A stretch of 64,000 nt of DNA from Prosthecobacter dejongeii (lineage in GTDB: Bacteria > Verrucomicrobiota > Verrucomicrobiia > Verrucomicrobiales > Verrucomicrobiaceae), in the NCBI RefSeq assembly GCF_014203045.1, contig NZ_JACHIF010000001.1, positions 186,001-250,000 on the forward strand, given 5' to 3'. Within the stretch, counting starts at the first letter, position 1, and the number at the start of each line of letters is the position of its first letter. Positions 1 through 64,000 of this stretch are shown here, piece by piece. The position numbers and the translations under genes were made by a program. Under the pieces are notes generated by a model, which did not search any database, had not been told where the DNA came from, and worked only from the letters and a program-made list of their open reading frames with translations.

Positions 1-1
1 T

Positions 2-445
2 CGGCTGGAAGCCCTCTACCAGTCCCTTTATCACACGGATGGCTGGGATGATGACAAACGTGGTCAAGTCCACTGGATCATCAAAAAGGACGCCACCATG
101 AGGCTCGCTCTTAAACGCAATACTTTGCTTCCAGGCTCATCGGAGAAAGAAGGTTTCCCAGATTCAGCCACTCCAGTCCTGCCAGAGAAAGGGCGATGGG
201 TTCACCTGGCCGTGACCTACGATGCTGATGCCAAACGCATCCGCTTTTACCTCAATGGACAGCTAGACAAAGAATGCCTCCAGGCTACCGCCCACCCTGC
301 TTTGTTAGGGCCTGCACAAATCGGTAACTGGAACTCCCAAGACCGCAAACTGAGTGGTCGCGTTGACGAACTCATTTTGTTAGGCCGAACCATGACCGAC
401 GATGAAATTCGAGCGCTCTTTGACGCCGGCAATCCCTACCGCTAA
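2..445 (+). CDS. LamG/concanavalin A-like domain protein, C-terminal part
   Basis: The reading frame is open from the left edge of the window, so this is the 3' end of a longer gene whose start lies outside. The visible ~147 residues have the features of a LamG-type jellyroll: a WVHLAVTYD strand, then YLNGQLD and an IGNW strand, ending in a [27 protein letters not shown] segment ([12 protein letters not shown] is the typical last strand). Such domains bind carbohydrate or act as adhesion modules in secreted proteins. The stop is 2 bp before the start of the cytochrome/DUF1553 gene, so the two are almost certainly co-transcribed. In Verrucomicrobia and Planctomycetes a LamG protein, sometimes with a FecR anti-sigma domain, often precedes such genes. 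Whether a FecR part exists here cannot be seen. Confidence 0.75.
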
Positions 446-447
446 AG

Positions 448-3218
<2,771 letters not shown>

Positions 3219-3222
<4 letters not shown>

Positions 3223-4685
3223 CTCCCCCACTCTCCACCAACGGTTTGGGCCTGCTGAATCGTCGCAACTTTCTCTCCAGCGCAGCCGGCCTAGGCCTAG
3301 CCACCCTGCTAGGCGAAAATAACTCCTTGGCCAGCACGAGGCCCATCCATCCGGCCATTGATCCCTCCAATCCACTTGGCGCACGCAGCACTCACTTTGC
3401 GCCCAAGGCAAAGCGCGTGCTCATCCTCTTCTGTTCAGGCGCCGTCAGCCACCTGGATTCATGGGATTGGAAACCGGAACTGCTGCGCATGGACGGCAAG
3501 CCCATGCCGGGTGCTAAAGAAAACTTCCTCACCTTCCAGGGCGAGAACGGAAACCTGGTTAGGCCTCTCTATGACTTCAAACCCCGTGGCCAGACTGGAA
3601 AAATGGTGTCTGACCTCTTCCCCCATCTCGCCTCAATGACGGATGACCTCACCTTCATCCACTCCATGACGGCCAAGTCCAACACCCATGGTCCAGCGGA
3701 AAACCAGATGAGCACGGGCTTCATCTTCGATGGTTTTCCCAGCCTCGGCTCATGGGTCAGCTACGCCCTCGGATCTGAGGCAGAAAACCTGCCCGCCTAC
3801 GTCGCCATTCCCGATCCACGCGGTGTCCCCCAGGCAGGCGTGAACAACTGGGGCAACGGCTTTCTTCCTGCCCTTTTCCAGGGCACTGCCTTCAATTCCA
3901 GCCGCCCCATCTATAACCTCGCCCGGCCCGAGAAAGTCTCCGCCGCCAGCGACCTCGCCGCCCGCGATGTTCTAAAATTCCTCAATGAAAAGCACCTGGA
4001 AAAATTCCCTGGTGATACAGAACTCGCCGCCCGCATCGCCAGTTACGAACTCGCCGCCAAGATGCAACTCTCTGTACCTGAAGTGAGTGATCTTTCCAAA
4101 GAACCCACCAGCACTTTAAAAGCTTATGGCGTGGACGATCCCAATCCCGTCAAAAGTGGCTTTGCCAAAAACTGCCTCCTCGCACGCCGCCTGCTCGAGC
4201 GCGGAGTTCGCTGTGTGAAACTTTACAATGGTGCCTATGCCATGGGCGAAGGCATCGGCAACTGGGACGGTCACCGAAAGCTGAAGGAGCAGTATGACAA
4301 ACACGCGCCCATCTTTGACCAGCCTGCTGCCGCCCTGATCCGCGACCTCCGCCAACGCGGCCTATTAGAGGACACCCTCGTCGTCTGGTGCACCGAATTT
4401 GGCCGCATGCCAACCTTTCAAAAAGGCGCAAGTGGCCGCGACCACAATCCACAGGGCTTCACCGTCTGGATGACAGGCGCGGGGGTAAAACCCGGCGTCA
4501 GCTATGGAGCCACAGACGAACTTGGCCACAAAGCCGTTGATAAAATCACCACCATTTACGATTTTCACGCCACCATCCTGCACCTCCTCGGTCTAGATCA
4601 CGAACGCCTCAGCTACTACCACAACGGCATTGACCGCCGCCTCACCGACGTCCACGGCCATGTGATCAAAGCCGTGCTCACCTAA
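3219..4685 (+). CDS. DUF1501 family protein, Tat-exported
   Basis: A 488-residue protein with a twin-arginine signal ([19 protein letters not shown] near residues 8-26), so it is probably exported folded. The body shows the alkaline-phosphatase/sulfatase-like fold features of DUF1501: an early [13 protein letters not shown] strand (usually metal-ligand type), the [13 protein letters not shown] region, WCTEFGRMP and [21 protein letters not shown], and a C-terminal [14 protein letters not shown]. The start codon lies within the last codons of the upstream gene (ATGA overlap). This DUF1553-DUF1501 pairing is the standard arrangement in the phylum. The substrate is unknown; hydrolysis of a sulfate or phosphate ester is only suggested by the fold. 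Confidence 0.93.
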
Positions 4686-4716
4686 CAAATAATAACTCCG
4701 CTCTCGTATCTCGATC

Positions 4717-4935
4717 CTAGTTACAGCCACATCCGCCCCCGCCGATTCCCCCGCCGCCAAAACTTCCTTCACGAGAAAAATAAGCGTGCTGTGTCATCGT
4801 CAGCAGCAGCGGATCCAATCCTGGATCCATGAGTGGATCTGCAAAATGTTTCCGTTCATACGGCAACACCCGGACAAAGTGCTGACTGCAACTGCAAAGA
4901 GTGGAACCAACGAGAACTAAGAGGAGCATTTTCAT
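4717..4935 (-). CDS. DUF4266-like small lipoprotein with Gly-rich GCGCN tail
   Basis: A 72-residue protein. The N-terminal hydrophobic stretch ends in a lipobox-like LCSC, with Cys16 as the likely lipidated residue. The mature part is short: YERKHFADPLMDPGLDPL, then HAYFSREGSFGGGG and a final GGGGCGCN carrying Cys69 and Cys71. This matches the pattern I recall for DUF4266, where a charged/proline segment and an aromatic-S-(K/R)-E motif precede a Gly-rich CGC tail. It is last in the operon, 17 bp after the ApbE-like gene. The family is known to co-occur with DUF3570 and ApbE genes, but its function is unknown. The CGC tail could bind a metal or be modified. No canonical ApbE flavinylation motif (Dxx[S/T]GA[S/T]) is visible. 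Confidence 0.8.
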   Translation of the reverse strand: MKMLLLVLVGSTLCSCSQHFVRVLPYERKHFADPLMDPGLDPLLLTMTQHAYFSREGSFGGGGIGGGGCGCN

Positions 4936-4952
4936 GACAGGTGGATAGGTAT

Positions 4953-5927
4953 TCAGGGGGTGCCGCGGACCTGATGCTGGATAAAATTGGAGGTAGCTAT
5001 TTGGCCTTGCTCATTCTGCAGGCAGGCTTCCACGCCTGGGGCTGACTCGGCAAAGACCATGCCCTCACGCCAACCCAGAACGAAGATGGAGGTGGCATAG
5101 ATTCCTGCCACGACGCAACTGGATGCAAGCACGGTCACCGCCCTTAACCCGTGCCTCACGGGCCATCCCGTACGAGGATCTAAGATGTGGCCATAGCGCT
5201 CCCCCTCGTGCTCAAATCTTCGGGCATAGTCACCGCTCGCACACACCGCATACCCAGAGACAGCTAGCCCGCCGAGGCAATTCTCCGGGCGCACACCATC
5301 TTGGATACCGACATGCCAGAAAGGATGCTGACCATTACCTCCTAGAGCGAAGATGTCACGACCAAGGTCCACCAGAATATCGAGAATGCCATGCCTCTTC
5401 GCGATAGCGATGACCTGATCCACCGCATGTTCTTTCCCAAATCCCCCAAAGTCTAGGCCCATACCTTCACGCGGAAGAAAGATTCCTCCTGGGCGACGCT
5501 GAACATCCTGCCAGCGAGATAAGTCTCGTGCTTTTTCAACATCCGTTTTTGCAGGCATACTCTCACGGGCTTTTTTCCAATCCCACACCCGCAGCAGAGG
5601 CAGCATCGCAGGATCAAGGATACCATTCGTGAGGCGATACATCGCCTCTGCCAAGTCGAGGATTTGATCCATTTCCGCATCCGTCTCGACCCAAGATTTA
5701 CCAGCAGCAGCATTGATCCGGGAGACTAGTGAATCTGGCCTAAAGTGGGAAAACTTAGCTTCGAAGGCTTGGATCCAGCCGAGCGCTTCCGCAACGAATT
5801 GCAGAGCTATTTGATCCGACGACTGCCGAAACAGTAAGGCGCAGTTTGTCCCTAGGGCTTTGAATTCCACACGCCGCACTCCATGGGCATCAGGCGGTAA
5901 CGGGGGACTGGGTAAAAACGTGCGCAT
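4953..5927 (-). CDS. ApbE-like FAD:protein FMN transferase (atypical)
   Basis: A 324-residue ApbE-family protein. Family features visible are ALGTNCALLF near the N-terminus, FSHFRPDSLVSRINAAAG, the GLDFGGFGKEHAVD segment (around residues 175-188), SGDYARRF and YGHILDPRTGWPV. ApbE enzymes transfer FMN from FAD to Ser/Thr of exported redox proteins. Two departures stand out. There is no signal peptide or lipobox at the N-terminus, although most ApbE proteins act outside the cytoplasm. The conserved Asp of the C-terminal ADA(L/W)xT metal site is replaced (VVAGIYAT). It lies 10 bp after the DUF3570 gene and before the DUF4266 gene. A diverged enzyme acting on the linked small lipoprotein is possible but unproven. 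Confidence 0.88.
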   Translation of the reverse strand: MRTFLPSPPLPPDAHGVRRVEFKALGTNCALLFRQSSDQIALQFVAEALGWIQAFEAKFSHFRPDSLVSRINAAAGKSWVETDAEMDQILDLAEAMYRLTNGILDPAMLPLLRVWDWKKARESMPAKTDVEKARDLSRWQDVQRRPGGIFLPREGMGLDFGGFGKEHAVDQVIAIAKRHGILDILVDLGRDIFALGGNGQHPFWHVGIQDGVRPENCLGGLAVSGYAVCASGDYARRFEHEGERYGHILDPRTGWPVRHGLRAVTVLASSCVVAGIYATSIFVLGWREGMVFAESAPGVEACLQNEQGQIATSNFIQHQVRGTP

Positions 5928-5937
5928 GGCCTAAAGT

Positions 5938-7122
5938 TCAAAACTGCACCGTCACCCCCAAGGTCCAGATGTTCGCCTTCGGGTAAGCAGCAGCAGGTGC
6001 GCGCTCACTCGCAGCTCCGGTTCCCCTCATTGCATAGTGCTCATAGGTCAGAGATAGGGCCACATTTTCACTCAGTTGGCAGCGCCCCTTCACGCCCAGA
6101 CTGAGACTGCTCAAGGATGAAAGCCGATAGTCAGCCGAGTAATGGGGACCACGCCCCATGGGATATTCCTGTGGTCTATTCACACCGCTCACCTCGTCCA
6201 GCGTGTTGTAAAAAAAATCCGCCGCCGTCTGCTGGTAATGGCGGAAGAATGGGGTGATCTGAAATTTGTTTCCCAACTTCTGCCGCCATTCGATCTGCAG
6301 GCTGTGCGAAAGGACGCCATAGTCGTCATAAGAGATCCGGCTCACGGCATCCAGGGACGCTTGAAAGCGTGTTAAATAGCGAGTGGCCTGCAGCTGGAAA
6401 ACACCGCGCAGACGACTGTCGGGTCGGTTTTCACGATACAGAATATCCACCGGAATGTCCGTGATGACACCACCCACCGGCAGCGTAAAGATGTCGGTTC
6501 GCTGGATGCTCTTATAGGAGTCGTTCAGATAACCTTCGGCATACCCCACCGTCATATTTGCCGTGAGAATGGTTTTTTTGTCCAGCAATTGGCTGAGACC
6601 GATGAAGGCATCATAGCTGGTTTTATCCTGTTCTTCGAGCCCCACCACACTCACAAGATCACTCACATAGTTGAGCCCTAAACTGAGCGTGGTATTCTTT
6701 TTATTGAACTCCCACTTGTCGCTCAAGGCGATGCCCCGAGACAGATAGTCAGACTCGTCACTTTGCGAGATTTCTAACTCGATCCTGTGATCGCCGACCT
6801 GCTGAGAAAGCGCCACCAGCACACCATTTCGCACATCCTCCAAATCCGCCAAAAACGGCTGGAGACTCCCCGGTTGCGCCCCTGTTGGGGAGGCCCCTGA
6901 AATGGCATCGCGCAGCAATTGAAAACGCAAGCTCGTGTCCGGAGTGAATTCTACCTCTCCTCGGAAATACCACGACTCCACCTGAATGCGTCCGTCGGAT
7001 TCATCATACAACTGATAGCTCGTGTCTGAGCGAAACCCCTCCGCAGCGGACAGCGATAAAGTCGGCAGCAGGAGCGGCAGAGCCGACACTGAAGCTAAAG
7101 GGGGCGGCAAAAAACGCGACAT
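5938..7122 (-). CDS. DUF3570 outer-membrane beta-barrel protein
   Basis: A 394-residue protein with a signal peptide (LPPPLASVSALPLLLPTLSLSAAEG). Many alternating amphipathic strands follow, and it ends in an aromatic residue (TLGVTVQF), the usual signature of an outer-membrane barrel recognised by the BAM machinery. The early motif DGRIQVESWYFRGEVEFTPDTSL, the DAISGASP stretch and SDYLSRGIALS match what I know of DUF3570, a family found beside ApbE and DUF4266 genes. Its role is unknown; a pore or surface display function for the small lipoprotein would fit the operon. The gene is 21 bp downstream of the Ig-domain gene and 10 bp upstream of the ApbE-like gene. Confidence 0.85.
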   Translation of the reverse strand: MSRFLPPPLASVSALPLLLPTLSLSAAEGFRSDTSYQLYDESDGRIQVESWYFRGEVEFTPDTSLRFQLLRDAISGASPTGAQPGSLQPFLADLEDVRNGVLVALSQQVGDHRIELEISQSDESDYLSRGIALSDKWEFNKKNTTLSLGLNYVSDLVSVVGLEEQDKTSYDAFIGLSQLLDKKTILTANMTVGYAEGYLNDSYKSIQRTDIFTLPVGGVITDIPVDILYRENRPDSRLRGVFQLQATRYLTRFQASLDAVSRISYDDYGVLSHSLQIEWRQKLGNKFQITPFFRHYQQTAADFFYNTLDEVSGVNRPQEYPMGRGPHYSADYRLSSLSSLSLGVKGRCQLSENVALSLTYEHYAMRGTGAASERAPAAAYPKANIWTLGVTVQF

Positions 7123-7143
7123 GAGATAGCGGAGCTCTAGAGA

Positions 7144-9393
7144 TCAGCGGGCTGGCTCACCACGAACCTGAATCAGTTCCACCCGACCCGAGAGAATGGC
7201 GGTGCGATTGGCCGCTTGTCCGGCAGTCGGCAACTGCGGTAACAAGAAGCTTCCCTCAGCCCTGAGGTCTCCATCGGAACCGCGAATCACTTGCCCCTTA
7301 AAAGCCACTTTATTGCGGGTAAACGTCCCATCGACCAAGCTAAATTGACCGCTCAGCGCCCCTGTAGCCGGATTCAAATTCAGTGAGACCCGACCCGCAT
7401 TCTCCAATGCAGGAGGCAGCAAGAATTTCCGCGTTTCCGCCCAGACCACATCCAGGTCTGGATTGGTCAAAGACGTGTGGATTTCCCCTTCAGAAAAATG
7501 CAGACTTACCACACCCGTTTCGGGCAGTCCCAGCACCACATGTCCACGGCTTGCAGGGGCTAAGTAGGCCCCTTCGACCTCCACATTCACAGGTCCGAAC
7601 CCTCCCGGATAAGCCAGCTCATTCACCGCAGGTTTCCGCCAAGTCAGATCGCCACGAATGACATTGCCAAAAAAAGGCACCTGCGGCTCTTCGGTAAGAT
7701 TCATCTCCCCCTGAAGAGAACCGCCGCCACGGTAAAGTCCCGTGTATAACCAGAACTGGCCCTGCGAACCAAGAAAAGCAGCCGAGGAAAAAGCCTGCCC
7801 ATCAGCCGTCCGGCCCAAGACAGTCAAGCCACCATTCGATCCCACGATCATGGTCAAAAATCCTGTCCCTTGGGGCAGCGTGACCACTCCATGATCGCCG
7901 ACATCAGCCAGTCGGAGAGCTGCCGAATAATAACCTGCCAGTGACTCCGCAGGCCGGAAAGTGGCGTGGTACCTTGCCCTCCAGCCATTCACCCCCGCTG
8001 TGCCTAGCACACCCGTCATCTCACCGGTCTCGGCATTCAGAGAAAGCTGCAAGTCTAGGCCCCCAACCTTAGCCGAGATCTGAGGTGCGGCAGCTTCCAG
8101 CCGACCTTTGACTGAATACGCCACTGCCCCGGCACGAGCAGCCCCGCTTGAGGAGGTCGTAGAAGCCCTGAGCGTGTATGAGCCATTCGAAGTCGTCGTC
8201 AGAGAAACAAAACCACCGAGCCCTCGATTGCTAGCCGCATCCCGCTGGATCAATCCACCAAAAGTGCCCACCAATCCTTGGCTTAGAGCCTTTACCACCA
8301 AAGGAAAGCTGACAGGCGGGCTACTGCTACCACCACGAGCAGCCCGAACCTGCACCTGGAAGACGCCGGAAACCTCAGGCCGTCCTGAAATACGCCCCGT
8401 CACCGCATCTGCACGCAGACCTCTCGGCAGGCCCGTGAGGGTGAAGCGACTCGGCTCTCCGACAGCCGTCACCGTGTGAGAATAAGTGGCTCCCACAGTC
8501 GCGGCAGGGAAAACCGCATCCACAACCTCAGGCGGGGCTGGCTGCACGGTAATCTGGGCTGTCCGGGAATTCACCGTCGCCAAATCACTGCTTACCCTTA
8601 CCCAATAGTTCGTTGTCGTTTCTAGGGCTGGAGTCGTGAAGGTATTTTCATCCCCACCCACAGGCAGCGATTCATCCCCGCTCACCCCCTCATACCATTG
8701 GTAGCTCAAAGCCTCACTGCCACTGGCTTGGATTGCCAACGTCACTGACTGGCCAAACGCCACCGTTCGTGAAGTCGGCTGGACCGTGATGCTCACTCCA
8801 GCTTGGCCTGTGATGGAGACCGTAAAATTCCGGCCAAATCGGTCGGGGCCATGCGTCGCTACCAACCGGATCGGAAACGTTCCAGACTCCAAAGGTTTCC
8901 CTACCAACGCAGCGATACCTTCCCCGCTGTTGTAGGTGAGCTCCATGCCTGGCACCTCCCCACTTTCAAGCTCCCACCCGAGCGGTGGTGTCGGCGTGCC
9001 GGTGATCTGGAAAATGGCCGTTAGATCTCCCCCTACTCGCCCCGTAACGGTGGAGGCACCTCGGCTCGGTGCGAGTTGCACCAGAGTCGTCGCTCCAGCG
9101 ACTCGATCATAAGCTCCCAGCCCGGCCACCACCGTGATCGCGGTCCGGAGACTCCCAGATGAAGCCAGTGTGGAAATCAAATTCACCTCTGGCAGCAGCA
9201 CCTGCGCCGCAGGTGTCCGCTGAAACAGCAGCAAAAGAGAGCTAGCACGGTTTAAAAAAAGCCGGGATTTTTGGACAACCGAACTGCGAAATAGAATGCT
9301 GCAGACTCCGGCTTTTCCACGGTTAGAGCCATGCTTCAGACTGGGAGCAGCGAGACAGCGTAAAAAAAAATGTATGGCGCTCATATCCGCCAT
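7144..9393 (-). CDS. Secreted Ig-like/He_PIG repeat protein
   Basis: A large beta-rich extracellular protein. It contains an Ig-like domain (ITVQPTSRTVAFGQSVTL, then YQWYEGVSG and TNYWVRVSS), followed by a putative-Ig He_PIG domain (GATYSHTVTAVG, LPRGLRADAVTGRISGRP). After these comes a long series of verrucomicrobial beta repeats with G-x-F-x-G style strands. The start is uncertain. The frame is open up to 9540, but that would overlap the divergent gene at 9518. An ATG at 9393 is given here; a hydrophobic stretch LLLLFQRTPAAQ near 9240 looks like a signal peptide whose true start may be a TTG nearby. It lies just upstream of the DUF3570 gene and may be the first gene of that operon. The function is unknown; surface adhesion is possible. 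Confidence 0.7.
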   Translation of the reverse strand: MADMSAIHFFLRCLAAPSLKHGSNRGKAGVCSILFRSSVVQKSRLFLNRASSLLLLFQRTPAAQVLLPEVNLISTLASSGSLRTAITVVAGLGAYDRVAGATTLVQLAPSRGASTVTGRVGGDLTAIFQITGTPTPPLGWELESGEVPGMELTYNSGEGIAALVGKPLESGTFPIRLVATHGPDRFGRNFTVSITGQAGVSITVQPTSRTVAFGQSVTLAIQASGSEALSYQWYEGVSGDESLPVGGDENTFTTPALETTTNYWVRVSSDLATVNSRTAQITVQPAPPEVVDAVFPAATVGATYSHTVTAVGEPSRFTLTGLPRGLRADAVTGRISGRPEVSGVFQVQVRAARGGSSSPPVSFPLVVKALSQGLVGTFGGLIQRDAASNRGLGGFVSLTTTSNGSYTLRASTTSSSGAARAGAVAYSVKGRLEAAAPQISAKVGGLDLQLSLNAETGEMTGVLGTAGVNGWRARYHATFRPAESLAGYYSAALRLADVGDHGVVTLPQGTGFLTMIVGSNGGLTVLGRTADGQAFSSAAFLGSQGQFWLYTGLYRGGGSLQGEMNLTEEPQVPFFGNVIRGDLTWRKPAVNELAYPGGFGPVNVEVEGAYLAPASRGHVVLGLPETGVVSLHFSEGEIHTSLTNPDLDVVWAETRKFLLPPALENAGRVSLNLNPATGALSGQFSLVDGTFTRNKVAFKGQVIRGSDGDLRAEGSFLLPQLPTAGQAANRTAILSGRVELIQVRGEPAR

Positions 9394-9517
9394 GTGAGGA
9401 GGCCCTTGTTTTTTATTCCCAAGGAAAATCATCGGCCATGAGGCGAGTAAACAAGCACATGAGCGCCATGATTCACCTCTGGACATCTCGCACCGCATCA
9501 TCTCAAATACGCATCGC

Positions 9518-10501
9518 ATGATTCGGACCGCCACCCTCACCGCCGCCCTGGCCTGCCTTTGCAGCGGGACGCACCTCCTCGCTCAGGACACCCCACCTCC
9601 GGCTGCCCCTGCTGCTGCCACGGCGGAGAAAGCTGCCTTTGAATTTAAGGATGGCGACCGCCTCGTCCTCATCGGCAACACCGTCATTGAGCGCGAGCAA
9701 CGCTATGCGACCCTTGAGCCACGCCTCGCCCTGGCCCTTGGCGAAACCAAGGTGACGATCCGCAATCTCGCCTGGAGTGGGGATACTGTTTACGGCCACG
9801 CCCGCTCCTACTTCGGCCCCCCAGAAGAGGGGCTCGAACGCATGGCCAAGCACCTGGAACTGCTGAAGCCCACCGTCGTCCTGCTTTGTTACGGCTCTGA
9901 AATGGCCTTCGAAGGCCTTAGTGACCTCCCCCGTTTCCTCACAGGCTACCGCAATCTCCTCGCCCTCATCCGCAAGCAGGCTCCAGGCGTCCGCATCATC
10001 ATCGCCACACCACCGCCTCTGGAAAATCTGCCGCCACCGATGCCTGACCTGACGGATGCCAACAAAAACCTGTCCAGCTTCCGTGATGCCCTGCGCAAGT
10101 TCGCCGGCTCCCAAAACACCTATTTTGTGGACTGGTTCGAGCTCATGGGCGGCATGCCCAAATCTGGTCAGACCGCCAAGCCCCTTACCGAAAACGGCGT
10201 CCACTACACCCGCGAAGGCTATCAGAAGCTCAGCACCAAGCTTGTCCAAGGTCTCGGCCTTACCCCACCGCAGATCTCCGAAGCTGAACTCGCCAGCATC
10301 CAGAAAGAAGTCCTGAAAAAAGACGAACTCTTCTTCAACCGCTGGCGCCCCCAGAACGAGACCTACCTCTTCGGCTTCCGCAAACACGAGCAGGGCCAGA
10401 ACGCCAAAGAAATCCCCATGTTTGACCCCCTGATCGACCAGGCCGACGCCAAGATCCAGGAACTCAAAGCCGGGCTCCTCTCCAGCAAAAAAACGCTGTA
10501 A
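9518..10501 (+). CDS. SGNH-hydrolase-like secreted protein with altered catalytic motifs
   Basis: A 327-residue protein with a clear signal peptide (TLTAALACLCSGTHLLAQ) and a Pro/Ala linker. The fold reads as SGNH/GDSL hydrolase: DGDRLVLIGNTVIERE as block I, LAWSGDTV, then a PTVVLLCYGSEMAF strand in the GxN position and NGVHYTREGYQKL as block V. The nucleophile Ser of GDS is replaced by Thr (GNT) and the Asp of DxxH by Asn. In the PVC group this subfamily often precedes haem-binding or dehydrogenase domains. It may be non-catalytic or use other residues. The C-terminal ~80 residues after the SGNH fold are helical and charged (KKDELFFNRWRPQNETYLFGFRKHEQ). It is transcribed divergently from the Ig-repeat gene. 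Confidence 0.82.
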   Translation: MIRTATLTAALACLCSGTHLLAQDTPPPAAPAAATAEKAAFEFKDGDRLVLIGNTVIEREQRYATLEPRLALALGETKVTIRNLAWSGDTVYGHARSYFGPPEEGLERMAKHLELLKPTVVLLCYGSEMAFEGLSDLPRFLTGYRNLLALIRKQAPGVRIIIATPPPLENLPPPMPDLTDANKNLSSFRDALRKFAGSQNTYFVDWFELMGGMPKSGQTAKPLTENGVHYTREGYQKLSTKLVQGLGLTPPQISEAELASIQKEVLKKDELFFNRWRPQNETYLFGFRKHEQGQNAKEIPMFDPLIDQADAKIQELKAGLLSSKKTL

Positions 10502-10510
10502 TCAGCCCCT

Positions 10511-10530
10511 GCTTGGCATTCCAGCCAAGC
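10511..10530 (+). other. Weak intergenic hairpin after the SGNH-like gene
   Basis: GCTTGG (10511-10516) and CCAAGC (10525-10530) form a 6-bp stem 10 bp past the stop codon. There is no T-tract, so intrinsic termination is doubtful. The rest of the 10502-10794 gap holds no gene I can support; its other notable element is the hairpin just upstream of rpsA. Confidence 0.3.
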
Positions 10531-10751
10531 CGAGGAAGGTGAGATGCCAGCACATTAGCCACCACTGGAGGCAAAACGAGCCTGCACGCATGGAGAGCCC
10601 AGAAGGGCGGGAATTCAGCTCTTGTCGCATATTAGGCCCGTCTTTCCCCTTGCGATTCCCCGATCTCCCCCGATTATGGCGGCCCTTTTGTCCGGTGGCC
10701 CTCTGGCCGCGCGGGACATCAGCCCGACGCAGCCCTCAGGAGTGGGAGGCC

Positions 10752-10774
10752 GTGTTCGGTTATCAACAGAACAC
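10752..10774 (+). promoter_or_regulatory. rpsA leader hairpin (candidate autoregulatory site)
   Basis: GTGTTC (10752-10757) pairs with GAACAC (10769-10774), and inside it GTT pairs with AAC around an ATC loop, with one G/A mismatch. The 23-nt element thus has nine base pairs and sits 20 nt before the rpsA start codon. The ribosome binding region that follows (CCTAACCCGAAAAACATAC) has no Shine-Dalgarno match. S1 genes of other bacteria are translationally autoregulated through structured leaders; a similar role here is inferred from position only. Confidence 0.45.
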
Positions 10775-10794
10775 TCCTAACCCGAAAAACATAC

Positions 10795-12468
10795 ATGAGC
10801 GCAGCTACTCTCGCGGAGATGATCGCAGGATCCTTCCGTGAACTCTCCGAAGGATCCATCGTTAAAGGCCGGATCCTCGAAATCAAACCGCAGATCGTCC
10901 TCGTGGACATCGGTTACAAATCCGAAGGCGCCATCCCCGCCAACGAGTTTGAAGATGAAGACATCCAGGTCGGCGACGAAGTCGAAGTCCTCCTCGAACG
11001 TCTCGAAAACGATGAAGGCATGGTCGTCCTCTCGAAGGAAAAGGCCGCCTACAAACAGAACTGGGAAAAAATCGCCTCCGTGTTCCGCGATGGCGGACTC
11101 GTCAAAGGCAAGGTCAAATCCGTCGTCAAAGGTGGCCTCATGGTCAACGTCGGCGTCGAAGCCTTTCTCCCAGGCAGCCAGATCGACATCATCCCGCCGA
11201 AGGATCTCAACGAGTACGTCGGCAAGGTGTTCGAATTCAAGATCGTCAAGATCAACGACGACCGCAAAAACATCGTCCTTTCTCGCCGCGAAGTTATCGA
11301 AGCCGAGCGCGCCGAACAGCGTCAGAAGTTCCTCGATTCCGTCAACCCTGGCGACAAAGTCGTCGGCGTGGTCAAGAACATCACCGACTTCGGTGTGTTT
11401 GTGGACCTCAATGGCATGGACGGTCTCCTCCACATCACAGATATGTCGTGGGGCCGCCTGAACCATCCTACCGAAATGGTGGGCATCGGTCAGCGCCTGG
11501 ACGTCGTCATCCTGGAAGTGAACCGCGAAAAAGAGCGCGTCTCCCTGGGCCTCAAGCAGCTCCAGAACAATCCTTGGGAAAACATCGAAGCCCGTTACCC
11601 TGTTGGCCAGACCGTTCGCGGCAAGGTCACCAAGCTCGTCGCTTACGGGGCCTTCTGCGAAGTGGAAGAAGGCGTCGAAGGCCTTGTTCACGTCTCCGAA
11701 CTCTCCTGGACCAAGCGCATCGCTCGTCCTTCCGACGTCCTTCAGGTCGGTCAGGAAATCGAAGCTCGCGTCCTTGGCATCAACAAGGAAGAGCGCAAGA
11801 TCAGCCTTGGCGTCCGTCAGCTCGAAACCAATCCTTGGGACGATATCGACGTTCGTTACCCAATTGGCACCACGATGACCCGTCCGGTCCGCAACCTCAC
11901 CGCTTACGGTGCGTTCGTGGAACTGGAAGAAGGCATCGACGGCATGATCCACGTGTCCGATCTCTCCTGGACACGCAAGGTCAACCATCCTTCCGAAATG
12001 CTCAAGAAGGGCCAGGAAGTGGAAGCCACCGTGCTCGGTATCGACAAGGCCAACCAACGCATCAGCCTCGGCATGAAGCAGCTTGAGACCGACCCATGGT
12101 CCGAAATCGACGGCCGCTTCAAAGTCGGCGACGTCGTCAAGGGCAAGGTCGCCAAGATCGCCTCCTTCGGCGCTTTCGTGGAACTCGAAGGCGACATCGA
12201 CGGTCTGGTTCACATCTCCCAGCTCAGCGAAGATCATGTGGCCAAGGTCAAGGACGTCATCAACGTCGGCGACGAAGTCGAAGCTCGCGTCATCAAGGTG
12301 GACAAAGTGGAGCGCCGCGTCGGCCTCTCCATCAAGGCCATGAACTACAGCGAAGCCGAAATCCAGAAGGAAAGCCAGGCTTTCGAAGCCCTCCGCCCAA
12401 GCACCGACCTCGTCGGTCTCGAGCAGGCCTTCAAGTTCGCCACCGAAGACTGGCGCCCAGGGCAGTAA
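10795..12468 (+). CDS. rpsA: 30S ribosomal protein S1
   Basis: A 557-residue protein made of six S1 (OB-fold) RNA-binding repeats, close to the length of E. coli S1. The repeats run at roughly residues 20-85, 103-168, 188-259, 273-345, 360-432 and 445-518. The last four are the most alike, each with a G-x-F-V/C-E-(V/L) strand, a DG(L/M)(V/I)H(V/I)S motif and a linker such as ISLGxxQLExxPW. S1 unfolds and recruits mRNA to the small ribosomal subunit, which is consistent with the weak Shine-Dalgarno sequences seen across this window. The ATG at 10795 is the natural start. A strong terminator follows the gene, so it is probably monocistronic. Confidence 0.97.
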   Translation: MSAATLAEMIAGSFRELSEGSIVKGRILEIKPQIVLVDIGYKSEGAIPANEFEDEDIQVGDEVEVLLERLENDEGMVVLSKEKAAYKQNWEKIASVFRDGGLVKGKVKSVVKGGLMVNVGVEAFLPGSQIDIIPPKDLNEYVGKVFEFKIVKINDDRKNIVLSRREVIEAERAEQRQKFLDSVNPGDKVVGVVKNITDFGVFVDLNGMDGLLHITDMSWGRLNHPTEMVGIGQRLDVVILEVNREKERVSLGLKQLQNNPWENIEARYPVGQTVRGKVTKLVAYGAFCEVEEGVEGLVHVSELSWTKRIARPSDVLQVGQEIEARVLGINKEERKISLGVRQLETNPWDDIDVRYPIGTTMTRPVRNLTAYGAFVELEEGIDGMIHVSDLSWTRKVNHPSEMLKKGQEVEATVLGIDKANQRISLGMKQLETDPWSEIDGRFKVGDVVKGKVAKIASFGAFVELEGDIDGLVHISQLSEDHVAKVKDVINVGDEVEARVIKVDKVERRVGLSIKAMNYSEAEIQKESQAFEALRPSTDLVGLEQAFKFATEDWRPGQ

Positions 12469-12500
12469 TCGCCCCCGGCAACAGCCTCAAAAAAATCACG

Positions 12501-12531
12501 GAGGGACGTCACAAGACGTCCCTCTTTTTTT
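12501..12531 (+). terminator. Rho-independent terminator of rpsA
   Basis: A 10-bp perfect stem GAGGGACGTC (12501-12510) / GACGTCCCTC (12515-12524) with an ACAA loop is followed directly by seven T residues and preceded by an A-tract (12489-12495). It lies 32 bp past the rpsA stop. This is the clearest intrinsic terminator in the window. Confidence 0.93.
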
Positions 12532-12603
12532 GTATCTGCAAACCAACCCCGCTGCTCGCGAAGTGTCGCTCCATTACCTTGTACGACAAGCCCACCGCTC
12601 CCA

Positions 12604-12692
12604 GCCCCAAAGGGGCGGCACAACAAAGCCCAGGGCAACGCCCTGGGTAAATACGAACAATACTCCTATGGAATCAAAAGCCCTGTAAGGGC
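12604..12692 (+). repeat. Triple-hairpin palindromic repeat (REP-like)
   Basis: Three short stems with 3-nt loops occur in series: GCCCC-AAA-GGGGC (12604-12616), CCCAGGGC-AAC-GCCCTGGG (12629-12647) and GCCCT-GTA-AGGGC (12680-12692). Read in one frame the middle stem encodes SPGQRPG, a peptide string I recall from many spurious hypothetical proteins in PVC, Chlorobi and related genomes. This suggests a dispersed intergenic repeat rather than a gene. Only one copy is present in this window. The remainder of the 12532-12793 gap holds nothing I recognise. Confidence 0.6.
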
Positions 12693-12793
12693 GAGGCATC
12701 TCTTTCCCCCTGGCTCAAACAAGGCTCCACACCACCCTTGTAAAAACACACGGGCAAGACCCACTGCCCATCTTCCGTAAATTCTGCTTCCCA

Positions 12794-14314
12794 ATGCGTC
12801 CTCTCTTTCGCCTCATCCCCGCTCTCTTCCTTCTAACGCTCAGCGCCCACGCAGCGGAGCCCACCAATGCCACGGAGGCAGCCGCACAAAAAGCCGCAGC
12901 CGAGAAAAAGGCCGCCGACCAAAAGATCACCGCTGAGAAGTTCGCTGCGTGGAAGGCCACGCTCTCCCCCGAACAACAGGCCTGGGAAACCGTTCTGGAG
13001 CAAAACCTCGGCATGGGCTTTTACCTGCCCATTTACCAGGCTGAAAAGCTGGCCGGCAAAGTCACCGCCTGGGATTACGTGAAGGACGATCCCAAGCTGC
13101 CGCGCGTGCTACTCATCGGCGATTCCATCTCCCGGGGCTACACCCTGGCCACCCGCAAGGCCCTGGCTGGTGTGGCCAATCTCCACCGTGCTCCGGAAAA
13201 CTGCGGCCCCACCGCCAATGGCTTGAAAAAGCTCCCCGTCTGGCTCGGCACAGGCAAGTGGGACATCATCCATTTCAATTTCGGCATCCATGATCGCAAA
13301 ACCCCGCTAGCGGATTACGAACAGCGTTTGGACAGCCTCGCCACCCAGCTCAAGGCCACCGGAGCCAAAGTCCTCTGGGCCAGCACCACCCCCGTCGCTG
13401 AAGGCGGCATGAAGGACGCCACGAATGCCGACCTCATCGCCCGCAACGAAGTCGCCGCCCGCGTGATGCAAAAACACGGCATCGCCATCAACGATCTCTA
13501 CGCCTGGATCGAGCCCGACCTCGCCAAATTCCAAAATCCCAAAGACGTCCATTTCAGCGGCCCCGGTTATGACCGTCTGGCCGAACAAGTAGCCGCAGCC
13601 ATCGCCAAAATCATTCCCACCCTCACCTCCGTCAACACCGCCATCCTGCCCATGAGCAAGCTGGAAAAAGACGGCTACGGTTGGGAGGAGCGCCACGCGG
13701 AAATCCTCAAGATCAAAGACACCGTCAACCCTGAAATCGTCCTCATTGGCGACTCCATCACCCATTTCTGGGGTGGCCTGCCGGATGGAGCTAAAATGGG
13801 CAACCGGGGGACCGAAACTTGGCAGTCCCTCTTCGGCAGCCGCCGTGTGCTCAATCTCGGCTTCGGCTGGGACCGCACTCAAAACGTCTTGAAGCGCATC
13901 CAGTTAGGCGAACTCGACGGCCTCAAGCCCAAGGCCATCGTCATCCACATCGGTACCAATAATTTGGCCAAGACCGTGAACGCCCGCGACAACACCCCGG
14001 CCGAAATCGCCGAAGCCATCGGCCTCATCATCGAAAAAGCCCAGGCCAAGTGCCCCGGTGCCCAGGTCATCCTCATGGCCATCTTTCCTCGCGGCAAAAC
14101 CGCTGCCGACCCGAAACGCGCCATTTTGGCAAACATCAATCAGCGCCTCGCTCCTCTAGGCCAAAAACCCGGCGTCACCTTCCTCGATATCACCGCCAAA
14201 TGGCTGGAGCCAGATGGCTCCATCTCCAAAGACATCATGCCAGATGCGCTGCATCCCAACCAGAAAGGTTACGCAGTCTGGGCCGAGGCCTTGAAGCCAG
14301 TGCTGCCAAATTAA
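12794..14314 (+). CDS. Tandem SGNH/GDSL hydrolase, secreted
   Basis: A 506-residue protein with a signal peptide (LIPALFLLTLSAHAAE) and an Ala/Lys-rich helical linker. Two complete SGNH domains follow. The first (about 98-280) has LIGDSISRG, the FNFGIHD strand and DVHFSGPGY. The second (about 310-505) has LIGDSITHFWGG, HIGTNNLA and DALHPNQKGY, resembling PAF-acetylhydrolase-like esterases. Both retain the catalytic Ser and the Asp-His pair, unlike the SGNH-like protein at 9518. Likely activity is deacetylation of carbohydrate or ester hydrolysis in the periplasm; the substrate is unknown. The gene stands alone after the rpsA terminator. Confidence 0.9.
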   Translation: MRPLFRLIPALFLLTLSAHAAEPTNATEAAAQKAAAEKKAADQKITAEKFAAWKATLSPEQQAWETVLEQNLGMGFYLPIYQAEKLAGKVTAWDYVKDDPKLPRVLLIGDSISRGYTLATRKALAGVANLHRAPENCGPTANGLKKLPVWLGTGKWDIIHFNFGIHDRKTPLADYEQRLDSLATQLKATGAKVLWASTTPVAEGGMKDATNADLIARNEVAARVMQKHGIAINDLYAWIEPDLAKFQNPKDVHFSGPGYDRLAEQVAAAIAKIIPTLTSVNTAILPMSKLEKDGYGWEERHAEILKIKDTVNPEIVLIGDSITHFWGGLPDGAKMGNRGTETWQSLFGSRRVLNLGFGWDRTQNVLKRIQLGELDGLKPKAIVIHIGTNNLAKTVNARDNTPAEIAEAIGLIIEKAQAKCPGAQVILMAIFPRGKTAADPKRAILANINQRLAPLGQKPGVTFLDITAKWLEPDGSISKDIMPDALHPNQKGYAVWAEALKPVLPN

Positions 14315-14437
14315 GCCATCACGGGATGCACATCGGTTAGGGAAGCAAGTCCATCAAGACTTCTTTCTAGTCCACTTAAGGGGATCTTCAAAAATTCCCC
14401 AAGGAGTTGAAAATGAGGAGTTAGCCTACCCACAGCC

Positions 14438-14481
14438 TAACAAAAATGGGGATTGACGTCATTCCTCACTTTTTGTTAAAA
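14438..14481 (+). promoter_or_regulatory. Imperfect dyad with a possible promoter upstream of the DUF1800 operon
   Basis: TAACAAAAA (14438-14446) and TTTTTGTTA (14470-14478) form inverted arms around a perfect 8-bp palindrome TGACGTCA (14454-14461); the two centres differ by half a base. TTGACG (14453-14458) and TTAAAA (14476-14481), 17 bp apart, could be a weak -35/-10 pair, so a factor binding the dyad would cover the promoter. It lies about 60-105 bp before the DUF1800 start. The rest of the 14315-14542 gap shows only a 5-bp stem GGGGA/TCCCC at 14380-14400. Confidence 0.4.
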
Positions 14482-14542
14482 CAGGGAGTTCTGGGTGGCT
14501 CTTACGCGGATTCACCTCACATCAACCCTTTCTCCCTGAATC

Positions 14543-17500
14543 ATGCGTCGTGCTCCCCTTTGGATAACTTTGAAGGCTTTGGTGCTCGCTCAAATGCTCC
14601 CTCTGTCCTCACCGCTGCACGCAGCGACGGACTACAATGGAGACGGTATCTGCGATGTCTGGCAGCAGCTTTACAATGCCTGGAGCCTCCCCTCAGCCGA
14701 GGACTCGGATGGAGATGGCAGCAGCAATATCGAAGAAAGCATCGCAGGGACTGATCCCCGAAACCCCGCCGATTCCCTGCGTATCGCTCAGGCGGATTTG
14801 GTCGGGAATGAGGTGTTGCTGGAGCTGCCTTCTGCCAAGGGCAAACGCTACCAACTTCTTAGCAGTGATGCCCCTCACGGCCCCACTTGGGTGATCGAGG
14901 GCACAGCCCTCATCGGCACAGGTTCAGCGCTCCAGTTCACCACGCCAAAGGGCAGCGAAACACAGCGCAAATTTTACCGGGTGGAAACGACGGACCAGGA
15001 CACGGATGATGACGGCATCAATGACTGGGCAGAGGCCCAAACGGGCACAGATCCCGCTCTCGGCACCAGTCCGGGCAATGCCTCTGGCGGCACCGCTTCC
15101 GATGCCGATGTGCTTGCCAGCCTCTTTTCCCTCACCACCACCACGGTCCCCAGCGCCACCGGTGTCCAGGAGAAAGAAGGTCTCACCTCCCGCATTCGCC
15201 TTAACCGCCCAGCGGATAAAAGCGCCATGCGACTCACCCTTGCGTATGCCAGCAGTGGCAATCCTACGCCTGCCCGTGGCAGCGCCAGCCCAGGTGACTT
15301 TACCCTCACGGTGGATCAGCCCTCCGGCCAGATCACCGGAACCGCGACCGGCAGCCTCACCCTCCCCGCAGGGGTCAGCCAGATGGATATCATCGTCCAT
15401 CCCGTCTTGGACAATGCCCCCGAGGTCCCAGAACTCCTGACGCTGAACATCATCCGCCCCGGCTCCGGCCCCACCACACCGCCTCTCAATGGCACGGCCC
15501 TCATCCGCGATGCAGACCCGACCAATGAGGACAACCGCACTCTCTTCGTGGCTTACCTTGGCAAAGAAGCAGGCGTCAGCACCACCGCCACAGGCATCGC
15601 CACCGCCTTGGTCCAGGGAGACAATGACGAGGCCCAGATCAACCTCACCTTCAGCAACCTGACCTCCCCCCAAAACACCGCCTACCTGCGCGTGGACAGC
15701 GACCTAGAGATCATCAACATCGGCCTCGGCCAGGTCACGGGCAAGCAGTGGCAAATCCGCGCCGCCCAGACGAAGTTCACGGACCAAGCCATGCTCACCG
15801 CCCTCCATGCAGGGCAACTCTACATCAGCATCACCACAGCGGATAACCCCACCGGCGAAATCCGCGGTTATTTCAATAAGACTACTGGATCGACCTCTTT
15901 TGCTTACAATCCCAATCTTCACGACAGTCCGCAGCCAGGTAGCCAGAACTGGATGAATCCCACGGGAGAGGCCCTGGAACGTGATATTTGGCGTTTCCTA
16001 GACCAGTGCACCTATGGCGGAACGGACGCCCTGTATCAGGAAGTCCTGGCCAAGGTCAACACGGCAATTGCCAATGGTGGCACCTATCTGGATGGCTATC
16101 GCTCCTGGCTGAACGATCAGATGAATCCGTCCATCACACCATCTGCAAGCTTGCTGCAATTGGTGTATGCTGCGGATAACGAAGAGTTTGTTCTGCGTGG
16201 GAACAAGCCTCTCTGGTCAGGCAACGATCCTCAGTTTGCCGGTGAATCCTACACAGTCAGTTATGACAGCACATATGGCACACCGACCATTTCGACCACC
16301 GCCAACGGCACCTACAACAACAACCATCCCTTTCACAACAATCGCCGCCGTGAGCAATGGACTCTGGCGATGCAAGCAAAGGCTCAGGTGCGTCAACGCA
16401 TGGCACAGGCTCTAAGTGAGATTGTCGTTATCTCTGAAATGGACACCACCGTGGAGAGCAAGCACTACGGGGCCGCTGCTTATTGGGACATGCTGGCTGA
16501 AAATGCTTTTGGCCAATACCGTACCATTCTGGAGAACGTGACTTACAGCCCGATGATGGGCGTCTATCTCAGTCATCTGAGAAACCGCGCCGAATATGTG
16601 GCCAGCGGTGTGAATTTCTTTCCAGATGAAAACTATGCCCGTGAGATCATGCAGCTTTTTAGCATCGGTCTGGTCCTGCGGCATCCCGATGGCAGCTTGG
16701 TTCTGGGACAAGATGGCCTCCCTGTGCCCACCTATGATAACACAGACATCGCCGAACTGGCCCGTGTGATGACCGGGCTGTGCCATGGTGCCAGACACGC
16801 CACAGCTTCCATCCAACGCTTTAACGGCCTTCATTTTACCGCATCGTCGCCGCAAGTGTCTCCGACCATTCAGATTCAGGGAGTCGATTACACCAGTTTC
16901 ACTGAAGGAGGTGGCGACTCCTGGTGGCAGGCTCCGTGGATCTATCCCATGAAGGTGCTAGGTCGCGTCAATACCATCACGGCCAGCAACCGCCCCTTTC
17001 ATGACTTTGGCACTAAGACCCTTCTGCACAATTACAGCGGCGGCACTGTTCTCACAGGAATCACAGATGCACAGTTGAACGCCCTCACCCCAGCTCAGAG
17101 CCATGCCCGAGCTGAACAGGAACTGACTGCTGCTCATAATCTGCTCGCCGGAAACCCGGCTTCCGGCACCTACAGCGGCCATCAAAATACTCCAGTAAAT
17201 ATCTCCCGCTGGCTCATTCAGCGCTTCACCACCTCCAATCCGAGCGCTGGTTACCTTTACCGTGTCAGTCAGATCTATCGCAGTTCCAATGGGAACTTGG
17301 GGGAAGTCTTGAAAGCCATTCTTCTCGATTATGAAGCCCGCAGTCTAGAACTTGCGGACACATCCATCTCTCATGGCCGGATGAAGGAGCCCCTGGTTCA
17401 TTTCATGTCAATCATGCGGGGGTTGAAAGCCTATACAGGCCTGCCAGTCACCGCGCTCAAAGATATTTCGTTGCCCTTCAGTGTCACCGACAGCCCAAAG

Positions 17501-19378
17501 AACACCCCGCTAGATTTAGCTCAGGTGAATGCCTATGTGGCCAATGCCACTCGGTTCCGCTTTGATGATTCCACCAATGCACTCGGCCAGTCGCCTTTGC
17601 GGGCACCGAGTGTTTTTAACTGGTTCCTGCCCGATTATGTTGTGCCCGGACCGATGGCTGAGGCCGGAGTTTTCGCTCCAGAACTACAGATCGCATCCGA
17701 GACCAATTTGGTGAACCGCATCAATCGGCTTTGGACTTACACTTGGATGAGTCTTCCAGGGATGACGGCTCAGCCAGGAAGTGACACGGGCATCGCGGAT
17801 ATACCCCATGTGACCACGAACGCAGCTGTCCAGGCTAAGGTCGCTGTAGGGACAGCTCCCACAGCCGCAGGCAACTTTGCTACCTCCCGAACACTCACCT
17901 TCACTCCATCGAATTACAGCACGCCTCAGACAGTTTACGTAGCTGCCGTCGATGACAGTCAGCGAGAAGGCGCACATTCGACCACGTTGCAACATACAGC
18001 CACCAGCACGGATGCAGGTTACAATAACCCGGCTCTGCCTCCTATCAATGTCACCATCAATGACAATGAAGGCAGTTCAGGATCCGTCATCATCGAACAG
18101 AGTGACGGCATCACCATTGTTGCAGAGAATTCGATCACGGACACTTACACCGTCAAGCTAGGCAGCGCGCCATCTTCACCAGTGACGATCACGGCCAATG
18201 GTAATGCTCACCTGAATCTTTCGCCTGCCAAGCTGACGTTCACCAATGCAAACTGGAACACGCCACAAACGGTCACCGCAGCGGCTATTGATGACACCTA
18301 CAGCGGTGAATTGATTCACCTGGGATTCATCGGTCACGCAGTCAACAGCGCTGATGCGAATTACAATGGTATCTCCGCGCCGAGTTTCACGGCCTTCATA
18401 GGTGACAATGACCAGGCTAGTAGCAATGGGGTCACTGTGCGCCATACCGAAGCCAACACGATGGTCACCGAAGGCGGTGCCAGCGATCAGTTTGTCGTGG
18501 CTTTGAATCGCCAGCCGACAACCGCCAATGGAGGAATTGTCACGGTATCAATCAGCTCAAATGCCAGGGTCACCCGCACTCCAGCCACTTTGACCTTCAA
18601 CAGGGATACTAGCTGGTGGATTCCGCAGGTCGTGACCGTACAGGCTGTGAATGATACTGTCGCCAATGGCACTGCCAGTTTCAATCTGACTTTGACCTCT
18701 TCCGGTGGCGGCTACACCCAATCCACCACGGCCGCCATTGTGGTGAACGATGATGATGGCGCTACTGCCGGAGGCATCATCCTTGCGGAATCTGGCGGCA
18801 ATACGACCATCTCTGAGAACGCTGCTTTTTCGACAGCTTCAAACGATAGCTACACGATCCGGCTTTCCAGCCAGCCGACCCAGAACGTAAGTGTGGTGAT
18901 CACTCCGCAGCGACACATCTGGCCGATGTCCAACCATGCAAAGCTGATGGGTTATTTCACCTCGGACACCCCCAGTAGCACGAGCAACAGCCAGAAAGAC
19001 CGTGTGATCTTTGATTATACGGATCTCATGACCCTGTATAATACCACCTTCACGGCCAATGGGGGACTGGGGGCAGATGATCCAGCGAATGTGAATGCCC
19101 ATTTGGCAGCTACACTGGCGGTAGTGAACAAACTGGATCTGATGTGGTGTGGAGGTCAGATGAAGGCCCAGTGGCCAACGGCCCTGACGACGGCAGATCT
19201 GAATAACACCCTCCTAGTAAACCCGCGAAAGTCAATCGTCGCCAGCCTTCTCTATGCCTACAACACGAGCCGGGGAAGCACTGGAAATGCTTCTGCCTAT
19301 GCGGGCGATGTTCGGGATCGTTGCCGTGTCGCGGCTTATCTGATCAGCATTTCACCTGCCGCGTTTACAATGAAGTAA
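14543..19378 (+). CDS. Giant DUF1800 protein with CHRD-like, TSP3 and inserted beta-sandwich repeats
   Basis: A 1611-residue secreted protein. A signal peptide (residues 1-30) is followed by thrombospondin type-3-like Asp-rich repeats (DYNGDGICD, DSDGDGSSN; later DQDTDDDGIND), a Calx-beta-like segment and a CHRD-like segment (about 330-445, ending GEIRGYF). The DUF1800 core starts near 480, with FLDQCTYGG, RRREQW, LSEIVVISEMD and NYAREIMQLFSIGL. From about 1090 to 1450 three to four Calx-beta-like repeats with VTINDNEG and VVNDDDG ends are inserted. A C-terminal segment that looks like the end of DUF1800 (NPRKSIVASLLYAYN, DVRDRCRVAAYLISISPAAF) follows them. DUF1800 proteins pair with DUF1501 proteins, as here. 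The role is unknown, presumably in the cell envelope. Confidence 0.88.
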   Translation: MRRAPLWITLKALVLAQMLPLSSPLHAATDYNGDGICDVWQQLYNAWSLPSAEDSDGDGSSNIEESIAGTDPRNPADSLRIAQADLVGNEVLLELPSAKGKRYQLLSSDAPHGPTWVIEGTALIGTGSALQFTTPKGSETQRKFYRVETTDQDTDDDGINDWAEAQTGTDPALGTSPGNASGGTASDADVLASLFSLTTTTVPSATGVQEKEGLTSRIRLNRPADKSAMRLTLAYASSGNPTPARGSASPGDFTLTVDQPSGQITGTATGSLTLPAGVSQMDIIVHPVLDNAPEVPELLTLNIIRPGSGPTTPPLNGTALIRDADPTNEDNRTLFVAYLGKEAGVSTTATGIATALVQGDNDEAQINLTFSNLTSPQNTAYLRVDSDLEIINIGLGQVTGKQWQIRAAQTKFTDQAMLTALHAGQLYISITTADNPTGEIRGYFNKTTGSTSFAYNPNLHDSPQPGSQNWMNPTGEALERDIWRFLDQCTYGGTDALYQEVLAKVNTAIANGGTYLDGYRSWLNDQMNPSITPSASLLQLVYAADNEEFVLRGNKPLWSGNDPQFAGESYTVSYDSTYGTPTISTTANGTYNNNHPFHNNRRREQWTLAMQAKAQVRQRMAQALSEIVVISEMDTTVESKHYGAAAYWDMLAENAFGQYRTILENVTYSPMMGVYLSHLRNRAEYVASGVNFFPDENYAREIMQLFSIGLVLRHPDGSLVLGQDGLPVPTYDNTDIAELARVMTGLCHGARHATASIQRFNGLHFTASSPQVSPTIQIQGVDYTSFTEGGGDSWWQAPWIYPMKVLGRVNTITASNRPFHDFGTKTLLHNYSGGTVLTGITDAQLNALTPAQSHARAEQELTAAHNLLAGNPASGTYSGHQNTPVNISRWLIQRFTTSNPSAGYLYRVSQIYRSSNGNLGEVLKAILLDYEARSLELADTSISHGRMKEPLVHFMSIMRGLKAYTGLPVTALKDISLPFSVTDSPKNTPLDLAQVNAYVANATRFRFDDSTNALGQSPLRAPSVFNWFLPDYVVPGPMAEAGVFAPELQIASETNLVNRINRLWTYTWMSLPGMTAQPGSDTGIADIPHVTTNAAVQAKVAVGTAPTAAGNFATSRTLTFTPSNYSTPQTVYVAAVDDSQREGAHSTTLQHTATSTDAGYNNPALPPINVTINDNEGSSGSVIIEQSDGITIVAENSITDTYTVKLGSAPSSPVTITANGNAHLNLSPAKLTFTNANWNTPQTVTAAAIDDTYSGELIHLGFIGHAVNSADANYNGISAPSFTAFIGDNDQASSNGVTVRHTEANTMVTEGGASDQFVVALNRQPTTANGGIVTVSISSNARVTRTPATLTFNRDTSWWIPQVVTVQAVNDTVANGTASFNLTLTSSGGGYTQSTTAAIVVNDDDGATAGGIILAESGGNTTISENAAFSTASNDSYTIRLSSQPTQNVSVVITPQRHIWPMSNHAKLMGYFTSDTPSSTSNSQKDRVIFDYTDLMTLYNTTFTANGGLGADDPANVNAHLAATLAVVNKLDLMWCGGQMKAQWPTALTTADLNNTLLVNPRKSIVASLLYAYNTSRGSTGNASAYAGDVRDRCRVAAYLISISPAAFTMK

Positions 19379-19425
19379 GCACTTCGATTTTCAGGCTTCA
19401 GCCCACTCTTGCCAGCCCTCAAGTT

Positions 19426-21150
19426 ATGAATCTTCACCTCCGCAAAACGCTGGACCGCAGCAAACCCAATCGTCGTGACTTCATGGTCCAAACCGGCTGT
19501 GCAGGATTGGGCATCACCAGCGCAGTCAATACACTGGCGCATCTACAGCTCATGGGGACAGCCGCCGCCCAAAATGCAGGTGATGACTACAAAGCCCTTG
19601 TGTGCATTTTCCTCAATGGCGGCATGGATACCAATAACCTGCTCATCCCCGTTGCAGGAACCGCCAGAACGCACTACGAAACCGGGCGAGGCATTCCTCA
19701 GTACATTGATCCGACCAAGGGTGGTGTAGCCATCCCGATGGAAGACATCACCACGGCAGGCAGCCAGATCAATCCGCTCAATGCGGTCACCGAGTATGAG
19801 CCTTCTGTAGGCTATCTGGGAGCTGACGCCAACGGCAACCGTCTGGCTGTGCATCCTGGTGCCATGCACATCAAAACGATGTTCGATGCGGAAGATCTGG
19901 CCTTTATCACCAACGTCGGAGTTCTGACCCAACCGAATGTGACGAGGGCGAATTTTAGCTCTTTGCCGGCCTCACAAAAGCCCCCGCAACTATTCTCCCA
20001 CTCAGATCAGCAAACCCAATGGCAGTCGTCCATCCCAGACCGGCCGTTTAAAAATGGATGGGGAGGACGAGTGGCAGACATCCTAGATGGCATTCACAAT
20101 ACGGATCCGGAAGCTCTGTCAATGATGGTCTCGATCAATGGCTTTAACAGCTTTCAGGTAGGAACGACCCAGCAGCCGTATGTGATGAGCGCATCCGGGG
20201 TGACATCCTATTCAGCAACCTGGTCCGGAGGTTCTCCGAGCACTCCTTATGGCAGTGCTTTGCAGACCGCATTTACCAGCAAGAAGCCGTTCACCGCTGA
20301 ATATGATCCGTTCAAATTTCCCACCACAGCCAACTCACCCTACCAGAACACCAGTCCTGGCTGGCGTCTCGCGGCTCTGGAGCAGTTACTGGGAATGAGC
20401 CACGCAAGTCTCTTTGATGAAGGCTACATCAACGTAGCCAAAAATGCGCGTGTCACCGAGGGACTCATCGGCGGAGCATTGAATCTCACCGCCAATGGAG
20501 TAACCACCACACTGGACACTCATTTCGACAACGCTTTCGCTGGCAGTGGTATCAATGGACTCACCAATGGGTTTGCCCAGCAGATGCGCATGGTAGCGCG
20601 CTTGATCGTAGGCAATTCGGTGCTGAACAACAAACGTCAGATTTTCTTTGTACAGCTCGGTGGTTGGGATACCCACACCTCCCAGATTCCAGTTTCCAAC
20701 GGTGTCGCTAGGACGGATCAAAGCTACTACAGCCTGATGCTGCAACTTTCCTGTGCGATGAAAGGATTCCGCGACAGTCTTCAAGCGGCAGGGCTTTGGA
20801 ATAATGTCACCTCGTTTACGGCGTCTGATTTCACCCGCACCTTTACGCCTAACAAAACAGATTCCACCGGCGGATCCGACCATGGATGGGGCGGGCACAT
20901 GATGGTCATGGGTGGTGCGGTAAGGGGCAAACGAATCTACGGGACTTTCCCCAACCTCACCGTCAATGGTGGCATCGATGTGCAAGGCAACCGAGGACGT
21001 TGGATACCCACCAGTTCCGTTGATCAATATGCAGCGGTACTAGCGCGTTGGTTTGGCGTGGATACCTCCCAACTCGGGACTGTTTTCCCTAACCTGTCGC
21101 GATTCATCAATCCGTTTACACCAGCCGGGAAACTCGACTTTATGGAATAA
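19426..21150 (+). CDS. DUF1501 family protein, Tat-exported (partner of DUF1800)
   Basis: The frame is open from 19321, but the ATG at 19426 gives a proper N-terminus of 574 residues with a twin-arginine signal (KPNRRDFMVQTGCAGLGITSAVNT) and avoids overlap with the DUF1800 gene, which ends 47 bp upstream. DUF1501 features are ALVCIFLNGGMDTNNLLIPV at the start of the mature domain, FVQLGGWDTH, ASDFTRTFTPN and DHGWGGHMMVMGGAVRG. The protein resembles the alkaline-phosphatase/sulfatase superfamily in fold; the substrate is unknown. It differs clearly from the DUF1501 protein at 3219 and belongs to the subfamily that accompanies DUF1800. Confidence 0.92.
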   Translation: MNLHLRKTLDRSKPNRRDFMVQTGCAGLGITSAVNTLAHLQLMGTAAAQNAGDDYKALVCIFLNGGMDTNNLLIPVAGTARTHYETGRGIPQYIDPTKGGVAIPMEDITTAGSQINPLNAVTEYEPSVGYLGADANGNRLAVHPGAMHIKTMFDAEDLAFITNVGVLTQPNVTRANFSSLPASQKPPQLFSHSDQQTQWQSSIPDRPFKNGWGGRVADILDGIHNTDPEALSMMVSINGFNSFQVGTTQQPYVMSASGVTSYSATWSGGSPSTPYGSALQTAFTSKKPFTAEYDPFKFPTTANSPYQNTSPGWRLAALEQLLGMSHASLFDEGYINVAKNARVTEGLIGGALNLTANGVTTTLDTHFDNAFAGSGINGLTNGFAQQMRMVARLIVGNSVLNNKRQIFFVQLGGWDTHTSQIPVSNGVARTDQSYYSLMLQLSCAMKGFRDSLQAAGLWNNVTSFTASDFTRTFTPNKTDSTGGSDHGWGGHMMVMGGAVRGKRIYGTFPNLTVNGGIDVQGNRGRWIPTSSVDQYAAVLARWFGVDTSQLGTVFPNLSRFINPFTPAGKLDFME

Positions 21151-21178
21151 CAGTGTTTGAATTGCTTTTGCTTTTCCA

Positions 21179-21778
21179 ATGCCAACCCTCCCCAATCGCC
21201 CTGGTCCGTATGTACTCATCCTGCTGTTCGTCATTCTTGGCGTGCTGACGTGGTGGATGCAGAAGGTGCTGACAGATCCGGCGATTCAGCAAGCGGTCCG
21301 TGAAAGTAAAGCGGAGAGGGAGAAAAGAACGCCTCAGCCTGTAGTCCCATTGCCACCTCCAGCGACTCCGGCATCGGTGCCGCAAAACCAGCCCGTCGAC
21401 CCCGTGATCAACAGCCTCCATCAAGAGATGATCCAGCCAAAGACGGTGCCGGAGCGAGAAATGGAGATCCTGCAAGAGCTCATTAACCTCAATCAACGGG
21501 CACGTCCAGGTGAGGCCCTGGGAGACAATGGTGATATTACCCTCGCTTTGGTAGGAAAGGCCCCTCAAGGTATTTGGCTCCCCCGCCAGTCCCCTCGTAT
21601 CCGAGATGGGCAGCTTCTTGACCGCTGGGGTACGGCCTACTGGTTTCACCCGAATTCAAGCAACCAGATCGAGATTCGATCCGCCGGCCCTGACAAGAAC
21701 CTCTTCACCTCCGACGACCTCATCCTTAACGGCAGCCCCGCCGGCTTCGGCGCGACTCCTTCTGACGCGGCGCCTTGA
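21179..21778 (+). CDS. Membrane-anchored hypothetical protein after DUF1501
   Basis: A 199-residue protein 28 bp after the DUF1501 gene. It has one N-terminal membrane segment (YVLILLFVILGVLTWWM, residues 11-27), a Pro-rich charged linker and a compact C-terminal domain. The end (LLDRWGTAYWFHPNSSNQIEIRSAGPDKNLFTSDDLIL) resembles the C-terminal region of major pseudopilins (GspG-type: DPWG..Y then SxGxDG..GTxDD), which binds calcium. The N-terminus lacks a type IV pilin cleavage motif, so this is not a normal pseudopilin. It may be a third component of the DUF1800-DUF1501 module. No function assigned. Confidence 0.75.
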   Translation: MPTLPNRPGPYVLILLFVILGVLTWWMQKVLTDPAIQQAVRESKAEREKRTPQPVVPLPPPATPASVPQNQPVDPVINSLHQEMIQPKTVPEREMEILQELINLNQRARPGEALGDNGDITLALVGKAPQGIWLPRQSPRIRDGQLLDRWGTAYWFHPNSSNQIEIRSAGPDKNLFTSDDLILNGSPAGFGATPSDAAP

Positions 21779-21820
21779 GTGCGGTCTTTTCGGGACACTG
21801 CGTCACTTCACGATCAAATA

Positions 21821-21858
21821 AAAAGGCCATGCGACTCACATCACATGGCCTTTTGTTT
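21821..21858. terminator. Bidirectional terminator between the DUF1501 operon and proS
   Basis: AAAAGGCCATG (21821-21831) and CATGGCCTTTT (21844-21854) form an 11-bp perfect stem around a 12-nt loop, flanked by A and T runs. It can serve the plus-strand gene ending at 21778 and the minus-strand proS ending at 21875. Confidence 0.85.
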
Positions 21859-21874
21859 TGAAAAGTCGAACGAA

Positions 21875-23389
21875 TCAGTAACTGCGGGCAAAGACCACGC
21901 GCTTCTGGCTCGGTTTACCCGTCAGGAAGCACTTCCCTTCTTCAGCAAACTCATCGCTCAGTGGCACACAGCGGATGGTGACTTTCATCTCTTTGGCGAT
22001 CTTGTCTTCCTCCTCATTGCTGCCAGCCCAGTGCATGAGAGCAAAGCCACCTGGGCCACTCTCTGCAAAGAACGCCTGAAACTCTTCCAGCGTCTCCATC
22101 TTCTTCATGTTCGCATCGCGCATCTCCGTGGCGCGGGCCAGTAGAGCGTCCTGGATCTCCTGAAGTTTCTCAGTCACGTCACGCAGGAAGTCTTCCTTAC
22201 CGACAATCTCCTTCGCCTTTGGTCCCTGGTCGCGACGGCACACCGCCACGCTGCGGCTGGTGATGTCACGCGGCCCCATTTCGACACGCAGCGGCACGCC
22301 TTTTTTGATCCATTCCCAGTTCTTCGCGCCGCCTTGCAGGTCACGCTTATCCACGTGCACACGCAGCGGCTCGCCGCCAAAGGTTTGCGTGCGCAGGGTC
22401 TTTGCCAGCGCCTCACAGGCATCGATGACTTCCTGGCGGGTATCAGGCTTTGGCGTCACGGGAAGGATGACAATCTGATATGGAGCCACACGGGGTGGCA
22501 TGATGACACCATCGTCATCGCCATGCGCCATGATCAGTGTGCCAATGAGGCGAGTGCTCATGCCCCAGCTCGTGGTGTGAGCAAACTGGCGTGTGTTGTC
22601 ACGGCCCAGGAACTGGATGTTCGCTGCCTTGGCAAAGTTCTGCCCCAGGTAATGTGAAGTACCGGCCTGGATGGCTTTCTTATCCTGCACCATGGCTTCC
22701 ACCGTGAAGGTATTCACCGCGCCAGGGAAACGCTCATTCTCCGTCTTCTCCCCAGGGATGACGGGAATGGCCAGATGATTGCGCAGGAAGTCGGCATACA
22801 CCTTGTGCATCAGTTTGGTCTCTTCCATCGCTTCCTCATGAGTCTCGTGGGCCGTGTGGCCTTCCTGCCAAAGGAATTCCGCCGTGCGCAGAAACAGGCG
22901 CGGACGCATTTCCCAGCGCATGACGTTGGCCCACTGATTGATCAGCAAAGGCAGGTCACGGTAACTCTGCACCCAGCGGGCAAAGGCCGCCCCGATGATG
23001 GTCTCCGAAGTCGGGCGGATGACAAAAGGCTCTTCCAATTTGCCCGTGGGAATCATCTTGGTCGTTCCGTCGGGCTGCTTCTGGGCTTCCAGACGATGAT
23101 GCGTCACCACAGCGCATTCCGTGGCAAAACCTTCGGCGTGTTGCGCTTCTTTCTCCAGATAGCTCAGCGGAATCAGCAAAGGAAAGTAGGCATTCACGTG
23201 CCCGGTTTCTTTAAACTTCACGTCGAGCTGCTTCTGGATGTTTTCCCACAGCCCATAGCCCCACGGCTTGATGACCATGCAACCGCGCACCTCCGAGTTT
23301 TCCGCCATGTCGGCGGCACGGACAACTTGCTGATACCACTCAGGAAAATCTTTCTCTCGGGTTGGGGAAATAGCGGGGGCTTGGCTCAT
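21875..23389 (-). CDS. proS: Prolyl-tRNA synthetase, short (type 3-like) form
   Basis: A 504-residue class II aminoacyl-tRNA synthetase that charges tRNA-Pro. The N-terminal region (DFPEWYQQVVRAADMAE, SEVRGCMVIKPWGYGLWENI), the motif 2 region (WANVMRWEMRPRLFLRTAEFLWQEGHTAH) and the motif 3 region (TRLIGTLIMAHGDDDGVIMPP) are all visible. The anticodon-binding domain (YQIVILPV onward) and a C-terminal extension follow. The length and the WENIQKQLD-type start match the archaeal/eukaryotic-like form, which lacks the inserted editing domain of E. coli ProS. That form occurs in several bacterial phyla. It lies between the bidirectional terminator and an M19 dipeptidase gene on the same strand. Confidence 0.96.
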   Translation of the reverse strand: MSQAPAISPTREKDFPEWYQQVVRAADMAENSEVRGCMVIKPWGYGLWENIQKQLDVKFKETGHVNAYFPLLIPLSYLEKEAQHAEGFATECAVVTHHRLEAQKQPDGTTKMIPTGKLEEPFVIRPTSETIIGAAFARWVQSYRDLPLLINQWANVMRWEMRPRLFLRTAEFLWQEGHTAHETHEEAMEETKLMHKVYADFLRNHLAIPVIPGEKTENERFPGAVNTFTVEAMVQDKKAIQAGTSHYLGQNFAKAANIQFLGRDNTRQFAHTTSWGMSTRLIGTLIMAHGDDDGVIMPPRVAPYQIVILPVTPKPDTRQEVIDACEALAKTLRTQTFGGEPLRVHVDKRDLQGGAKNWEWIKKGVPLRVEMGPRDITSRSVAVCRRDQGPKAKEIVGKEDFLRDVTEKLQEIQDALLARATEMRDANMKKMETLEEFQAFFAESGPGGFALMHWAGSNEEEDKIAKEMKVTIRCVPLSDEFAEEGKCFLTGKPSQKRVVFARSY

Positions 23390-23467
23390 GATCGGACGCG
23401 CATAGTAAGACCATTCGACGAACGGTCAATCAGGGCGTGCAGGCAAGCCACCAAAGCTCCCCCGTCC

Positions 23468-24538
23468 TCACGCCCACGCCTGACGCAACAGTCGCAGAAA
23501 GTTACCCGACATCACGTTTTCAATGTCCGCCTGCGTGTAACCGCGCTTCGCCAGCATCTCTGGGATGCGCACCAAGTCTGCAATCGTGTCCAGATCCTCC
23601 GGCGTCTGTTCGATGCCATAGCCACCATCCAAATCCGTGCCGATGCCGGAGTGCAGCGCATTCCCCGCCAACTGGCAAACGTGGTCAATGTGGTCACAGA
23701 TGACCTCCAGCTTCAGCCCGGCGCTCTGCGGCGTGGTTTTCCCGCGCACCCAGCCCGGCACCATCATCCACGCATCCAGCGCCGCCCCCAGCACGGCCCC
23801 TCGGTCAATCAGCGCCTTGATCTGGTCGTCACTAAACTGCCGCACATCCGGCACCAGCGCACGGCAGTTGCTATGGCTCGCCCAGATCGTCCCTTGGAAA
23901 AGATCCAGCGCCTGCCAGAAGCACCCGTCCGAAAGATGCGTCACGTCCAGGATCATCCCCAGGCGATCCATTTCCTGGATCAGTTCCTTGCCACCTGCGG
24001 GCAGCCCGCCCACTTGATCATGCCCCAGGGCATAACGGCACACCCCATAGTGCGCAGGCCCCATGGCCCGCAGCCCCTGTTCCCAATGCCGCTCCAGATG
24101 CCCCACGCTGCGGATGCTGTCTGCCCCCTCCAGGCTCAGGATGTAGCCGATCGGCTTGCTTTCATTCGGCTGCCCATTCGTCCAGAGATCAATCATCGCC
24201 TCCAGTCCGCGCAGATCCGTGATCTGTCGCATCTGGCCATCCTCTTCCATCGCACGGTACCAGGCCAGTTGCCCCTGCGTCTGCGCATACGCCTGTTCAG
24301 GCGACATCCAGTTCGCCATCGGCCGCGCCCCCACCATGCAGCCAGCCAACTGCGTGGCCACACATAGGCCCATCTCCGTCTGGCGCATTTCAGGAAATGC
24401 CGTGGTCCCCAGCTCCCGCCCCTTCAAGTCCGTCATCCCCTTTTCCCGACGGCGAATCTCATGCACAGGCAGGCGGAGATCACGATTGTATTCCAGGGCA
24501 TTGAGACTGAGGTCGAGGTGAGCGTCAAAGGTGAGCAT
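23468..24538 (-). CDS. M19 family membrane dipeptidase
   Basis: A 356-residue protein when started at the ATG at 24538 (MLTFDAHLDLSLNAL). The frame runs further upstream to 24727 but would overlap panB and adds no recognisable sequence. Renal-dipeptidase (M19) features include the DAHLDLS metal motif near the N-terminus, ILSLEGADSI, DVTHLSDGCFWQALDL, ASHSNCRALVPDVRQFSDDQI, HSGIGTDLDGGYG and the C-terminal GNFLRLLRQAW. These zinc enzymes cleave dipeptides, including D-amino-acid ones. No signal peptide is seen, so it is likely cytoplasmic. It is divergent from panB, with a 124-bp gap. Confidence 0.9.
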   Translation of the reverse strand: MLTFDAHLDLSLNALEYNRDLRLPVHEIRRREKGMTDLKGRELGTTAFPEMRQTEMGLCVATQLAGCMVGARPMANWMSPEQAYAQTQGQLAWYRAMEEDGQMRQITDLRGLEAMIDLWTNGQPNESKPIGYILSLEGADSIRSVGHLERHWEQGLRAMGPAHYGVCRYALGHDQVGGLPAGGKELIQEMDRLGMILDVTHLSDGCFWQALDLFQGTIWASHSNCRALVPDVRQFSDDQIKALIDRGAVLGAALDAWMMVPGWVRGKTTPQSAGLKLEVICDHIDHVCQLAGNALHSGIGTDLDGGYGIEQTPEDLDTIADLVRIPEMLAKRGYTQADIENVMSGNFLRLLRQAWA

Positions 24539-24662
24539 GAGAGAGAAATAAACGTGAGCTAGGCGTGCCTTTATGCGCGCAGAAAGCATGCCGTTCCATA
24601 TTGTCGGAACGCTCCCGCATTGACCTACGTCCACTCCTGCGAATGGTTCCCCTCCCCTAACC

Positions 24663-25433
24663 ATGCTGACTTCCCTCACCGATCTCCCCCTGAAAAAACA
24701 AGCCGGTGAACGCGTCACCGTCCTCACCGCTTATGATTACCCCACCGCCCGCTTGCTGGATGAAGCCGGCGTGGACCTCCTGCTGGTGGGAGATTCCCTG
24801 GGCATGGTCGTTCTGGGGCTGCCAGATACCACCGGAGTCACCCTGGACATGATGCGCCACCACACCGCCGCCGTGCGCCGGGGCGTCAAACGCGTGCCAG
24901 TCATCTCCGATCTGCCTTTTCACACCTACGATACCCCTGAACAAGCCCTGGCCAGCGCCCGCCTGCTCATGGAGGCCGGGGCCGATGCCGTGAAGCTGGA
25001 AGGCGGTGTCGCCTTCATCCCCCAGGTGCGTGCCATCGTCGAGGCTGGCATCCCCTTCGTCGGCCACATCGGCATGCTGCCGCAGAGCGTCGTCATCGAA
25101 GGTGGGTACAAGAAAAAGGGTAAAACCCCTGCACAGGCCGAACAACTCATCGCCGATGCCCTCGCCCTCGATGCCGCCGGTGCCTGCGCCATGGTGCTGG
25201 AAAGCGTCGTCGCTGAAGTGGCTGCTGAAATCACCCGTCAGGTCAAAGCCACCACCATTGGCATTGGCGCGGGCCCAGACACGGACGCGCAAGTCCTCGT
25301 CACCCCCGACCTCATCGGCAGCTTCCCCTGGTTCCGCCCCCCCTTCGCCAAAGCCCGCGCCGACGTCGCCAGCGAAATCCAGCGCGCCGTGAAGGAGTGG
25401 ATGACCGATGTCACAGCAAAGCCAGCCCTTTAA
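24663..25433 (+). CDS. panB: 3-methyl-2-oxobutanoate hydroxymethyltransferase
   Basis: A 256-residue TIM-barrel enzyme that transfers a hydroxymethyl group from methylenetetrahydrofolate to 2-oxoisovalerate, the first committed step of pantothenate (coenzyme A) synthesis. Diagnostic motifs are TAYDYPTARLLDEAGVD, LLVGDSLGMVVLG (metal-binding Asp), VKLEGG, GIPFVGHIGMLPQ and TIGIGAGPDTDAQVLV. Length and start are as expected for the family. No other pantothenate gene is adjacent. It ends 53 bp before the convergent DUF3500 gene. Confidence 0.96.
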   Translation: MLTSLTDLPLKKQAGERVTVLTAYDYPTARLLDEAGVDLLLVGDSLGMVVLGLPDTTGVTLDMMRHHTAAVRRGVKRVPVISDLPFHTYDTPEQALASARLLMEAGADAVKLEGGVAFIPQVRAIVEAGIPFVGHIGMLPQSVVIEGGYKKKGKTPAQAEQLIADALALDAAGACAMVLESVVAEVAAEITRQVKATTIGIGAGPDTDAQVLVTPDLIGSFPWFRPPFAKARADVASEIQRAVKEWMTDVTAKPAL

Positions 25434-25486
25434 TCCAGTGCTCAGTCACTGAAAACTGAACACCGGGTGCCGAACACAGGACCACC

Positions 25487-26524
25487 TCACTTCCCGTGAG
25501 CTTCCTTATAGTGCTCCGCCAGTAGGTCGCGGCCAAAGTCGCCGTCAAAGCTGCGCAGCACACTATGAGGGTGGTTGGCATTGCCCTGCACATTGTCATA
25601 CTCGATCAGGAAGGTCTTGCCCTGCACACGGTAGTAGTGCGGCTCGCCGCGTTCCTTGCCGCCTGCCCAGGCGAAATAAACTGGGCCATTCTTTTCAATT
25701 TCAGCCCAGGTTTCTGCCGCGATCTCAGGGCGCAGGCGGGTCAGGTATTCATCAATGATCTCGCGCAGCTTCGCCTTCTGTGTTGCATTCAGGGCCGTAT
25801 CGGCCAGGCCTTCAGGCTTCAGGGGGTCCACCTTCTTGGCAGCCTCGGTCAGCATTTCTTTGGGGGCCACGGCATCAAAAAGCGCGGTTTTGAACTGCGC
25901 CTCATCCAGAGACTTCACCAGCTCGCGGCCCAGGTCTTCTTCTTTACCCAGAACGCGCAGGCCTGTCAGGGGCCCCTGACGCAGTTCGCCGGGATTTGTC
26001 CCCATGAAGGAAGGCGTGGCGCGCAGGAGCTGGCCATCCTTGATCGTGAAATTCAGGGACATGTGGTGCCCCTCAATACGCCAGCCCCAGGTCCCTTTCG
26101 GGTCAGGCGTGCCGAAAATGCTGACGAAGTACTTTTCCGGGTCACGCTTCTCACGGGCCGCCGCGCGCTTAGATTCCTCTGCCCCTTCCATTTGAAAGAG
26201 CACTTCCTCCAGGGACATGATAGTCACCGCCTTCGCCGCACCACGGAATCCCAGCCCCGTATTCATCAAAGCATGGGCCAGCAGGCGCTGCTGCGGGGTC
26301 ATCTCCTTCATGGGCAGCCCCTTGCGCTCACGCGGGATGAAGTGCCAGTTGATCCGCTCTTCATCCTCAAATTTGAAGGTCGCCTTAGCTTTCTGCTCCT
26401 CATTCAAAGACAGCAGAAACACATCCGCCACCTCCGCCATCTGGGCACCTGCCTCATGGGCCCGCCCTGAGGAAAGAGAAAAGAGAACGGCACAGGCGAG
26501 CGAGGCTAGGGATAAACGCAGCAT
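25487..26524 (-). CDS. DUF3500 domain secreted protein
   Basis: A 345-residue protein from the ATG at 26524, which starts a clear signal peptide (LRLSLASLACAVLFSLSSGRAHEAG). The longer frame to 26653 has no signal-like start. DUF3500 features include FLLSLNEEQKAKATFKFEDEERINWHFIPRERKGLPMKEM, SIFGTPDPKGTWGWRIEGHHMSLNFT and the C-terminal IEYDNVQGNANHPHSVLRSFDGDFG. The family is widespread and its function is unknown; it is exported here. It appears to be a single gene. Confidence 0.9.
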   Translation of the reverse strand: MLRLSLASLACAVLFSLSSGRAHEAGAQMAEVADVFLLSLNEEQKAKATFKFEDEERINWHFIPRERKGLPMKEMTPQQRLLAHALMNTGLGFRGAAKAVTIMSLEEVLFQMEGAEESKRAAAREKRDPEKYFVSIFGTPDPKGTWGWRIEGHHMSLNFTIKDGQLLRATPSFMGTNPGELRQGPLTGLRVLGKEEDLGRELVKSLDEAQFKTALFDAVAPKEMLTEAAKKVDPLKPEGLADTALNATQKAKLREIIDEYLTRLRPEIAAETWAEIEKNGPVYFAWAGGKERGEPHYYRVQGKTFLIEYDNVQGNANHPHSVLRSFDGDFGRDLLAEHYKEAHGK

Positions 26525-26636
26525 AGGAGAGTGAGGAATGACAGACACGAACGCATCAGACAAGCCGACTTTGTCACTCATCCCATGCGGAACGCATCTT
26601 ATTCCAAAAGAATTCGAGGGCAAACACCCGCGATGA

Positions 26637-26666
26637 TTGACACTCGACGCCAAAATCCTCTACTTT
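26637..26666 (+). promoter_or_regulatory. Candidate sigma-70 promoter of the pilus/secretion operon
   Basis: A perfect TTGACA (26637-26642) is followed after 18 bp by TACTTT (26661-26666), which keeps the key TA...T of the -10 element. Transcription would begin near 26674, about 30 nt before the ATPase start codon. Confidence 0.45.
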
Positions 26667-26704
26667 GATTATTCTCAAAAAAATTCCGCGAATCCCCCCG
26701 CTGC

Positions 26705-28354
26705 ATGTATTCAAACGAAGAGTATCTCCTGGAACTGCTCACCGAGTCAGGGCTGATTTCCGCCCCTGACCTCCAAAAAGCCAAGACAAGCAAGAAGCCT
26801 AACGAGAGCTTGTTGGATTGCTTGATCAAAACGGGGGTGGTAAGCGACGAACAGGTGGCGCAAACCGTGGCCGTGAACTCTGGCATGGAGTACATTGATC
26901 TTCACGGGTTCCCTGCCAATCCTGCGCTCAAGGGGCTGATCCCCATGGATGTAGCCAAGCGTTACAAGGTGGCTCCCATCGGCATGAACGGCAGTTCCAT
27001 GCAAGTGGTCGTAGCAGACCCTTATGATTTTGAGACCCTGGACGCCCTGCCTCACGTCCTTCAGCCGGACATGGAGTTTTTCTGCTCCACCCCGGCCCTC
27101 ATCCAGCTCCTCCAGACCAACATTTACGGAAATGACTTTGTCACCAATCCCCGCGATAAAGACGGCAGCAGCAATGAAGGGGATGCCCCCATCATCAAGT
27201 TGGTGACCAATATCCTGCTGGAAGCCTTCAAAAACCGCGCCTCAGACATTCACATTGAGCCGTTGGAAAAAGACGTTCGCGTCCGCCTCCGCATTGACGG
27301 TGTGCTCCATGATGTGGAGCACCACCCGAAACGCCTCCACTCCTCCATCATAGCCCGCATCAAAATCATGTGCGGGTCCATGAGCATTGATGAAAAGCGC
27401 ATCCCTCAGGATGGCCGCATCACAATGGCTTTCAATGACAAGGAACTAGACATGCGTGTCTCCATCATCCCCACCAACAATGGTGAGAGCGTGGTCATGC
27501 GTGTGCTGGATAAAAGCAGTCTCCGCCTGGGTCTGGCAGATCTAGGTTTCCTCTCGGATGACCAAGACACCTTCGAAAAACTCATCACCCTGCCAGACGG
27601 CATCGTGCTGGTCACCGGACCTACGGGTTCTGGTAAAACGACGACACTTTACGCCTGTCTGAACTTCATCAACCGTCCTGACCGCAAGATCATCACCGTG
27701 GAAGACCCGGTGGAATATGAGCTGGCCGGGATCAATCAGGTGATGGTCCGCGAAGATGTGGGCATGAGCTTCGGAGCCGCCCTGAAAGCCATCCTCCGTC
27801 AGGCACCCAACATCATCATGATCGGGGAAATTCGAGATCTCGAAACTGCCTCCATCGCCATCAACGCCTCCCTCACGGGCCACTTGGTCTTCAGCACCTT
27901 GCATACTAACGACGCGCCGAGTTCCGTCGCCCGTCTGGCTGACATCGGCGTGAAGCCTTTCCTCATCGCCTCCGCCGTCCGTGGCATTCTCGCTCAGCGA
28001 CTTGTCCGCAAACTCTGTGGCGAGTGTAAGCAACCCTCCGGCCTCAGCGAGCGCGAATTGCGCAACCTCGGCCTGGAAGCCAGCCAGCTTTTCAATGCCA
28101 ACATCATGGGGCCAAAAGGCTGCAACAAGTGCCGCGGCTCCGGCTTCAAGGGCCGAATGGTCATCGCTGAAATCTTCAAGATTGACGACGAAGTCCGCAA
28201 CATGGTGAACCAGCAGCTCACCACTCCCCAGATCCGCAAACGCGCTCGTGAGCTGGGCATGCGCACCCTCCGCGAAGACGGCGTCCGCAAGGTTCTCGCC
28301 GGCTTGACCACGGCTGAAGAAGTGATCGAGGCCACCATGGCAGACGCAGATTGA
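26705..28354 (+). CDS. GspE/PilB-type secretion ATPase (first copy)
   Basis: A 549-residue hexameric ATPase of type II secretion/type IV pilus assembly, cytoplasmic. The N-terminal MshEN/T2SSE_N region (about 1-150) is followed by the catalytic domain. That domain has RASDIHIEPLEKDVRVRLRIDG, a Walker A GPTGSGKTTT near residue 305, the Asp box (ITVEDPVEYEL) and a Walker B/His-box region (IIMIGEIRDLETASIA, STLHTNDAPSSVARL). A Zn-binding CGEC...CNKC pair with GSGFKGR follows. It is the first of four genes that read together: ATPase, ATPase, GspF and pseudopilin. The gap to the second ATPase is 51 bp. Confidence 0.93.
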   Translation: MYSNEEYLLELLTESGLISAPDLQKAKTSKKPNESLLDCLIKTGVVSDEQVAQTVAVNSGMEYIDLHGFPANPALKGLIPMDVAKRYKVAPIGMNGSSMQVVVADPYDFETLDALPHVLQPDMEFFCSTPALIQLLQTNIYGNDFVTNPRDKDGSSNEGDAPIIKLVTNILLEAFKNRASDIHIEPLEKDVRVRLRIDGVLHDVEHHPKRLHSSIIARIKIMCGSMSIDEKRIPQDGRITMAFNDKELDMRVSIIPTNNGESVVMRVLDKSSLRLGLADLGFLSDDQDTFEKLITLPDGIVLVTGPTGSGKTTTLYACLNFINRPDRKIITVEDPVEYELAGINQVMVREDVGMSFGAALKAILRQAPNIIMIGEIRDLETASIAINASLTGHLVFSTLHTNDAPSSVARLADIGVKPFLIASAVRGILAQRLVRKLCGECKQPSGLSERELRNLGLEASQLFNANIMGPKGCNKCRGSGFKGRMVIAEIFKIDDEVRNMVNQQLTTPQIRKRARELGMRTLREDGVRKVLAGLTTAEEVIEATMADAD

Positions 28355-28405
28355 TGCGGCTGAACCCTGCGACTTTTTAAAACTTAGCACGACTGATTCC
28401 CCCCT

Positions 28406-30064
28406 ATGACACCCCAGAATGTGGTAGATATGCTCGAAGCCCGGGGCCTGATTGACAATGGCCAGGCTTACGACATTACCCAGGACGCCGTCCACAATGG
28501 CAAAGAAATCCTCCAGGTGGTTCTCGATTATGGCATCTTCACCAGTGAAGATGAATTTTGGGCCCTAGTGGCCGAAGAACTCGGCGCAGACCATTTTGAT
28601 CTGACCGAGTTTGAGCCCCCTACCTCCGTGGTGGGACTCATCCCCGCCGGCATGGCCCGCCTCTACGGGGCCTTCCCCATCACGCTCGATGGCCGCGGCC
28701 TCCACGTCGCTTTTACAGATCCGCTCAATCCGCAGCTCGTTGAAGATCTGCGTTTCGGTCTCGATAAGATCATCGTCCCCGTCGTCGCGCGTCGCAGCCA
28801 GGTGCAGACGCTCATTGACAAACATTATGGCACGGGAGCTCCCAGCATTGATGACATCTTCGGCAATCTCAAAAACGCCGACAAAAACTCCCCAGAAATC
28901 GAGGCCAACTCCGCGCCCATCGTGAAGTTTGTGGACCTCGTGATGACCCAGGCCATCAAAGAGCGCGCTTCGGACATCCACTTTGAGCCGTTCGAGCACG
29001 AATTCAAAATCCGCTATCGCGTGGATGGTGCCCTGTATGAAATGGCCCCACCCCCGGTTCATCTGGCCACCAGCGTCATCTCCCGTATCAAGGTGATGTC
29101 GAACATGAACATCGCCGAGCGGCGCATCCCTCAGGACGGTCGTATCATGACCTCCGTCAATGGCAAGCCCGTGGACATGCGTGTCAGTTCCCTGCCCACT
29201 CAGCATGGCGAATCTGTAGTGCTTCGTGTCCTTGATCGCAGTTCCGTCAATCTGGACCTTGAGCAATTGGGCATGCCCACCCATCTCTTTGATTACATCA
29301 CGGAGACGATCAATAAGCCCAACGGCATCTTCATCGTCACAGGCCCCACGGGTGCGGGCAAGACGACTACTTTGTACGCCTGCCTTCGCCGCATCAATAC
29401 CATTGACACCAAGCTGCTCACCGCTGAAGACCCAGTGGAATATGAGCTGGATGGGGTCATGCAGGTGCCCGTCAACGATGCTGTCGGCCTGACCTTTGCC
29501 CGCGCCCTCCGCGCCTTCCTGCGTCAGGATCCAGACCGCATCATGGTGGGAGAAATGCGTGACAAGGAAACAGCTCAGATTGCCATCCAGGCCTCGCTCA
29601 CAGGTCACTTAGTACTCAGCACTCTGCATACTAACGATGCTGCAGGTGCCGTCACACGTCTTGTGGACATGGGCGTCGAGCCCTTCCTAGTCGCCGCAAC
29701 ATTGGAGGGCGTCCTAGCCCAGCGTTTGCTCCGCACCGTCTGCAAAAACTGCCGTGTGGCTTACGAACCTAGCCTTTCCATCCTCAACCAACTCAATCTC
29801 AGCCAGTCAGATATCGGCGGAAAACAATTTTATACCGGCAACGGCTGCGAAAAATGCGGCGGCAGCGGCTACAAAGGGCGAAAAGGTCTCTACGAACTGC
29901 TTCATGTGAATGATCCCATTCGCGATCTCATCACCCAGCGAGCCCCCACCCTCGTGCTAAAACAAAAAGCCATCGAACTCGGCATGGCCACTCTCCGCGA
30001 AGACGGTCTTCGGAACATTTACGACGGAGAAACCACCATCGAAGAAGTGCTGAAATACACCTGA
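28406..30064 (+). CDS. GspE/PilB-type secretion ATPase (second copy)
   Basis: A 552-residue paralogue of the preceding gene with the same layout: N-terminal MshEN-like region, RASDIHFEPFEHEFKIRYRVDG, Walker A GPTGAGKTTT near residue 312, LLTAEDPVEYELDG, RIMVGEMRDKETAQIAIQ, STLHTNDAAGAVTRL and a CKNC/CEKC zinc pair with GSGYKGRKGLYELLHV. Both copies keep all catalytic motifs. They might drive different fibres, form a mixed hexamer or respond to different signals through their N-terminal domains. No PilT-type retraction signature (AIRNLIRE) is seen in either. Confidence 0.93.
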   Translation: MTPQNVVDMLEARGLIDNGQAYDITQDAVHNGKEILQVVLDYGIFTSEDEFWALVAEELGADHFDLTEFEPPTSVVGLIPAGMARLYGAFPITLDGRGLHVAFTDPLNPQLVEDLRFGLDKIIVPVVARRSQVQTLIDKHYGTGAPSIDDIFGNLKNADKNSPEIEANSAPIVKFVDLVMTQAIKERASDIHFEPFEHEFKIRYRVDGALYEMAPPPVHLATSVISRIKVMSNMNIAERRIPQDGRIMTSVNGKPVDMRVSSLPTQHGESVVLRVLDRSSVNLDLEQLGMPTHLFDYITETINKPNGIFIVTGPTGAGKTTTLYACLRRINTIDTKLLTAEDPVEYELDGVMQVPVNDAVGLTFARALRAFLRQDPDRIMVGEMRDKETAQIAIQASLTGHLVLSTLHTNDAAGAVTRLVDMGVEPFLVAATLEGVLAQRLLRTVCKNCRVAYEPSLSILNQLNLSQSDIGGKQFYTGNGCEKCGGSGYKGRKGLYELLHVNDPIRDLITQRAPTLVLKQKAIELGMATLREDGLRNIYDGETTIEEVLKYT

Positions 30065-30073
30065 TTCAAAGGC

Positions 30074-30098
30074 CAGAAACAGCTCATAGTCGTTTCTG
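30074..30098 (+). other. Intergenic hairpin between ATPase and gspF
   Basis: CAGAAAC (30074-30080) pairs with GTTTCTG (30092-30098). Only short T stretches follow, so this may be a leaky terminator or an mRNA processing point inside the operon rather than its end. Confidence 0.35.
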
Positions 30099-30180
30099 CC
30101 AGCATTTATTTGTTCGACATTCTCCCTCTTGACCCGGTAATCTCAAAAACGCCCCCGAACCCCCGTAGCGCCCATTTTCT

Positions 30181-31458
30181 ATGCCGAAGTTCCACTACAT
30201 CGCCCTCGATCAAAACGGTCAAGAAGTCGCCGGTGAACTCGATGCCTCCAGCGAAGCCGAGGCCATCAATCTCCTCCGCCAGAGCCAGCTTTACCCCACA
30301 CAAGTCGCCCAAGAGGGCAAAGGCGACGCCGCCGTCAAAAAGCGCGCCAAAACCACCGCTGCCCCGAAGGGCAAAGGCAAAGCTGTCAAAGCTGGAGCCA
30401 ATGCCAAGATCAAAGCGAAGGTGCTGATGATTTTCACCCGTCAGCTTGCTACGCTGATTGATTCTGGCCTCCCTCTTCTGCGCGGACTCACCGTGCTGGC
30501 CCGTCAGGAGCCAAACCCCGTGATGAAGAGCACCGTTTCCACCATCGCAGAAAACGTGCAGACCGGCAGCACCTTCTCCGAAACGCTCTCCCAATACCCG
30601 AAGATCTTTAACAAGCTCTACATCAACATGGTGAAAGCCGGGGAGCTGGGCGGGGTGCTCGAAGTCGTTCTCAACCGTCTCGCGGAATACCAAGAGAAGG
30701 CCCAGAAACTGAAGAACAAAGTCGTCGCTGCGATGGTTTACCCCATCATCGTGATGATCATCGCCGTCGTCATCATGGTCTTCCTCATGTTGGTCATCGT
30801 GCCTCGCTTCGAAAAAATCTTCGAAGACATGCTCGGTTCTGCGGACAAGCTCCCTCAGCTAACTAAAATCGTCATCGGCTTCAGTCGCTGGATGGGTGAC
30901 AATTTCCCTTACCTCGTCGCTGGTGTTGTCGTCATCACCGTTGCCTGGAAGCTCTATGCAGCCACCGTCGGCGGTCGTCGTGTCATTGACGGACTCAAAC
31001 TCAAAATCCCCCTGTTTGGTGACGTTCAGCGGAAAACAGCCATCTCCCGTTTCAGCCGCACCCTCGGCACCCTCGTCACTTCCGGTGTTCCCATCCTTCA
31101 GGCTCTCAACATCACCCGGGAAACCGCTGGTAACGTCGTCGTTTCAGACGCCATCACCAAGGTGCATGATGCCGTCAAAGAAGGTGAATCCATGGTGGCC
31201 CCGCTGGAGTCTAGCAACGTCTTCCCTCCGATGGTTATCTCCATGGTAGACGTGGGTGAAGAAACCGGCCAGCTCCCAGAAATGCTCCTCAAAATCGCTG
31301 ACGTGTACGAAGATGAAGTGGACAATGCCGTCTCGGCCCTCACCTCCATGCTTGAGCCTCTCATGATCGTCATGCTCGCTGTGGTCGTCGGTGTCATCGT
31401 GATGGCCCTCTTCCTCCCACTCATCGAGGTGATCAAAGGCCTCAGCGGTGGAGCCTAG
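30181..31458 (+). CDS. GspF/PilC-type inner-membrane platform protein
   Basis: A 425-residue polytopic protein with two T2SSF domains. The first (about 80-205) begins IFTRQLATLIDSGLPLLRGL and the second (about 285-410) FSRTLGTLVTSGVPILQALNITRE. Three membrane segments are apparent (about 180-215, 240-260 and 390-420). The family anchors the assembly ATPase and moves pseudopilins during type II secretion or type IV pilus assembly. A Lys/Ala-rich linker (KKRAKTTAAPKGKGKAVK, residues 55-75) separates an N-terminal piece (FHYIALDQNGQEVAGELDA) from the first domain. The gene lies downstream of the two ATPases and 31 bp before the pseudopilin. Confidence 0.94.
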   Translation: MPKFHYIALDQNGQEVAGELDASSEAEAINLLRQSQLYPTQVAQEGKGDAAVKKRAKTTAAPKGKGKAVKAGANAKIKAKVLMIFTRQLATLIDSGLPLLRGLTVLARQEPNPVMKSTVSTIAENVQTGSTFSETLSQYPKIFNKLYINMVKAGELGGVLEVVLNRLAEYQEKAQKLKNKVVAAMVYPIIVMIIAVVIMVFLMLVIVPRFEKIFEDMLGSADKLPQLTKIVIGFSRWMGDNFPYLVAGVVVITVAWKLYAATVGGRRVIDGLKLKIPLFGDVQRKTAISRFSRTLGTLVTSGVPILQALNITRETAGNVVVSDAITKVHDAVKEGESMVAPLESSNVFPPMVISMVDVGEETGQLPEMLLKIADVYEDEVDNAVSALTSMLEPLMIVMLAVVVGVIVMALFLPLIEVIKGLSGGA

Positions 31459-31489
31459 TTCCTCTCCTTCAACCCAGCCCCCCCAACCT

Positions 31490-32140
31490 ATGAAAAGTCA
31501 TCCCCGGAAACTAGTCCCGGCAGGCTTTACTGTGATCGAACTTCTCGTCGTCATCACGATCATCGCCCTGCTCTTCGCCCTCACCATCGGCGGCTTCACC
31601 TATGCTCAAAAATCCGCTGCACGCAGCCGGACCACAGCAGCGATGAGCGCCATGAAGAGTGCCCTTGAGCGGTATAGCCAAGAATTTGGCGAGTATCCCG
31701 CTCCTCAAAACCCTGGCGACACCATCGCCATTGGCGACAAAACCTACGAGGTGGGTGCAGCAGCCATGCTGTATCAGGCCCTCAGTGGAGATGGTTACGA
31801 CAACATCCTCCTCGCTCAGACTCCGACCAACGGCGGCACCGCCTCCTCGGACGGATCTTTGGAAGAGGCTGAATCGAAAAACGTCATGCTCACCGACATG
31901 CCTAGAGAGTTCTTCATCAACCGTGATGGACGATACTTCATGACCGATGGCTTTGGACGCCCTTTCCAATATGTAAAAGGTGCGCCTCAAGTCGCTGGTG
32001 AACAACCCACTACCATCAACTCCACCTACGACCTTTGGTCTTACGGAGACGATGAAGAAAACACCAGCGCCCGCTCCATTGACACCGTCTCCCCAGGCAC
32101 TGTCAAAGACGCTAGCCAGCGCTGGATCAAAAATTGGTAG
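31490..32140 (+). CDS. Type IV pilin-like/pseudopilin (GspG-type)
   Basis: A 216-residue protein from the ATG at 31490. It has a classical prepilin leader: a short basic peptide (KSHPRKLVPAG) then FTVIELLVVITIIALLFALTIGG, with Glu at +5 after the predicted G/F cleavage. The first helix continues to SAMKSALERYSQEFGEYPAPQN, typical of GspG-like major pseudopilins. The C-terminal part has DGFGRPFQYVKG and YDLWSYGDDEENTSA. It needs a prepilin peptidase (PilD), which is not in this window. The protein would form the fibre of the system whose ATPases and platform precede it. Confidence 0.9.
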   Translation: MKSHPRKLVPAGFTVIELLVVITIIALLFALTIGGFTYAQKSAARSRTTAAMSAMKSALERYSQEFGEYPAPQNPGDTIAIGDKTYEVGAAAMLYQALSGDGYDNILLAQTPTNGGTASSDGSLEEAESKNVMLTDMPREFFINRDGRYFMTDGFGRPFQYVKGAPQVAGEQPTTINSTYDLWSYGDDEENTSARSIDTVSPGTVKDASQRWIKNW

Positions 32141-32196
32141 TCCCTAACTCCGCCCGCTGTGTCGGCAAAGGGCGATAAAAAATCTCATCTTTTCAG

Positions 32197-32227
32197 TTGA
32201 GAAACTTGCGGGGTGGCCGACTATTAC
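32197..32227 (+). promoter_or_regulatory. Possible promoter of tRNA-Leu
   Basis: TTGAGA (32197-32202) and TATTAC (32222-32227) lie 19 bp apart, ending 20 bp before the mature tRNA 5' end. Between and around them an 8-bp stem CGGGGTGG (32209-32216) / CCACCCCG (32227-32234) is also present; without a T-tract it is not a convincing terminator. The spacing is longer than ideal. Confidence 0.3.
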
Positions 32228-32247
32228 CACCCCGACCCAAGGCGTTT

Positions 32248-32332
32248 GCGCGCGTGGCGGAATTGGTAGACGCGCTAGATTCAGGTTCTAGTGAGTAACA
32301 TCGTGGAGGTTCGAGTCCTCTCGCGCGCACCA
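32248..32332 (+). tRNA. tRNA-Leu (anticodon CAG)
   Basis: An 85-nt class II tRNA. The acceptor stem GCGCGCG (32248-32254) pairs with CGCGCGC (32322-32328), followed by discriminator A and an encoded CCA (32330-32332). The anticodon arm is CTAGA-TTCAGGT-TCTAG, giving anticodon CAG for codon CUG. A long variable arm follows, then a T arm with the TTCGAGT loop closed by GAGG/CCTC. All parts match tRNA-Leu. Confidence 0.97.
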
Positions 32333-32353
32333 CCTCAACAACTTGTTGGGGTG
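32331..32353 (+). promoter_or_regulatory. Hairpin spanning the tRNA 3' end and the ubiE leader
   Basis: CACCTCAACA (32331-32340) pairs over ten positions (one T/G) with TGTTGGGGTG (32344-32353) around an ACT loop. The hairpin begins inside the tRNA CCA end and finishes 8 nt before the ubiE start codon. It could act in 3' processing of the tRNA or restrict ubiE translation. Confidence 0.45.
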
Positions 32354-32361
32354 CCTTTCAA

Positions 32362-33042
32362 ATGCAGGACGCTGGTTATGTTAAAAAAGCCTTCGCAGGC
32401 ATTGCCCGGCGTTACATGCTGGCCAATCACGTGCTCAGTCTCGGCATTGATGTACTCTGGCGACAAAAGACCGCCCGCTTCGTCGCCGCAGCTCACCCGA
32501 AGCTCATCCTAGATCTAGCCACCGGCAGTGGCGACCTAGCCCGCGAAGTCCAAAAGCACTGCCCCCAAGCAAAGGTGTTGGGGGCAGATTTTTCCCTGCC
32601 CATGATGAGGGAAGCCCAGGCTCACCAGTTCCACCAGCTCGTCGCCGCAGATGGTACCCAATTACCTTTCCAAAACGGCGCTTTTGATGCACTCACCGTG
32701 GCCTTTGGCCTTCGTAATATGGCCTCTTGGCCAGGAGCTCTGGGTGAGATGAGCCGCGTGCTACAGGCCCAGGGTCGGCTATACGTCCTGGATTTCTCCC
32801 TCCCCACCCTCCCCATCGTTCGCCCACTTTACCTCTTTTATCTCAAAAAGATCATGCCCAGGATCGCTGGCTGGATCACTGGAGAACGCGCCGCCTACGA
32901 ATACTTGTGCAGCTCGGTCGAGCGCTTTCCTTCCGGCGCAGCCATGGAACAAATGATCCGCGAAGCGGGCTTTCAAGCCGTCAGCTCCCACCGCCTTTCC
33001 TTTGGCATCGCCTCCCTCTACATCGGCTCCAAAACAGCGTGA
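32362..33042 (+). CDS. ubiE: Demethylmenaquinone/ubiquinone C-methyltransferase
   Basis: A 226-residue SAM-dependent methyltransferase of the UbiE/MenG (COQ5) family, acting in the last step of menaquinone (or in ubiquinone) synthesis. The N-terminal VKKAFAGIARRYMLANHVLSLGID, the SAM-binding LDLATGSGDLA, ADFSLPMM, DALTVAFGLRNM and the C-terminal EYLCSSVERFPSG are family hallmarks. Verrucomicrobia use menaquinone, so MenG is the more likely role. It starts 30 bp after the tRNA, so the two may share a transcript. Confidence 0.93.
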   Translation: MQDAGYVKKAFAGIARRYMLANHVLSLGIDVLWRQKTARFVAAAHPKLILDLATGSGDLAREVQKHCPQAKVLGADFSLPMMREAQAHQFHQLVAADGTQLPFQNGAFDALTVAFGLRNMASWPGALGEMSRVLQAQGRLYVLDFSLPTLPIVRPLYLFYLKKIMPRIAGWITGERAAYEYLCSSVERFPSGAAMEQMIREAGFQAVSSHRLSFGIASLYIGSKTA

Positions 33043-33147
33043 GCCGGGACGGGTGCTGATTGCTATTTTTACAATACCAGCCAAGCCCCATCACCGCTTT
33101 TCAGAAAAGGTTGTTGGCAACCCCCGAGTGCCATCCTTAGCCGTTCA

Positions 33148-34932
33148 TCAATCCCGCAGCGTCCTGGCTCGATTCGTGTAGAACGTCATTTGCAGGCTGA
33201 GGCTTTCGCGCGGCCCTACTGGGATGGCCACAAGGGCCACGGGGATTTTATATTCAAAATCTACTCGTGCGGGGAAGTCGCGATCAAACGCCATCAGCGG
33301 GCCACGAAATAGAAGATCTGGCCATTCCGAATAGGGGCCCGTGAAGACCTCGTGCAGGTGCGTAACCTGCGTGCTCACGGGTGTCATGATAAAACCCGCT
33401 ACCGGAGTGCCTGCCTCTTTCGCCAGAGACTCCATACGGGTAAAATCGTCACGCTTTACCGGAATCCAGGCGGTCGGAGTATCTGCATACCAAGCCACGA
33501 ACCAAGGTGCATCGGAAAACAATAACTCGTTAGGCTCAATGAGACGACGCACCAGCGAGACGCGATCCGGCACATAAGGCGGCCAGTGAGGATAGATACG
33601 ATTGCGCAGCGTGAGGCCTAACTTTACCTGAGCAGGCAGCACATTCAGCAGCGGCAGCGCCGTCAGCCCGAGAGCGAGAAAGGCGTAACCCCAGCGTGTC
33701 CACAAACCCTGGCCCGTGGGGTAAAGGCGTGCCCAAAGGATGGCTAACATAGCGCTCCCATAAATACTGAGACCTGGGATGAGAAGCGGGTAAAAGGCAT
33801 TGTCATCTCGCTGCTCTCCCGGCAACCCCACAAAACCCATGGCCAGTGCTACACAGAGACATAATACCCCTAGGCTGAGCCGAAGTGTGGCCGCTTCCGT
33901 TCGGCGAAAGCGGTGCATCAGCGCCGCTACAAACGCCATCGCCGGTAGAACGTAGCCCAGATAAGTGGGTAGGCTGCCCAGTTGAGATTGCCAGTTTTGC
34001 AGCAGTTTTCTCAGCAAGTCGGCCACCTGCACAGGCGGCATGGTGAGGGCAAACTGACGCTGCAGCAGGCTCCCATCCAGGGACAAAAGGTGAGCTTGGA
34101 AAAGGGTCTTCGCCGCCCCGAGAGGGTCACCACAGCGCTGCTGAAGCCACCAGCCCCAGCCAGCCAGGGCGAGTGCTGGGAAAATGCCCACCAGGAGTGC
34201 CCCGCTTCGCCTTTGCGGTAGCCCCACCACCGTGGCCAGCACCAGGGCCAGAGCCAACCACACCGCCAACCAGTGAGTTAGCACCAACAACGCGGCCACC
34301 AGACCTAAAAGTAATAAGGACAGCGTGCTGGATTTGCCTTCCTGGGATGACACTGCCGCAGAAACCAGCAAGCGAAAAGCCACCGCCACCAGTGGCAGCA
34401 GCGTGGCCACAGGGCTGCCACTCACAGCCAGGTCCCACAGCGGTTCACAAACCAGCAGCGCCAGCACGGCCACCGCAGCCACCTTTTCATCAAAAAGCAC
34501 GCGGGCGGCCCCGTGAGTCCACAGCAGCGTAAGCAGCAGCCCCACCACCCCATAACAGGCGATGACACGATCCAGCAAATAAATCGAACCCTGGCTGCGT
34601 GGCTCATACGCCAGATGATCCTGTAGGAGGCGAAAGGCTGGGGCCCAAAGCATGGGCTGCAGAGGCGGTTGCGTGATGTCCGCCATGCCTGCAGGGGAAG
34701 CCGGTGCCCTGGCCTCATTCAGCAGCGCCCAGGCATACGGACGGATCACCTTGGTCTGGAAAACATTTCCCCGCGCCAGTTCCCGGGCTACCTGCGCCTG
34801 CTCCATCCCCGCCGGACTACTGAGCCCCCGAAATGTGATGAACACATGCACCAGCGCCAAGCCAATGGCCAGCCCATAAAAAGCGAACCTGAACAGGGGA
34901 TTCCGGGCGGTGCTCGGCGGTTGGAGGGACAT
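33148..34932 (-). CDS. Polytopic GT-C-like membrane protein (glycosyltransferase 39/83-like)
   Basis: A 594-residue integral membrane protein with about ten to twelve hydrophobic segments in the first 430 residues and a soluble C-terminal tail. The first periplasmic loop after TM1 holds GMEQAQVARELARGN with an acidic residue in the position where GT-C enzymes keep their catalytic Asp/Glu, and long hydrophobic helices of the PMT/ArnT type follow. Such enzymes move sugars from polyprenyl carriers to proteins or lipids. The match is by topology and loop pattern only, so the call is tentative. A plain hypothetical membrane protein is the alternative. It is followed on the minus strand by a 105-bp gap and the convergent ubiE. 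Confidence 0.6.
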   Translation of the reverse strand: MSLQPPSTARNPLFRFAFYGLAIGLALVHVFITFRGLSSPAGMEQAQVARELARGNVFQTKVIRPYAWALLNEARAPASPAGMADITQPPLQPMLWAPAFRLLQDHLAYEPRSQGSIYLLDRVIACYGVVGLLLTLLWTHGAARVLFDEKVAAVAVLALLVCEPLWDLAVSGSPVATLLPLVAVAFRLLVSAAVSSQEGKSSTLSLLLLGLVAALLVLTHWLAVWLALALVLATVVGLPQRRSGALLVGIFPALALAGWGWWLQQRCGDPLGAAKTLFQAHLLSLDGSLLQRQFALTMPPVQVADLLRKLLQNWQSQLGSLPTYLGYVLPAMAFVAALMHRFRRTEAATLRLSLGVLCLCVALAMGFVGLPGEQRDDNAFYPLLIPGLSIYGSAMLAILWARLYPTGQGLWTRWGYAFLALGLTALPLLNVLPAQVKLGLTLRNRIYPHWPPYVPDRVSLVRRLIEPNELLFSDAPWFVAWYADTPTAWIPVKRDDFTRMESLAKEAGTPVAGFIMTPVSTQVTHLHEVFTGPYSEWPDLLFRGPLMAFDRDFPARVDFEYKIPVALVAIPVGPRESLSLQMTFYTNRARTLRD

Positions 34933-35073
34933 GAATAAAAACGCTGCTTACTGTTTGCCCTGTTTCAGCAGGATGCAATGCCGCCCCTCCAACAAAAAAA
35001 TCCCTGGGCCGCACGGGGCAGACCAGGGATCAGGGGAAAGACGACCAACGCCTCGGGATAAACCCAGGCAAAA

Positions 35074-36441
35074 TCAGGCGTACGAAGACTCCACGCGGGA
35101 GGCCACGTCACGGTAGCCATAGTCCGCATTGTAGATCTCTTTCAGCGCTTCCAGGTATTGATCTTTCTTGCCCATCTTCTCACTGACCAGGGCCAGTTCG
35201 TAGAGCACTTCCTTCTTCGTATTGTCCATGATGGCCAGCTCCTTCGAGGCATCCAGAAACGCGCTCTGCGCCAGGTCGTTCATGTTCTTTTTCTCAAAGC
35301 AGCGGCCCAGAAGGAGCATCGCTTTGATACGGATGTTCGGGTTACTCTTCGCCTGCTGCAGTTCAGGAATGGCCTCCGTGAACATGCCAGAGTTGAAGAA
35401 CGCCTGGCCGAGATCATAGCGTAGAGCCTTATCCGTCGGGTTACGCTCCACCCGTGCCTTCGCGTCATTGATCATCACCGAGGCACGCTGTTGCCGCACC
35501 TGGGCAAGCTGTGCACGCTTTTCTTCCACGTCCGGTGCATCTGGGTAGGCCTCAATGTGGGCCTGCATCTGCTGAATGTAGAGATCTTCGGCCTTGTCGC
35601 GGATGATTTCCGTACGGCGCTGTAGCGCTACGTCTCCAGGATTCAGCGTCAGGGCGTATTGGTAGAAGTCCAGTGCCGTGCTCGTCTGGTCCAGCTCTTC
35701 AAAGAGCTGCGCCATGCTCTTCACGTAGTTGATGTTAGTTTGGTCCTGGTTGTACAGCTCCGTGAAGTGAGCCAGAAGGGACTCTGTCTGCTCCTGCGTA
35801 CGCCCCTGCTTGTTCAGCATTTCCAGCAGGTTCGCTTCCTTATTGTCCTTCTTGGCGCTGTTTGCATCAGTGCTATTCCAACCTTGGCCTTCGATGGAGG
35901 CACGCGCTGAGGCATCCTTCTCACCTTTGCCCGCGTGGAGGTCCTTCGGGTCCAGCTTCAAAATATCCGCATACACCTTGCTCGCCTCTTTCGGCTTGCC
36001 GTGCGCCATGTAATGCTCTGCCAGCGTGTGCATTACTTTCGTGTTCGTGGGCTGGCCTTTGCAGATGGTCTCCAGCGCAAAGGAGGCCAGATCGGCAAAC
36101 TCCACCTTCAGCGCCAGATCATAAAGCTGCTGATTACCACTGACGCTGTAGGGGTCTTTCTGGAAAACATTTTCCTCCAGGTCCGCAATGGATTCCCAGG
36201 GATCTTTTTTCCCGCCGCCCTTAAACATACCACCGCCAAAGCTGAACTTCCGTCCGCTACCAGCGGCTTCCCCCTCAGCCAGACGCAACCATTTGCGGCC
36301 TTCGAGGAAGTAAGGGACTTCTTTGACGATCGGTAACAGGAGGCTGATGGCGTAGTCCCAGTTCTTTTGCTCAACGGACAACTGGCCTCTTTTCCAGAGA
36401 TTCTGATGCTTGGGTTGCAGTTCGCTCGCGGTAACGATCAT
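35074..36441 (-). CDS. Tetratricopeptide (TPR) repeat protein
   Basis: A helical protein of 455 residues from the ATG at 36441 (MIVTASELQPKHQNLWKRGQ); a frame-extended start at 36495 is less likely because it would run into the upstream gene. TPR-like helix pairs are visible throughout, for example MHTLAEHYMAHGKPKEASKVYADILKLDPKD, FEELDQTSTALDFYQYALTLNPGD, LRYDLGQAFFNSGMFTEAIPELQQA and LGRCFEKKNMNDLAQSAFLDAS. A Gly/Lys-rich patch (GGGMFKGGGKKDPW) lies near residue 75. No signal peptide is present, so it is probably a cytoplasmic scaffold. It starts 4 bp after a tiny membrane protein gene and probably belongs with it. Confidence 0.85.
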   Translation of the reverse strand: MIVTASELQPKHQNLWKRGQLSVEQKNWDYAISLLLPIVKEVPYFLEGRKWLRLAEGEAAGSGRKFSFGGGMFKGGGKKDPWESIADLEENVFQKDPYSVSGNQQLYDLALKVEFADLASFALETICKGQPTNTKVMHTLAEHYMAHGKPKEASKVYADILKLDPKDLHAGKGEKDASARASIEGQGWNSTDANSAKKDNKEANLLEMLNKQGRTQEQTESLLAHFTELYNQDQTNINYVKSMAQLFEELDQTSTALDFYQYALTLNPGDVALQRRTEIIRDKAEDLYIQQMQAHIEAYPDAPDVEEKRAQLAQVRQQRASVMINDAKARVERNPTDKALRYDLGQAFFNSGMFTEAIPELQQAKSNPNIRIKAMLLLGRCFEKKNMNDLAQSAFLDASKELAIMDNTKKEVLYELALVSEKMGKKDQYLEALKEIYNADYGYRDVASRVESSYA

Positions 36442-36445
36442 GATG

Positions 36446-36649
36446 CTATTGGCGTTTCGGGGGGTTAACAGGGGAGTCCTTAGTCTTGGGGTCATCCTTG
36501 CTGGAGACCAGAGTGGTCAGCGTCTGCCATTCCTCGCGCACCCCTTTGCTGAAGCCCTCCATGCTGAAACCGTGCTCAAAGAGCACCATCCAACAGAAAG
36601 TGGCTGCCAGAAAAGCAAGGAGCCAGAGAATTTTTGAAAACAGACGCAT
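36446..36649 (-). CDS. Small single-pass membrane protein upstream of the TPR protein
   Basis: A 67-residue protein from the ATG at 36649. It has one N-terminal membrane segment (LFSKILWLLAFLAATFCWMVLFEHG) and a short charged cytoplasmic or periplasmic tail (EEWQTLTTLVSSKDDPKTKD). It ends 4 bp before the TPR start, the spacing expected of a real operon partner. The amino-acid composition is protein-like. I do not recognise a family. It could anchor the TPR protein at the membrane. Confidence 0.65.
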   Translation of the reverse strand: MRLFSKILWLLAFLAATFCWMVLFEHGFSMEGFSKGVREEWQTLTTLVSSKDDPKTKDSPVNPPKRQ

Positions 36650-36894
36650 GTCCCGGGAAAAATGAAGATTACAAAGAAACTGCCTCACCCGTCCAGCACG
36701 GAGTTTGGTTTTAAAAAACTGCCCTCCAACCTAGCACGGCTCGCGGGTGCAGACTCCGTACCCTTTCTACCCCCAAATGGCTGCTTGGTTGCACAACCCA
36801 GCCACCAAAAAGACAACGATGCTGGCAGGCGCAGATGCCCCTGCAAACAAACTTAGAAAAGCCCCTTCGGAGACTCTTTTCCTTTCATCCAGCA

Positions 36895-37224
36895 TCAGTC
36901 TAAGAAAGAACAAATGTATTCACAGATGCCCTCGCTGACGATGATATCGAAACCCGACTTTGCAGGCACATCAAAAAACTCGCCACCCGTGTAACCCGCC
37001 TTTTCAGCGCTTCCGTCCAACTTCACCTCGCAGGTTCCTGCCACAATTTCCATTCGCTCAGCCTTATCAGTGCCGAAATGGTAAGTACCAGGGTAAATCA
37101 GGCCCAGAGTCTTCTTGCTGCCATCGGCAAACAAGAGGCTGTGACTGACGACCTTACCGTCAAAATAGACATTGGCTTTGGTAACAGCAGTGACATTGGA
37201 GAATTCAGCAGGGATCGCGGACAT
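36895..37224 (-). CDS. ppnP: Pyrimidine/purine nucleoside phosphorylase PpnP
   Basis: A 109-residue cupin of the PpnP (DUF1255, YaiE) family, which cleaves nucleosides with phosphate to a free base and ribose 1-phosphate. The protein matches E. coli PpnP in layout: NVYFDGKVVSHSLLF near the start, a central PGTYHFGTDKAERMEIVAGTCEVKL and a C-terminal FFDVPAKSGFDIIVSEGICEYICSFLD. It appears monocistronic. The 36650-36894 gap downstream has nothing I can support as a gene. Confidence 0.92.
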   Translation of the reverse strand: MSAIPAEFSNVTAVTKANVYFDGKVVSHSLLFADGSKKTLGLIYPGTYHFGTDKAERMEIVAGTCEVKLDGSAEKAGYTGGEFFDVPAKSGFDIIVSEGICEYICSFLD

Positions 37225-37296
37225 AAGTCTCCCAGAATGCCCAGCCTTGGTCCAGGCTCAAGCCCCAGCTTGCGCATTTCTACAGGCCCCCCCGCT

Positions 37297-37692
37297 TTAC
37301 GCCTGTTGGCGCTTTAACTTAGGTTTGAAAGGCTCCGTCAGCGCCGTCTCAAAATCATAACCCCCGGAAAAATCCTCCAGGCTATCCCCCTCATTTTTAC
37401 CGAAGTAGCTCGTTTCGATGAGGTTATAAACGATGTTTCCCACATCTTCCCCTTGGTTCAGCCCCCACTCACTCAAGATGGTGAAAGCCATCGGACCATA
37501 CTCAGCCAAGGCGTGCTGTCTCACCCCCTCGAGCACTTCCTGTCCGGTGACATGCTGGTCTTCTTGCCCCTCACGGAAATGCTTCACCGCGACATGTAGA
37601 GCATCTCGCACAAACTCATAAGCATGAGGATGATAACGAGGATCTTTCTCTACTGCCTGATGAATGGCATAATGGAAGGGGAGGTCAGACAT
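37297..37692 (-). CDS. Minf_1886-like conserved Verrucomicrobia/Planctomycetes protein
   Basis: A 131-residue protein from the ATG at 37692 (MSDLPFHYAIHQAVEKDPRYHPHAYEFVRDAL). The sequence has the features I recall for Minf_1886/TIGR04138, a family confined largely to Planctomycetes and Verrucomicrobia: DPRYHPHAYEFVRDAL, VTGQEVLEGVRQHALAEYGPMAFTILSEWGL and DVGNIVYNLIE. A longer frame reaches 37794 but adds a non-conserved N-terminus. The function is unknown. No signal peptide is present, so it is likely cytoplasmic. Confidence 0.85.
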   Translation of the reverse strand: MSDLPFHYAIHQAVEKDPRYHPHAYEFVRDALHVAVKHFREGQEDQHVTGQEVLEGVRQHALAEYGPMAFTILSEWGLNQGEDVGNIVYNLIETSYFGKNEGDSLEDFSGGYDFETALTEPFKPKLKRQQA

Positions 37693-37810
37693 ACCTGAGA
37701 TACGTGCATCAGTTGCTAAGCCCCAAAAAGGAAACGAACAACTCGAAATCAAACGCAAAAGGCTTGGGAGGTGATCTTCCTCCCAAGCCATCATTGCTAA
37801 AAACTAGAAA

Positions 37811-38842
37811 TCACTGCCAGCCGTGCGCATCACGCACCTTGATCATGGCCTCAAGGATCTTGTTCCAAGTATCTGCCTTTTCCAGCATGGCGTTCGGGAA
37901 CATACACCCGTCCCAGCAGATGTGCTGGATGCCACGGCTCTGGGCATCTTTCAGCCAGTAACCCGCAGCTTTGGTGATGTCTAACTTGCCATTTGGATCG
38001 TCAGCCGGGCAATGTTTACCCGTCTTGTCATGCGAGCCTGCACCGTGGACCTGCCCATCATTCTGAGCCACATGGAAATCAATCGTCCACGGACGAAGCT
38101 TATCCGTCATGTTGGCATACGCAGTCCAGAATTCTGCATCGCTGTAACCTTCCTTCACCAAGGCATGCTCCGGCGCATTGTAACCCAGAGTGTATAGGTA
38201 GGTATGCGCCAAGTCGGCCTGGAAACCAAATGATTCAGGCATACCCACGCCTTCCAGCACATCCAGCATGTCCTTCCATGAGTGCATGCCAGCCCAGCAG
38301 ATCTCGCCTTCGGCCGCTAAACGCTCACCATGATCCGCTGCAATTTTTGCAGCTTTCTGGAAAGTATCAACAATACGAGCAGTGTTAGCCCCTGGATTTT
38401 CTCGCCATTTGGCCACACCAAACTCAGCCGAGTCCACACGGATGACGCCGTATTTCCGCACGCCATGCTCATTAAAGACTTTAGCAATTCGGCAAGCTAC
38501 TTTCACGGCATCCAGAAACTTGGCTTGGGCCGCATCATCCCCCATGGCGGAATCACCCACTGTGCCCGGCCAAACAGGAGCCACCAATGAACCGACATCG
38601 AATCCTTTACTCGCAATCAAATCCGCGATTTTCTTCAGTTCATCTTCGCTCGCATTCGGGTCCGTGTGCGGATGAAACAAAAAGTAGTCAATGCCTTCAA
38701 ACTTCTGTCCATTCACTTCTGCCGCAGCAGTCAGGTCCAGCATGCGCTCAAGACTGATCGGTGGCTCTTGCCCTTCTGCGTCACCTTTGCCCACCAGTCC
38801 GGGCCACATTGCATTATGAAGTTTTGGCTTGGAATTGCTCAT
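37811..38842 (-). CDS. Sugar phosphate isomerase/epimerase-like TIM-barrel protein
   Basis: A 343-residue protein of the xylose-isomerase-like TIM-barrel superfamily. Barrel strands with metal-ligand positions are visible: [42 protein letters not shown] (Glu ligand), [16 protein letters not shown] (Asp ligand), [28 protein letters not shown] (His/Asp ligands) and [10 protein letters not shown]. Family members isomerise or epimerise sugars or inositol derivatives; the substrate cannot be told. No export signal is present. It is on the same strand as the Minf_1886-like gene, 118 bp upstream of it. Confidence 0.8.
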
Positions 38843-38961
38843 AGAATTATAAAATCAGAGATCGAAACTTGTGATGATTCCTTTGGAAAAAGGGAAGAAA
38901 AAACGATGCGTTACGCAATCATATTGCGGCGTTTTCCAGTCGATACCATGCTTCGTGAAGC

Positions 38962-38986
38962 GGTGATCACTTAACGTTATATCACC
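38962..38986 (-). other. Inverted repeat at the end of the tyrosine-kinase gene
   Basis: GGTGAT (38962-38967) and ATCACC (38981-38986) form a stem that spans the wzc-like stop codon at 38977-38979. A second 5-bp stem GCTTC/GAAGC lies at 38950-38961. No T-tract follows on the minus strand, so the role (termination or mRNA 3' protection) is uncertain. Confidence 0.35.
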
Positions 38987-41217
38987 TTCTTCTGCGGCTC
39001 ATCCCAGTTGGAATCGTAGTAGCTGGATGAATAGTAGTAATAGTAGTAGTGATTCGCACGCTTGGTGAAGTCCACACCGTTGAGGACGAAACCATAGAAG
39101 TGACCACCCAGTTTTTTGAGGGATTGTACAGCGTCTTCCACATCTTTACGCAGGGTGTGACCACAACGAACAATCACCACGATTCCGTCCGCATGGTGCT
39201 GCAAAAAGGCTGTTTCACTCAGGCCCAGTACTGGAGGTGTATCCAAAATGATGCGGTCGAACTTCGACTTCAGTTCTTCGATGATGGCCGCAAAAACACC
39301 CGAATTCAGCAATTCAGTGGTTCCAGGAACAACGGCACCACGTGAAATGGTCCAAAGATTGTCCGCCGCTGCCTTTTGAATACAATCATCAAGTGAAGCT
39401 CTGCCAGTAAGCAAATCCGTCATCCCCACAGCATTTGAGGCATCCACCACTTGATGAACGCGACCTCGGCGAAGGTCACAATCAATCAACAGCGTGCGTT
39501 CACCCAGGGAGGAAAATGCCCAAGAGATGTTAGAGGACACAGTGGTTTTCCCCTCACTAGGCCGTGCGCTTGTGATCATGATCACGCGCCCATCACCTTT
39601 GGGGCTCTTATTGAGCAAAATACTGCTTCGAATGAGACGGAAATTCTCCAAAAGTGCGTTCGGCACCGTTGAACCAATGGTGGGAGAACGGTTCAGTTGT
39701 TCCAGAACTTTGGGGTCGCTCAAAGGAACCAAACCAATGCCGTTGATACCAAGTGTGCCTTCAAACTCATTGAGCTCCACCACGGAACTATCAAAACGCT
39801 TCAGCAAGAATGGAACACCTCCTGCCAGTCCTACACCTAACAGACACCCTAACATCAGTAGCTTGGATTTGTTGGGAGAGATCGGGACGCCATCGCGCAA
39901 ATTTGTGAATCCACGGAACTCCAAAGTCAGGGATGAGCTGTCTGAATCAAACTCCAGACTTTCAACTCGCTGACTGAGTTTTTCGTAAGCTTTATCCCAA
40001 GCAAGCTGGCTTTTTTCCAACAAGTCATAATCCTGCTTCTTCACATCGAAGGTCTTCGTGGATTTATGATATTCTGGAAGTTTGGTCTCCAACTCTTGAA
40101 CTTTTTCAGCTAGACGATCCTTCTCCAACTCAAAAGCAGATAGAGCCACTTTCAATTCGATTTCGAGACCTGCCTCGACCTGTTTCAATTCTTCCACCAG
40201 CTTTTGGACTTCGGGATGTCCATCCAGGAATTTCAAGCGAGCAAAGCGGATCTTTTCCTCCAGTGCCCGCTTGTTTTTTTCCAATTCTTGCCACGGCTTT
40301 AAGCCATCAACCATGTTCGGCTGCACGACAAGTTGAGTCACTTTTTTATCCGTGCTCGGGCTACTGAAGGTGAAAGGTGCAGCACCCCCTGCTTTACGGA
40401 CCACTCTTCCTGCTTCGAGAGGATCTTTTTCGCTATCAGTGAAATTACTCACCAGCGAAAGCTTACCCACCACATCCAGCGCATTTCCCTGTTGAGCCAA
40501 AACAGCACTGATTTCCTCATGCTCCTTGAGACGGTATTTGGTTCTCACAATATCCACAGGGATATTGCTCAAGCGTTCCATTTCGATCTGCGCACTGGCT
40601 AGCGCGCTCTGCTCTTCAAACTTCAGTTTGTTATCGAGTTGCTCCGTGACCTTTTTCCGCACCTCATTGATTTCCTGGGCATAACGCTGGATGGCCTGCT
40701 GGCGATATTCATCCCGCATCTTGAGACGAACTTCCTCAAAAACTTCAACCAAGGCCTTGGGCATATCTCGGACTACATCCGGCGATAATGAGACAATCAA
40801 AATTTCCAAGTGACTCTGATCAAGCATGGTCACGCGGCACACCCTGAGGGTGGTCTCGCGCAGGTAATCATACGTCGTTTTTGAATCGGCGATTCCTATC
40901 TTCTTCGCAGCTTCCAAGACCAAATAACCCGACATCAACTGATCCGAAAGAGCCCTCAATTGACGATAAGTGCGGTCTCCGTCCGGCAGCCCCTGTGCTG
41001 CGTCATTGGCAACGATGAACGAATTCACCCGCACCAAGGATTGCGACTGATAAGCCGCACTGGCGTAAACGAAATAACAGGTCGCAGCCAGAACCCCGTT
41101 CATCAAAAGAATCAGCATCAAGCGCCAGTACTCTTCATAGCCCAGGATGACCCGTACGATGACGGAACTATCGAGCTTGGAGTTTTTGGAACCGGAATTA
41201 TTTGCTTTAGAATTCAT
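38977..41217 (-). CDS. Wzc-like bacterial tyrosine autokinase for exopolysaccharide
   Basis: An inner-membrane polysaccharide co-polymerase of about 746 residues, starting at the ATG at 41217 (a second ATG at 41232 is possible). The N-terminal Wzz domain has TM1 near residues 30-50, a long periplasmic coiled coil (about 150-420) and TM2 (LLMLGCLLGVGLAGGVPFLL, about 450-470). The C-terminal BY-kinase domain has Walker A ITSARPSEGKTT near residue 556, Walker A' TLLIDCDLRRGR and Walker B IILDTPPVLG. A tail with a run of six Tyr, SSS and two more Tyr is the autophosphorylation cluster. Such kinases set polymer length and export. It is last in the operon, after the Wza-like gene. Confidence 0.94.
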   Translation of the reverse strand: MNSKANNSGSKNSKLDSSVIVRVILGYEEYWRLMLILLMNGVLAATCYFVYASAAYQSQSLVRVNSFIVANDAAQGLPDGDRTYRQLRALSDQLMSGYLVLEAAKKIGIADSKTTYDYLRETTLRVCRVTMLDQSHLEILIVSLSPDVVRDMPKALVEVFEEVRLKMRDEYRQQAIQRYAQEINEVRKKVTEQLDNKLKFEEQSALASAQIEMERLSNIPVDIVRTKYRLKEHEEISAVLAQQGNALDVVGKLSLVSNFTDSEKDPLEAGRVVRKAGGAAPFTFSSPSTDKKVTQLVVQPNMVDGLKPWQELEKNKRALEEKIRFARLKFLDGHPEVQKLVEELKQVEAGLEIELKVALSAFELEKDRLAEKVQELETKLPEYHKSTKTFDVKKQDYDLLEKSQLAWDKAYEKLSQRVESLEFDSDSSSLTLEFRGFTNLRDGVPISPNKSKLLMLGCLLGVGLAGGVPFLLKRFDSSVVELNEFEGTLGINGIGLVPLSDPKVLEQLNRSPTIGSTVPNALLENFRLIRSSILLNKSPKGDGRVIMITSARPSEGKTTVSSNISWAFSSLGERTLLIDCDLRRGRVHQVVDASNAVGMTDLLTGRASLDDCIQKAAADNLWTISRGAVVPGTTELLNSGVFAAIIEELKSKFDRIILDTPPVLGLSETAFLQHHADGIVVIVRCGHTLRKDVEDAVQSLKKLGGHFYGFVLNGVDFTKRANHYYYYYYSSSYYDSNWDEPQKKVI

Positions 41218-41311
41218 AGCGTGGAAGGCCACCTGAGAGGGAAAGACTCTTGCTCAAATCGCAACAGTCACTCCCATAAACCGGGTAGGCAGAAACGTCC
41301 CAAAAAAGTGA

Positions 41312-42010
41312 TCAGAAACCGAAGACTTTCTCCGGCACGTTGATGATATCGCCCTCTGAAATCGGCGGATCATCGGCCTCCCCCTTCATGATTGGCCGCA
41401 TATCAATGACCGATTTGCGGCGACGGCCGGAGGCATCATATCGGAAAATTTCGATTTTATCTAGAGTGGCAAATTTCGTCAGGCCACCACTGATGAGCAA
41501 AGCTTCATAAACGCCGACGGATTTGCCCGCTGGCGCAGGAATGGCATGGGCACCTGTACGTGGAACACTGCCTGTGATAAAAACCATGACACGAGGCACA
41601 CCCGTAGGCCCTGCACCTACGGCACCTGTGCCACTAGCGACGCCAGGTGTGCGCTCAACAATCACGGTAGCTTCCTTGAGCTGAGTCTTCTGAAGAAATT
41701 CCCGCACCCGTGGCTCAGCCTCTTCCCTGGAAAGACCTGCCACATTGATCCGCCCTGCCCGTGGAATGACTATGTACCCACCTTCGCGAACCAGATAACT
41801 GCCATTCAGAGTCAAATCCTCCTTCACGAAGAGCTCCAATTGATCACCGACCTGGAAAACAGGACGCGCAGCAGCTGTCGGCGCAGTCGGAGTTCTGGGC
41901 GCCACGGGGGGCAAGTCTTCGGTAGGTTCTGTTGCACACTGAGGAAGCAGCCCCAAAAGCAACAGCATTCCGCAAAGTCTCAAAGGGGAATTAAAACGGG
42001 TAAACGTCAT
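41312..42010 (-). CDS. Wza-like polysaccharide export lipoprotein
   Basis: A 232-residue protein from the ATG at 42010. The signal peptide ends LLLLGLLPQC, an imperfect lipobox with the likely lipidated Cys, followed by a Pro/Thr linker. The polysaccharide-export domain is clear (VGDQLELFVKEDLTLNGSYLVREGGYIVIPRAGRINVAGLSREEAEPRVREFL). After a Gly-rich insert comes an SLBB-like domain (VMVFITGSVPRTGAHAIP, EALLISGGLTKFATLDKIEIFR). It ends ISEGDIINVPEKVFGF. It would form the outer-membrane channel that works with the Wzc-like kinase. It lies 94 bp before the kinase gene, in the same orientation. Confidence 0.92.
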   Translation of the reverse strand: MTFTRFNSPLRLCGMLLLLGLLPQCATEPTEDLPPVAPRTPTAPTAAARPVFQVGDQLELFVKEDLTLNGSYLVREGGYIVIPRAGRINVAGLSREEAEPRVREFLQKTQLKEATVIVERTPGVASGTGAVGAGPTGVPRVMVFITGSVPRTGAHAIPAPAGKSVGVYEALLISGGLTKFATLDKIEIFRYDASGRRRKSVIDMRPIMKGEADDPPISEGDIINVPEKVFGF

Positions 42011-42058
42011 CACGGGCAGTCTAAATCTAAACCAACGAGGGTGTGGTGTATAAATACG

Positions 42059-42092
42059 GAGGAGGATTGACAAAAATTTATCAATCCTCCTC
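42059..42092 (-). other. 12-bp perfect inverted repeat in the EPS operon
   Basis: GAGGAGGATTGA (42059-42070) is exactly complementary to TCAATCCTCCTC (42081-42092) around a 10-nt AT-rich loop. It lies between the EF-hand-like gene (ends 42116) and the wza-like gene (starts 42010). The stem has no T-run on the minus strand. It could be a processing or attenuation site, or a protein-binding operator. Confidence 0.6.
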
Positions 42093-42115
42093 AAAGTTTA
42101 AAGATCTAAAACAAA

Positions 42116-42994
42116 TTAATAACCTCCGGACGGACTCACCCAAACTCCTTCGTTGTTGCCGTTGATGAATTCTTTTGGAGATGGCTTCGGCTGAACGGTG
42201 AACAGTATATGGTCAAAACTTGTGCGGAAGCTCTTGAAAAGCGGTTTCTTTTCTGGAGCTGGCTCTGGAGCCTTGGCAGATGTTTTGCCCGAAGTCAGAT
42301 CGGCCGTGTAAGGACCTTCACCGATAGCACGGTGGGAGCAGGTGATGAGCAAGCGAACATCCCCAGTGTGGATCGGGGAAGAGGAAACGCCTTCCACAAA
42401 CACAAAACGAGGAACTTCGAGGGGAAGATTGTAAGGATAAGTTTTGTATTGGGTCGCAAATTCCACCACACGTTTGCTTGGATCCCTGGAATCTAGCAGA
42501 AGCTGCTTCTTAGAAGCATCTTTCCACACGCGGATGTGCCCCATGGAAGCGATTTCTTCGTCGAAAGAAGCAAATTCACCGGTTTTAACGGAACGATTGA
42601 TACCTTCAACTTCCATGGTGACCACCACTTCGCCGTCGAAATCCACACGATAAGGAATCAAGCGGATCACAACACGCGTGCGCTCACCCACACCCAGAAT
42701 CATTCCTGGAGGTGTTGCTTCGAAAGCACCGTTGTCTGCAGGATCGGTATTACTGATGGTGCCGTCATGGTTCATGTCGGCATCCATGTCCAGCTTAGCG
42801 ATCATGCGCTCACGGTCACGCCAGCTATTCACGCGCTGACCGAAGTACTTATGAAAGTCAGCGGGAATATCGCGATTCGTCTGAAGCGCGGGCGGAGCTG
42901 GCTCAACCACACCTTTAGGATCACCTGCCAAAGAGGACAGTGTTGAAGCGAGCACCAAAGCGGGGATGACATTCGTCAGTCTGTTTGATTTCAT
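42116..42994 (-). CDS. Secreted hypothetical protein with an EF-hand-like loop
   Basis: A 292-residue protein from the ATG at 42994, which begins a signal peptide (KSNRLTNVIPALVLASTLSSLAG). A calcium-loop-like motif occurs at about residues 70-85 (DMDADMNHDGTISNTD), as in EF-hand or dockerin-type loops. The rest is beta-rich and not recognised (TRVVIRLIPYRVDFDGEVVVTMEVEGINRSVKTG, RFVFVEGVSSSPIHTGDVRLLITCSH). It lies between the outer-membrane barrel and the export lipoprotein in the EPS operon. A role in polymer secretion or attachment is inferred from context only. Confidence 0.75.
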   Translation of the reverse strand: MKSNRLTNVIPALVLASTLSSLAGDPKGVVEPAPPALQTNRDIPADFHKYFGQRVNSWRDRERMIAKLDMDADMNHDGTISNTDPADNGAFEATPPGMILGVGERTRVVIRLIPYRVDFDGEVVVTMEVEGINRSVKTGEFASFDEEIASMGHIRVWKDASKKQLLLDSRDPSKRVVEFATQYKTYPYNLPLEVPRFVFVEGVSSSPIHTGDVRLLITCSHRAIGEGPYTADLTSGKTSAKAPEPAPEKKPLFKSFRTSFDHILFTVQPKPSPKEFINGNNEGVWVSPSGGY

Positions 42995-43024
42995 GTTATA
43001 AGGCCATTTGGCAGTTTTCATAGA

Positions 43025-43078
43025 TTTCTTAATTTGGAAATGAGGTCTGAGGCGTGCGTAGAGCAGACAAATTAGAAA
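43025..43078 (-). other. Long bulged inverted repeat after the barrel gene
   Basis: TTTCTTAATTTG (43025-43036) pairs with CAAATTAGAAA (43068-43078) with one bulged T, and inside it GTCTG (43045-43049) faces CAGAC (43064-43068). The element spans the stop codon of the outer-membrane barrel gene (43072-43074). Its position, like those of the hairpins at 38962 and 42059, is at a gene end in the EPS operon. Confidence 0.45.
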
Positions 43079-44787
43079 TAGCGGCGCATGGAGACACCAA
43101 AGAAATGTTCAGTGAAGGGGCTGACATCGCTGTTCATCTCTTCGTATTGATAAAATACGTTGCCTGTCAAACGGTGACTGAGCTGCTGATTAACCTCAAC
43201 GCGATACAACCAGCGGGCAGAATCATCCGACGTGGAAGATTGGTCACTCTGCTCATACATGGCCAAAGCGCGAATAGCCGTGAAATCGAGGGGATAATAA
43301 GAAAGGTTCATTCCCGCACCGAAACGGTCACGGACAGGGAACCGATCATTCACCGACGCCTCATTTTCTGCATACTGCACGAAGGCATCCACATTGAATT
43401 TGGAAGTGATTCGCTGATCCACAGCATAACGGACATAACGAGAAGTGCGGGTATCTGACTGAAATTCGTTGTACTGATACCCTTCACCGAGGCTCAGCAT
43501 GTGGCGGGTGGAGCGAGTGATGGTGTGGTCGAGTTCGAATCTCCAAATGAAGTCATTCGCCTCTGGAGTATCCCCAGTTCTGAATGCGTAACCGGCAGAA
43601 CCCAACCAGTTGACGTTTTCGGTCAGACGGCCCGTAAGCTGCATCTCCAGAAGATGAATGAGACTGCGGTAGCCGTCGTTGGAAATGTACTCGTAGCTGA
43701 AGCGTGGAGCGAAAGGAATGATTGAGCCCTCGTATTGCATCCAAAGACGAAGATTGTCTCGGGTGCCGTGATCATCAAAGGAGAAGCTGGTCCAGAAATC
43801 AGCATGCTCGATGCCGAATCCTAACCGCCACTGATTTTCGAAAACTGGACGGGATGCCCAAAAGCCGACGGTGTTCGTGAAAAACGCCAGATCGCTGCTG
43901 TAGAAATCATTTTGACGATCTGAAAGGAACCCGAAAGAATATCGGCCCGAGCGATCTTCGGCCGGTGAATCAGCGTCCACAAAAATATCAAGGCCAGAAC
44001 GACCCACAAATTCGTTAAAGAATAGAACTTCCCACTCACCCCATTGCTCACTCAAATTAAAGCGAAGCAAAAGCCCCGGGTTGGCAGCATTGCCAAGACG
44101 GAAAGCCAACTCGTTTTCCAGCGGCAAATAGATGAGGTTTGCCACCACGGAAAGGTAGATGGAATCAGAAAGCCTCACCAATCCTCTGACGCCCACTTCC
44201 ACAAAGGCAGCGAAGCCGTCTTCATTCTCAGTACCAGGCAGCTCGCCATTAAAATCAGAGTAAATCAAACCTGCGCCAGCCCAGAGAACGTCGAAATACA
44301 GAGGCCCTGCTTTGATGTGAGCCAATTCAGGATTGAATTCACGGGTGAGGATATTGAAGCTGCCGTCCACTGTAAACGACGCTTGAGAGAGCTGGTTCGT
44401 TTCCGCAGTGAATGCATCGTGGTGGGTAAAAACACCCAACGTTTTGTTGATGGGTCGGAAGAAGTCTTGATTCCTCTGATAAAAATCAGGTGAATTATCA
44501 TAATACCGAAAGAGGTCCGTCGCCACCAAACCACGGGTGTCAGGACCCTCGACCTGATCTGGGCCGAATCCAATTCCTAAACTTCTTGAGTCGTTAGCTC
44601 CCCTTAGAAGCGTATCTTCAGCGATCGTTGGGAAATAGCCTGCCGATTGATCCACCTCCGTAGGAAGCGTTGGATCCGCTGCCAGAGATGAAGAAAAACT
44701 CAACGCTGCCGCTATTGAGCAAGCGATCCCTGCATTGCGCAATAAACGCCCAGAGACATGAGATAGCAGATTGTGATGCATTGCCAT
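43072..44787 (-). CDS. Outer-membrane beta-barrel protein of the EPS operon
   Basis: A 571-residue protein with a signal peptide (LLRNAGIACSIAAALSFSSSLAADP). The mature part contains many 8-12-residue alternating strands (for example YFDVLWAGAGLIYSDF, WRLGFGIEHADFWTSF, NVNWLGSAGYAFRTG, LTGNVFYQYEEMNSD) and ends in a C-terminal Phe (FFGVSMRRYF), as outer-membrane barrels do. I do not recognise a named family. Its position in the operon suggests a pore or assembly factor for the polysaccharide, in addition to the Wza-like channel. Confidence 0.78.
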   Translation of the reverse strand: MAMHHNLLSHVSGRLLRNAGIACSIAAALSFSSSLAADPTLPTEVDQSAGYFPTIAEDTLLRGANDSRSLGIGFGPDQVEGPDTRGLVATDLFRYYDNSPDFYQRNQDFFRPINKTLGVFTHHDAFTAETNQLSQASFTVDGSFNILTREFNPELAHIKAGPLYFDVLWAGAGLIYSDFNGELPGTENEDGFAAFVEVGVRGLVRLSDSIYLSVVANLIYLPLENELAFRLGNAANPGLLLRFNLSEQWGEWEVLFFNEFVGRSGLDIFVDADSPAEDRSGRYSFGFLSDRQNDFYSSDLAFFTNTVGFWASRPVFENQWRLGFGIEHADFWTSFSFDDHGTRDNLRLWMQYEGSIIPFAPRFSYEYISNDGYRSLIHLLEMQLTGRLTENVNWLGSAGYAFRTGDTPEANDFIWRFELDHTITRSTRHMLSLGEGYQYNEFQSDTRTSRYVRYAVDQRITSKFNVDAFVQYAENEASVNDRFPVRDRFGAGMNLSYYPLDFTAIRALAMYEQSDQSSTSDDSARWLYRVEVNQQLSHRLTGNVFYQYEEMNSDVSPFTEHFFGVSMRRYF

Positions 44788-44823
44788 AAATTTAAAAATG
44801 AGTCGGGACCTCGGGGCTTTGCT

Positions 44824-45099
44824 TTATGCTGACCGCTTGGAGAAAAAGCCAAATTGTTTCAACGAAGTGGTGTCCGCAAGCGTCAAAGAGTGAACACAAT
44901 GTGCGAAAATTCCTAGAAAGGGGACGAAAACGACAAGTAGAATCCAAAGAAACCGAACCTGAACACTTTTAAAAGTTGCCCACACACTGGTGATGGTGAC
45001 GAGCACGCTCAGAGCATAGATGGCCAATAGCGCCCATATGATCTCGGGGATCACATTCTCCGCTTGGAGCGTTAAAAGACGTATCAAAATGGATGTCAT
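44824..45099 (-). CDS. Small PLDc_N-like membrane protein
   Basis: A 91-residue protein with two membrane segments (VIPEIIWALLAIYALSVLVTITSVWATF and RFLWILLVVFVPFLGIFAHCVHSL). The second, with an aromatic start and the VFVPFLG motif, is the pattern of the PLDc_N (phospholipase D nuclease N-terminal) domain seen alone in many small membrane proteins. It is the first gene after the promoter at 45248-45275 and lies 36 bp before the barrel gene. The role is unknown. Confidence 0.65.
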   Translation of the reverse strand: MTSILIRLLTLQAENVIPEIIWALLAIYALSVLVTITSVWATFKSVQVRFLWILLVVFVPFLGIFAHCVHSLTLADTTSLKQFGFFSKRSA

Positions 45100-45237
45100 A
45101 CTGTGCAGTACGTGACTTGGCTTCTCAGGTTACACACGAAATGGATTGCTTTGATAATTTAGACCAAAAGTTCTTTTAGCAAACAGTTTATCTCAAAAAT
45201 GAGAATTAGTAAATAATTTTAGGTTTTAGTTTCTATC

Positions 45238-45287
45238 AAGCGCTCGCATTATATGGAGTGCACAAGGATTGTCAAATTTAAGCGCTC
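45238..45287 (-). promoter_or_regulatory. Near-consensus sigma-70 promoter of the EPS operon flanked by direct repeats
   Basis: On the minus strand TTGACA (45275-45270) is followed after 16 bp by TATAAT (45253-45248), both perfect hexamers. AAGCGCTC occurs twice (45238-45245 and 45280-45287), 42 bp apart, each with the palindrome AGCGCT, one on each side of the promoter. A second TTGACA (45297-45292) lies 22 bp upstream of the first. Transcription would begin around 45240, leaving a leader of about 140 nt before the PLDc_N-like gene. The other AT-rich DNA from 45100 to 45779 holds no convincing gene. Confidence 0.7.
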
Positions 45288-45779
45288 CTTTTGTCAACCT
45301 GAGATAAATTGCGACATTTTCTCCCTCATGCTGCCTTTTTGATGCGGTTTAACTGTTGGTTTGATGGAAAAACGTTGCGTGGAAATTTAAAATTAATATG
45401 GAAAATATTTTTTAAATTCAAATTAAATGAATTTCGTTTTGCAAGGATCTGATTTCTAATGACTCCATCCTGCAACGCAGCAAGTATCATGCAAAATTCT
45501 TGACATAAAACCAAGCGTAAAGATTTACCCCGTTTTTAAACAAAGGTTTTTCCAATACCCACCAGACGCAAAATTCATTGGCAACGTAACGTCGAAGGAA
45601 TGAGGGTTGGGTGGCAAAATGGGAACGCAACCGTTCTTTGGCTATTGATGTGAAGCTGTTATAAATGTGTTAGCTCGCATATTACACGCAATCTAAATAC
45701 ATCTTTGCTATTTCCAGAAAGAGTCGTGGCTTGCCCTTGCTTTCATCGTAGGTTGTGGAGCTGAATTTTCATTTGTGTC

Positions 45780-46301
45780 ATGTCCACTTCCTTACCTCCT
45801 TCGGCCAACACACCTGCTGAAACCACACTCTGGCAAGGGCACACGTCGCAGTGGGTCCATTTTTGGTATTATTTTTTCTGCCTTTTGATCGCAGTGGGCT
45901 GCGTGGTCGGCGCAGCATTCACGGCCGGACTATCGGCCCTGGGTCTAGTGATCCCTTTATTAATGTGGGTGGTCCGGTGGTGGGTGACGAAATGTACTTC
46001 TTATGAACTGACCACTCAGCGCCTGAAGATCAGCAGCGGGATTTTAAATCGTAAGCTGGATGAGTTGGAGCTTTTCCGAGTAAAGGACTATGCCATGGAT
46101 CAGCCGCTGTTTTTGCGTCTTTTAGGTCTTGGTAACCTGACTTTAGTGACGTCGGATGCGAGCAGCCCCCATGTAGCGATCAAGGCGATTCCGGGAGTTG
46201 AAGCAGTGCGTGAAAAACTGCGCACAGCGGTGCAAACGGAACGTGATCGCAAACGAGTGCGTGAGCTGGATGTGGATGGCTCTGAGGGGTCGATCCTTTA
46301 G
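45780..46301 (+). CDS. Bacterial PH-domain (YdbS-like) membrane protein
   Basis: A 173-residue protein with a short start region, two closely spaced membrane segments (HFWYYFFCLLIAVGCVVGAAFTAG and SALGLVIPLLMWVVRWWV) and a bacterial PH (bPH2) domain. The domain motif TSYELTTQRLKISSGILNRKLDELELFRVKDYAMDQPLFLRLLGLGNLTLVTSDAS is very typical. A basic helix ends the protein. The function of the family is unknown, though many members are tied to envelope stress. The ATG at 45780 is the natural start. The Ser/Thr kinase gene follows after 91 bp. Confidence 0.88.
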   Translation: MSTSLPPSANTPAETTLWQGHTSQWVHFWYYFFCLLIAVGCVVGAAFTAGLSALGLVIPLLMWVVRWWVTKCTSYELTTQRLKISSGILNRKLDELELFRVKDYAMDQPLFLRLLGLGNLTLVTSDASSPHVAIKAIPGVEAVREKLRTAVQTERDRKRVRELDVDGSEGSIL

Positions 46302-46392
46302 CAAGCCGATCCTAGTCTAAAAATCGGGAGAATAGGCTGATCGTATTCCGTCATTTATCTGCCCCTAAGTCCCCTCTTTCGGCCCTTATCGC

Positions 46393-49300
46393 ATGGATGA
46401 GCCTGAAGGCACTTCACCCAAGACTTCACCCTCGGGGTTAGGTGAAGAAAAATCATCCACATTGATCATTTCGGATAGCGAAGTTCAAAATCTCTTCGCA
46501 GCGGCGATTGGCCAAACACAAGCGCAGCGCCCCACCGCGCTGAAGGACTGGTGTCCCCCGGAAGTGGATGATCTGCAGCGGGTGCTGACACAGTACGAGT
46601 CCATCGAATTTCTGGCTCGCGGTGGGATGGGTGCCGTTTATCTAGGAATCCAGAAGTCTTTAAACCGAAAAGTTGCGATTAAAGTACTCCCCAAGGAATT
46701 GGGGGAAGCTGACAGTTTGTTTTTAGAGCGGTTTAAGCGAGAAGCGAGGGTGATGGCGCAGTTGAGCCATCCAAATATCGTTGCTGTGTATGATACAGGG
46801 GAAACGGAAGACGGGCTTCTCTACTTTGTCATGGAGTACATCGAGGGGACGGATGTCGCGCGAATGATCGCGGCTCAAGGCAGATTGGCACCTGCACAGG
46901 CTTTGAAGATCGTCCATGATGTGTGTGACGCATTGGCCTTCGCCCATGAGGAGGGCATCATCCACCGGGATATTAAGCCCTCCAATGTGATGCTGGACAA
47001 GAAAGGCCGCGTCAAAGTCGCCGATTTTGGTCTAGCCCGCACATTGGATTTACAGGGTAGTCTTCTCACTGGAAGCGATTGGGCCTTAGGCACGGCAGAT
47101 TACATAGCGCCAGAGGTCTTCGTGCCGGGCACCAAAGTGGATCAAAGATCTGACCTGTATGCGGTGGGAGTGATGCTTTACCAAATGCTGACGGGCCACG
47201 TGCCTAGAGGTCGCTTTCAACATCCCTCAAAACTGGTTTCTCAGATTGATGAGCGATTGGATGCCGTTGTGGACCGGGCCTTACAGACGGATCGTGAGCA
47301 GCGTTATTCTTCGGCCACAGATTTTCGAAAGGACATCACTGAACTTCGCCATTTGTCACCCAGCGGCTCTTCAGCCCGATTGAGGTCCGGTGAGGCATCG
47401 CCTCACACAAGTGATGACACGTCCGTCAAAGGATCATCAAATGCAAGAAAGCTCACCAAAGTCTGGAAATGGGGACTGTGTATCGGGGCCAGCCTTCTAA
47501 TGATCGCGGCCTGGGTTTTGACCCTCGGTTCTGTGGCCCCACCAACGAGCTCCAGAGAGAGTAGATTGCCGCCCTTCACCTTTCCTCCTGGGCAATGGGT
47601 CAACATTCAGCAGCGCATGCAAAGTGCTGATAATGTTTCGGTATCTCAGGACGGCTGGGTGACGGTAAATCCCCCCATTGTCATTGCACCCGTAACTGGG
47701 CCCCCAACTTCAAATGCAGGGGTGCGAGTGCGGTTCAAGCGATCGCCTGAAAAAGTCGTCGCTCCTCAACTCTTGCTGCGCTTTGCAGACAGCGCTGGAT
47801 ATAGCATCTTCCCGAATGGGGATTGCCTGATCCTCCGGAGGAATGATCCAAAGACTCGCAGTCAAACGGAGCTGAAACGTTTTTTTATGCCGATCCCCAA
47901 AAGTGGGGAGGAATTCACCATGGCCTTTTCTGCCATCGGAGATCTTCTCATCGCTCAGCTCAACGGCCAAACAGTCACGTATCGTCTTGATCTAAGTAAG
48001 GAGCCCCGATTAGGCACCGATATGAAGCTTTACGACGTTGCCCAAAATGGCTTCCGCGATGTGGAAGTGATCAATCTTGAAGGTTTGAGCGAAGGGGAGG
48101 CACTGAAACGGATGGGTGAGTTTAAAAGCATTGAGTTGCGTGACATGACCGGGAAGGAAGCCCCACGCACAGCATTGCCTTTTGAGCAAACAAAGTTAGG
48201 CAAAGCTTCCGAGGCCGTGTTGTCTAGCCAAGCCGAGTACCCACCAGGGACATGGGTGCCCGTGGCGGAACAGATTCTCAACCTGCCTAAAGAGCACCAA
48301 CAGAATCTGACCCAAATACCCGGCAGTCCGTGGATCACCCCCACCCGCCCCTTCACCCTTTCTCCAAGCAATACGGAGGGAAAGAACTGGGGCGTAAGAG
48401 CGCGCTTTCGTCGCGCCCATGACAAGCATGGACAACTTCAAATTCGCAAGCGGCAAACCCCGACTGATTTGCAGACTTACCAGTTGATGTTGAATGATAG
48501 AAACGAAGTGGAACTAGCGCATTTTCGCCGAGAGCCCTGGCCAGACCAGCGTAACATTCGAGTCATCCTGAACCATGCTTTGAATGCACCGATTCTCCCA
48601 GGAATGCCTTACACACTGGAGCTCTGGGCGATTGGAAATAAATTTTACGTGCGAGTCAATGAGACTCAGTATCCAGTGGTGATGGATGAAGGGCTCGCTC
48701 AGGGGATCTGTGGGATTTATACGGGTGAAGCATTCAGCGGAATCGAGTTTATCAACCTGAATGGATTGACCGAAGAAAAAGCCTTGCAACAGGCCCGGCT
48801 GAGTCAAAGCATCGCCCCTCTTTCGCCTAGCCTAACCATCCATTCAGCCTCTGCCTGGACCGATGCTTTGACAGAGCCGCCCCTGAAGGACGACGTGGCA
48901 AAGCTAGAGAGGATGGAGAAAGGCTATTTGTTACCCCGCCCCAAAGAGTGGCGGTTAGGCACTGCCAGCCGAGCAGCCGCGCTGCATGTGCGTGGCACTC
49001 ATCGTAGCAGCACAGGCGCAGGATTGGTGATGTACTATGAGGATGGTTCCGATCTTCATGTCAACTTTTCCAGCCAGCATGCCGTGATGTCTTATTATCG
49101 CCGACATGAAAGCCTATCTCCGTTAAAGCTGGATGAGAGAGATGACATTGTCGTGGAGGGACTAACCCATGATTACTGGCTCTGGCGCATGGGAGGGCGC
49201 TTGATCGTGGCCCTCAATGAAATGGTTCTTTTCGACGTGGCAGACCCGAATCCCTCAGCGGCCCAGCTAGCCCTGAGATTCCACCCCACGACCAATCTAA

Positions 49301-50328
49301 CGGTGGATCAAGTGGAGTATCTGCCCGTGGATAAGTTAACGCTGAAGGAAGCCATGACGCGGGCAAGAATGCCGGGAGGGACATCCCTAGTGGCCAGTGA
49401 AATGCCTGCCAGCAGCATCCAGGATGCGCCTATCCAAGTTTTGAATTTTGGTGGACACCGATATCAATTCATTCGCGGGGCCTTCACTTGGCTGGAGGCG
49501 AAAACTTACGCTGAGGCGATGGGTGGCCACCTAGCCACTCTGACCACGCCTGAGGAATCTGAGTGGGCTCTGCGCACCTTTCTTACCCGCACAAACACGG
49601 GCCTCTGGCTAGGTGGGCGACGTGGAGAAAACAACCGCTGGTATTGGATCACAGGCGAAACCTGGGATCATGAGGCCTGGGCCAAGACGGTGAGTGGAGA
49701 GTCCGCTTTGAATGAAGATAGAGTCGGTGCGAATTCGCTGCCCGAAAACAGTCTCCATCTCGTCACCTATGCCGCTTTTGTTCCTCCAGGGGGATGGGAC
49801 AATCGGCCAGAGAGTCGGCATCCAGTGGGGGCTCATTTCCAAAATGGATTTTTAGTGGAGTGGGATCATCAGGAAGGGCCTAGCGCCAGTCCCAAGCTCT
49901 CCTTTAAAAAACACCGTTATCAGTTCATCCCGTTTACGGGAGACTGGGAGCAGGCACAGAAAATGGCCGAGACGCTGGGAGGACACCTTGTCACAATCAC
50001 AGATCCCACAGAGTACGGGTGGTTTCTGCAAAACATGGCGAGCTACGCAGAACAGATCTACCTGGGCGGCCAAAGACCTGCAAAGGGTCCCTGGCAATGG
50101 GTCACCGGAGAACGCTGGCAATTCACGGCGTGGGGTCGCCACATGGATGGGCAGACGGAACCCCTCGATATAGCCCCTGATCAGGAAGCTCGCCTGGAGT
50201 TCGTCTCTTCACTCCCTTTTGAAAAACCAGGGGGCTGGAATGATGCCGCTGCAACCACCACTCCCCTGCCCAAAAAGGTCTCGACAGGGTTTGTGGTGGA
50301 GTGGGACAATCCGCTAGAGAAGCCTTAA
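46393..50328 (+). CDS. Ser/Thr protein kinase with tandem C-type-lectin-like extracellular domains
   Basis: A 1311-residue transmembrane receptor-type kinase. The PknB-like kinase domain (about 70-320) has a Gly loop GGMGAVYLG, Lys97, the catalytic HRDIKPSN (Asp193), DFG (211-213) and APEV. A single membrane helix (about 359-381) follows. The outside part has two or three LamG/DUF1080-like beta regions (about 390-1010, with TWVPVAEQILNL-type repeats). Two C-type-lectin-like domains end the protein, at about 1020-1155 (AEAMGGHLATLT, GLWLGGRRGE, GFLVEWD) and about 1173-1306 (AETLGGHLVTIT, IYLGGQRP, GFVVEWDNP). It would sense an extracellular ligand, possibly a glycan, and signal inward. The stop overlaps that of the convergent Gfo/Idh gene. 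Confidence 0.9.
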   Translation: MDEPEGTSPKTSPSGLGEEKSSTLIISDSEVQNLFAAAIGQTQAQRPTALKDWCPPEVDDLQRVLTQYESIEFLARGGMGAVYLGIQKSLNRKVAIKVLPKELGEADSLFLERFKREARVMAQLSHPNIVAVYDTGETEDGLLYFVMEYIEGTDVARMIAAQGRLAPAQALKIVHDVCDALAFAHEEGIIHRDIKPSNVMLDKKGRVKVADFGLARTLDLQGSLLTGSDWALGTADYIAPEVFVPGTKVDQRSDLYAVGVMLYQMLTGHVPRGRFQHPSKLVSQIDERLDAVVDRALQTDREQRYSSATDFRKDITELRHLSPSGSSARLRSGEASPHTSDDTSVKGSSNARKLTKVWKWGLCIGASLLMIAAWVLTLGSVAPPTSSRESRLPPFTFPPGQWVNIQQRMQSADNVSVSQDGWVTVNPPIVIAPVTGPPTSNAGVRVRFKRSPEKVVAPQLLLRFADSAGYSIFPNGDCLILRRNDPKTRSQTELKRFFMPIPKSGEEFTMAFSAIGDLLIAQLNGQTVTYRLDLSKEPRLGTDMKLYDVAQNGFRDVEVINLEGLSEGEALKRMGEFKSIELRDMTGKEAPRTALPFEQTKLGKASEAVLSSQAEYPPGTWVPVAEQILNLPKEHQQNLTQIPGSPWITPTRPFTLSPSNTEGKNWGVRARFRRAHDKHGQLQIRKRQTPTDLQTYQLMLNDRNEVELAHFRREPWPDQRNIRVILNHALNAPILPGMPYTLELWAIGNKFYVRVNETQYPVVMDEGLAQGICGIYTGEAFSGIEFINLNGLTEEKALQQARLSQSIAPLSPSLTIHSASAWTDALTEPPLKDDVAKLERMEKGYLLPRPKEWRLGTASRAAALHVRGTHRSSTGAGLVMYYEDGSDLHVNFSSQHAVMSYYRRHESLSPLKLDERDDIVVEGLTHDYWLWRMGGRLIVALNEMVLFDVADPNPSAAQLALRFHPTTNLTVDQVEYLPVDKLTLKEAMTRARMPGGTSLVASEMPASSIQDAPIQVLNFGGHRYQFIRGAFTWLEAKTYAEAMGGHLATLTTPEESEWALRTFLTRTNTGLWLGGRRGENNRWYWITGETWDHEAWAKTVSGESALNEDRVGANSLPENSLHLVTYAAFVPPGGWDNRPESRHPVGAHFQNGFLVEWDHQEGPSASPKLSFKKHRYQFIPFTGDWEQAQKMAETLGGHLVTITDPTEYGWFLQNMASYAEQIYLGGQRPAKGPWQWVTGERWQFTAWGRHMDGQTEPLDIAPDQEARLEFVSSLPFEKPGGWNDAAATTTPLPKKVSTGFVVEWDNPLEKP

Positions 50329-51590
50329 AGCCCCCAACCTGCGCGGTATTCACGCGTCCACAGTTTTTCACCTTCGGGGTTATCGATCATGCGGCCTGTT
50401 TTCGGATCGCAACGGACGACGGTGTTGGTTCGGTAGGCAATATTACCCAGGTGGCAAAGCATGGTGCTCTTCTGCCCTTCATCAATGGGACTGTTGAGCT
50501 TGGCCTTGCCACGAATGGCATCGAGGAAGTTGCCCATGTGGGCCGGGTCACCACCGCCGGCGCCTTTGCCTTGGCTGATTTCTTTGCCTTTCGGGTCATA
50601 AATCGTCCAGGAATCTCGACCGATGCCCATGGTGCCGTTATCACCATAAAAGACGACCTCAGACAAAGGTTTTTCCGCTGCACGGGGATGGCAACTGCTG
50701 CACTCCCAGCTCATGCCTGCATGGCCGAAGTCATAAACGGCGGTGCCGGTGTCTGGGGTTTCCTGCACATCATCATAAAAGTACCGGCCACCATTGTAGG
50801 TCACCTTGAGAGGATAATCACCTTTGATGCCCCAACGCAGGATATCGAGGGTGTGGATGCCGTTGTTGCCCAGCTCGCCATTGCCCCAGTGCCAGAGCCA
50901 GTGCCAGTCGTAGTGAGCGTATTTTTTGATGTCATGCTTGGCATCATCCGGCACGGGCCCCTGCCAGAGGTTCCAGTCCATGTCAGCAGGTGCAGGCTGT
51001 ACAGGTGCCCCGACTTCTTTGCGGGAGTTGTAGTAAAACCCACGGCCGTAACGGACGGGACCGATGACGCCACCGTGCAGGGCTTCGATGGCCTCTTTCA
51101 TCCAGGTGCGGCGCTGATTGCCCATCTGCACGACACGATCGTATTTTTTCATTGCGGCCACCAGGGCCTCAGCTTCGCCAGGATTCTGGCTGCCGGGTTT
51201 TTCCACATAGACGTGTTTGCCTGCCTGCATGGCGAGGATGGCCATGGGAGTGTGCCAGAAATTCGGCGTGGCGATGAAGACGGCATCCACGGATTTGTCT
51301 TCGAGGATTTTGCGGAAGTCCTTCACGCCCTGGCAGGAGACGGCCTGCTGATCCGCCACCACTTTGAGGCCCTTTTCCAGGCGATTGGAATCGGTCTCCG
51401 CGAGGTAGGCAATCTCGACATCTGGCAGCTTCAAGAGTGCTTGCACGTGCGCCATGCCACGGCCCAAGGCCACAACGGCGACCTTGAGCTTTTTACCCGC
51501 CTGATCTGCAGCACGCAGCCGGCTGAGAGAAGAAAAGGCAGTGGTGATCCCAAGGGCGGACGTTTGCTGGAGAAGGGTGCGGCGATTCAT
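50325..51590 (-). CDS. Gfo/Idh/MocA family oxidoreductase, Tat-exported
   Basis: A 421-residue protein from the ATG at 51590 (a TTG at 51596 is the other possible start). A twin-arginine signal (NRRTLLQQTSALGITTAFSSLSRLRAAD) precedes a Rossmann fold. KVAVVALGRGMAHVQAL lacks the usual GxGxxG spacing but is in the right place. DAVFIATPNFWHTPMAILAMQAGKHVYVEKPGSQNPGEAEALVAA holds the conserved EKP lysine, and the C-terminal half includes the substrate-binding beta sheet. Such proteins oxidise or dehydrate sugars, often in sugar-degrading loci. The substrate is unknown. Its stop shares the TTAA 50325-50328 with the kinase gene on the other strand. Confidence 0.93.
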   Translation of the reverse strand: MNRRTLLQQTSALGITTAFSSLSRLRAADQAGKKLKVAVVALGRGMAHVQALLKLPDVEIAYLAETDSNRLEKGLKVVADQQAVSCQGVKDFRKILEDKSVDAVFIATPNFWHTPMAILAMQAGKHVYVEKPGSQNPGEAEALVAAMKKYDRVVQMGNQRRTWMKEAIEALHGGVIGPVRYGRGFYYNSRKEVGAPVQPAPADMDWNLWQGPVPDDAKHDIKKYAHYDWHWLWHWGNGELGNNGIHTLDILRWGIKGDYPLKVTYNGGRYFYDDVQETPDTGTAVYDFGHAGMSWECSSCHPRAAEKPLSEVVFYGDNGTMGIGRDSWTIYDPKGKEISQGKGAGGGDPAHMGNFLDAIRGKAKLNSPIDEGQKSTMLCHLGNIAYRTNTVVRCDPKTGRMIDNPEGEKLWTREYRAGWGL

Positions 51591-51615
51591 GATCAACAGA
51601 GGAATCGTGCCCCTG

Positions 51616-51647
51616 GCCCGTGGTCTTTCTCGGTGAAAGGCACGGGC
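51616..51647 (-). other. Nested hairpin between osmC and the Gfo/Idh gene
   Basis: GCCCGTG (51616-51622) pairs with CACGGGC (51641-51647), and inside it CTTTC pairs with GAAAG around a TCGGT loop. It lies in the 75-bp gap between the stop of OsmC and the start of the oxidoreductase, on the same strand. Without a T-run it is not a clear terminator and may be an mRNA stability or processing element. Confidence 0.5.
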
Positions 51648-51665
51648 TCTGATACTTTTCGCACG

Positions 51666-52079
51666 TTAGCCGTTCCAGACGAACGACACTGGCTTATCAA
51701 TGTCTGGATGCACGCTGTGATGCACCGGGCAAGCGAGAGCCGTGGCCTCGAGGATCTTGCGGTCGGGATGGCTTTCGGGAAAGGGGATTTCGATAACAAT
51801 GGGGAGGCGCACGATGCGGCGAGGGGAATCCTCACTCATGTGTTTTTCCACACTGACTTTCATGCCCACAAGGTCGTACCCCTTTTGCTGGGCTTTGATG
51901 TTCATGACCGTAGCCATGCAGGTGGCCAGCGCGGTAGCGACGAGGTCCGTGGGGGAAAAGGATTCCCCTTTGCCGTGATTGTCCACGGGGGCATCCGTGA
52001 CAAACTGGTTCTGGGAAGGACCGTGGGTGGCGCGGCAACGAAGTCCGCCTTCATAATCAACAGTGATGGAAACAGCCAT
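51666..52079 (-). CDS. OsmC-family peroxiredoxin-like protein
   Basis: A 137-residue OsmC/Ohr-fold protein that reduces organic hydroperoxides. Both catalytic cysteines are present, Cys54 in ATALATCMATV and Cys117 in ACPVHHSVHP, as is the FSPTDLVATAL helix. No signal peptide is present. It lies 9 bp after the gene for the membrane-anchored protein upstream, so it may be in the operon NHL-propeller, membrane protein, OsmC. Confidence 0.92.
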   Translation of the reverse strand: MAVSITVDYEGGLRCRATHGPSQNQFVTDAPVDNHGKGESFSPTDLVATALATCMATVMNIKAQQKGYDLVGMKVSVEKHMSEDSPRRIVRLPIVIEIPFPESHPDRKILEATALACPVHHSVHPDIDKPVSFVWNG

Positions 52080-52088
52080 GCGGGTGAA

Positions 52089-52715
52089 TTACCTGAGCGA
52101 TGCTGAAAAGGAAAGCCTGGATGTGTGAGACTTGCGCCAGAGCCAGAGACCTAATCCTACAGCGATGAATGCGATGCAGGACAACCATTTCCAGGAAGCA
52201 GGCCGTGAAATGGAAATCTGCGGTGTGCTTTCGCCTTCGATGAGCATCATCCACTTGGCTTGTTTTCCAGGCAGGTGTTCGTCCCGTGTCCATAGCAAGA
52301 CATCGTGGAGGCTGCCCTCTGGCACGGCCAGGGTGAGGTCAGCCACATCGGCTCGCCACTGCCAGAGGGCGGTTAGGAGTTGGTGCGGCTGCCCATCAGG
52401 AGCAGGTGCGAAAGCGGTAGGGGCCTGGGGGTCCCAATCGGTGCGGCGTTCCATCTTCAGCGGGGAGAGTTCTTCCAGGGTTCTCCCCTGCCCTTTTGAG
52501 CGGACCTGGAGAATTTTTCGCAGAGCCTCACGGGCAGCGGCTTCATCGGCAAGGAGCGGGTTGCCGCCATAGTCCGCCGTGATTTCCAACTGAAGCGTGC
52601 CGTTTTTGACCTCCAACCGCGCGACGAGGAACTCGCAGGCGTGGCCGAAAGCAAACAGGGGGGCCATCACGGCACCCCCTGCGAGAATAAAAAGAATGAG
52701 AGACCGATGGCTCAT
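52089..52715 (-). CDS. Exported protein with a C-terminal membrane anchor
   Basis: A 208-residue protein from the ATG at 52715 with a signal peptide (LILFILAGGAVMAPLFAFGHACEF), a beta-rich domain (FLVARLEVKNGTLQLEITADYGGNPLL) and a C-terminal membrane segment (WLSCIAFIAVGLGLWLW) followed by a short basic tail. I do not recognise the family. Its start overlaps the upstream NHL-propeller gene by 4 bp (ATGA), so the two are translationally coupled and likely work together in the periplasm. Confidence 0.75.
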   Translation of the reverse strand: MSHRSLILFILAGGAVMAPLFAFGHACEFLVARLEVKNGTLQLEITADYGGNPLLADEAAAREALRKILQVRSKGQGRTLEELSPLKMERRTDWDPQAPTAFAPAPDGQPHQLLTALWQWRADVADLTLAVPEGSLHDVLLWTRDEHLPGKQAKWMMLIEGESTPQISISRPASWKWLSCIAFIAVGLGLWLWRKSHTSRLSFSASLR

Positions 52716-53677
52716 TTCTTGTTCCAGCGCAGCACGCGGCCAAAGACATTCCACTCGGTCTCCAGGATGTTACCCTGGTTGTCAAAGGTGATACCGTGAG
52801 GAGAAGTGACAGTGCCCTGCTTCCAATCTGGCGGGGTCACTTTGGGGGTATTCGTTTGGCCAGGCGTATCATTCACGCCCAGGGAAGCAACCTGCTTGCC
52901 CTCTTTGTCCCAAACACTCACTCGTCCGGCGATTTCAGCCACGCACATGAGGTCGCCATGGAAGGAGGCACTGCTGGGGCGGCGCAGACCTTCGCTGGCG
53001 ATGACGCTGATGAGGTTGCCTGCAAGGTCCAGGTGCAAGAGGCGATTGTTGCCACGGTCGCAAGCGAGAATACGGGCAGGTTCAAAACGGCGATCAATGA
53101 AGATCTTGTGCGTATTCGCCAGCTTCAGGGGTTCCACAGGACCGCCAAAGACGGTCTTGTATTTGCCTGCGCGATCAAAAACAAAGATCCAGCTCTGGCC
53201 GTAGCCGTCCACCACATAAATATCACCGTTGGGAGCGACATCACAGTTGGTTAGGGCGAGACCTTTCGGGCCAGCTTTGCCTTCGGGGAATGCGCTGGTG
53301 GGGATTTCCAGGACGACGGTGCCGTCCAGCTTGGCCTTGATGACTTTTTTCTCACCGAGAACGGCGGCGAAAATGTATTCCTCGCCCTCATCCTTGCGGA
53401 TAACAAAACCATGGAGGGAATTGGGTAGCTTGAGGGCTTTGACGAACTTGCCATCAGCGCCATAGACCTGCACGCCAGCGTCTTTGTTTTCCGGGCCCTG
53501 GACGCTGACGTAAAAGTTGCCCGCGCTGTCACAGGCGATTTCGCCATGGCCATTGCCGATGGTTTCCTTACCAGGAGGCGGCGTGATGAAATTCGGGGCG
53601 AATTCATAGGCCACTTCAGCAGCGGCGGTGGTGCCCATGGCCAGGGCAGTGAGGAGAGAAAGGATAGGATGACGCAT
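52712..53677 (-). CDS. NHL-repeat-like beta-propeller secreted protein
   Basis: A 321-residue protein from the ATG at 53677 with a signal peptide (PILSLLTALAMGTTAAAE). It has repeated blade-like motifs: GEIACDSAGNFYVSVQGP, NCDVAPNGDIYVVDGYGQSWIFVFDRAGKY, ARILACDRGNNRLLHLDLAGNLI and VTSPHGITFDNQGNILETEWNVFGRVLRW. These fit an NHL/SMP-30-like six-bladed propeller, which may bind ligands or be a lactonase. It is the first gene of the minus-strand set and overlaps the next by 4 bp. Confidence 0.82.
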   Translation of the reverse strand: MRHPILSLLTALAMGTTAAAEVAYEFAPNFITPPPGKETIGNGHGEIACDSAGNFYVSVQGPENKDAGVQVYGADGKFVKALKLPNSLHGFVIRKDEGEEYIFAAVLGEKKVIKAKLDGTVVLEIPTSAFPEGKAGPKGLALTNCDVAPNGDIYVVDGYGQSWIFVFDRAGKYKTVFGGPVEPLKLANTHKIFIDRRFEPARILACDRGNNRLLHLDLAGNLISVIASEGLRRPSSASFHGDLMCVAEIAGRVSVWDKEGKQVASLGVNDTPGQTNTPKVTPPDWKQGTVTSPHGITFDNQGNILETEWNVFGRVLRWNKK

Positions 53678-53812
53678 AACGCAGGCCATTCCAAACGAAG
53701 CCAGCCCCCAGGGTCAATCACCAAGACATGATGTATCCAGTTTTATCCTGTGTGTCATCCTGCGGCGAATGCGCCTGCTTGCAATGCGGCCTTGCTGCCC
53801 CACTTTGCACCT

Positions 53813-55390
53813 GTGCTTCGCTCGCTGCTGTTTTTCACCCTTTGCGTATGCCTGATCTCAGGCCTGCGGGCGCAGACGTTTGAGGAGACGCTGGGGCTGC
53901 AGCCGAGTTATCTGACGATGGACGAGGCGCTGCACAAGGTGCTGGAAAAGAGCCTGGATGTGAAGATCGAGTGGCTGAACTGGGCTGTGGCAGATGCGCA
54001 AACGGATGCGGCCTGGGGCAAGTTTGAACCGGCCTACTTTTTGAACTCCACCTGGCGGGAATCCAACCTGCCGCAGAATGCCCTGGAGTATGTGCAGACA
54101 GGCGGCAGCTTCGTGCCGCTGGATGAGCCGAACATGTTCAAGCAGCAGAGCTTTCTGAGCCAGACGGGCATCGAGGGCCTGCTGCCGCTAGGCACTCAAT
54201 ACCGTCTTTTTGCCAGCCTGGGTGAATTTCGCAATGACCTGAACCGCCAGCAGCCACCGGCCATTTTTTACCCTGAATATGCAGCGGCGGTGGGGGTGAC
54301 GCTGACGCAGCCCCTACTGCGGGGTTTCGGCCCCAGCGTGAATCTGGCCGAGGTTCGAGTGAGCCGAAGGAATGAGGCCATCGCCGATCATCAATGGGAA
54401 GTGCGGCTGCAGCGAGCCATCGCCCAAGTGATGTTGGAATATTATGACCTGATTTTCGCCGTCGAAAATCTGGCGGTGAAGCGGGATGTGGTGATCTTTG
54501 CCCAAAAACTGGTGGGCGAAAATGAAAAGCGGCTGGAAGCTGGGCTGCTCTCGCCGGCGGATGTGCAGGAGGCGGAAGTAGCCGTGGCGGTGGCGCGTGA
54601 AGAGGTGATCTCAGCCCTCAGCTTTGCCGTAGAAAAACAGCGCAATATCAAAGGCCAGATCCTGAGTTCTCTGGATGAAGGGGGCGGGCTGATCTTTCTG
54701 CCTCGGGACTCGCTGCCCATGATCGCCCCACGCACCGAGCGGAACACACTTTTGCAATCGGCACTGGCCAGACGGCCGGATCACCGGGCGGCCATCGAGG
54801 AGGCTGAAAAACAGGCCATCATTGTCAAATACACCCGTAATCAACTGCTGCCCCGGCTGGATCTCCAGGCAACACTAACCGCGAATGGTCTGAGCGGCGA
54901 CCGTAGCGGCGCGTATCAACGGGCCTTTGACCGCCAGGGCTACGACACCCAGGTGGGATTTCAGTTTTCCATTCCGTTAGGCAATCGCACCGCGAAGGCC
55001 AACAGCGCCGTGGCGGCCAGTCGTGAACAGCAGGCGATCCTGAACATTGCGAGATCGGAGCTGAATGTATCGGTGGAAATTGATACCGTCATCGCACAAG
55101 TGAAGGCAGCCAAGGCGAGACTGGACTCCACCCGCGAATCCGTGCGCCTGGGAGATCGGCTGCTGGAGACGGAGCAGAAACGGCTGGGCGAAGGCGTGGC
55201 GCGCACCTTTGATGTGCTGAAGGCCCAGCGCGATGTGGTGGATGCCCGCACGCGCCAGATTGCAGCGCTGGCGGATTACAACAAGGCGGCCACCCAGCTT
55301 GCCCTAGTGAGTGGCAGCCTGCTGGAGCGCCAAGGCATCCGCATTGACCGCAGCCGCCGTCAGCCCCAAGCCGTGAAAAACCCACGCTAA
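53813..55390 (+). CDS. TolC-family outer-membrane efflux protein
   Basis: An outer-membrane channel of about 525 residues. The GTG at 53813 gives a typical signal peptide (LRSLLFFTLCVCLISGLRAQ); a GTG at 53750 would add 21 residues and is the alternative. The mature protein has two TolC-like halves of long helical coiled coil. The first holds LTMDEALHKVLEKSLDVKIEWLNWAVADAQTDAAWGKFEPAYFLNSTW and GVTLTQPLLRGFGPSVNLAEVRVSRRNEAIADHQW, and the second QVGFQFSIPLGNRTAKANSAVAASREQQAILN. It ends 8 bp before a GAF-HlyD fusion gene and probably forms an export complex with it. Confidence 0.9.
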   Translation: MLRSLLFFTLCVCLISGLRAQTFEETLGLQPSYLTMDEALHKVLEKSLDVKIEWLNWAVADAQTDAAWGKFEPAYFLNSTWRESNLPQNALEYVQTGGSFVPLDEPNMFKQQSFLSQTGIEGLLPLGTQYRLFASLGEFRNDLNRQQPPAIFYPEYAAAVGVTLTQPLLRGFGPSVNLAEVRVSRRNEAIADHQWEVRLQRAIAQVMLEYYDLIFAVENLAVKRDVVIFAQKLVGENEKRLEAGLLSPADVQEAEVAVAVAREEVISALSFAVEKQRNIKGQILSSLDEGGGLIFLPRDSLPMIAPRTERNTLLQSALARRPDHRAAIEEAEKQAIIVKYTRNQLLPRLDLQATLTANGLSGDRSGAYQRAFDRQGYDTQVGFQFSIPLGNRTAKANSAVAASREQQAILNIARSELNVSVEIDTVIAQVKAAKARLDSTRESVRLGDRLLETEQKRLGEGVARTFDVLKAQRDVVDARTRQIAALADYNKAATQLALVSGSLLERQGIRIDRSRRQPQAVKNPR

Positions 55391-55398
55391 ACCTGTTC

Positions 55399-57345
55399 AT
55401 GCCGCCCCCTTCCCCAGAACGACAGCAGGCACTGCAGGCCCTCTCTGCGGAGCTGTCCAAGATCGCCGGACAGAATGCGAGTGAGGCAGACATTTATCAG
55501 GCCATTTTGCAACGATTGGCCGGGGCGACCGAGGCTTTAGGAGGGGCCATGTGGTTGGTAGCGCAGCGATCAGGCCAAGAGATCTCCTTGCGGTTAGGCG
55601 CAGGTCTCCATGTCGAGGCGGCGGCGGGCGCTCCAGAGACAGAGCAACGCCAGCAGGCGCTGCGGGCGGCGACGGAAATCATCCTTTCGTCACAGCCGCT
55701 GGTGCTGATGCCGTCCCCACCGGATCAAGGCCCGGTGACTCCGGGAGTCCTGGTGAACCTGGGGCCACATGCCATCATCGGTGCCCCTTTACGCAGTGGC
55801 GATGATCATCTGGGAGCTGTACAACTGTGGTTCCCTGCCCAGAGCGACCCGAAGAAACTGGCCGAGCTGGCACTGATGATCCAGGCCCTGATGACGGAGT
55901 TGGGGCCGCGTCTGCGCTCGCGTCAATTGCGCGAGCTGGGAGCCCAAAGCCAGCGGCAACAACGGCTGCTGCAACTGGCCTCCGATTTGACCGGGGTGCT
56001 GGATGCGGAGACGGGGGCCAAGCTGGCGACGGCGCACGCACGTGAATTGTTAGGCATCAACCGCGTGAGCATCCTGGTGCGTGAAGGAGATCGCTGGCGA
56101 GTGGTGGCCATCTCAGGCCAGGAATCGGTGGATAAACGCAGCCGTCTGGTCACAGAGATGTTGGCCTTTGTTGCCCGCCAGGCCAAGGATCAGCCTTGGG
56201 TGGTGCTAGCAGCCGAGGAGCCTTACTTTTTGGATAGCCAAATGCAATCTGCAGCCCTGGTTCCTCTGCGAGATGGGGCCGAGGGACGTGTGCTGGGTAG
56301 CCTGCTGTGTGAGAGCACGGACGCTGCGAGCTTTGGTACGGCTGGAAGCCCAGGAGATCCACGCCCGCCTGCCCTGGCACTGGCGCAGTGGCTGGCGAGT
56401 TTAGCGGGAAAATCACTGAATGCCGCCCTGGCTCATCAAGCCATGCCTTTTGGTAAATCTTTGGCGAAGGTAGGCCGCTGGCAGCAAGAAGTCTCGTCCA
56501 CACGCAAACGACGTTGGGTTTTCAAAACCACACTTCTGACCGGTCTGGTGATCCTCGCCGCCCTATGGCCCATGAAGGTGCGGGTGGAAGGTGACTGCAC
56601 ACTGCTGCCACTAAAAAGGGCTCTCGTGACCGCTGAGGCACCGGGCCGGATCGAAGAAGTGCTGGTGCGGGAGGGCGACCGCCTAACCAAAAATCAAATC
56701 ATCGCCCGACTGGACACCCGGCGTCTGCAAAGTGAGCTAGACACCACCACGCAGGCACGTAAACGCCTGGAGGCTGAAGCTGAGCGGCAGCGAGCCCAGG
56801 GCAAAGAAGCTCTGGCACGCATGGCCATGTTGGATGCCCAGGCCCAGGCCGAGATGGAGAAACGACTGAAGATGGAGATCGAGCTGGCGCAACTGCGCTC
56901 GCCCCTGGATGGCATCGTGATGACCAAAGACGTGCATTTGAAAAATGGCACATTTCTCCAAGCCGGGGAAGTCATGGCGGAGATCGCCAGCGTGGATGCA
57001 TGGGATCTACGCATGGAGATCGCCGAAGCTGACATTAGCCTCATTGAAGAATCCCTGGATGATAATACCCCGCTACCGGTGGATTACCTGCTCTACACCC
57101 AGAGTGCCCGCGAACTGCACGGCCAGCTCGCCAGCAAGCAGCAGATCAGCCCGGCCCTACAAGCAGGCCCGGAGGGTGGGCGGTTCAGCATCACCCTTCC
57201 GAAGGTGGAAATCCCTGATTCCATGCAGCCGCTGATGCGCCCCGGCCTAACTGGACGTGCAAAAATCGAGCTTGGTCGAAAGCCCGCCGGGGCGGTGCTT
57301 CTGCGCAAATTCACCCGCTGGCTGCGAATGCGCTGGTGGATCTAA
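55399..57345 (+). CDS. GAF-domain/HlyD-type membrane fusion protein
   Basis: A 648-residue protein. The first ~360 residues are cytoplasmic and look like two GAF-type sensory domains (about 10-170 and 185-350). A membrane helix (about 371-389) follows, then a HlyD-like periplasmic part: lipoyl-like APGRIEEVLVREGDRLTKNQIIARLD, a short Ala/Glu/Arg-rich coiled coil (about 446-495) and LAQLRSPLDGIVMTKDVHLKNGTFLQAGEVMAEIASVDAWDLRMEI. HlyD proteins bridge an inner-membrane pump and TolC; here the pump is not adjacent. A sensory adaptor fused to a membrane fusion protein is unusual, though similar GAF-HlyD proteins occur in Planctomycetes. Confidence 0.85.
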   Translation: MPPPSPERQQALQALSAELSKIAGQNASEADIYQAILQRLAGATEALGGAMWLVAQRSGQEISLRLGAGLHVEAAAGAPETEQRQQALRAATEIILSSQPLVLMPSPPDQGPVTPGVLVNLGPHAIIGAPLRSGDDHLGAVQLWFPAQSDPKKLAELALMIQALMTELGPRLRSRQLRELGAQSQRQQRLLQLASDLTGVLDAETGAKLATAHARELLGINRVSILVREGDRWRVVAISGQESVDKRSRLVTEMLAFVARQAKDQPWVVLAAEEPYFLDSQMQSAALVPLRDGAEGRVLGSLLCESTDAASFGTAGSPGDPRPPALALAQWLASLAGKSLNAALAHQAMPFGKSLAKVGRWQQEVSSTRKRRWVFKTTLLTGLVILAALWPMKVRVEGDCTLLPLKRALVTAEAPGRIEEVLVREGDRLTKNQIIARLDTRRLQSELDTTTQARKRLEAEAERQRAQGKEALARMAMLDAQAQAEMEKRLKMEIELAQLRSPLDGIVMTKDVHLKNGTFLQAGEVMAEIASVDAWDLRMEIAEADISLIEESLDDNTPLPVDYLLYTQSARELHGQLASKQQISPALQAGPEGGRFSITLPKVEIPDSMQPLMRPGLTGRAKIELGRKPAGAVLLRKFTRWLRMRWWI

Positions 57346-57349
57346 GAGA

Positions 57350-58147
57350 TCATTTCCCGGGCCTCACTTCGAGAGCGCTGAATTCAGCCCAGCAGGGCTT
57401 TTTCGGTGCCCAGGAGGTGTCACCACCGCCGTGGAAGGTTTCAAAGTAAAGTCCGTCCACGCCAAAGGTTTTCACACTGCGCCATTCCATGTCCGTTTGC
57501 TCCACCATGAGTTTTTCCGACTGGTCTGGCAGGGTGATCCAGACCCGCAGCGTGCCGTCTTTTTGCCCCACTTGATTCATCGTGACGGCGAGCCGTACCT
57601 GCACGGGCTTATCCGTGGGGAAACGAAAATCGGCAGGAAAGGGGAAGCTGTGCCCGTAGTCTTCGGGCTGGTTTTTGTGGTAGATGTAGGCTTCTCCCCG
57701 GCCTTCACGCCGCCACATGAGGCGTGCGGAAAAGCCATTGGCCCCATCGGCACGACGCCCGCCACTGACATTTTCTGGGCCACCGCAGAGTCCCGGCAGT
57801 TTGCCACCTTTGATGAACTCAAAGTTAGGGCTAAAGCGCAGGGTGTATCGTAGCTCGGCCCCTTCATGCGTGCCGAGGGGAAAGCGCCAGCCAGCCCCAC
57901 CTTTTTCAGGTCCGATCTGGCCGGGGGCGAAATTCACACGCAGGGCAGAGATCGAATCCTTTTTGACCAACTCCACACGCCCAGGTGCAATGCCTCCTTC
58001 GAAAGCACAACCTGGCCAGTCCTTTTTCCACTGAGCTTTGGTGTAAATGCCAGGGGAGCCCGAAAGGGTCACGGTAAGAGGAGTATTGGCTGCGTAGGCA
58101 ACAGTAAAACCGACCCAAAAGAAAAAGACAGAGAGGCGTGAGATCAC
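57350..58147 (-). CDS. Secreted polysaccharide lyase-14-like protein
   Basis: A secreted protein of about 265 residues with a signal peptide (LSVFFFWVGFTVAYAA). The start is uncertain; no ATG precedes it and a GTG at 58147 or a TTG at 58168 are the options. The body resembles polysaccharide lyase family 14-like jellyrolls, with KLPGLCGGPENVSGG, DGANGFSARLMWRREGRGEAYIYHKNQPEDYG and DGLYFETFHGGGDTSWAPKKPCWAEFSALEV. PL14 enzymes act on alginate or glucuronan. The C-terminal strand pattern supports the call. It ends 4 bp from the convergent GAF-HlyD stop. Confidence 0.75.
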   Translation of the reverse strand: MISRLSVFFFWVGFTVAYAANTPLTVTLSGSPGIYTKAQWKKDWPGCAFEGGIAPGRVELVKKDSISALRVNFAPGQIGPEKGGAGWRFPLGTHEGAELRYTLRFSPNFEFIKGGKLPGLCGGPENVSGGRRADGANGFSARLMWRREGRGEAYIYHKNQPEDYGHSFPFPADFRFPTDKPVQVRLAVTMNQVGQKDGTLRVWITLPDQSEKLMVEQTDMEWRSVKTFGVDGLYFETFHGGGDTSWAPKKPCWAEFSALEVRPGK

Positions 58148-58254
58148 CCTCCACTCAAGCCTAACCAAGCGTGAGAGAAAGAACTGAATTCTTGCTTTTT
58201 GTGGCGTTTTTAGAAGCCCTCAGAAAGTGGCTGCTTCAATGAAGGATTCACCGA

Positions 58255-58284
58255 TTGACACCCTTAGTAGTATCCCCCTAGATT
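58255..58284 (+). promoter_or_regulatory. Candidate promoter of the SHD1-like gene
   Basis: TTGACA (58255-58260) and TAGATT (58279-58284) are separated by 18 bp, the same -35 and spacing as seen for the secretion ATPase at 26637. Transcription would start near 58292, about 17 nt before the ATG at 58309. Confidence 0.5.
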
Positions 58285-58308
58285 CACCCTATTCTTCGAA
58301 AAAATCTT

Positions 58309-59037
58309 ATGCACTCTGCTTCCCAAATAGCCACCTTTAAAACCTGGGCCTTTTTGAGTCTCGCGCTTCTGACTCCAGCGGTGCAAGCCGAGATGCGCAC
58401 CTTTACCAGCCCCGATGGACGCACACTGCAGGCGGAAGTTCAGTCGGCCACCTCGGATATGGTGACGCTGAAGCTCACCAATGGTGCCCCTTTGGCCGTG
58501 CAGATCAGCAAGTTCAGTGAGGCAGATCAAGCCTTTATAGCTGAGTGGCGAAAGGCGAATCCCATGGCCATCAAATACAACTTTGCGGCCACCTTCACCA
58601 AAGATAAACGCGACAGCAGCAAGTCTAGCAAGAACAACGAGGAGATCACCACGGATACCTGGGCATGCAATGTGAAATTGGTGAATCGATCCAACCTGAC
58701 GCTGGATGGCATCAAAATGGATTATGAAATCTACTACACACAAGTCAGTGGCAAACAGGCCGTGACGCGCAAGATGACTGGCAGGGCTGATGTTCCCAGC
58801 GTGAAGCACCTGGAGGAGGTGCTGGTGCAACTGCGAGAACTGAAACTCACCACCACCAAATTGGAAGGTGGTTTTTATTACCTCGACGGTAGCCGCTCAC
58901 GCCAGAAGGACGCCATCGAAGGCGTGGTGATCAAGCTCAAGCATGACGGCAAACAAGTTTACGAGTGGGCCTCCGCTGGTGTTCCTAAAGATCGTGTCAG
59001 CACGGCCGAAGGCAAGGACAGCTCCCCTGCCAAATAA
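58309..59037 (+). CDS. Secreted protein with an SHD1-like domain
   Basis: A 242-residue exported protein. The signal peptide (TFKTWAFLSLALLTPAVQAE) is followed directly by an SLA1-homology-1-like SHD1 domain (MRTFTSPDGRTLQAEVQSATSDMVTLKLTNGAPLAVQISKFSEADQAFIAEW). This SH3-like domain is common in exported proteins of Verrucomicrobia and Planctomycetes. The C-terminal ~160 residues are a beta-rich domain of unknown family. The gene is divergent from the polysaccharide lyase and appears to be transcribed alone. Confidence 0.82.
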   Translation: MHSASQIATFKTWAFLSLALLTPAVQAEMRTFTSPDGRTLQAEVQSATSDMVTLKLTNGAPLAVQISKFSEADQAFIAEWRKANPMAIKYNFAATFTKDKRDSSKSSKNNEEITTDTWACNVKLVNRSNLTLDGIKMDYEIYYTQVSGKQAVTRKMTGRADVPSVKHLEEVLVQLRELKLTTTKLEGGFYYLDGSRSRQKDAIEGVVIKLKHDGKQVYEWASAGVPKDRVSTAEGKDSSPAK

Positions 59038-59082
59038 AGGCTGACTGAAGTCCAGATTTAGCGCCCGACGTGTGAGTTTGAT

Positions 59083-59838
59083 TCAGGGCTTCGTCACATC
59101 TGGGATGCGGGAGGGGAGCGGAATTTTCAGCTTCTCCTCCAGTTCTTTGATCGTGCTGAGTAAAGATGGAGGACGTTGATTTTTATCGTAGGAGTCCTTC
59201 AGCAAATCGTAGGCTTTCCGCCACAGGGAAGGGTCTTCAGTGATCGCATATTGATACGCCGCGAGACGGGCATAGTGGAGCCGCTGGGTGATACGATACA
59301 CTTCCATGTAAGCATCTGCGGCAAGTTTTGGCTCCCTTGAACGGCGCTCATAGGTCTCCCCCAGGGTCTTCCACAGCAGGGCGCTATTGGGCAGGAGATG
59401 AAGGCCTTTTTTCAGAATATCCACACCACGCTGGATGTGGTCCGCGTAGAGCTTTTCCCGAACGGCGGCATTGAGCTTCGGGTTGTTGCGGTAGTTCGAG
59501 GCTGCATTGTAAGCCATGTGCCAGGAGGCCTCGTCCCAATAACGTTCGTAGCGAGGCTGGAGGCTGGTGGTGAGGGTGAAGTAGGCATCCACCTTTGCCC
59601 AATCCACATTCGTCCAAGCGGTGTAGGCTTGCAGGTAGGTGATGCTAGCCACCAGGGATCGCAGGCCACCGAGGGAGGCTGCAAAACCCATCTGACCAAT
59701 GCTATCCCGCACACTCATATCTAGCGGAGGGCTGAGCAACTTCGCCTCACGCAGATAGCGTGTAGCCGCCTGCTCCACGGGCAGTTTCAGACCGCCGAGG
59801 ATAAGCAGAACCAGGAGCGCTTGCAGTTTGCGTTTCAT
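59083..59838 (-). CDS. Helical TPR-like protein linked to the ABC exporter
   Basis: A 251-residue protein with an N-terminal hydrophobic segment (LQALLVLLILGGLKLPVEQ), so it is secreted or membrane-anchored. The remainder is helical (VREKLYADHIQRGVDILKKGLHLLPNSALLWKTLGETYERRSREPKLAADAYMEVYRI), like TPR repeats. Its start codon directly follows the stop of the ABC permease gene (no gap), so the genes are co-translated. It may be the periplasmic subunit of the exporter. I do not recognise a named family. Confidence 0.75.
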   Translation of the reverse strand: MKRKLQALLVLLILGGLKLPVEQAATRYLREAKLLSPPLDMSVRDSIGQMGFAASLGGLRSLVASITYLQAYTAWTNVDWAKVDAYFTLTTSLQPRYERYWDEASWHMAYNAASNYRNNPKLNAAVREKLYADHIQRGVDILKKGLHLLPNSALLWKTLGETYERRSREPKLAADAYMEVYRITQRLHYARLAAYQYAITEDPSLWRKAYDLLKDSYDKNQRPPSLLSTIKELEEKLKIPLPSRIPDVTKP

Positions 59839-60717
59839 TTACAGCTCCTTTTCGACGAACAATAAGTGTGACACGACGCAGTAGCCCACGACATACATGG
59901 CGCTGGTGCCGAGCATGATCTGCACAGCCCCCCAAGTGACCACCTCCCCTTGGATGACATTTTCTACGATGTCGAAAACAGCCAAGTCCGGGGTCAGGAT
60001 GGCAAGAAGAGCGGAGAGCGCTTGCTCCACCCATGCGGTCATTTTGCCATTGAGGAAAAACTCCCGCATGAGCGTCTGCCCATGGCCGATGATGACCACA
60101 CATTTGGTGATGACCACGGTGAAGAGGGTGCTGCTGGCGAAGCAGGACACCATAAGGGCAAGGGCAGAGACCACGGCGGCTTTGAGAAAGATGGCCAGAA
60201 CACCGAGATGGAGATTCCACGTCAGACCTTGCTTGGCCACGTAGGCCTCAATCTGAGCTAGGTCTTCGGGCCGCTGAGCATTGAGGGACTGCACCATTTG
60301 GGCGAGCAGCAGTTTCTCGCGCAGCCAGAGCACAACACTGAAGGCGGCATCCATGAGGATGAGGCCTCCCCCGATGAGGAGCAGCACGCCGAGGAGCTTG
60401 CCCAGCAGGTATTCATAACGGGGCACAGGCTTGGACAAAATGGTGTAAAGCGTCCTGTCCTCCAGGTCCCGAGGCAGGAGCAAGGCGGTAGCGACGATGG
60501 CGATGACGACGCTGAAGATCTGCAGGGCCCCGAAGGACACGTCCTTGAGCTGTTTCAACTGCTGCTCTGGATTCAGCAGTGGGGAGGCAAAGCTGGCAGC
60601 CACCACGATAACGCTGAAGACGCCCAAAAAGGCGAGGATCTTCATGCGCATGAGCTGGGTCACAGTGGCTGTCGCCAGGGTCCAGATGCGGGCGGGCGAA
60701 AAATTGGAATGCGGCAT
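59839..60717 (-). CDS. ABC-2-type transporter permease
   Basis: A 292-residue membrane protein with about six membrane helices (for example ILAFLGVFSVIVVAASFASPL, IFSVVIAIVATALLLP, VLLLIGGGLILMDAAFSVVLWL). The motif RDLEDRTLYTILSKPVPRYEYLLGKLLG is typical of ABC-2 permeases such as those of lipid or antibiotic export systems. The ATPase gene lies 48 bp upstream and the TPR-like gene immediately downstream. The substrate is unknown. Confidence 0.9.
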   Translation of the reverse strand: MPHSNFSPARIWTLATATVTQLMRMKILAFLGVFSVIVVAASFASPLLNPEQQLKQLKDVSFGALQIFSVVIAIVATALLLPRDLEDRTLYTILSKPVPRYEYLLGKLLGVLLLIGGGLILMDAAFSVVLWLREKLLLAQMVQSLNAQRPEDLAQIEAYVAKQGLTWNLHLGVLAIFLKAAVVSALALMVSCFASSTLFTVVITKCVVIIGHGQTLMREFFLNGKMTAWVEQALSALLAILTPDLAVFDIVENVIQGEVVTWGAVQIMLGTSAMYVVGYCVVSHLLFVEKEL

Positions 60718-60765
60718 AACGGGGGGAAATTCAGGAGCGGAGTCGGTGAACGCAGGGCGAGAAAA

Positions 60766-61635
60766 TCAGCCCTTTTTTTCTTCGGTGGCTTCCAGGAAGA
60801 GACGCTCCAGAGTGGTGCGCGGGTGGCCGCTGCTCAGCAGCTTGGCATGGCCGTTTTCCTGCACCAGACGGCTGATCTGGGCGAGCAATTCTGGCGAGGC
60901 ATCCTCAAGGACGAGCTCGGTGTGATTCTCCACCGCAATGAGGTCATCCACCCGGCCCTCACGCATCATTTTACCATGGGCCATGATGCCCACACGGTCA
61001 CACACTTCCTGCATTTGCTCCAGCAAGTGGCTGGTGACCAAAACGGTGATTCCTTGCTCCTTAAAACCCAGCACAAGGTCGCGAATCTTGCGGGAACCCG
61101 CCGGGTCAACCCCAGCGGTGGGTTCGTCTAAAACGATGAGGCGTGGGCGATGCAGTAGAGCCTGCGCCAAGCCTAAACGTTGGAGCATGCCTTTGGAGTA
61201 ACCGGCCACCCGGCGGTCCGCCGCATCTTCCAGGCCGGTGAGGGCCAGCATTTCGCGGGCGCGGTCTTTTAACTCCTTGCCTCCCATGCTGCACAGGCGG
61301 CCATAAAACAGCAGTGTCTCCAGGCCATTGAGATGCTTGTAAAAATACGGATTCTCAGGGAGGAAACCCACCTCGCGACGGCTGGCGACTTCAGCACTGG
61401 ATCGGCCAAAAATGGTGGTCTTCCCCTGAGTGGGAGCTAGCAGGCCCAGGATGGCTTTCATGGTCGTGGATTTACCAGATCCATTGGGTCCAATGAGGCC
61501 ATAGACTTCTCCAGGCTGCACTTGTAGCGAAAGATCGCGCACGGCGATAAATGCCTTTTTGCCCAAGCCCGCCTTGAAAACCTTGGTTAGGTTTTCGACG
61601 GTCACGGCTGGAGTGGGGGGAACAGATTCAGACAT
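60766..61635 (-). CDS. ABC transporter ATP-binding protein
   Basis: An ATPase of 289 residues from the ATG at 61635 (MSESVPPTPAVTVENLTKVFK); upstream codons to 61704 read as non-coding. Walker A (GPNGSGKST), the Q-loop region (GFLPENPYFYKHLNGLETLLFYG), the signature region (YSKGMLQRLGLAQAL in place of LSGGQ), Walker B (LIVLDEPTAG) and the His switch (TSHLLEQ) are present. It belongs to the drug/lipid-type ABCB/CcmA-like ATPases and pairs with the ABC-2 permease downstream. The non-canonical signature is common in this subfamily. Confidence 0.94.
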   Translation of the reverse strand: MSESVPPTPAVTVENLTKVFKAGLGKKAFIAVRDLSLQVQPGEVYGLIGPNGSGKSTTMKAILGLLAPTQGKTTIFGRSSAEVASRREVGFLPENPYFYKHLNGLETLLFYGRLCSMGGKELKDRAREMLALTGLEDAADRRVAGYSKGMLQRLGLAQALLHRPRLIVLDEPTAGVDPAGSRKIRDLVLGFKEQGITVLVTSHLLEQMQEVCDRVGIMAHGKMMREGRVDDLIAVENHTELVLEDASPELLAQISRLVQENGHAKLLSSGHPRTTLERLFLEATEEKKG

Positions 61636-61720
61636 GGTCAGCCTCTTTAATGCAGGAAAGGCGGGGGGTGTGTCAATCGGCATCCGTTGCCGAGAGACAC
61701 ACAACTTGGTAAAACCAGCC

Positions 61721-62092
61721 TCACGCCTCAGGTGTGAGCTGCCAAAAAGTCACCCGATTGCCGAAAGGATCAGGTACCGTGAGGTCATCCGTTCCCCAAG
61801 GCATGGACTGAATGGGCGGGCGCGAATACTTGTAAGGCTGGCTGTGCAGCAAGGCATGAAATTCACGCAGGCCACTCGTCTCGATACGCACCGCTGCGCC
61901 TGGGCAGGCATCGCCATGATGCTCCGAAAGATGCAGCACGCAGTCACCTTTGGAGATCTGGCAATACAGAGGCCCATCCTCACTTTGGCGATTTTCCCAG
62001 TCCAACTGAAAGCCGAGGAAGGACAGGTAGTGATCCTTTGCACGCCCCACATCGAAGATGCGGAGAATGGGAACTGGGGCAGAGAAGGTCAT
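61721..62092 (-). CDS. Glyoxalase/bleomycin resistance-fold (VOC) protein
   Basis: A 123-residue VOC-fold protein. It shows PVPILRIFDVGRAKDHYLSFLGFQLDWENR at the start and the paired half ending PWGTDDLTVPDPFGNRVTFWQL, typical of the small bleomycin-resistance-like glyoxalase family. The His/Glu metal sites are only partly visible. Such proteins bind or detoxify small molecules; the ligand is unknown. It lies 12 bp after the alpha-2-macroglobulin gene end, on the same strand. Confidence 0.85.
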   Translation of the reverse strand: MTFSAPVPILRIFDVGRAKDHYLSFLGFQLDWENRQSEDGPLYCQISKGDCVLHLSEHHGDACPGAAVRIETSGLREFHALLHSQPYKYSRPPIQSMPWGTDDLTVPDPFGNRVTFWQLTPEA

Positions 62093-62104
62093 CGGTAAGG
62101 CGGT

Positions 62105-64000
62105 TTATTTTCCAGCTACCTGTCCAGCGCCGGATGGTAGGGTGCGAAGGCGCTGGCTGGGACTGAGGCCGTATTTGTTAGGCTCATACATGGCCTCGAT
62201 GCGGGCGGGAGGAGCGATGGCATCCCCTTCCCCAATCACGCGGGCCAAGTAACGAAGCTGGAACTTGCCCTTCTCGGGAGCGAAATCAGTGAAGAAGAGT
62301 GCACGATCTGCACGGACTTCGCGATGGTCGCAGAACCAGGCATCCACGCCTTCTGGAAGTTGGTCGCCTTCGCGCTCGCTCTGGGAATCGAACTCTGGGT
62401 TGATCGCCTCCAGGACGCTCGGCAGAGGATCATTGATGGCGAGGTAACGGTCACCGCCACCAATTTCGATCTGGAGGGTCACCACGACCATTTCTCCCAC
62501 TCGCAGATTATCTGGGGGTAAGAGGGTGCCGTCATCGGCCAGTTTTTGATACCTGCGTTCAATGGCGTAGCCTTTGTTCTCACCTGCAAAATCACGAGCA
62601 GGCGGGTAGGCACTGGCCTGGATGCGGGAGAAAGCTTCACGTCCCGCAGGAAGCTCCACTTTCAGAGGCGCTGCCGCCAGCTTGTCATTGAGGGCAAAGG
62701 AAACCTGGGCCGTCCCTGGATGAGCGGGGATGCTCAATGGCTGCTCTTGGGCATCCCACAAGACTTTGGCAAGGAGGGGCTCCGAGGTGGATTTCAGGCT
62801 GCGTTCATAGGCAGCCAGGGATGTCAGCGTCCAGGCATTGGTAAAGGTGTTGCCCCACTCGCCACGGCCATTGCGACTTTGCAGCATGGAGGTGGCCAAC
62901 TTTTCCGCATCCTGCTTCAGGCCTAGGTGGGTGTAAACAATGAGCCGTAGGGCTTTGTTGACACCATTGCCTGCCCAATGAGACCAGACGGGAGCTGTTG
63001 GACGAGGAGGCGTGATCGCTTTTTTCTTAGCTGTCGCTTTTTTCGCCGTGGGTTTTTCCGGAGGAGCAGGCGGTGTCCAGCCCACCATTTCCTGGATCTG
63101 CTGGCTCGGCGCGTCCGTGAGGCACATGGAGAGAGCGGTGTAAAGGCGGGCCGCCTCAGGGAGGCGATCACGTTTGCCATGAAGCAAATTTTGGTAGGCC
63201 GGTTCTGCCTTCTTCCCCTTCGCCAGAGTGTAGAGTGCGAGGGAGCAGTCGGTGATGTTATAAAAATCTTTTTCCTCTTCCAGTCCGCGCAGTTTTTTGG
63301 AGAGGTATTCGAGGAGTTTATCCACTACCTCCGGTGGCACCGCAGCACCGGCATCTCGAGCACGCAGCAGCATGAGACCGCCGTAGGCGCTGGCCCACAG
63401 AGATGGCTCATTGCCGCCCGGCCAATAGGCAAGGCCACCTTCTTCCGTGGTCATTTGCAGGAGACGATTCACACCTTTTTGAATAGCGTCTTTAGTCTTC
63501 TCTGTAGTGATGAGATCTGGGAAAAGCGGTTGGTAACCGCCGAGCGCCAGCCACGGCATGGTGGCGGAGGTGGTCTGCTCGGCACAGCCATAGGGATAGG
63601 TCAGAATGTATTCGAGAGCATCCTTCGCCTCCGAGAGACGCGAGGTGCTGATGCTCACCTGCACGCTGCCTTCTCCTTCAAGCAGGGCGGGGTTTATCTG
63701 CTTGGCCAAGTTCTCCACCGAAGCATCAGCACTTAAGCGAGCATACCGGACTTCCTTCAATTCGGGTACTGGATAGGTCACTTCAAACGTGGAAATGGTG
63801 GCGTCATTCAGAGACGGGGCACCGGCTGTCCATTTGACCGTTTTGGCCGACCATTTCCACTGGGCTGTGCCTAGCTTAGCGAAACGAACCGGGAAGGCCA
63901 CTGCCGTGGTTTCGCCAGCTTTGACGGAGACAGTCTGCGACCATACTTTAGGTTCGGCAGAAGCTGCGGGCTTGATGCTGACGGGAATGAAGGCACGCTC
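62105..64000 (-). CDS. Bacterial alpha-2-macroglobulin, C-terminal part
   Basis: The frame is open to the right edge of the window, so the N-terminal part lies outside. About 630 residues are visible. The segment has the thioester motif CAEQ (codons 63586-63575) in YPYGCAEQTTS, the helical thioester domain with WPGGNEPSLWASAYGGLMLLRARDAG, and a C-terminal receptor-binding-like domain with a RVGEMVVVTLQIEI strand and LPSVLEAINPEF. Bacterial alpha-2-macroglobulins are periplasmic traps for attacking proteases. A Lys/Ala/Pro-rich segment (EKPTAKKATAKKKAITPPRP) is inserted in the helical domain. The usual pbpC partner is not downstream; a glyoxalase gene follows instead. Confidence 0.9.
   Translation of the reverse strand, partial: ERAFIPVSIKPAASAEPKVWSQTVSVKAGETTAVAFPVRFAKLGTAQWKWSAKTVKWTAGAPSLNDATISTFEVTYPVPELKEVRYARLSADASVENLAKQINPALLEGEGSVQVSISTSRLSEAKDALEYILTYPYGCAEQTTSATMPWLALGGYQPLFPDLITTEKTKDAIQKGVNRLLQMTTEEGGLAYWPGGNEPSLWASAYGGLMLLRARDAGAAVPPEVVDKLLEYLSKKLRGLEEEKDFYNITDCSLALYTLAKGKKAEPAYQNLLHGKRDRLPEAARLYTALSMCLTDAPSQQIQEMVGWTPPAPPEKPTAKKATAKKKAITPPRPTAPVWSHWAGNGVNKALRLIVYTHLGLKQDAEKLATSMLQSRNGRGEWGNTFTNAWTLTSLAAYERSLKSTSEPLLAKVLWDAQEQPLSIPAHPGTAQVSFALNDKLAAAPLKVELPAGREAFSRIQASAYPPARDFAGENKGYAIERRYQKLADDGTLLPPDNLRVGEMVVVTLQIEIGGGDRYLAINDPLPSVLEAINPEFDSQSEREGDQLPEGVDAWFCDHREVRADRALFFTDFAPEKGKFQLRYLARVIGEGDAIAPPARIEAMYEPNKYGLSPSQRLRTLPSGAGQVAGK

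Follow-up and report, generated by a model that had tools for sequence, protein, structure and literature searches.

A variant member of the DUF3570/ApbE/DUF4266 flavinylation systems in Prosthecobacter dejongeii

Described systems and the operon of P. dejongeii

Literature on both DUF3570 and DUF4266 was located in Méheust et al. 2021 (PMC8238504), which describes the systems closest to the one analysed here. In that study, the DUF3570 protein of Chlorobium luteolum was flavinylated by its cognate ApbE in E. coli; this protein contains two [S/T]GA[S/T] motifs, and flavinylation was lost only when both serines were replaced (PMC8238504). Among the DsbD-linked clusters reported, 227 contain DUF3570, and most of these also contain a thioredoxin-like protein and DUF4266, the CXC tail of which may cycle between redox states (PMC8238504). 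According to a review (PMC12052999), the flavinylation motif follows the rule D-x-x-[S/T]-G-A-[S/T], in which the last residue carries the FMN. The original prediction for the present locus stated that the co-occurrence of the three families was known but that their function was not; the former is correct, whereas the latter has been partly outdated since 2021 (PMC8238504).

In the window (the whole 64,000-nucleotide stretch that was analysed), three tightly spaced minus-strand genes encode DUF3570, ApbE and DUF4266 proteins (Table 1), with gaps of 10 bp between the first two and 17 bp between the last two. The gene identities, coordinates and gaps given in the original prediction were all reproduced, with Pfam matches far above cut-off (229.7 bits against 25.6 for PF02424), but a fourth gene on the same strand, encoding a large immunoglobulin-like (Ig-like) protein that forms part of the system, and a second copy of the cluster in the genome had been overlooked. 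The PF12094, PF02424 and PF14086 genes are adjacent, an [S/T]GA[S/T] acceptor motif is present in DUF3570, and the 72-residue DUF4266 protein ends in GGGGCGCN, which includes the CXC tail. Because these families, the substrate and the CXC tail were already described by Méheust et al. 2021, the operon belongs to the described group, as a variant form of a known system that is functionally unexplained. In the DUF3570 tree, the window copy groups with its own genus.

The window operon shares with the clusters of Méheust et al. the three Pfam families, the CXC tail and the ApbE motif in DUF3570, but it contains neither a DsbD gene nor a thioredoxin-like gene, the latter being usual, though not universal, in flavinylation clusters. 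It also differs in having one motif rather than two, in the additional Ig-like protein, and in an ApbE with neither a signal peptide nor the catalytic Asp. We did not find previous descriptions of an apparently cytosolic, Asp-less ApbE branch, of an obligate pairing of barrel and lipoprotein across phyla, or of an Ig-like partner; the main text of PMC8238504, as distinct from its supplements, mentions neither immunoglobulin-like proteins nor Verrucomicrobia. We infer, with a probability of roughly 55%, that the products of the operon form a thiol/flavin electron relay at the outer membrane. Downstream of the operon are two plus-strand genes (window 448-4685) that appear to resemble the pair of a planctomycete-type cytochrome (DUF1549/DUF1553) and DUF1501.

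Table 1. Features of the operon and its Ig-like neighbour in the window
Feature	Position	Strand	Basis and remarks
DUF3570 gene	5938..7122	minus	394 aa; PF12094, E 4.5e-69; predicted 18-strand outer-membrane barrel, probable ApbE substrate
ApbE-family gene	4953..5927	minus	324 aa; PF02424, E 6e-68; without export signal
DUF4266 lipoprotein gene	4717..4935	minus	72 aa; PF14086, E 6.5e-18
Ig-like (Ig_7 / He_PIG) surface protein gene	7144..9393	minus	Pfam; stop at 7144, 21 bp upstream of DUF3570
Conserved N-terminal signal of Ig protein	9088..9222	minus	QRTP (9211-9222) to D-R-V-A-G-A-T (9088-9108)
Flavinylation motif D72-A-I-S-G-A-S78 of DUF3570	6889..6909	minus	Alignment; end of strand 3, before loop 80-90
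Gly275 codon of ApbE	5103..5105	minus	Alignment; FmnB has catalytic-triad Asp D301 at this place
DUF4266 lipobox L13-C14-S15-C16	4888..4899	minus	Sequence; predicted lipidation
DUF4266 C-terminal tail Cys-Gly-Cys-Asn	4720..4731	minus	Sequence

Co-occurrence and composition of the clusters

In 289 evenly drawn Verrucomicrobiota genomes and 349 Pseudomonadota genomes, DUF3570 and DUF4266 are inseparable (29/30 and 26/26 positive genomes, respectively). DUF3570 was detected in 30 Verrucomicrobiota genomes and DUF4266 in 29, all of which are also DUF3570-positive, and the sole DUF3570-positive genome without DUF4266 contains a weak partial match. In Pseudomonadota, the two families were found in the same 26 genomes, with one further DUF4266 match below the family cut-off. 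The Fisher p values of this co-occurrence, in which shared ancestry is ignored, are 5e-39 and 8e-40, and the pattern suggests that the two proteins may be in contact with each other. The original prediction had named homologous barrels widespread without the other two genes as an argument against itself; such barrels were not found with respect to DUF4266, which is present in 55 of the 56 DUF3570-positive genomes of the two phyla. With respect to ApbE, the same can be said only loosely: some clusters contain no ApbE, and the link between DUF3570 and ApbE is therefore looser than that between DUF3570 and DUF4266.

All three genes are present together in 31 of the 32 clusters of the evenly drawn Verrucomicrobiota genomes, so that their association is not due to chance. 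In the sampled clusters of both phyla, DUF4266 is linked in 61/61, a thioredoxin-like gene in 55/61 and ApbE in 52/61. The thioredoxin-like protein, which has a WCAPCK active site and an export signal, is encoded in 28/32 Verrucomicrobiota and 27/29 Pseudomonadota clusters. The gene order is DUF3570-ApbE-thioredoxin-DUF4266 in nearly all Verrucomicrobiota clusters, and this holds on 80 loci as far as the contigs reach, whereas most Pseudomonadota clusters have the order thioredoxin-DUF4266-DUF3570-ApbE. DsbD is encoded elsewhere in the window's genome and also in 7/7 other genomes tested; it is not specific to the system, because the DUF3570-less genomes G115 and G248 contain it as well. No DUF4266 was found in viral contigs or plasmids.

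A second Pseudomonadota cluster type (thioredoxin-DUF4266-DUF3570 without a linked ApbE) was observed at L276, L277 and L282-L286, where the neighbours include SH3/outer-membrane barrel genes and a gene for a protein of approximately 900 aa with an HZS_alpha domain and PD40 repeats (Pfam assignment in L284 only). In four of these seven clusters, the Gly of the motif is relaxed, giving SSAS or SNAS.

The DUF4266 proteins are highly uniform at both ends. A lipobox, as defined by a simple pattern, is present in 147/152 DUF4266 ORFs, and the tail CGCN, which the original prediction had proposed to check for constancy, terminates 147 of the 151 genuine DUF4266 ORFs, the other four, from divergent clusters, ending in CGCY or CGCF. 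It had also been proposed that ApbE modifies this small Cys/Gly-tailed lipoprotein and that the barrel exports or displays it, a scheme that fits the tight gene linkage and the invariance of the tail. However, the published substrate is DUF3570 (PMC8238504), and the D-x-x-[ST]-G-A-[ST] motif, which is present in the window DUF3570, was not found in DUF4266. Furthermore, the conservation of CGCN is just as high in ApbE-less clusters, and the lipoprotein's own lipobox implies that it leaves the cytosol without the barrel. We thus regard modification of DUF4266 as very improbable. The accompanying suggestion that a redox system of the outer membrane receives a cofactor agrees with the thiol/flavin relay that we prefer.

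The second copy in the window's genome (G000:C1:1083318-1086179, locus L020) has the order DUF3570-ApbE-TlpA-like thioredoxin-DUF4266-Ig protein and, like the clusters of Méheust et al., includes a thioredoxin-like gene. Its DUF3570 gene shows a frame break at a run of G, with one base fewer than the L029 ortholog, owing to either a mutation or an assembly error. In the window's genus, the paralogous cluster has as neighbours genes for a YceI-like protein, a type III polyketide synthase and an FAD monooxygenase, at L020:48-3786, L021:817-4676, L022:3807-6798, L025, L026, L029 and L102 (Pfam assignments for L020 and partly for L022). This set recalls alkylquinone biosynthesis and could supply the flavin system with a diffusible quinone as its partner.

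A CusA/CzcA-type RND efflux pump gene and a TolC-like gene (L020:10314-15483) precede the second copy and the clusters of several genus relatives. This RND neighbour, together with the 25 DUF3570 clusters reported to contain the VIT1 iron transporter (PMC8238504), is in favour of a metal system in which the CGC tail would bind Cu, Fe or another metal, the barrel would pass the metal and the flavin would reduce or oxidize it. However, no metal gene is located directly beside the window copy, the RND neighbour is found only in part of one genus, and none of the metal genes recurs consistently in both phyla, which leaves this explanation doubtful compared with the electron relay.

The predicted barrel, its putative acceptor site and the linked ApbE subfamily

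The AlphaFold model of the window DUF3570 (mean pLDDT 92.1) is a closed antiparallel barrel of 18 strands with a C-terminal Phe394. Structure searches matched generic porin-like barrels among solved structures, and a sequence search of the PDB gave no match. In the model, odd strands are followed by loops of 2 to 38 residues and even strands by turns of 2 to 4. On the assumption of the usual barrel topology with periplasmic termini, the odd-strand loops are extracellular and the even-strand turns periplasmic. Since S78 is located at the end of strand 3, beside loop 80-90, the flavin would sit at the outer face, and its site is thus predicted at the probable extracellular end of the barrel. Strand alternation in the model further suggests that the even residues, including D72 and S78, point to the lumen.

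The window DUF3570 contains only one full motif; TGAQ (80) and TGAA (368) have no acceptor residue. As single-motif relatives are common, we interpret this as a variant rather than as grounds for exclusion. The fourth position and the Ala of the motif vary among relatives (ITGSS, IAGAT, ISGST), but the final Ser/Thr is kept in every intact, confidently aligned DUF3570, the alignment being less certain in divergent lineages. The window DUF3570 is a probable ApbE substrate, with Ser78 as the putative FMN acceptor, as judged from the motif. Long Ser/Pro/Asp-rich inserts were observed directly after the motif in the DUF3570 proteins of L090-L092, L103, L108-L110, L114, L115 and L122, which belong to another part of the phylum, and proteins with this insert frequently contain a second AGAT- or SGAT-like box. 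In addition, a 912-aa ORF at L268:8266-11004 contains DUF3570 and is approximately twice the usual length, possibly representing a fusion.

The window ApbE shares with the ApbE/FmnB FAD:protein FMN transferases (PDB 7esa, 4xdt and 3pnd) the family assignment, the triad Ser and His, and the DxGG (here DFGG) and HxxDPxTG boxes. However, S231, H247 and G275 align with the published triad Ser257, His273 and Asp301 of FmnB (PDB 7esa), so that the catalytic Asp is replaced by Gly. The enzyme also differs in having no export signal, which most but not all members possess; neither an upstream in-frame start nor a hydrophobic N-terminus was found. Because Gly275 replaces the catalytic Asp, activity cannot be assumed, and the protein is best described as a member of the sequence family with a putative FMN transferase role.

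Both peculiarities characterize the linked enzymes in general. According to a simple hydrophobicity rule (not SignalP), a hydrophobic N-terminal stretch is missing in 125/130 linked ApbEs but present in 133/147 linked thioredoxin-like proteins and 148/152 DUF4266 proteins; the flavin-attaching enzyme thus looks cytosolic. Gly replaces the triad Asp in 103 of the 109 cluster ApbEs, three others being of the Asp type and three unassignable. The three Asp-type enzymes are from the divergent clusters L116-L118, and two of them have a clear signal-like N-terminus. The GxD-box Asp was considered as a compensating acidic residue, but it is also present in Asp-type ApbEs, and no swap was seen.

Five ApbEs are encoded in the window's genome. 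The linked pair is unexported and of the Gly type; the remaining three are of the Asp type, and a signal-like N-terminus is present in two of these. Nine Verrucomicrobiota genomes with an ApbE-less cluster all contain an unlinked Gly-type ApbE (9/9). Such clusters were considered as a test for motif loss, but the motif stays and an unlinked ApbE of the subfamily is present. In contrast, four Pseudomonadota genomes whose clusters are exclusively of the ApbE-less type were checked, and no Gly-type ApbE was found in them; their ApbEs look exported and have the Asp in 6/8 cases, with two unassignable. The ApbE type changes approximately 2 times on the DUF3570 tree (row L274 being labelled by default despite having no linked ApbE), compared with 9.3 times expected for shuffled labels. 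These few changes and the genome distribution indicate that DUF3570 type and ApbE type go together.

The predominance of Gly among the cluster ApbEs and the presence of exported, Asp-bearing ApbEs in the same genome may alternatively mean that the linked ApbE has lost its FMN transferase activity and taken on another role, with flavin, if any, provided by the other ApbEs. We consider this quite unlikely, given that Ser231, His247 and the DFGG box are kept, that the Gly-type subfamily tracks DUF3570 in cis or in trans, and that the acceptor residue of DUF3570 is conserved.

Ig-like proteins and the proposed electron relay

The start of the Ig-like gene is uncertain (ATG at 9393 or 9384, in an ORF that extends to 9540). 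Near the N-terminus of this protein and its relatives, L-Q-R-[T/S]-P is followed by a hydrophobic stretch ending in G-A-T, with Q, P, A and T invariant and G nearly so, and the remainder varies (Ig domains, NHL repeats and others). This combination of a conserved N-terminal part and a variable remainder resembles a sorting signal on diverse cargo. The 289 Verrucomicrobiota genomes were searched with an N-terminal model 112 positions long, with the top candidates of each genome scored; it matched 15/30 DUF3570/DUF4266-positive and 0/259 negative genomes (Fisher p 3.6e-17, ancestry ignored). All 15 genomes come from either the window's order or a single family (f9) of its class, where 16 genomes in total are system-positive. 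Most matches adjoin the cluster, and at least four are located elsewhere in positive genomes.

This restriction to positive genomes, mostly beside the cluster, and the variability of the parts after the signal would suit a sorting or secretion device, in which DUF3570-DUF4266 handles the QRTP...GAT proteins, the thioredoxin-like protein aids folding and the flavin serves a step. However, no such Ig-like protein was found beside the cluster in Pseudomonadota, or anywhere in the other Verrucomicrobiota groups with the same core genes. Handling of Ig proteins thus cannot be the core function, and we consider the device unlikely. We regard the Ig-like protein as a probable partner or client of the barrel at the cell surface. 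Autotransporter extended signal peptides (ESPR) are likewise conserved N-terminal extensions ahead of a signal-peptide-like helix, but the Ig proteins have another sequence (QRTP, GAT) and are tied to the DUF3570 system.

The predicted structure of the Ig protein (mean pLDDT 75, with the helical part below 70 in places) contains helices at 27-56 and 77-97 and an Ig sandwich from residue 100. Because helix 77-97 ends at the GAT box and an Ig strand follows directly, signal-peptidase cleavage between A98 and T99 is favoured over a flavinylation site. As a second ApbE substrate, the Ig protein was not retained: D-R-V-A-G-A-T loosely resembles the motif and Gly-Ala-Ser/Thr hardly varies (the box count partly reflecting a search pattern that required the final T), but the Asp is not kept outside the window's relatives. 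It is therefore only a tentative idea that the DUF3570-linked ApbEs are cytosolic, Asp-less FMN transferases acting before export on outer-membrane and surface proteins, with the Verrucomicrobiota Ig proteins as second client, recognized by QRTP...[D/H/N]-x-x-[A/S]-G-A-T and possibly receiving FMN on the GAT threonine.

In the electron relay that we prefer, the ApbE homologue would use FAD to attach FMN to Ser78 of the DUF3570 precursor in the cytosol, presumably before export. After export, DUF3570 would insert as a barrel of 18 strands, its FMN lying at the extracellular end if the model and normal topology apply. DUF4266, its obligate partner, would be lipid-anchored at the outer membrane beside the barrel, and its Gly-rich arm ending in Cys-Gly-Cys may pass electrons between a periplasmic thioredoxin-like protein and the FMN. 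The chain would thus run through DsbD, which may re-reduce the thioredoxin-like protein, the thioredoxin-like protein itself, the CGC arm, the FMN on DUF3570 and an external acceptor or donor, in a direction that we put forward provisionally. For the window copy, the thioredoxin-like protein would come from elsewhere, for example from the second copy. This reading is favoured by the published flavinylation of DUF3570, the conserved acceptor, the pairing with DUF4266, the thioredoxin-like genes, DsbD, the unlinked ApbEs of the subfamily and the barrel model. It is weakened by the lack of a thioredoxin gene in the window, by Gly275, by the unspecific occurrence of DsbD and by the single motif, as opposed to the two of C. 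luteolum.

Porin-cytochrome conduits of the MtrCAB type contain a redox cofactor within an outer-membrane barrel assembly. The window system would likewise place a redox cofactor in such an assembly, but with flavin instead of haem, as a single covalent FMN and without a multihaem protein, and its role as a conduit is putative. The findings also raise the question of how an ApbE with neither an export signal nor the catalytic Asp serves an outer-membrane substrate, and provide the Ig-like protein as a testable partner for a flavinylation system. If a covalent flavin is indeed located at the outer face of the barrel and fed by thiols, the system would represent a haem-free electron route across the outer membrane.

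Follow-up and report, generated by a model that had tools for sequence, protein, structure and literature searches.

The apbE gene of the window (the whole 64,000-nucleotide stretch of Prosthecobacter dejongeii DNA analysed here) encodes a protein whose sequence, fold, and gene partners identify it as an ApbE. One described feature of the family, the catalytic Asp, is missing from it, as it is from the entire clade to which the protein belongs. We put at roughly 0.6 the probability that this protein is an active, cytoplasmic FAD:protein FMN transferase with a metal site rebuilt around Glu166, and that it modifies Ser78 of the adjacent DUF3570 protein before the latter is exported. We infer both the binding of metal by Glu166 and the occurrence of flavinylation before export; FMN transfer has been reported for a presumed relative from Chlorobium luteolum and is predicted by analogy for the window ApbE. 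Owing to the clade-wide loss of the catalytic Asp, we class the protein as an ApbE variant rather than as an ordinary member of the family.

The apbE gene and its partners

The features of the gene group are as follows.

4953..5927, minus strand: apbE, predicted non-exported FAD:protein FMN transferase of the swapped-carboxylate clade (PF02424 and AlphaFold model)
5938..7122, minus strand: DUF3570 protein, predicted 18-strand outer-membrane barrel and presumed flavin acceptor (PF12094, E 4.5e-69)
6889..6909, minus strand: DAISGAS acceptor motif, DUF3570 residues 72-78, with Ser78 the predicted FMN site ([S/T]GA[S/T] motif)
4717..4935, minus strand: DUF4266 lipoprotein (lipoprotein-like start) with C-terminal CGCN, a CXC motif (PF14086, E 6.5e-18)

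The apbE reading frame (324 amino acids) matches PF02424 from position 2 to 265 of the 266-position profile, with an E-value of 6e-68 and a score of 229.7 bits against a cut-off of 25.6. Its AlphaFold model (mean pLDDT 95.8) superposes on Ftp (4xdt) over 310 residues with a Z of 37.7 and an rmsd of 2.3 Å, and it fits 19 ApbE/Ftp/FmnB entries with Z between 32.1 and 37.7. The order of genes on the minus strand is Ig-like/He_PIG (9540-7144), DUF3570 (7122-5938), ApbE (5927-4953), and DUF4266 (4935-4717); the last of these is the small lipoprotein that the original prediction had placed beside apbE. DUF1549/DUF1553 and DUF1501 genes lie nearby on the opposite strand and are taken to be unrelated to the group. 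The large Ig-like/He_PIG protein (7144-9540), which has an N-terminal LLFQRTPAAQ...PEVN stretch, accompanies the operon: its gene is upstream of DUF3570 in the window, and in several relatives it lies on the downstream side of the DUF4266 gene.

With the ApbE, DUF3570, and DUF4266 genes adjacent on one strand (4717-7122), the window group works like a DUF3570/DUF4266 flavinylation cluster. We do not class it as a complete DsbD-type cluster; no thioredoxin-like or DsbD gene was found among the seven scanned neighbours of apbE. PMC8238504 counts 316 clusters without DsbD. In a paralogous operon of the same genome, apbE and the DUF4266 gene have a redoxin/thioredoxin-like gene (L031:7568-8290) between them; in the window this gene is absent, and the corresponding gap is 17 bases (4936-4952).

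Two side observations concern the partner genes elsewhere. The DUF3570 of the paralogous operon (L031:9069-10297, C1:1085068-1086296) is spread over two overlapping frames, one with the N-terminal part containing DAISGASPTG and the other with the barrel, and looks frameshifted, by mutation or by sequencing error. Further, two stretches (L087 and L092) hold DUF3570 and DUF4266 but no ApbE within 13 kb, and an ApbE encoded elsewhere in those genomes would have to serve their DUF3570 and DUF4266 proteins.

A lost metal-site Asp and a gained active-site Glu

The Asp in question has been described as belonging to the ApbE catalytic triad and as a Mg ligand on which activity depends. In FmnB, the two Mg ions have Asp301 as a common ligand; Ala187 and Ser304 coordinate one of the ions, Asn216 contacts Mg in the ADP and ATP complexes, and replacement of the Mg ligands by alanine strongly lowers or abolishes activity (PMC8906456). 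In E. coli Ftp, D280, T284, and the carbonyl of T166 hold the first metal (joined by D283 in the apo form), and E169, the equivalent of K165, holds the second (PMC4767422). A 2025 review lists three conserved residues for the ApbE centre, the Asp being one of them (PMC12052999). From these roles, loss of the Asp would be expected to inactivate an ApbE.

The original prediction held that the Asp had been lost from the window protein, where the site reads VVAGIYAT, and a gap-free alignment bears this out. The segment S-C-V-V-A-G-I-Y-A-T-S-I-F-V-L-G aligns with ...A-D284-A-L-A-T288... of T. pallidum Ftp and with FmnB such that Gly275 falls on Ftp D284 and FmnB D301. The Asp-Ser-His catalytic centre (Asp301-Ser257-His273 in FmnB) is consequently incomplete: Ser231 and His247 are kept, and the Asp is replaced by Gly275.

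To place this change among relatives, 105 ApbE rows, pooled from several samples, were aligned. Fifty-seven combine G275 with E166, 46 combine D275 with G166, one has E166 and is cut before 275, and one (L044) has G275 with R166. We refer to the 58 rows with E166 as swapped and to the 46 as canonical. The codons of the relevant residues, all on the minus strand, are listed below.

5103..5105, minus strand: Gly275, where the metal ligand has been lost (Ftp D284, FmnB D301, E. coli Ftp D280), from alignment with solved structures
5430..5432, minus strand: Glu166, the acid gained in a GKE motif (canonical AKG/GKG/AEG); E in 58/58 swapped and G in 46/46 canonical rows
5091..5093, minus strand: Thr279, a metal ligand that is kept (Ftp T288, E. 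coli T284); T in 56/57 readable swapped rows
5355..5357, minus strand: Asp191, equivalent of FmnB Asn216 by residue count on the alignment; D in 58/58 swapped rows
5187..5189, minus strand: His247, general base (V. cholerae His257, FmnB His273); H in all 58 swapped and all 46 canonical rows
5235..5237, minus strand: Ser231, catalytic-centre Ser (V. cholerae Ser241, FmnB Ser257); S in 58/58 swapped rows

Gly occupies position 275 in 58 of the 105 ApbEs, the degenerate L044 included; it is present in all 57 swapped rows readable there, and Asp is present in all 46 canonical rows. When the two classes (58 and 46 rows) are compared column by column, only 275 and 166 are fixed for different residues. 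By residue count on the alignment, window Lys165 corresponds to Ftp K165 and Glu166 to Ftp G166, and the numbers 159-170 coincide in the two proteins. Glu166 thus directly follows the active-site Lys165, in the first turn of helix 164-178 of the AlphaFold model, and it lies four residues past the position that, in E. coli Ftp and FmnB, contributes its backbone carbonyl to the first metal. The swapped rows show no acid shifted by a step within the original helix: none of their common residues at 274-276 or 278-280 is acidic.

An uncompensated loss of the Asp is implausible, given what alanine does at the Mg ligands of FmnB, a result that does not itself point to the compensating residue. Sequence comparison suggests that the metal carboxylate has probably moved to Glu166, which most likely supplies it alongside Thr279, Asp191, and the Gly162 backbone. 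The possibility that the original prediction named against itself, a metal-binding Asp supplied from elsewhere, is half borne out: the acid Glu166 is gained in the proteins that lack the Asp, and metal binding by it is the simplest reading. The literature searched, which covered few subscription papers, contained no description of such an Asp/Glu swap in an ApbE, and DUF4266 figured in a single paper of it.

Asp191 is the second candidate metal ligand, and it could, with water, replace the lost ligand, leaving Glu166 for some other role, such as contact with the acceptor peptide or with a basic residue nearby. We regard this arrangement as possible and somewhat unlikely. Asp191 is invariant, and its FmnB equivalent, Asn216, is the residue that meets Mg in the nucleotide complexes (PMC8906456); the DUF3570 acceptor motif also differs between the two classes, as would suit a Glu166 engaged with the acceptor. 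However, residue 191 is Asp or Glu in 45 of the 46 canonical ApbEs as well, and the new element is Glu166. As for a basic partner, a fixed Glu166-Arg190 salt bridge was ruled out, since residue 190 is Gly in 14 of the 58 swapped rows.

Distribution of the exchange

The exchange is not peculiar to the window. A paralogue in the same genome, 71% identical to the window ApbE, has Gly at 275, as do nine of nine orthologous stretches from relatives (L035-L043), and all 11 ApbEs from the own genome and close relatives (the window, L031, and L035-L043) are swapped. In the window's own phylum, PF14086 (DUF4266) was found in 42 of 387 genomes, and 40 further stretches were sampled. Thirty-five of these contain ApbE, with 37 ApbEs in total, 33 of them swapped (one cut before 275) and four canonical (L110, L111, L112, and L114); the other five of the 40 stretches lack ApbE. 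The exchange is also present in 14 of 14 hand-chosen stretches from Chlorobium and one relative, 13 of which were drawn from ApbE matches in 54 of 61 genomes, with one other added. Twenty stretches from other members of Chlorobium's phylum, drawn from 69 genomes with DUF4266 among 247 searched, yielded 19 ApbEs, all canonical, and one stretch without ApbE. Searches of plasmids gave no useful relatives, one returning 102 records, all below 60% identity, and another none.

All but one of the 58 swapped rows come from DUF3570/DUF4266 stretches, and ApbEs outside such stretches are canonical (23/23), with the degenerate L044 in addition. The converse, that every DUF3570/DUF4266 locus has a changed ApbE, was ruled out: 23 of the 80 ApbEs from DUF3570 or DUF4266 stretches are canonical.

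When the trait columns were left out of tree building, the canonical ApbEs were on one side of a branch with support of 99/97, and the swapped ApbEs, along with the degenerate, long-branched L044, were on the other. The swapped ApbEs form one clade, found in the window's own phylum and in Chlorobium. Because the swapped rows form one side of the tree, the perfect association of 166 with 275 represents one evolutionary change in the sample rather than many. Within this clade, K165, D191, S231, R236, and H247 are unchanged in 58 of 58 rows, and T279 in 56 of the 57 readable there. This invariance points to an enzyme under selection, and an isolated mutation or a pseudogene was ruled out, as the change is clade-wide and the rest of the site is invariant.

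A separate case is the ApbE at L044:7451-9604 (G005), a second, degenerate copy in a 718-residue frame. Other residues stand in place of Lys165, His247, and Thr279, and both Glu166 and Asp275 are missing from this protein, a possible pseudoenzyme or remnant.

The presumed acceptor and the probable compartment of flavinylation

The original prediction had found neither a signal peptide nor a lipobox in the window ApbE, and we agree. The N-terminus (MRTFLPSPPLPPDAHGVRRVEF...) has no hydrophobic core and no lipobox, and so lacks the marks of an exported-lipoprotein ApbE. An upstream start adding a signal peptide, which the original prediction had named as a result that would count against it, is ruled out by the codons ahead of the gene (TAG GCC ATG), in which an in-frame stop stands two codons before the ATG. 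We infer that the compartment of the protein is the cytoplasm.

Signal-like starts were scored across the survey by a crude hydrophobicity test, corrected by eye. By this measure they occur in only two of the 57 swapped rows from DUF3570/DUF4266 stretches, both doubtful, and in 14 of the 23 canonical ApbEs of such stretches. Swapped ApbEs are not alone in having lost export, because the other nine canonical ApbEs also lack a signal peptide; a strict rule equating the swap with loss of export was ruled out on the same ground. That bacteria with the same kind of locus use ApbEs with signal peptides (the 14 of 23 canonical rows) would favour periplasmic action, reached in the window protein without a recognisable signal. 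We consider this improbable in view of the missing upstream start codon, the lack of any hydrophobic segment, and the absence of a signal from nearly the whole clade.

The structure predicted for the acceptor bears on the same question. The DUF3570 model (pLDDT 91.8) has outer-membrane barrels as its best structural matches (Z 15.6-22), and it places Ser78 where strand 3 ends, next to a loop of 11 residues. In known outer-membrane barrels, both ends face the periplasm. If this is assumed for the window DUF3570, the outer-side loops of the model total 92 residues, as against 25 for the inner turns, and Ser78 would lie near the outer side of the barrel. A periplasmic enzyme could then hardly reach Ser78 after the barrel had folded. 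This poor accessibility, taken with an enzyme that has no signal peptide, suggests modification before export. In the mechanism that we propose, the FMN half of FAD would be carried onto Ser78 of the DAISGAS motif, most likely on the unfolded DUF3570 precursor before it crosses the inner membrane and inserts into the outer one; the flavinylated DUF3570 would presumably then work with DUF4266 in electron transfer.

The acceptor motif differs according to the class of the enzyme. Residue 76 of DUF3570 is Gly in 57 of 57 proteins beside swapped ApbEs (two broken reading frames included), where the motif is mostly [D/N]xx[STA]G[AS][ST]P, and in none of the 23 beside canonical ApbEs, where it is Ser or Ala throughout (SSAS, TSAS, SAAS). 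The class of the enzyme and the form of its acceptor motif are thus coupled, once more on a single branch. The notion that the motif lies elsewhere in canonical loci was dropped, because SSAS/SAAS-type motifs occur at the same place. As a further observation, DUF3570 proteins in several stretches (L075, L080, L084, L088, L094, and others) have long Ser/Pro/Ala-rich insertions soon past the flavinylation motif, and some of these insertions hold additional SGAS- or AGAT-like motifs.

A relative with reported activity

According to PMC8238504, the cognate ApbE of C. luteolum DSM 273 (ABB24423) flavinylates the DUF3570 of that strain (ABB24424) upon co-expression in E. coli, a host with an ApbE of its own. 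The [S/T]GA[S/T] motif was shown to be in use, and Ser-to-Ala changes at both sites were needed to abolish flavinylation. By the methods of that paper, the DUF3570 was prepared in the manner of a construct lacking its signal peptide, and most of it was found in the pellet. It thus seems possible, at least in E. coli, for a chain that is not exported and is largely insoluble to be flavinylated.

We sought the corresponding locus in our survey. Chlorobium genomes were reached via the FMO protein, and one of them (G481) carries a DUF4266-DUF3570-ApbE-DsbD locus (L229) that is its single DUF4266 locus. The ApbE of L229 has GKE at 164-166, AAG at 273-275, and no signal peptide; its DUF3570 has two SGAS motifs, with Ser at both motif ends. 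The gene order agrees with that of the accessions ABB24423/ABB24424. The L229 genome is almost certainly that of C. luteolum DSM 273, an identification made from these features.

This relative has a direct bearing on what the window ApbE does. The original prediction of a cytoplasmic enzyme with a changed chemistry stands as regards a non-exported protein with an altered metal site; its second part is not needed, because the presumed C. luteolum ApbE, with both residue changes, is reported to flavinylate DUF3570. It could be argued that the loss of the Asp, one of three catalytic-centre residues whose conservation has been described (PMC12052999), killed FMN transfer and left a binding or chaperone partner of DUF3570; the alanine results from FmnB (PMC8906456) would agree, and L044 demonstrates that a truly degenerate relative exists. 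We give this little credence: unlike in L044, the other catalytic residues are all invariant in the 58 swapped rows, the presumed C. luteolum member is reported to be active (PMC8238504), and the flavinylation motif is kept in the DUF3570 of swapped loci. That the protein is cytoplasmic and catalyses some other reaction, for example FAD pyrophosphatase activity or a different transfer, is very unlikely even though the metal site differs from those of the aligned wild-type solved ApbEs, since the one residue said to tell FAD-binding transferases from FAD pyrophosphatases (Tyr versus a polar residue; PMC4767422) is aromatic here (Phe62 by alignment count, and F/Y in 57 of the 58 swapped rows), and FMN transfer is reported for the presumed relative.

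The reading of an active cytoplasmic transferase with a rebuilt metal site has several implications. A natural clade without the Asp, one member of which is reported to be active, means that the described ApbE site is not the sole solution, and the two-residue exchange at 166 and 275 is open to direct testing. If flavinylation precedes export, covalent FMN must pass the export machinery, a question that is absent from the usual picture of a periplasmic ApbE. We offer more tentatively, as a possibility short of an expectation, that the entire clade has moved its carboxylate between helices (from the Asp284 position to Glu166) along with a Gly in the acceptor motif, that these enzymes may act in the cytoplasm on the barrel precursor, and that the covalent FMN may be exported and end near the cell-surface side.

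Comparison with known systems

The window ApbE and that of C. luteolum, if the genome is correctly identified, have in common the Gly275/Glu166 pair, the lack of a signal peptide, and DUF3570 and DUF4266 neighbours, yet they are only about 32% identical. The presumed C. luteolum locus has DsbD and redoxin, and its DUF3570 has two SGAS sites, compared to one in the window DUF3570. More generally, the DUF3570/DUF4266/thioredoxin-like/DsbD clusters described in PMC8238504 resemble the window in having ApbE, DUF3570, and DUF4266 side by side; that paper describes two [S/T]GA[S/T] motifs in DUF3570, whereas the window protein has the single DAISGAS.

In fold, the window ApbE closely resembles T. 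pallidum Ftp (TP0796; 4IFU and 4XDT, Z 37.6-37.7) and L. monocytogenes FmnB (7ESA, Z 36.1), and the Ser, His, Lys, and Thr-ligand positions are common to all three proteins. Unlike the window ApbE, Ftp and FmnB are exported/extracytosolic, keep Asp284 and Asp301, respectively, and have Gly where the window protein has Glu166. A precedent for an ApbE without a signal peptide is the cytoplasmic ApbE of Klebsiella pneumoniae, which serves a soluble fumarate reductase (PMC12052999). That ApbE modifies a soluble enzyme, whereas the presumed target of the window ApbE is an exported barrel.
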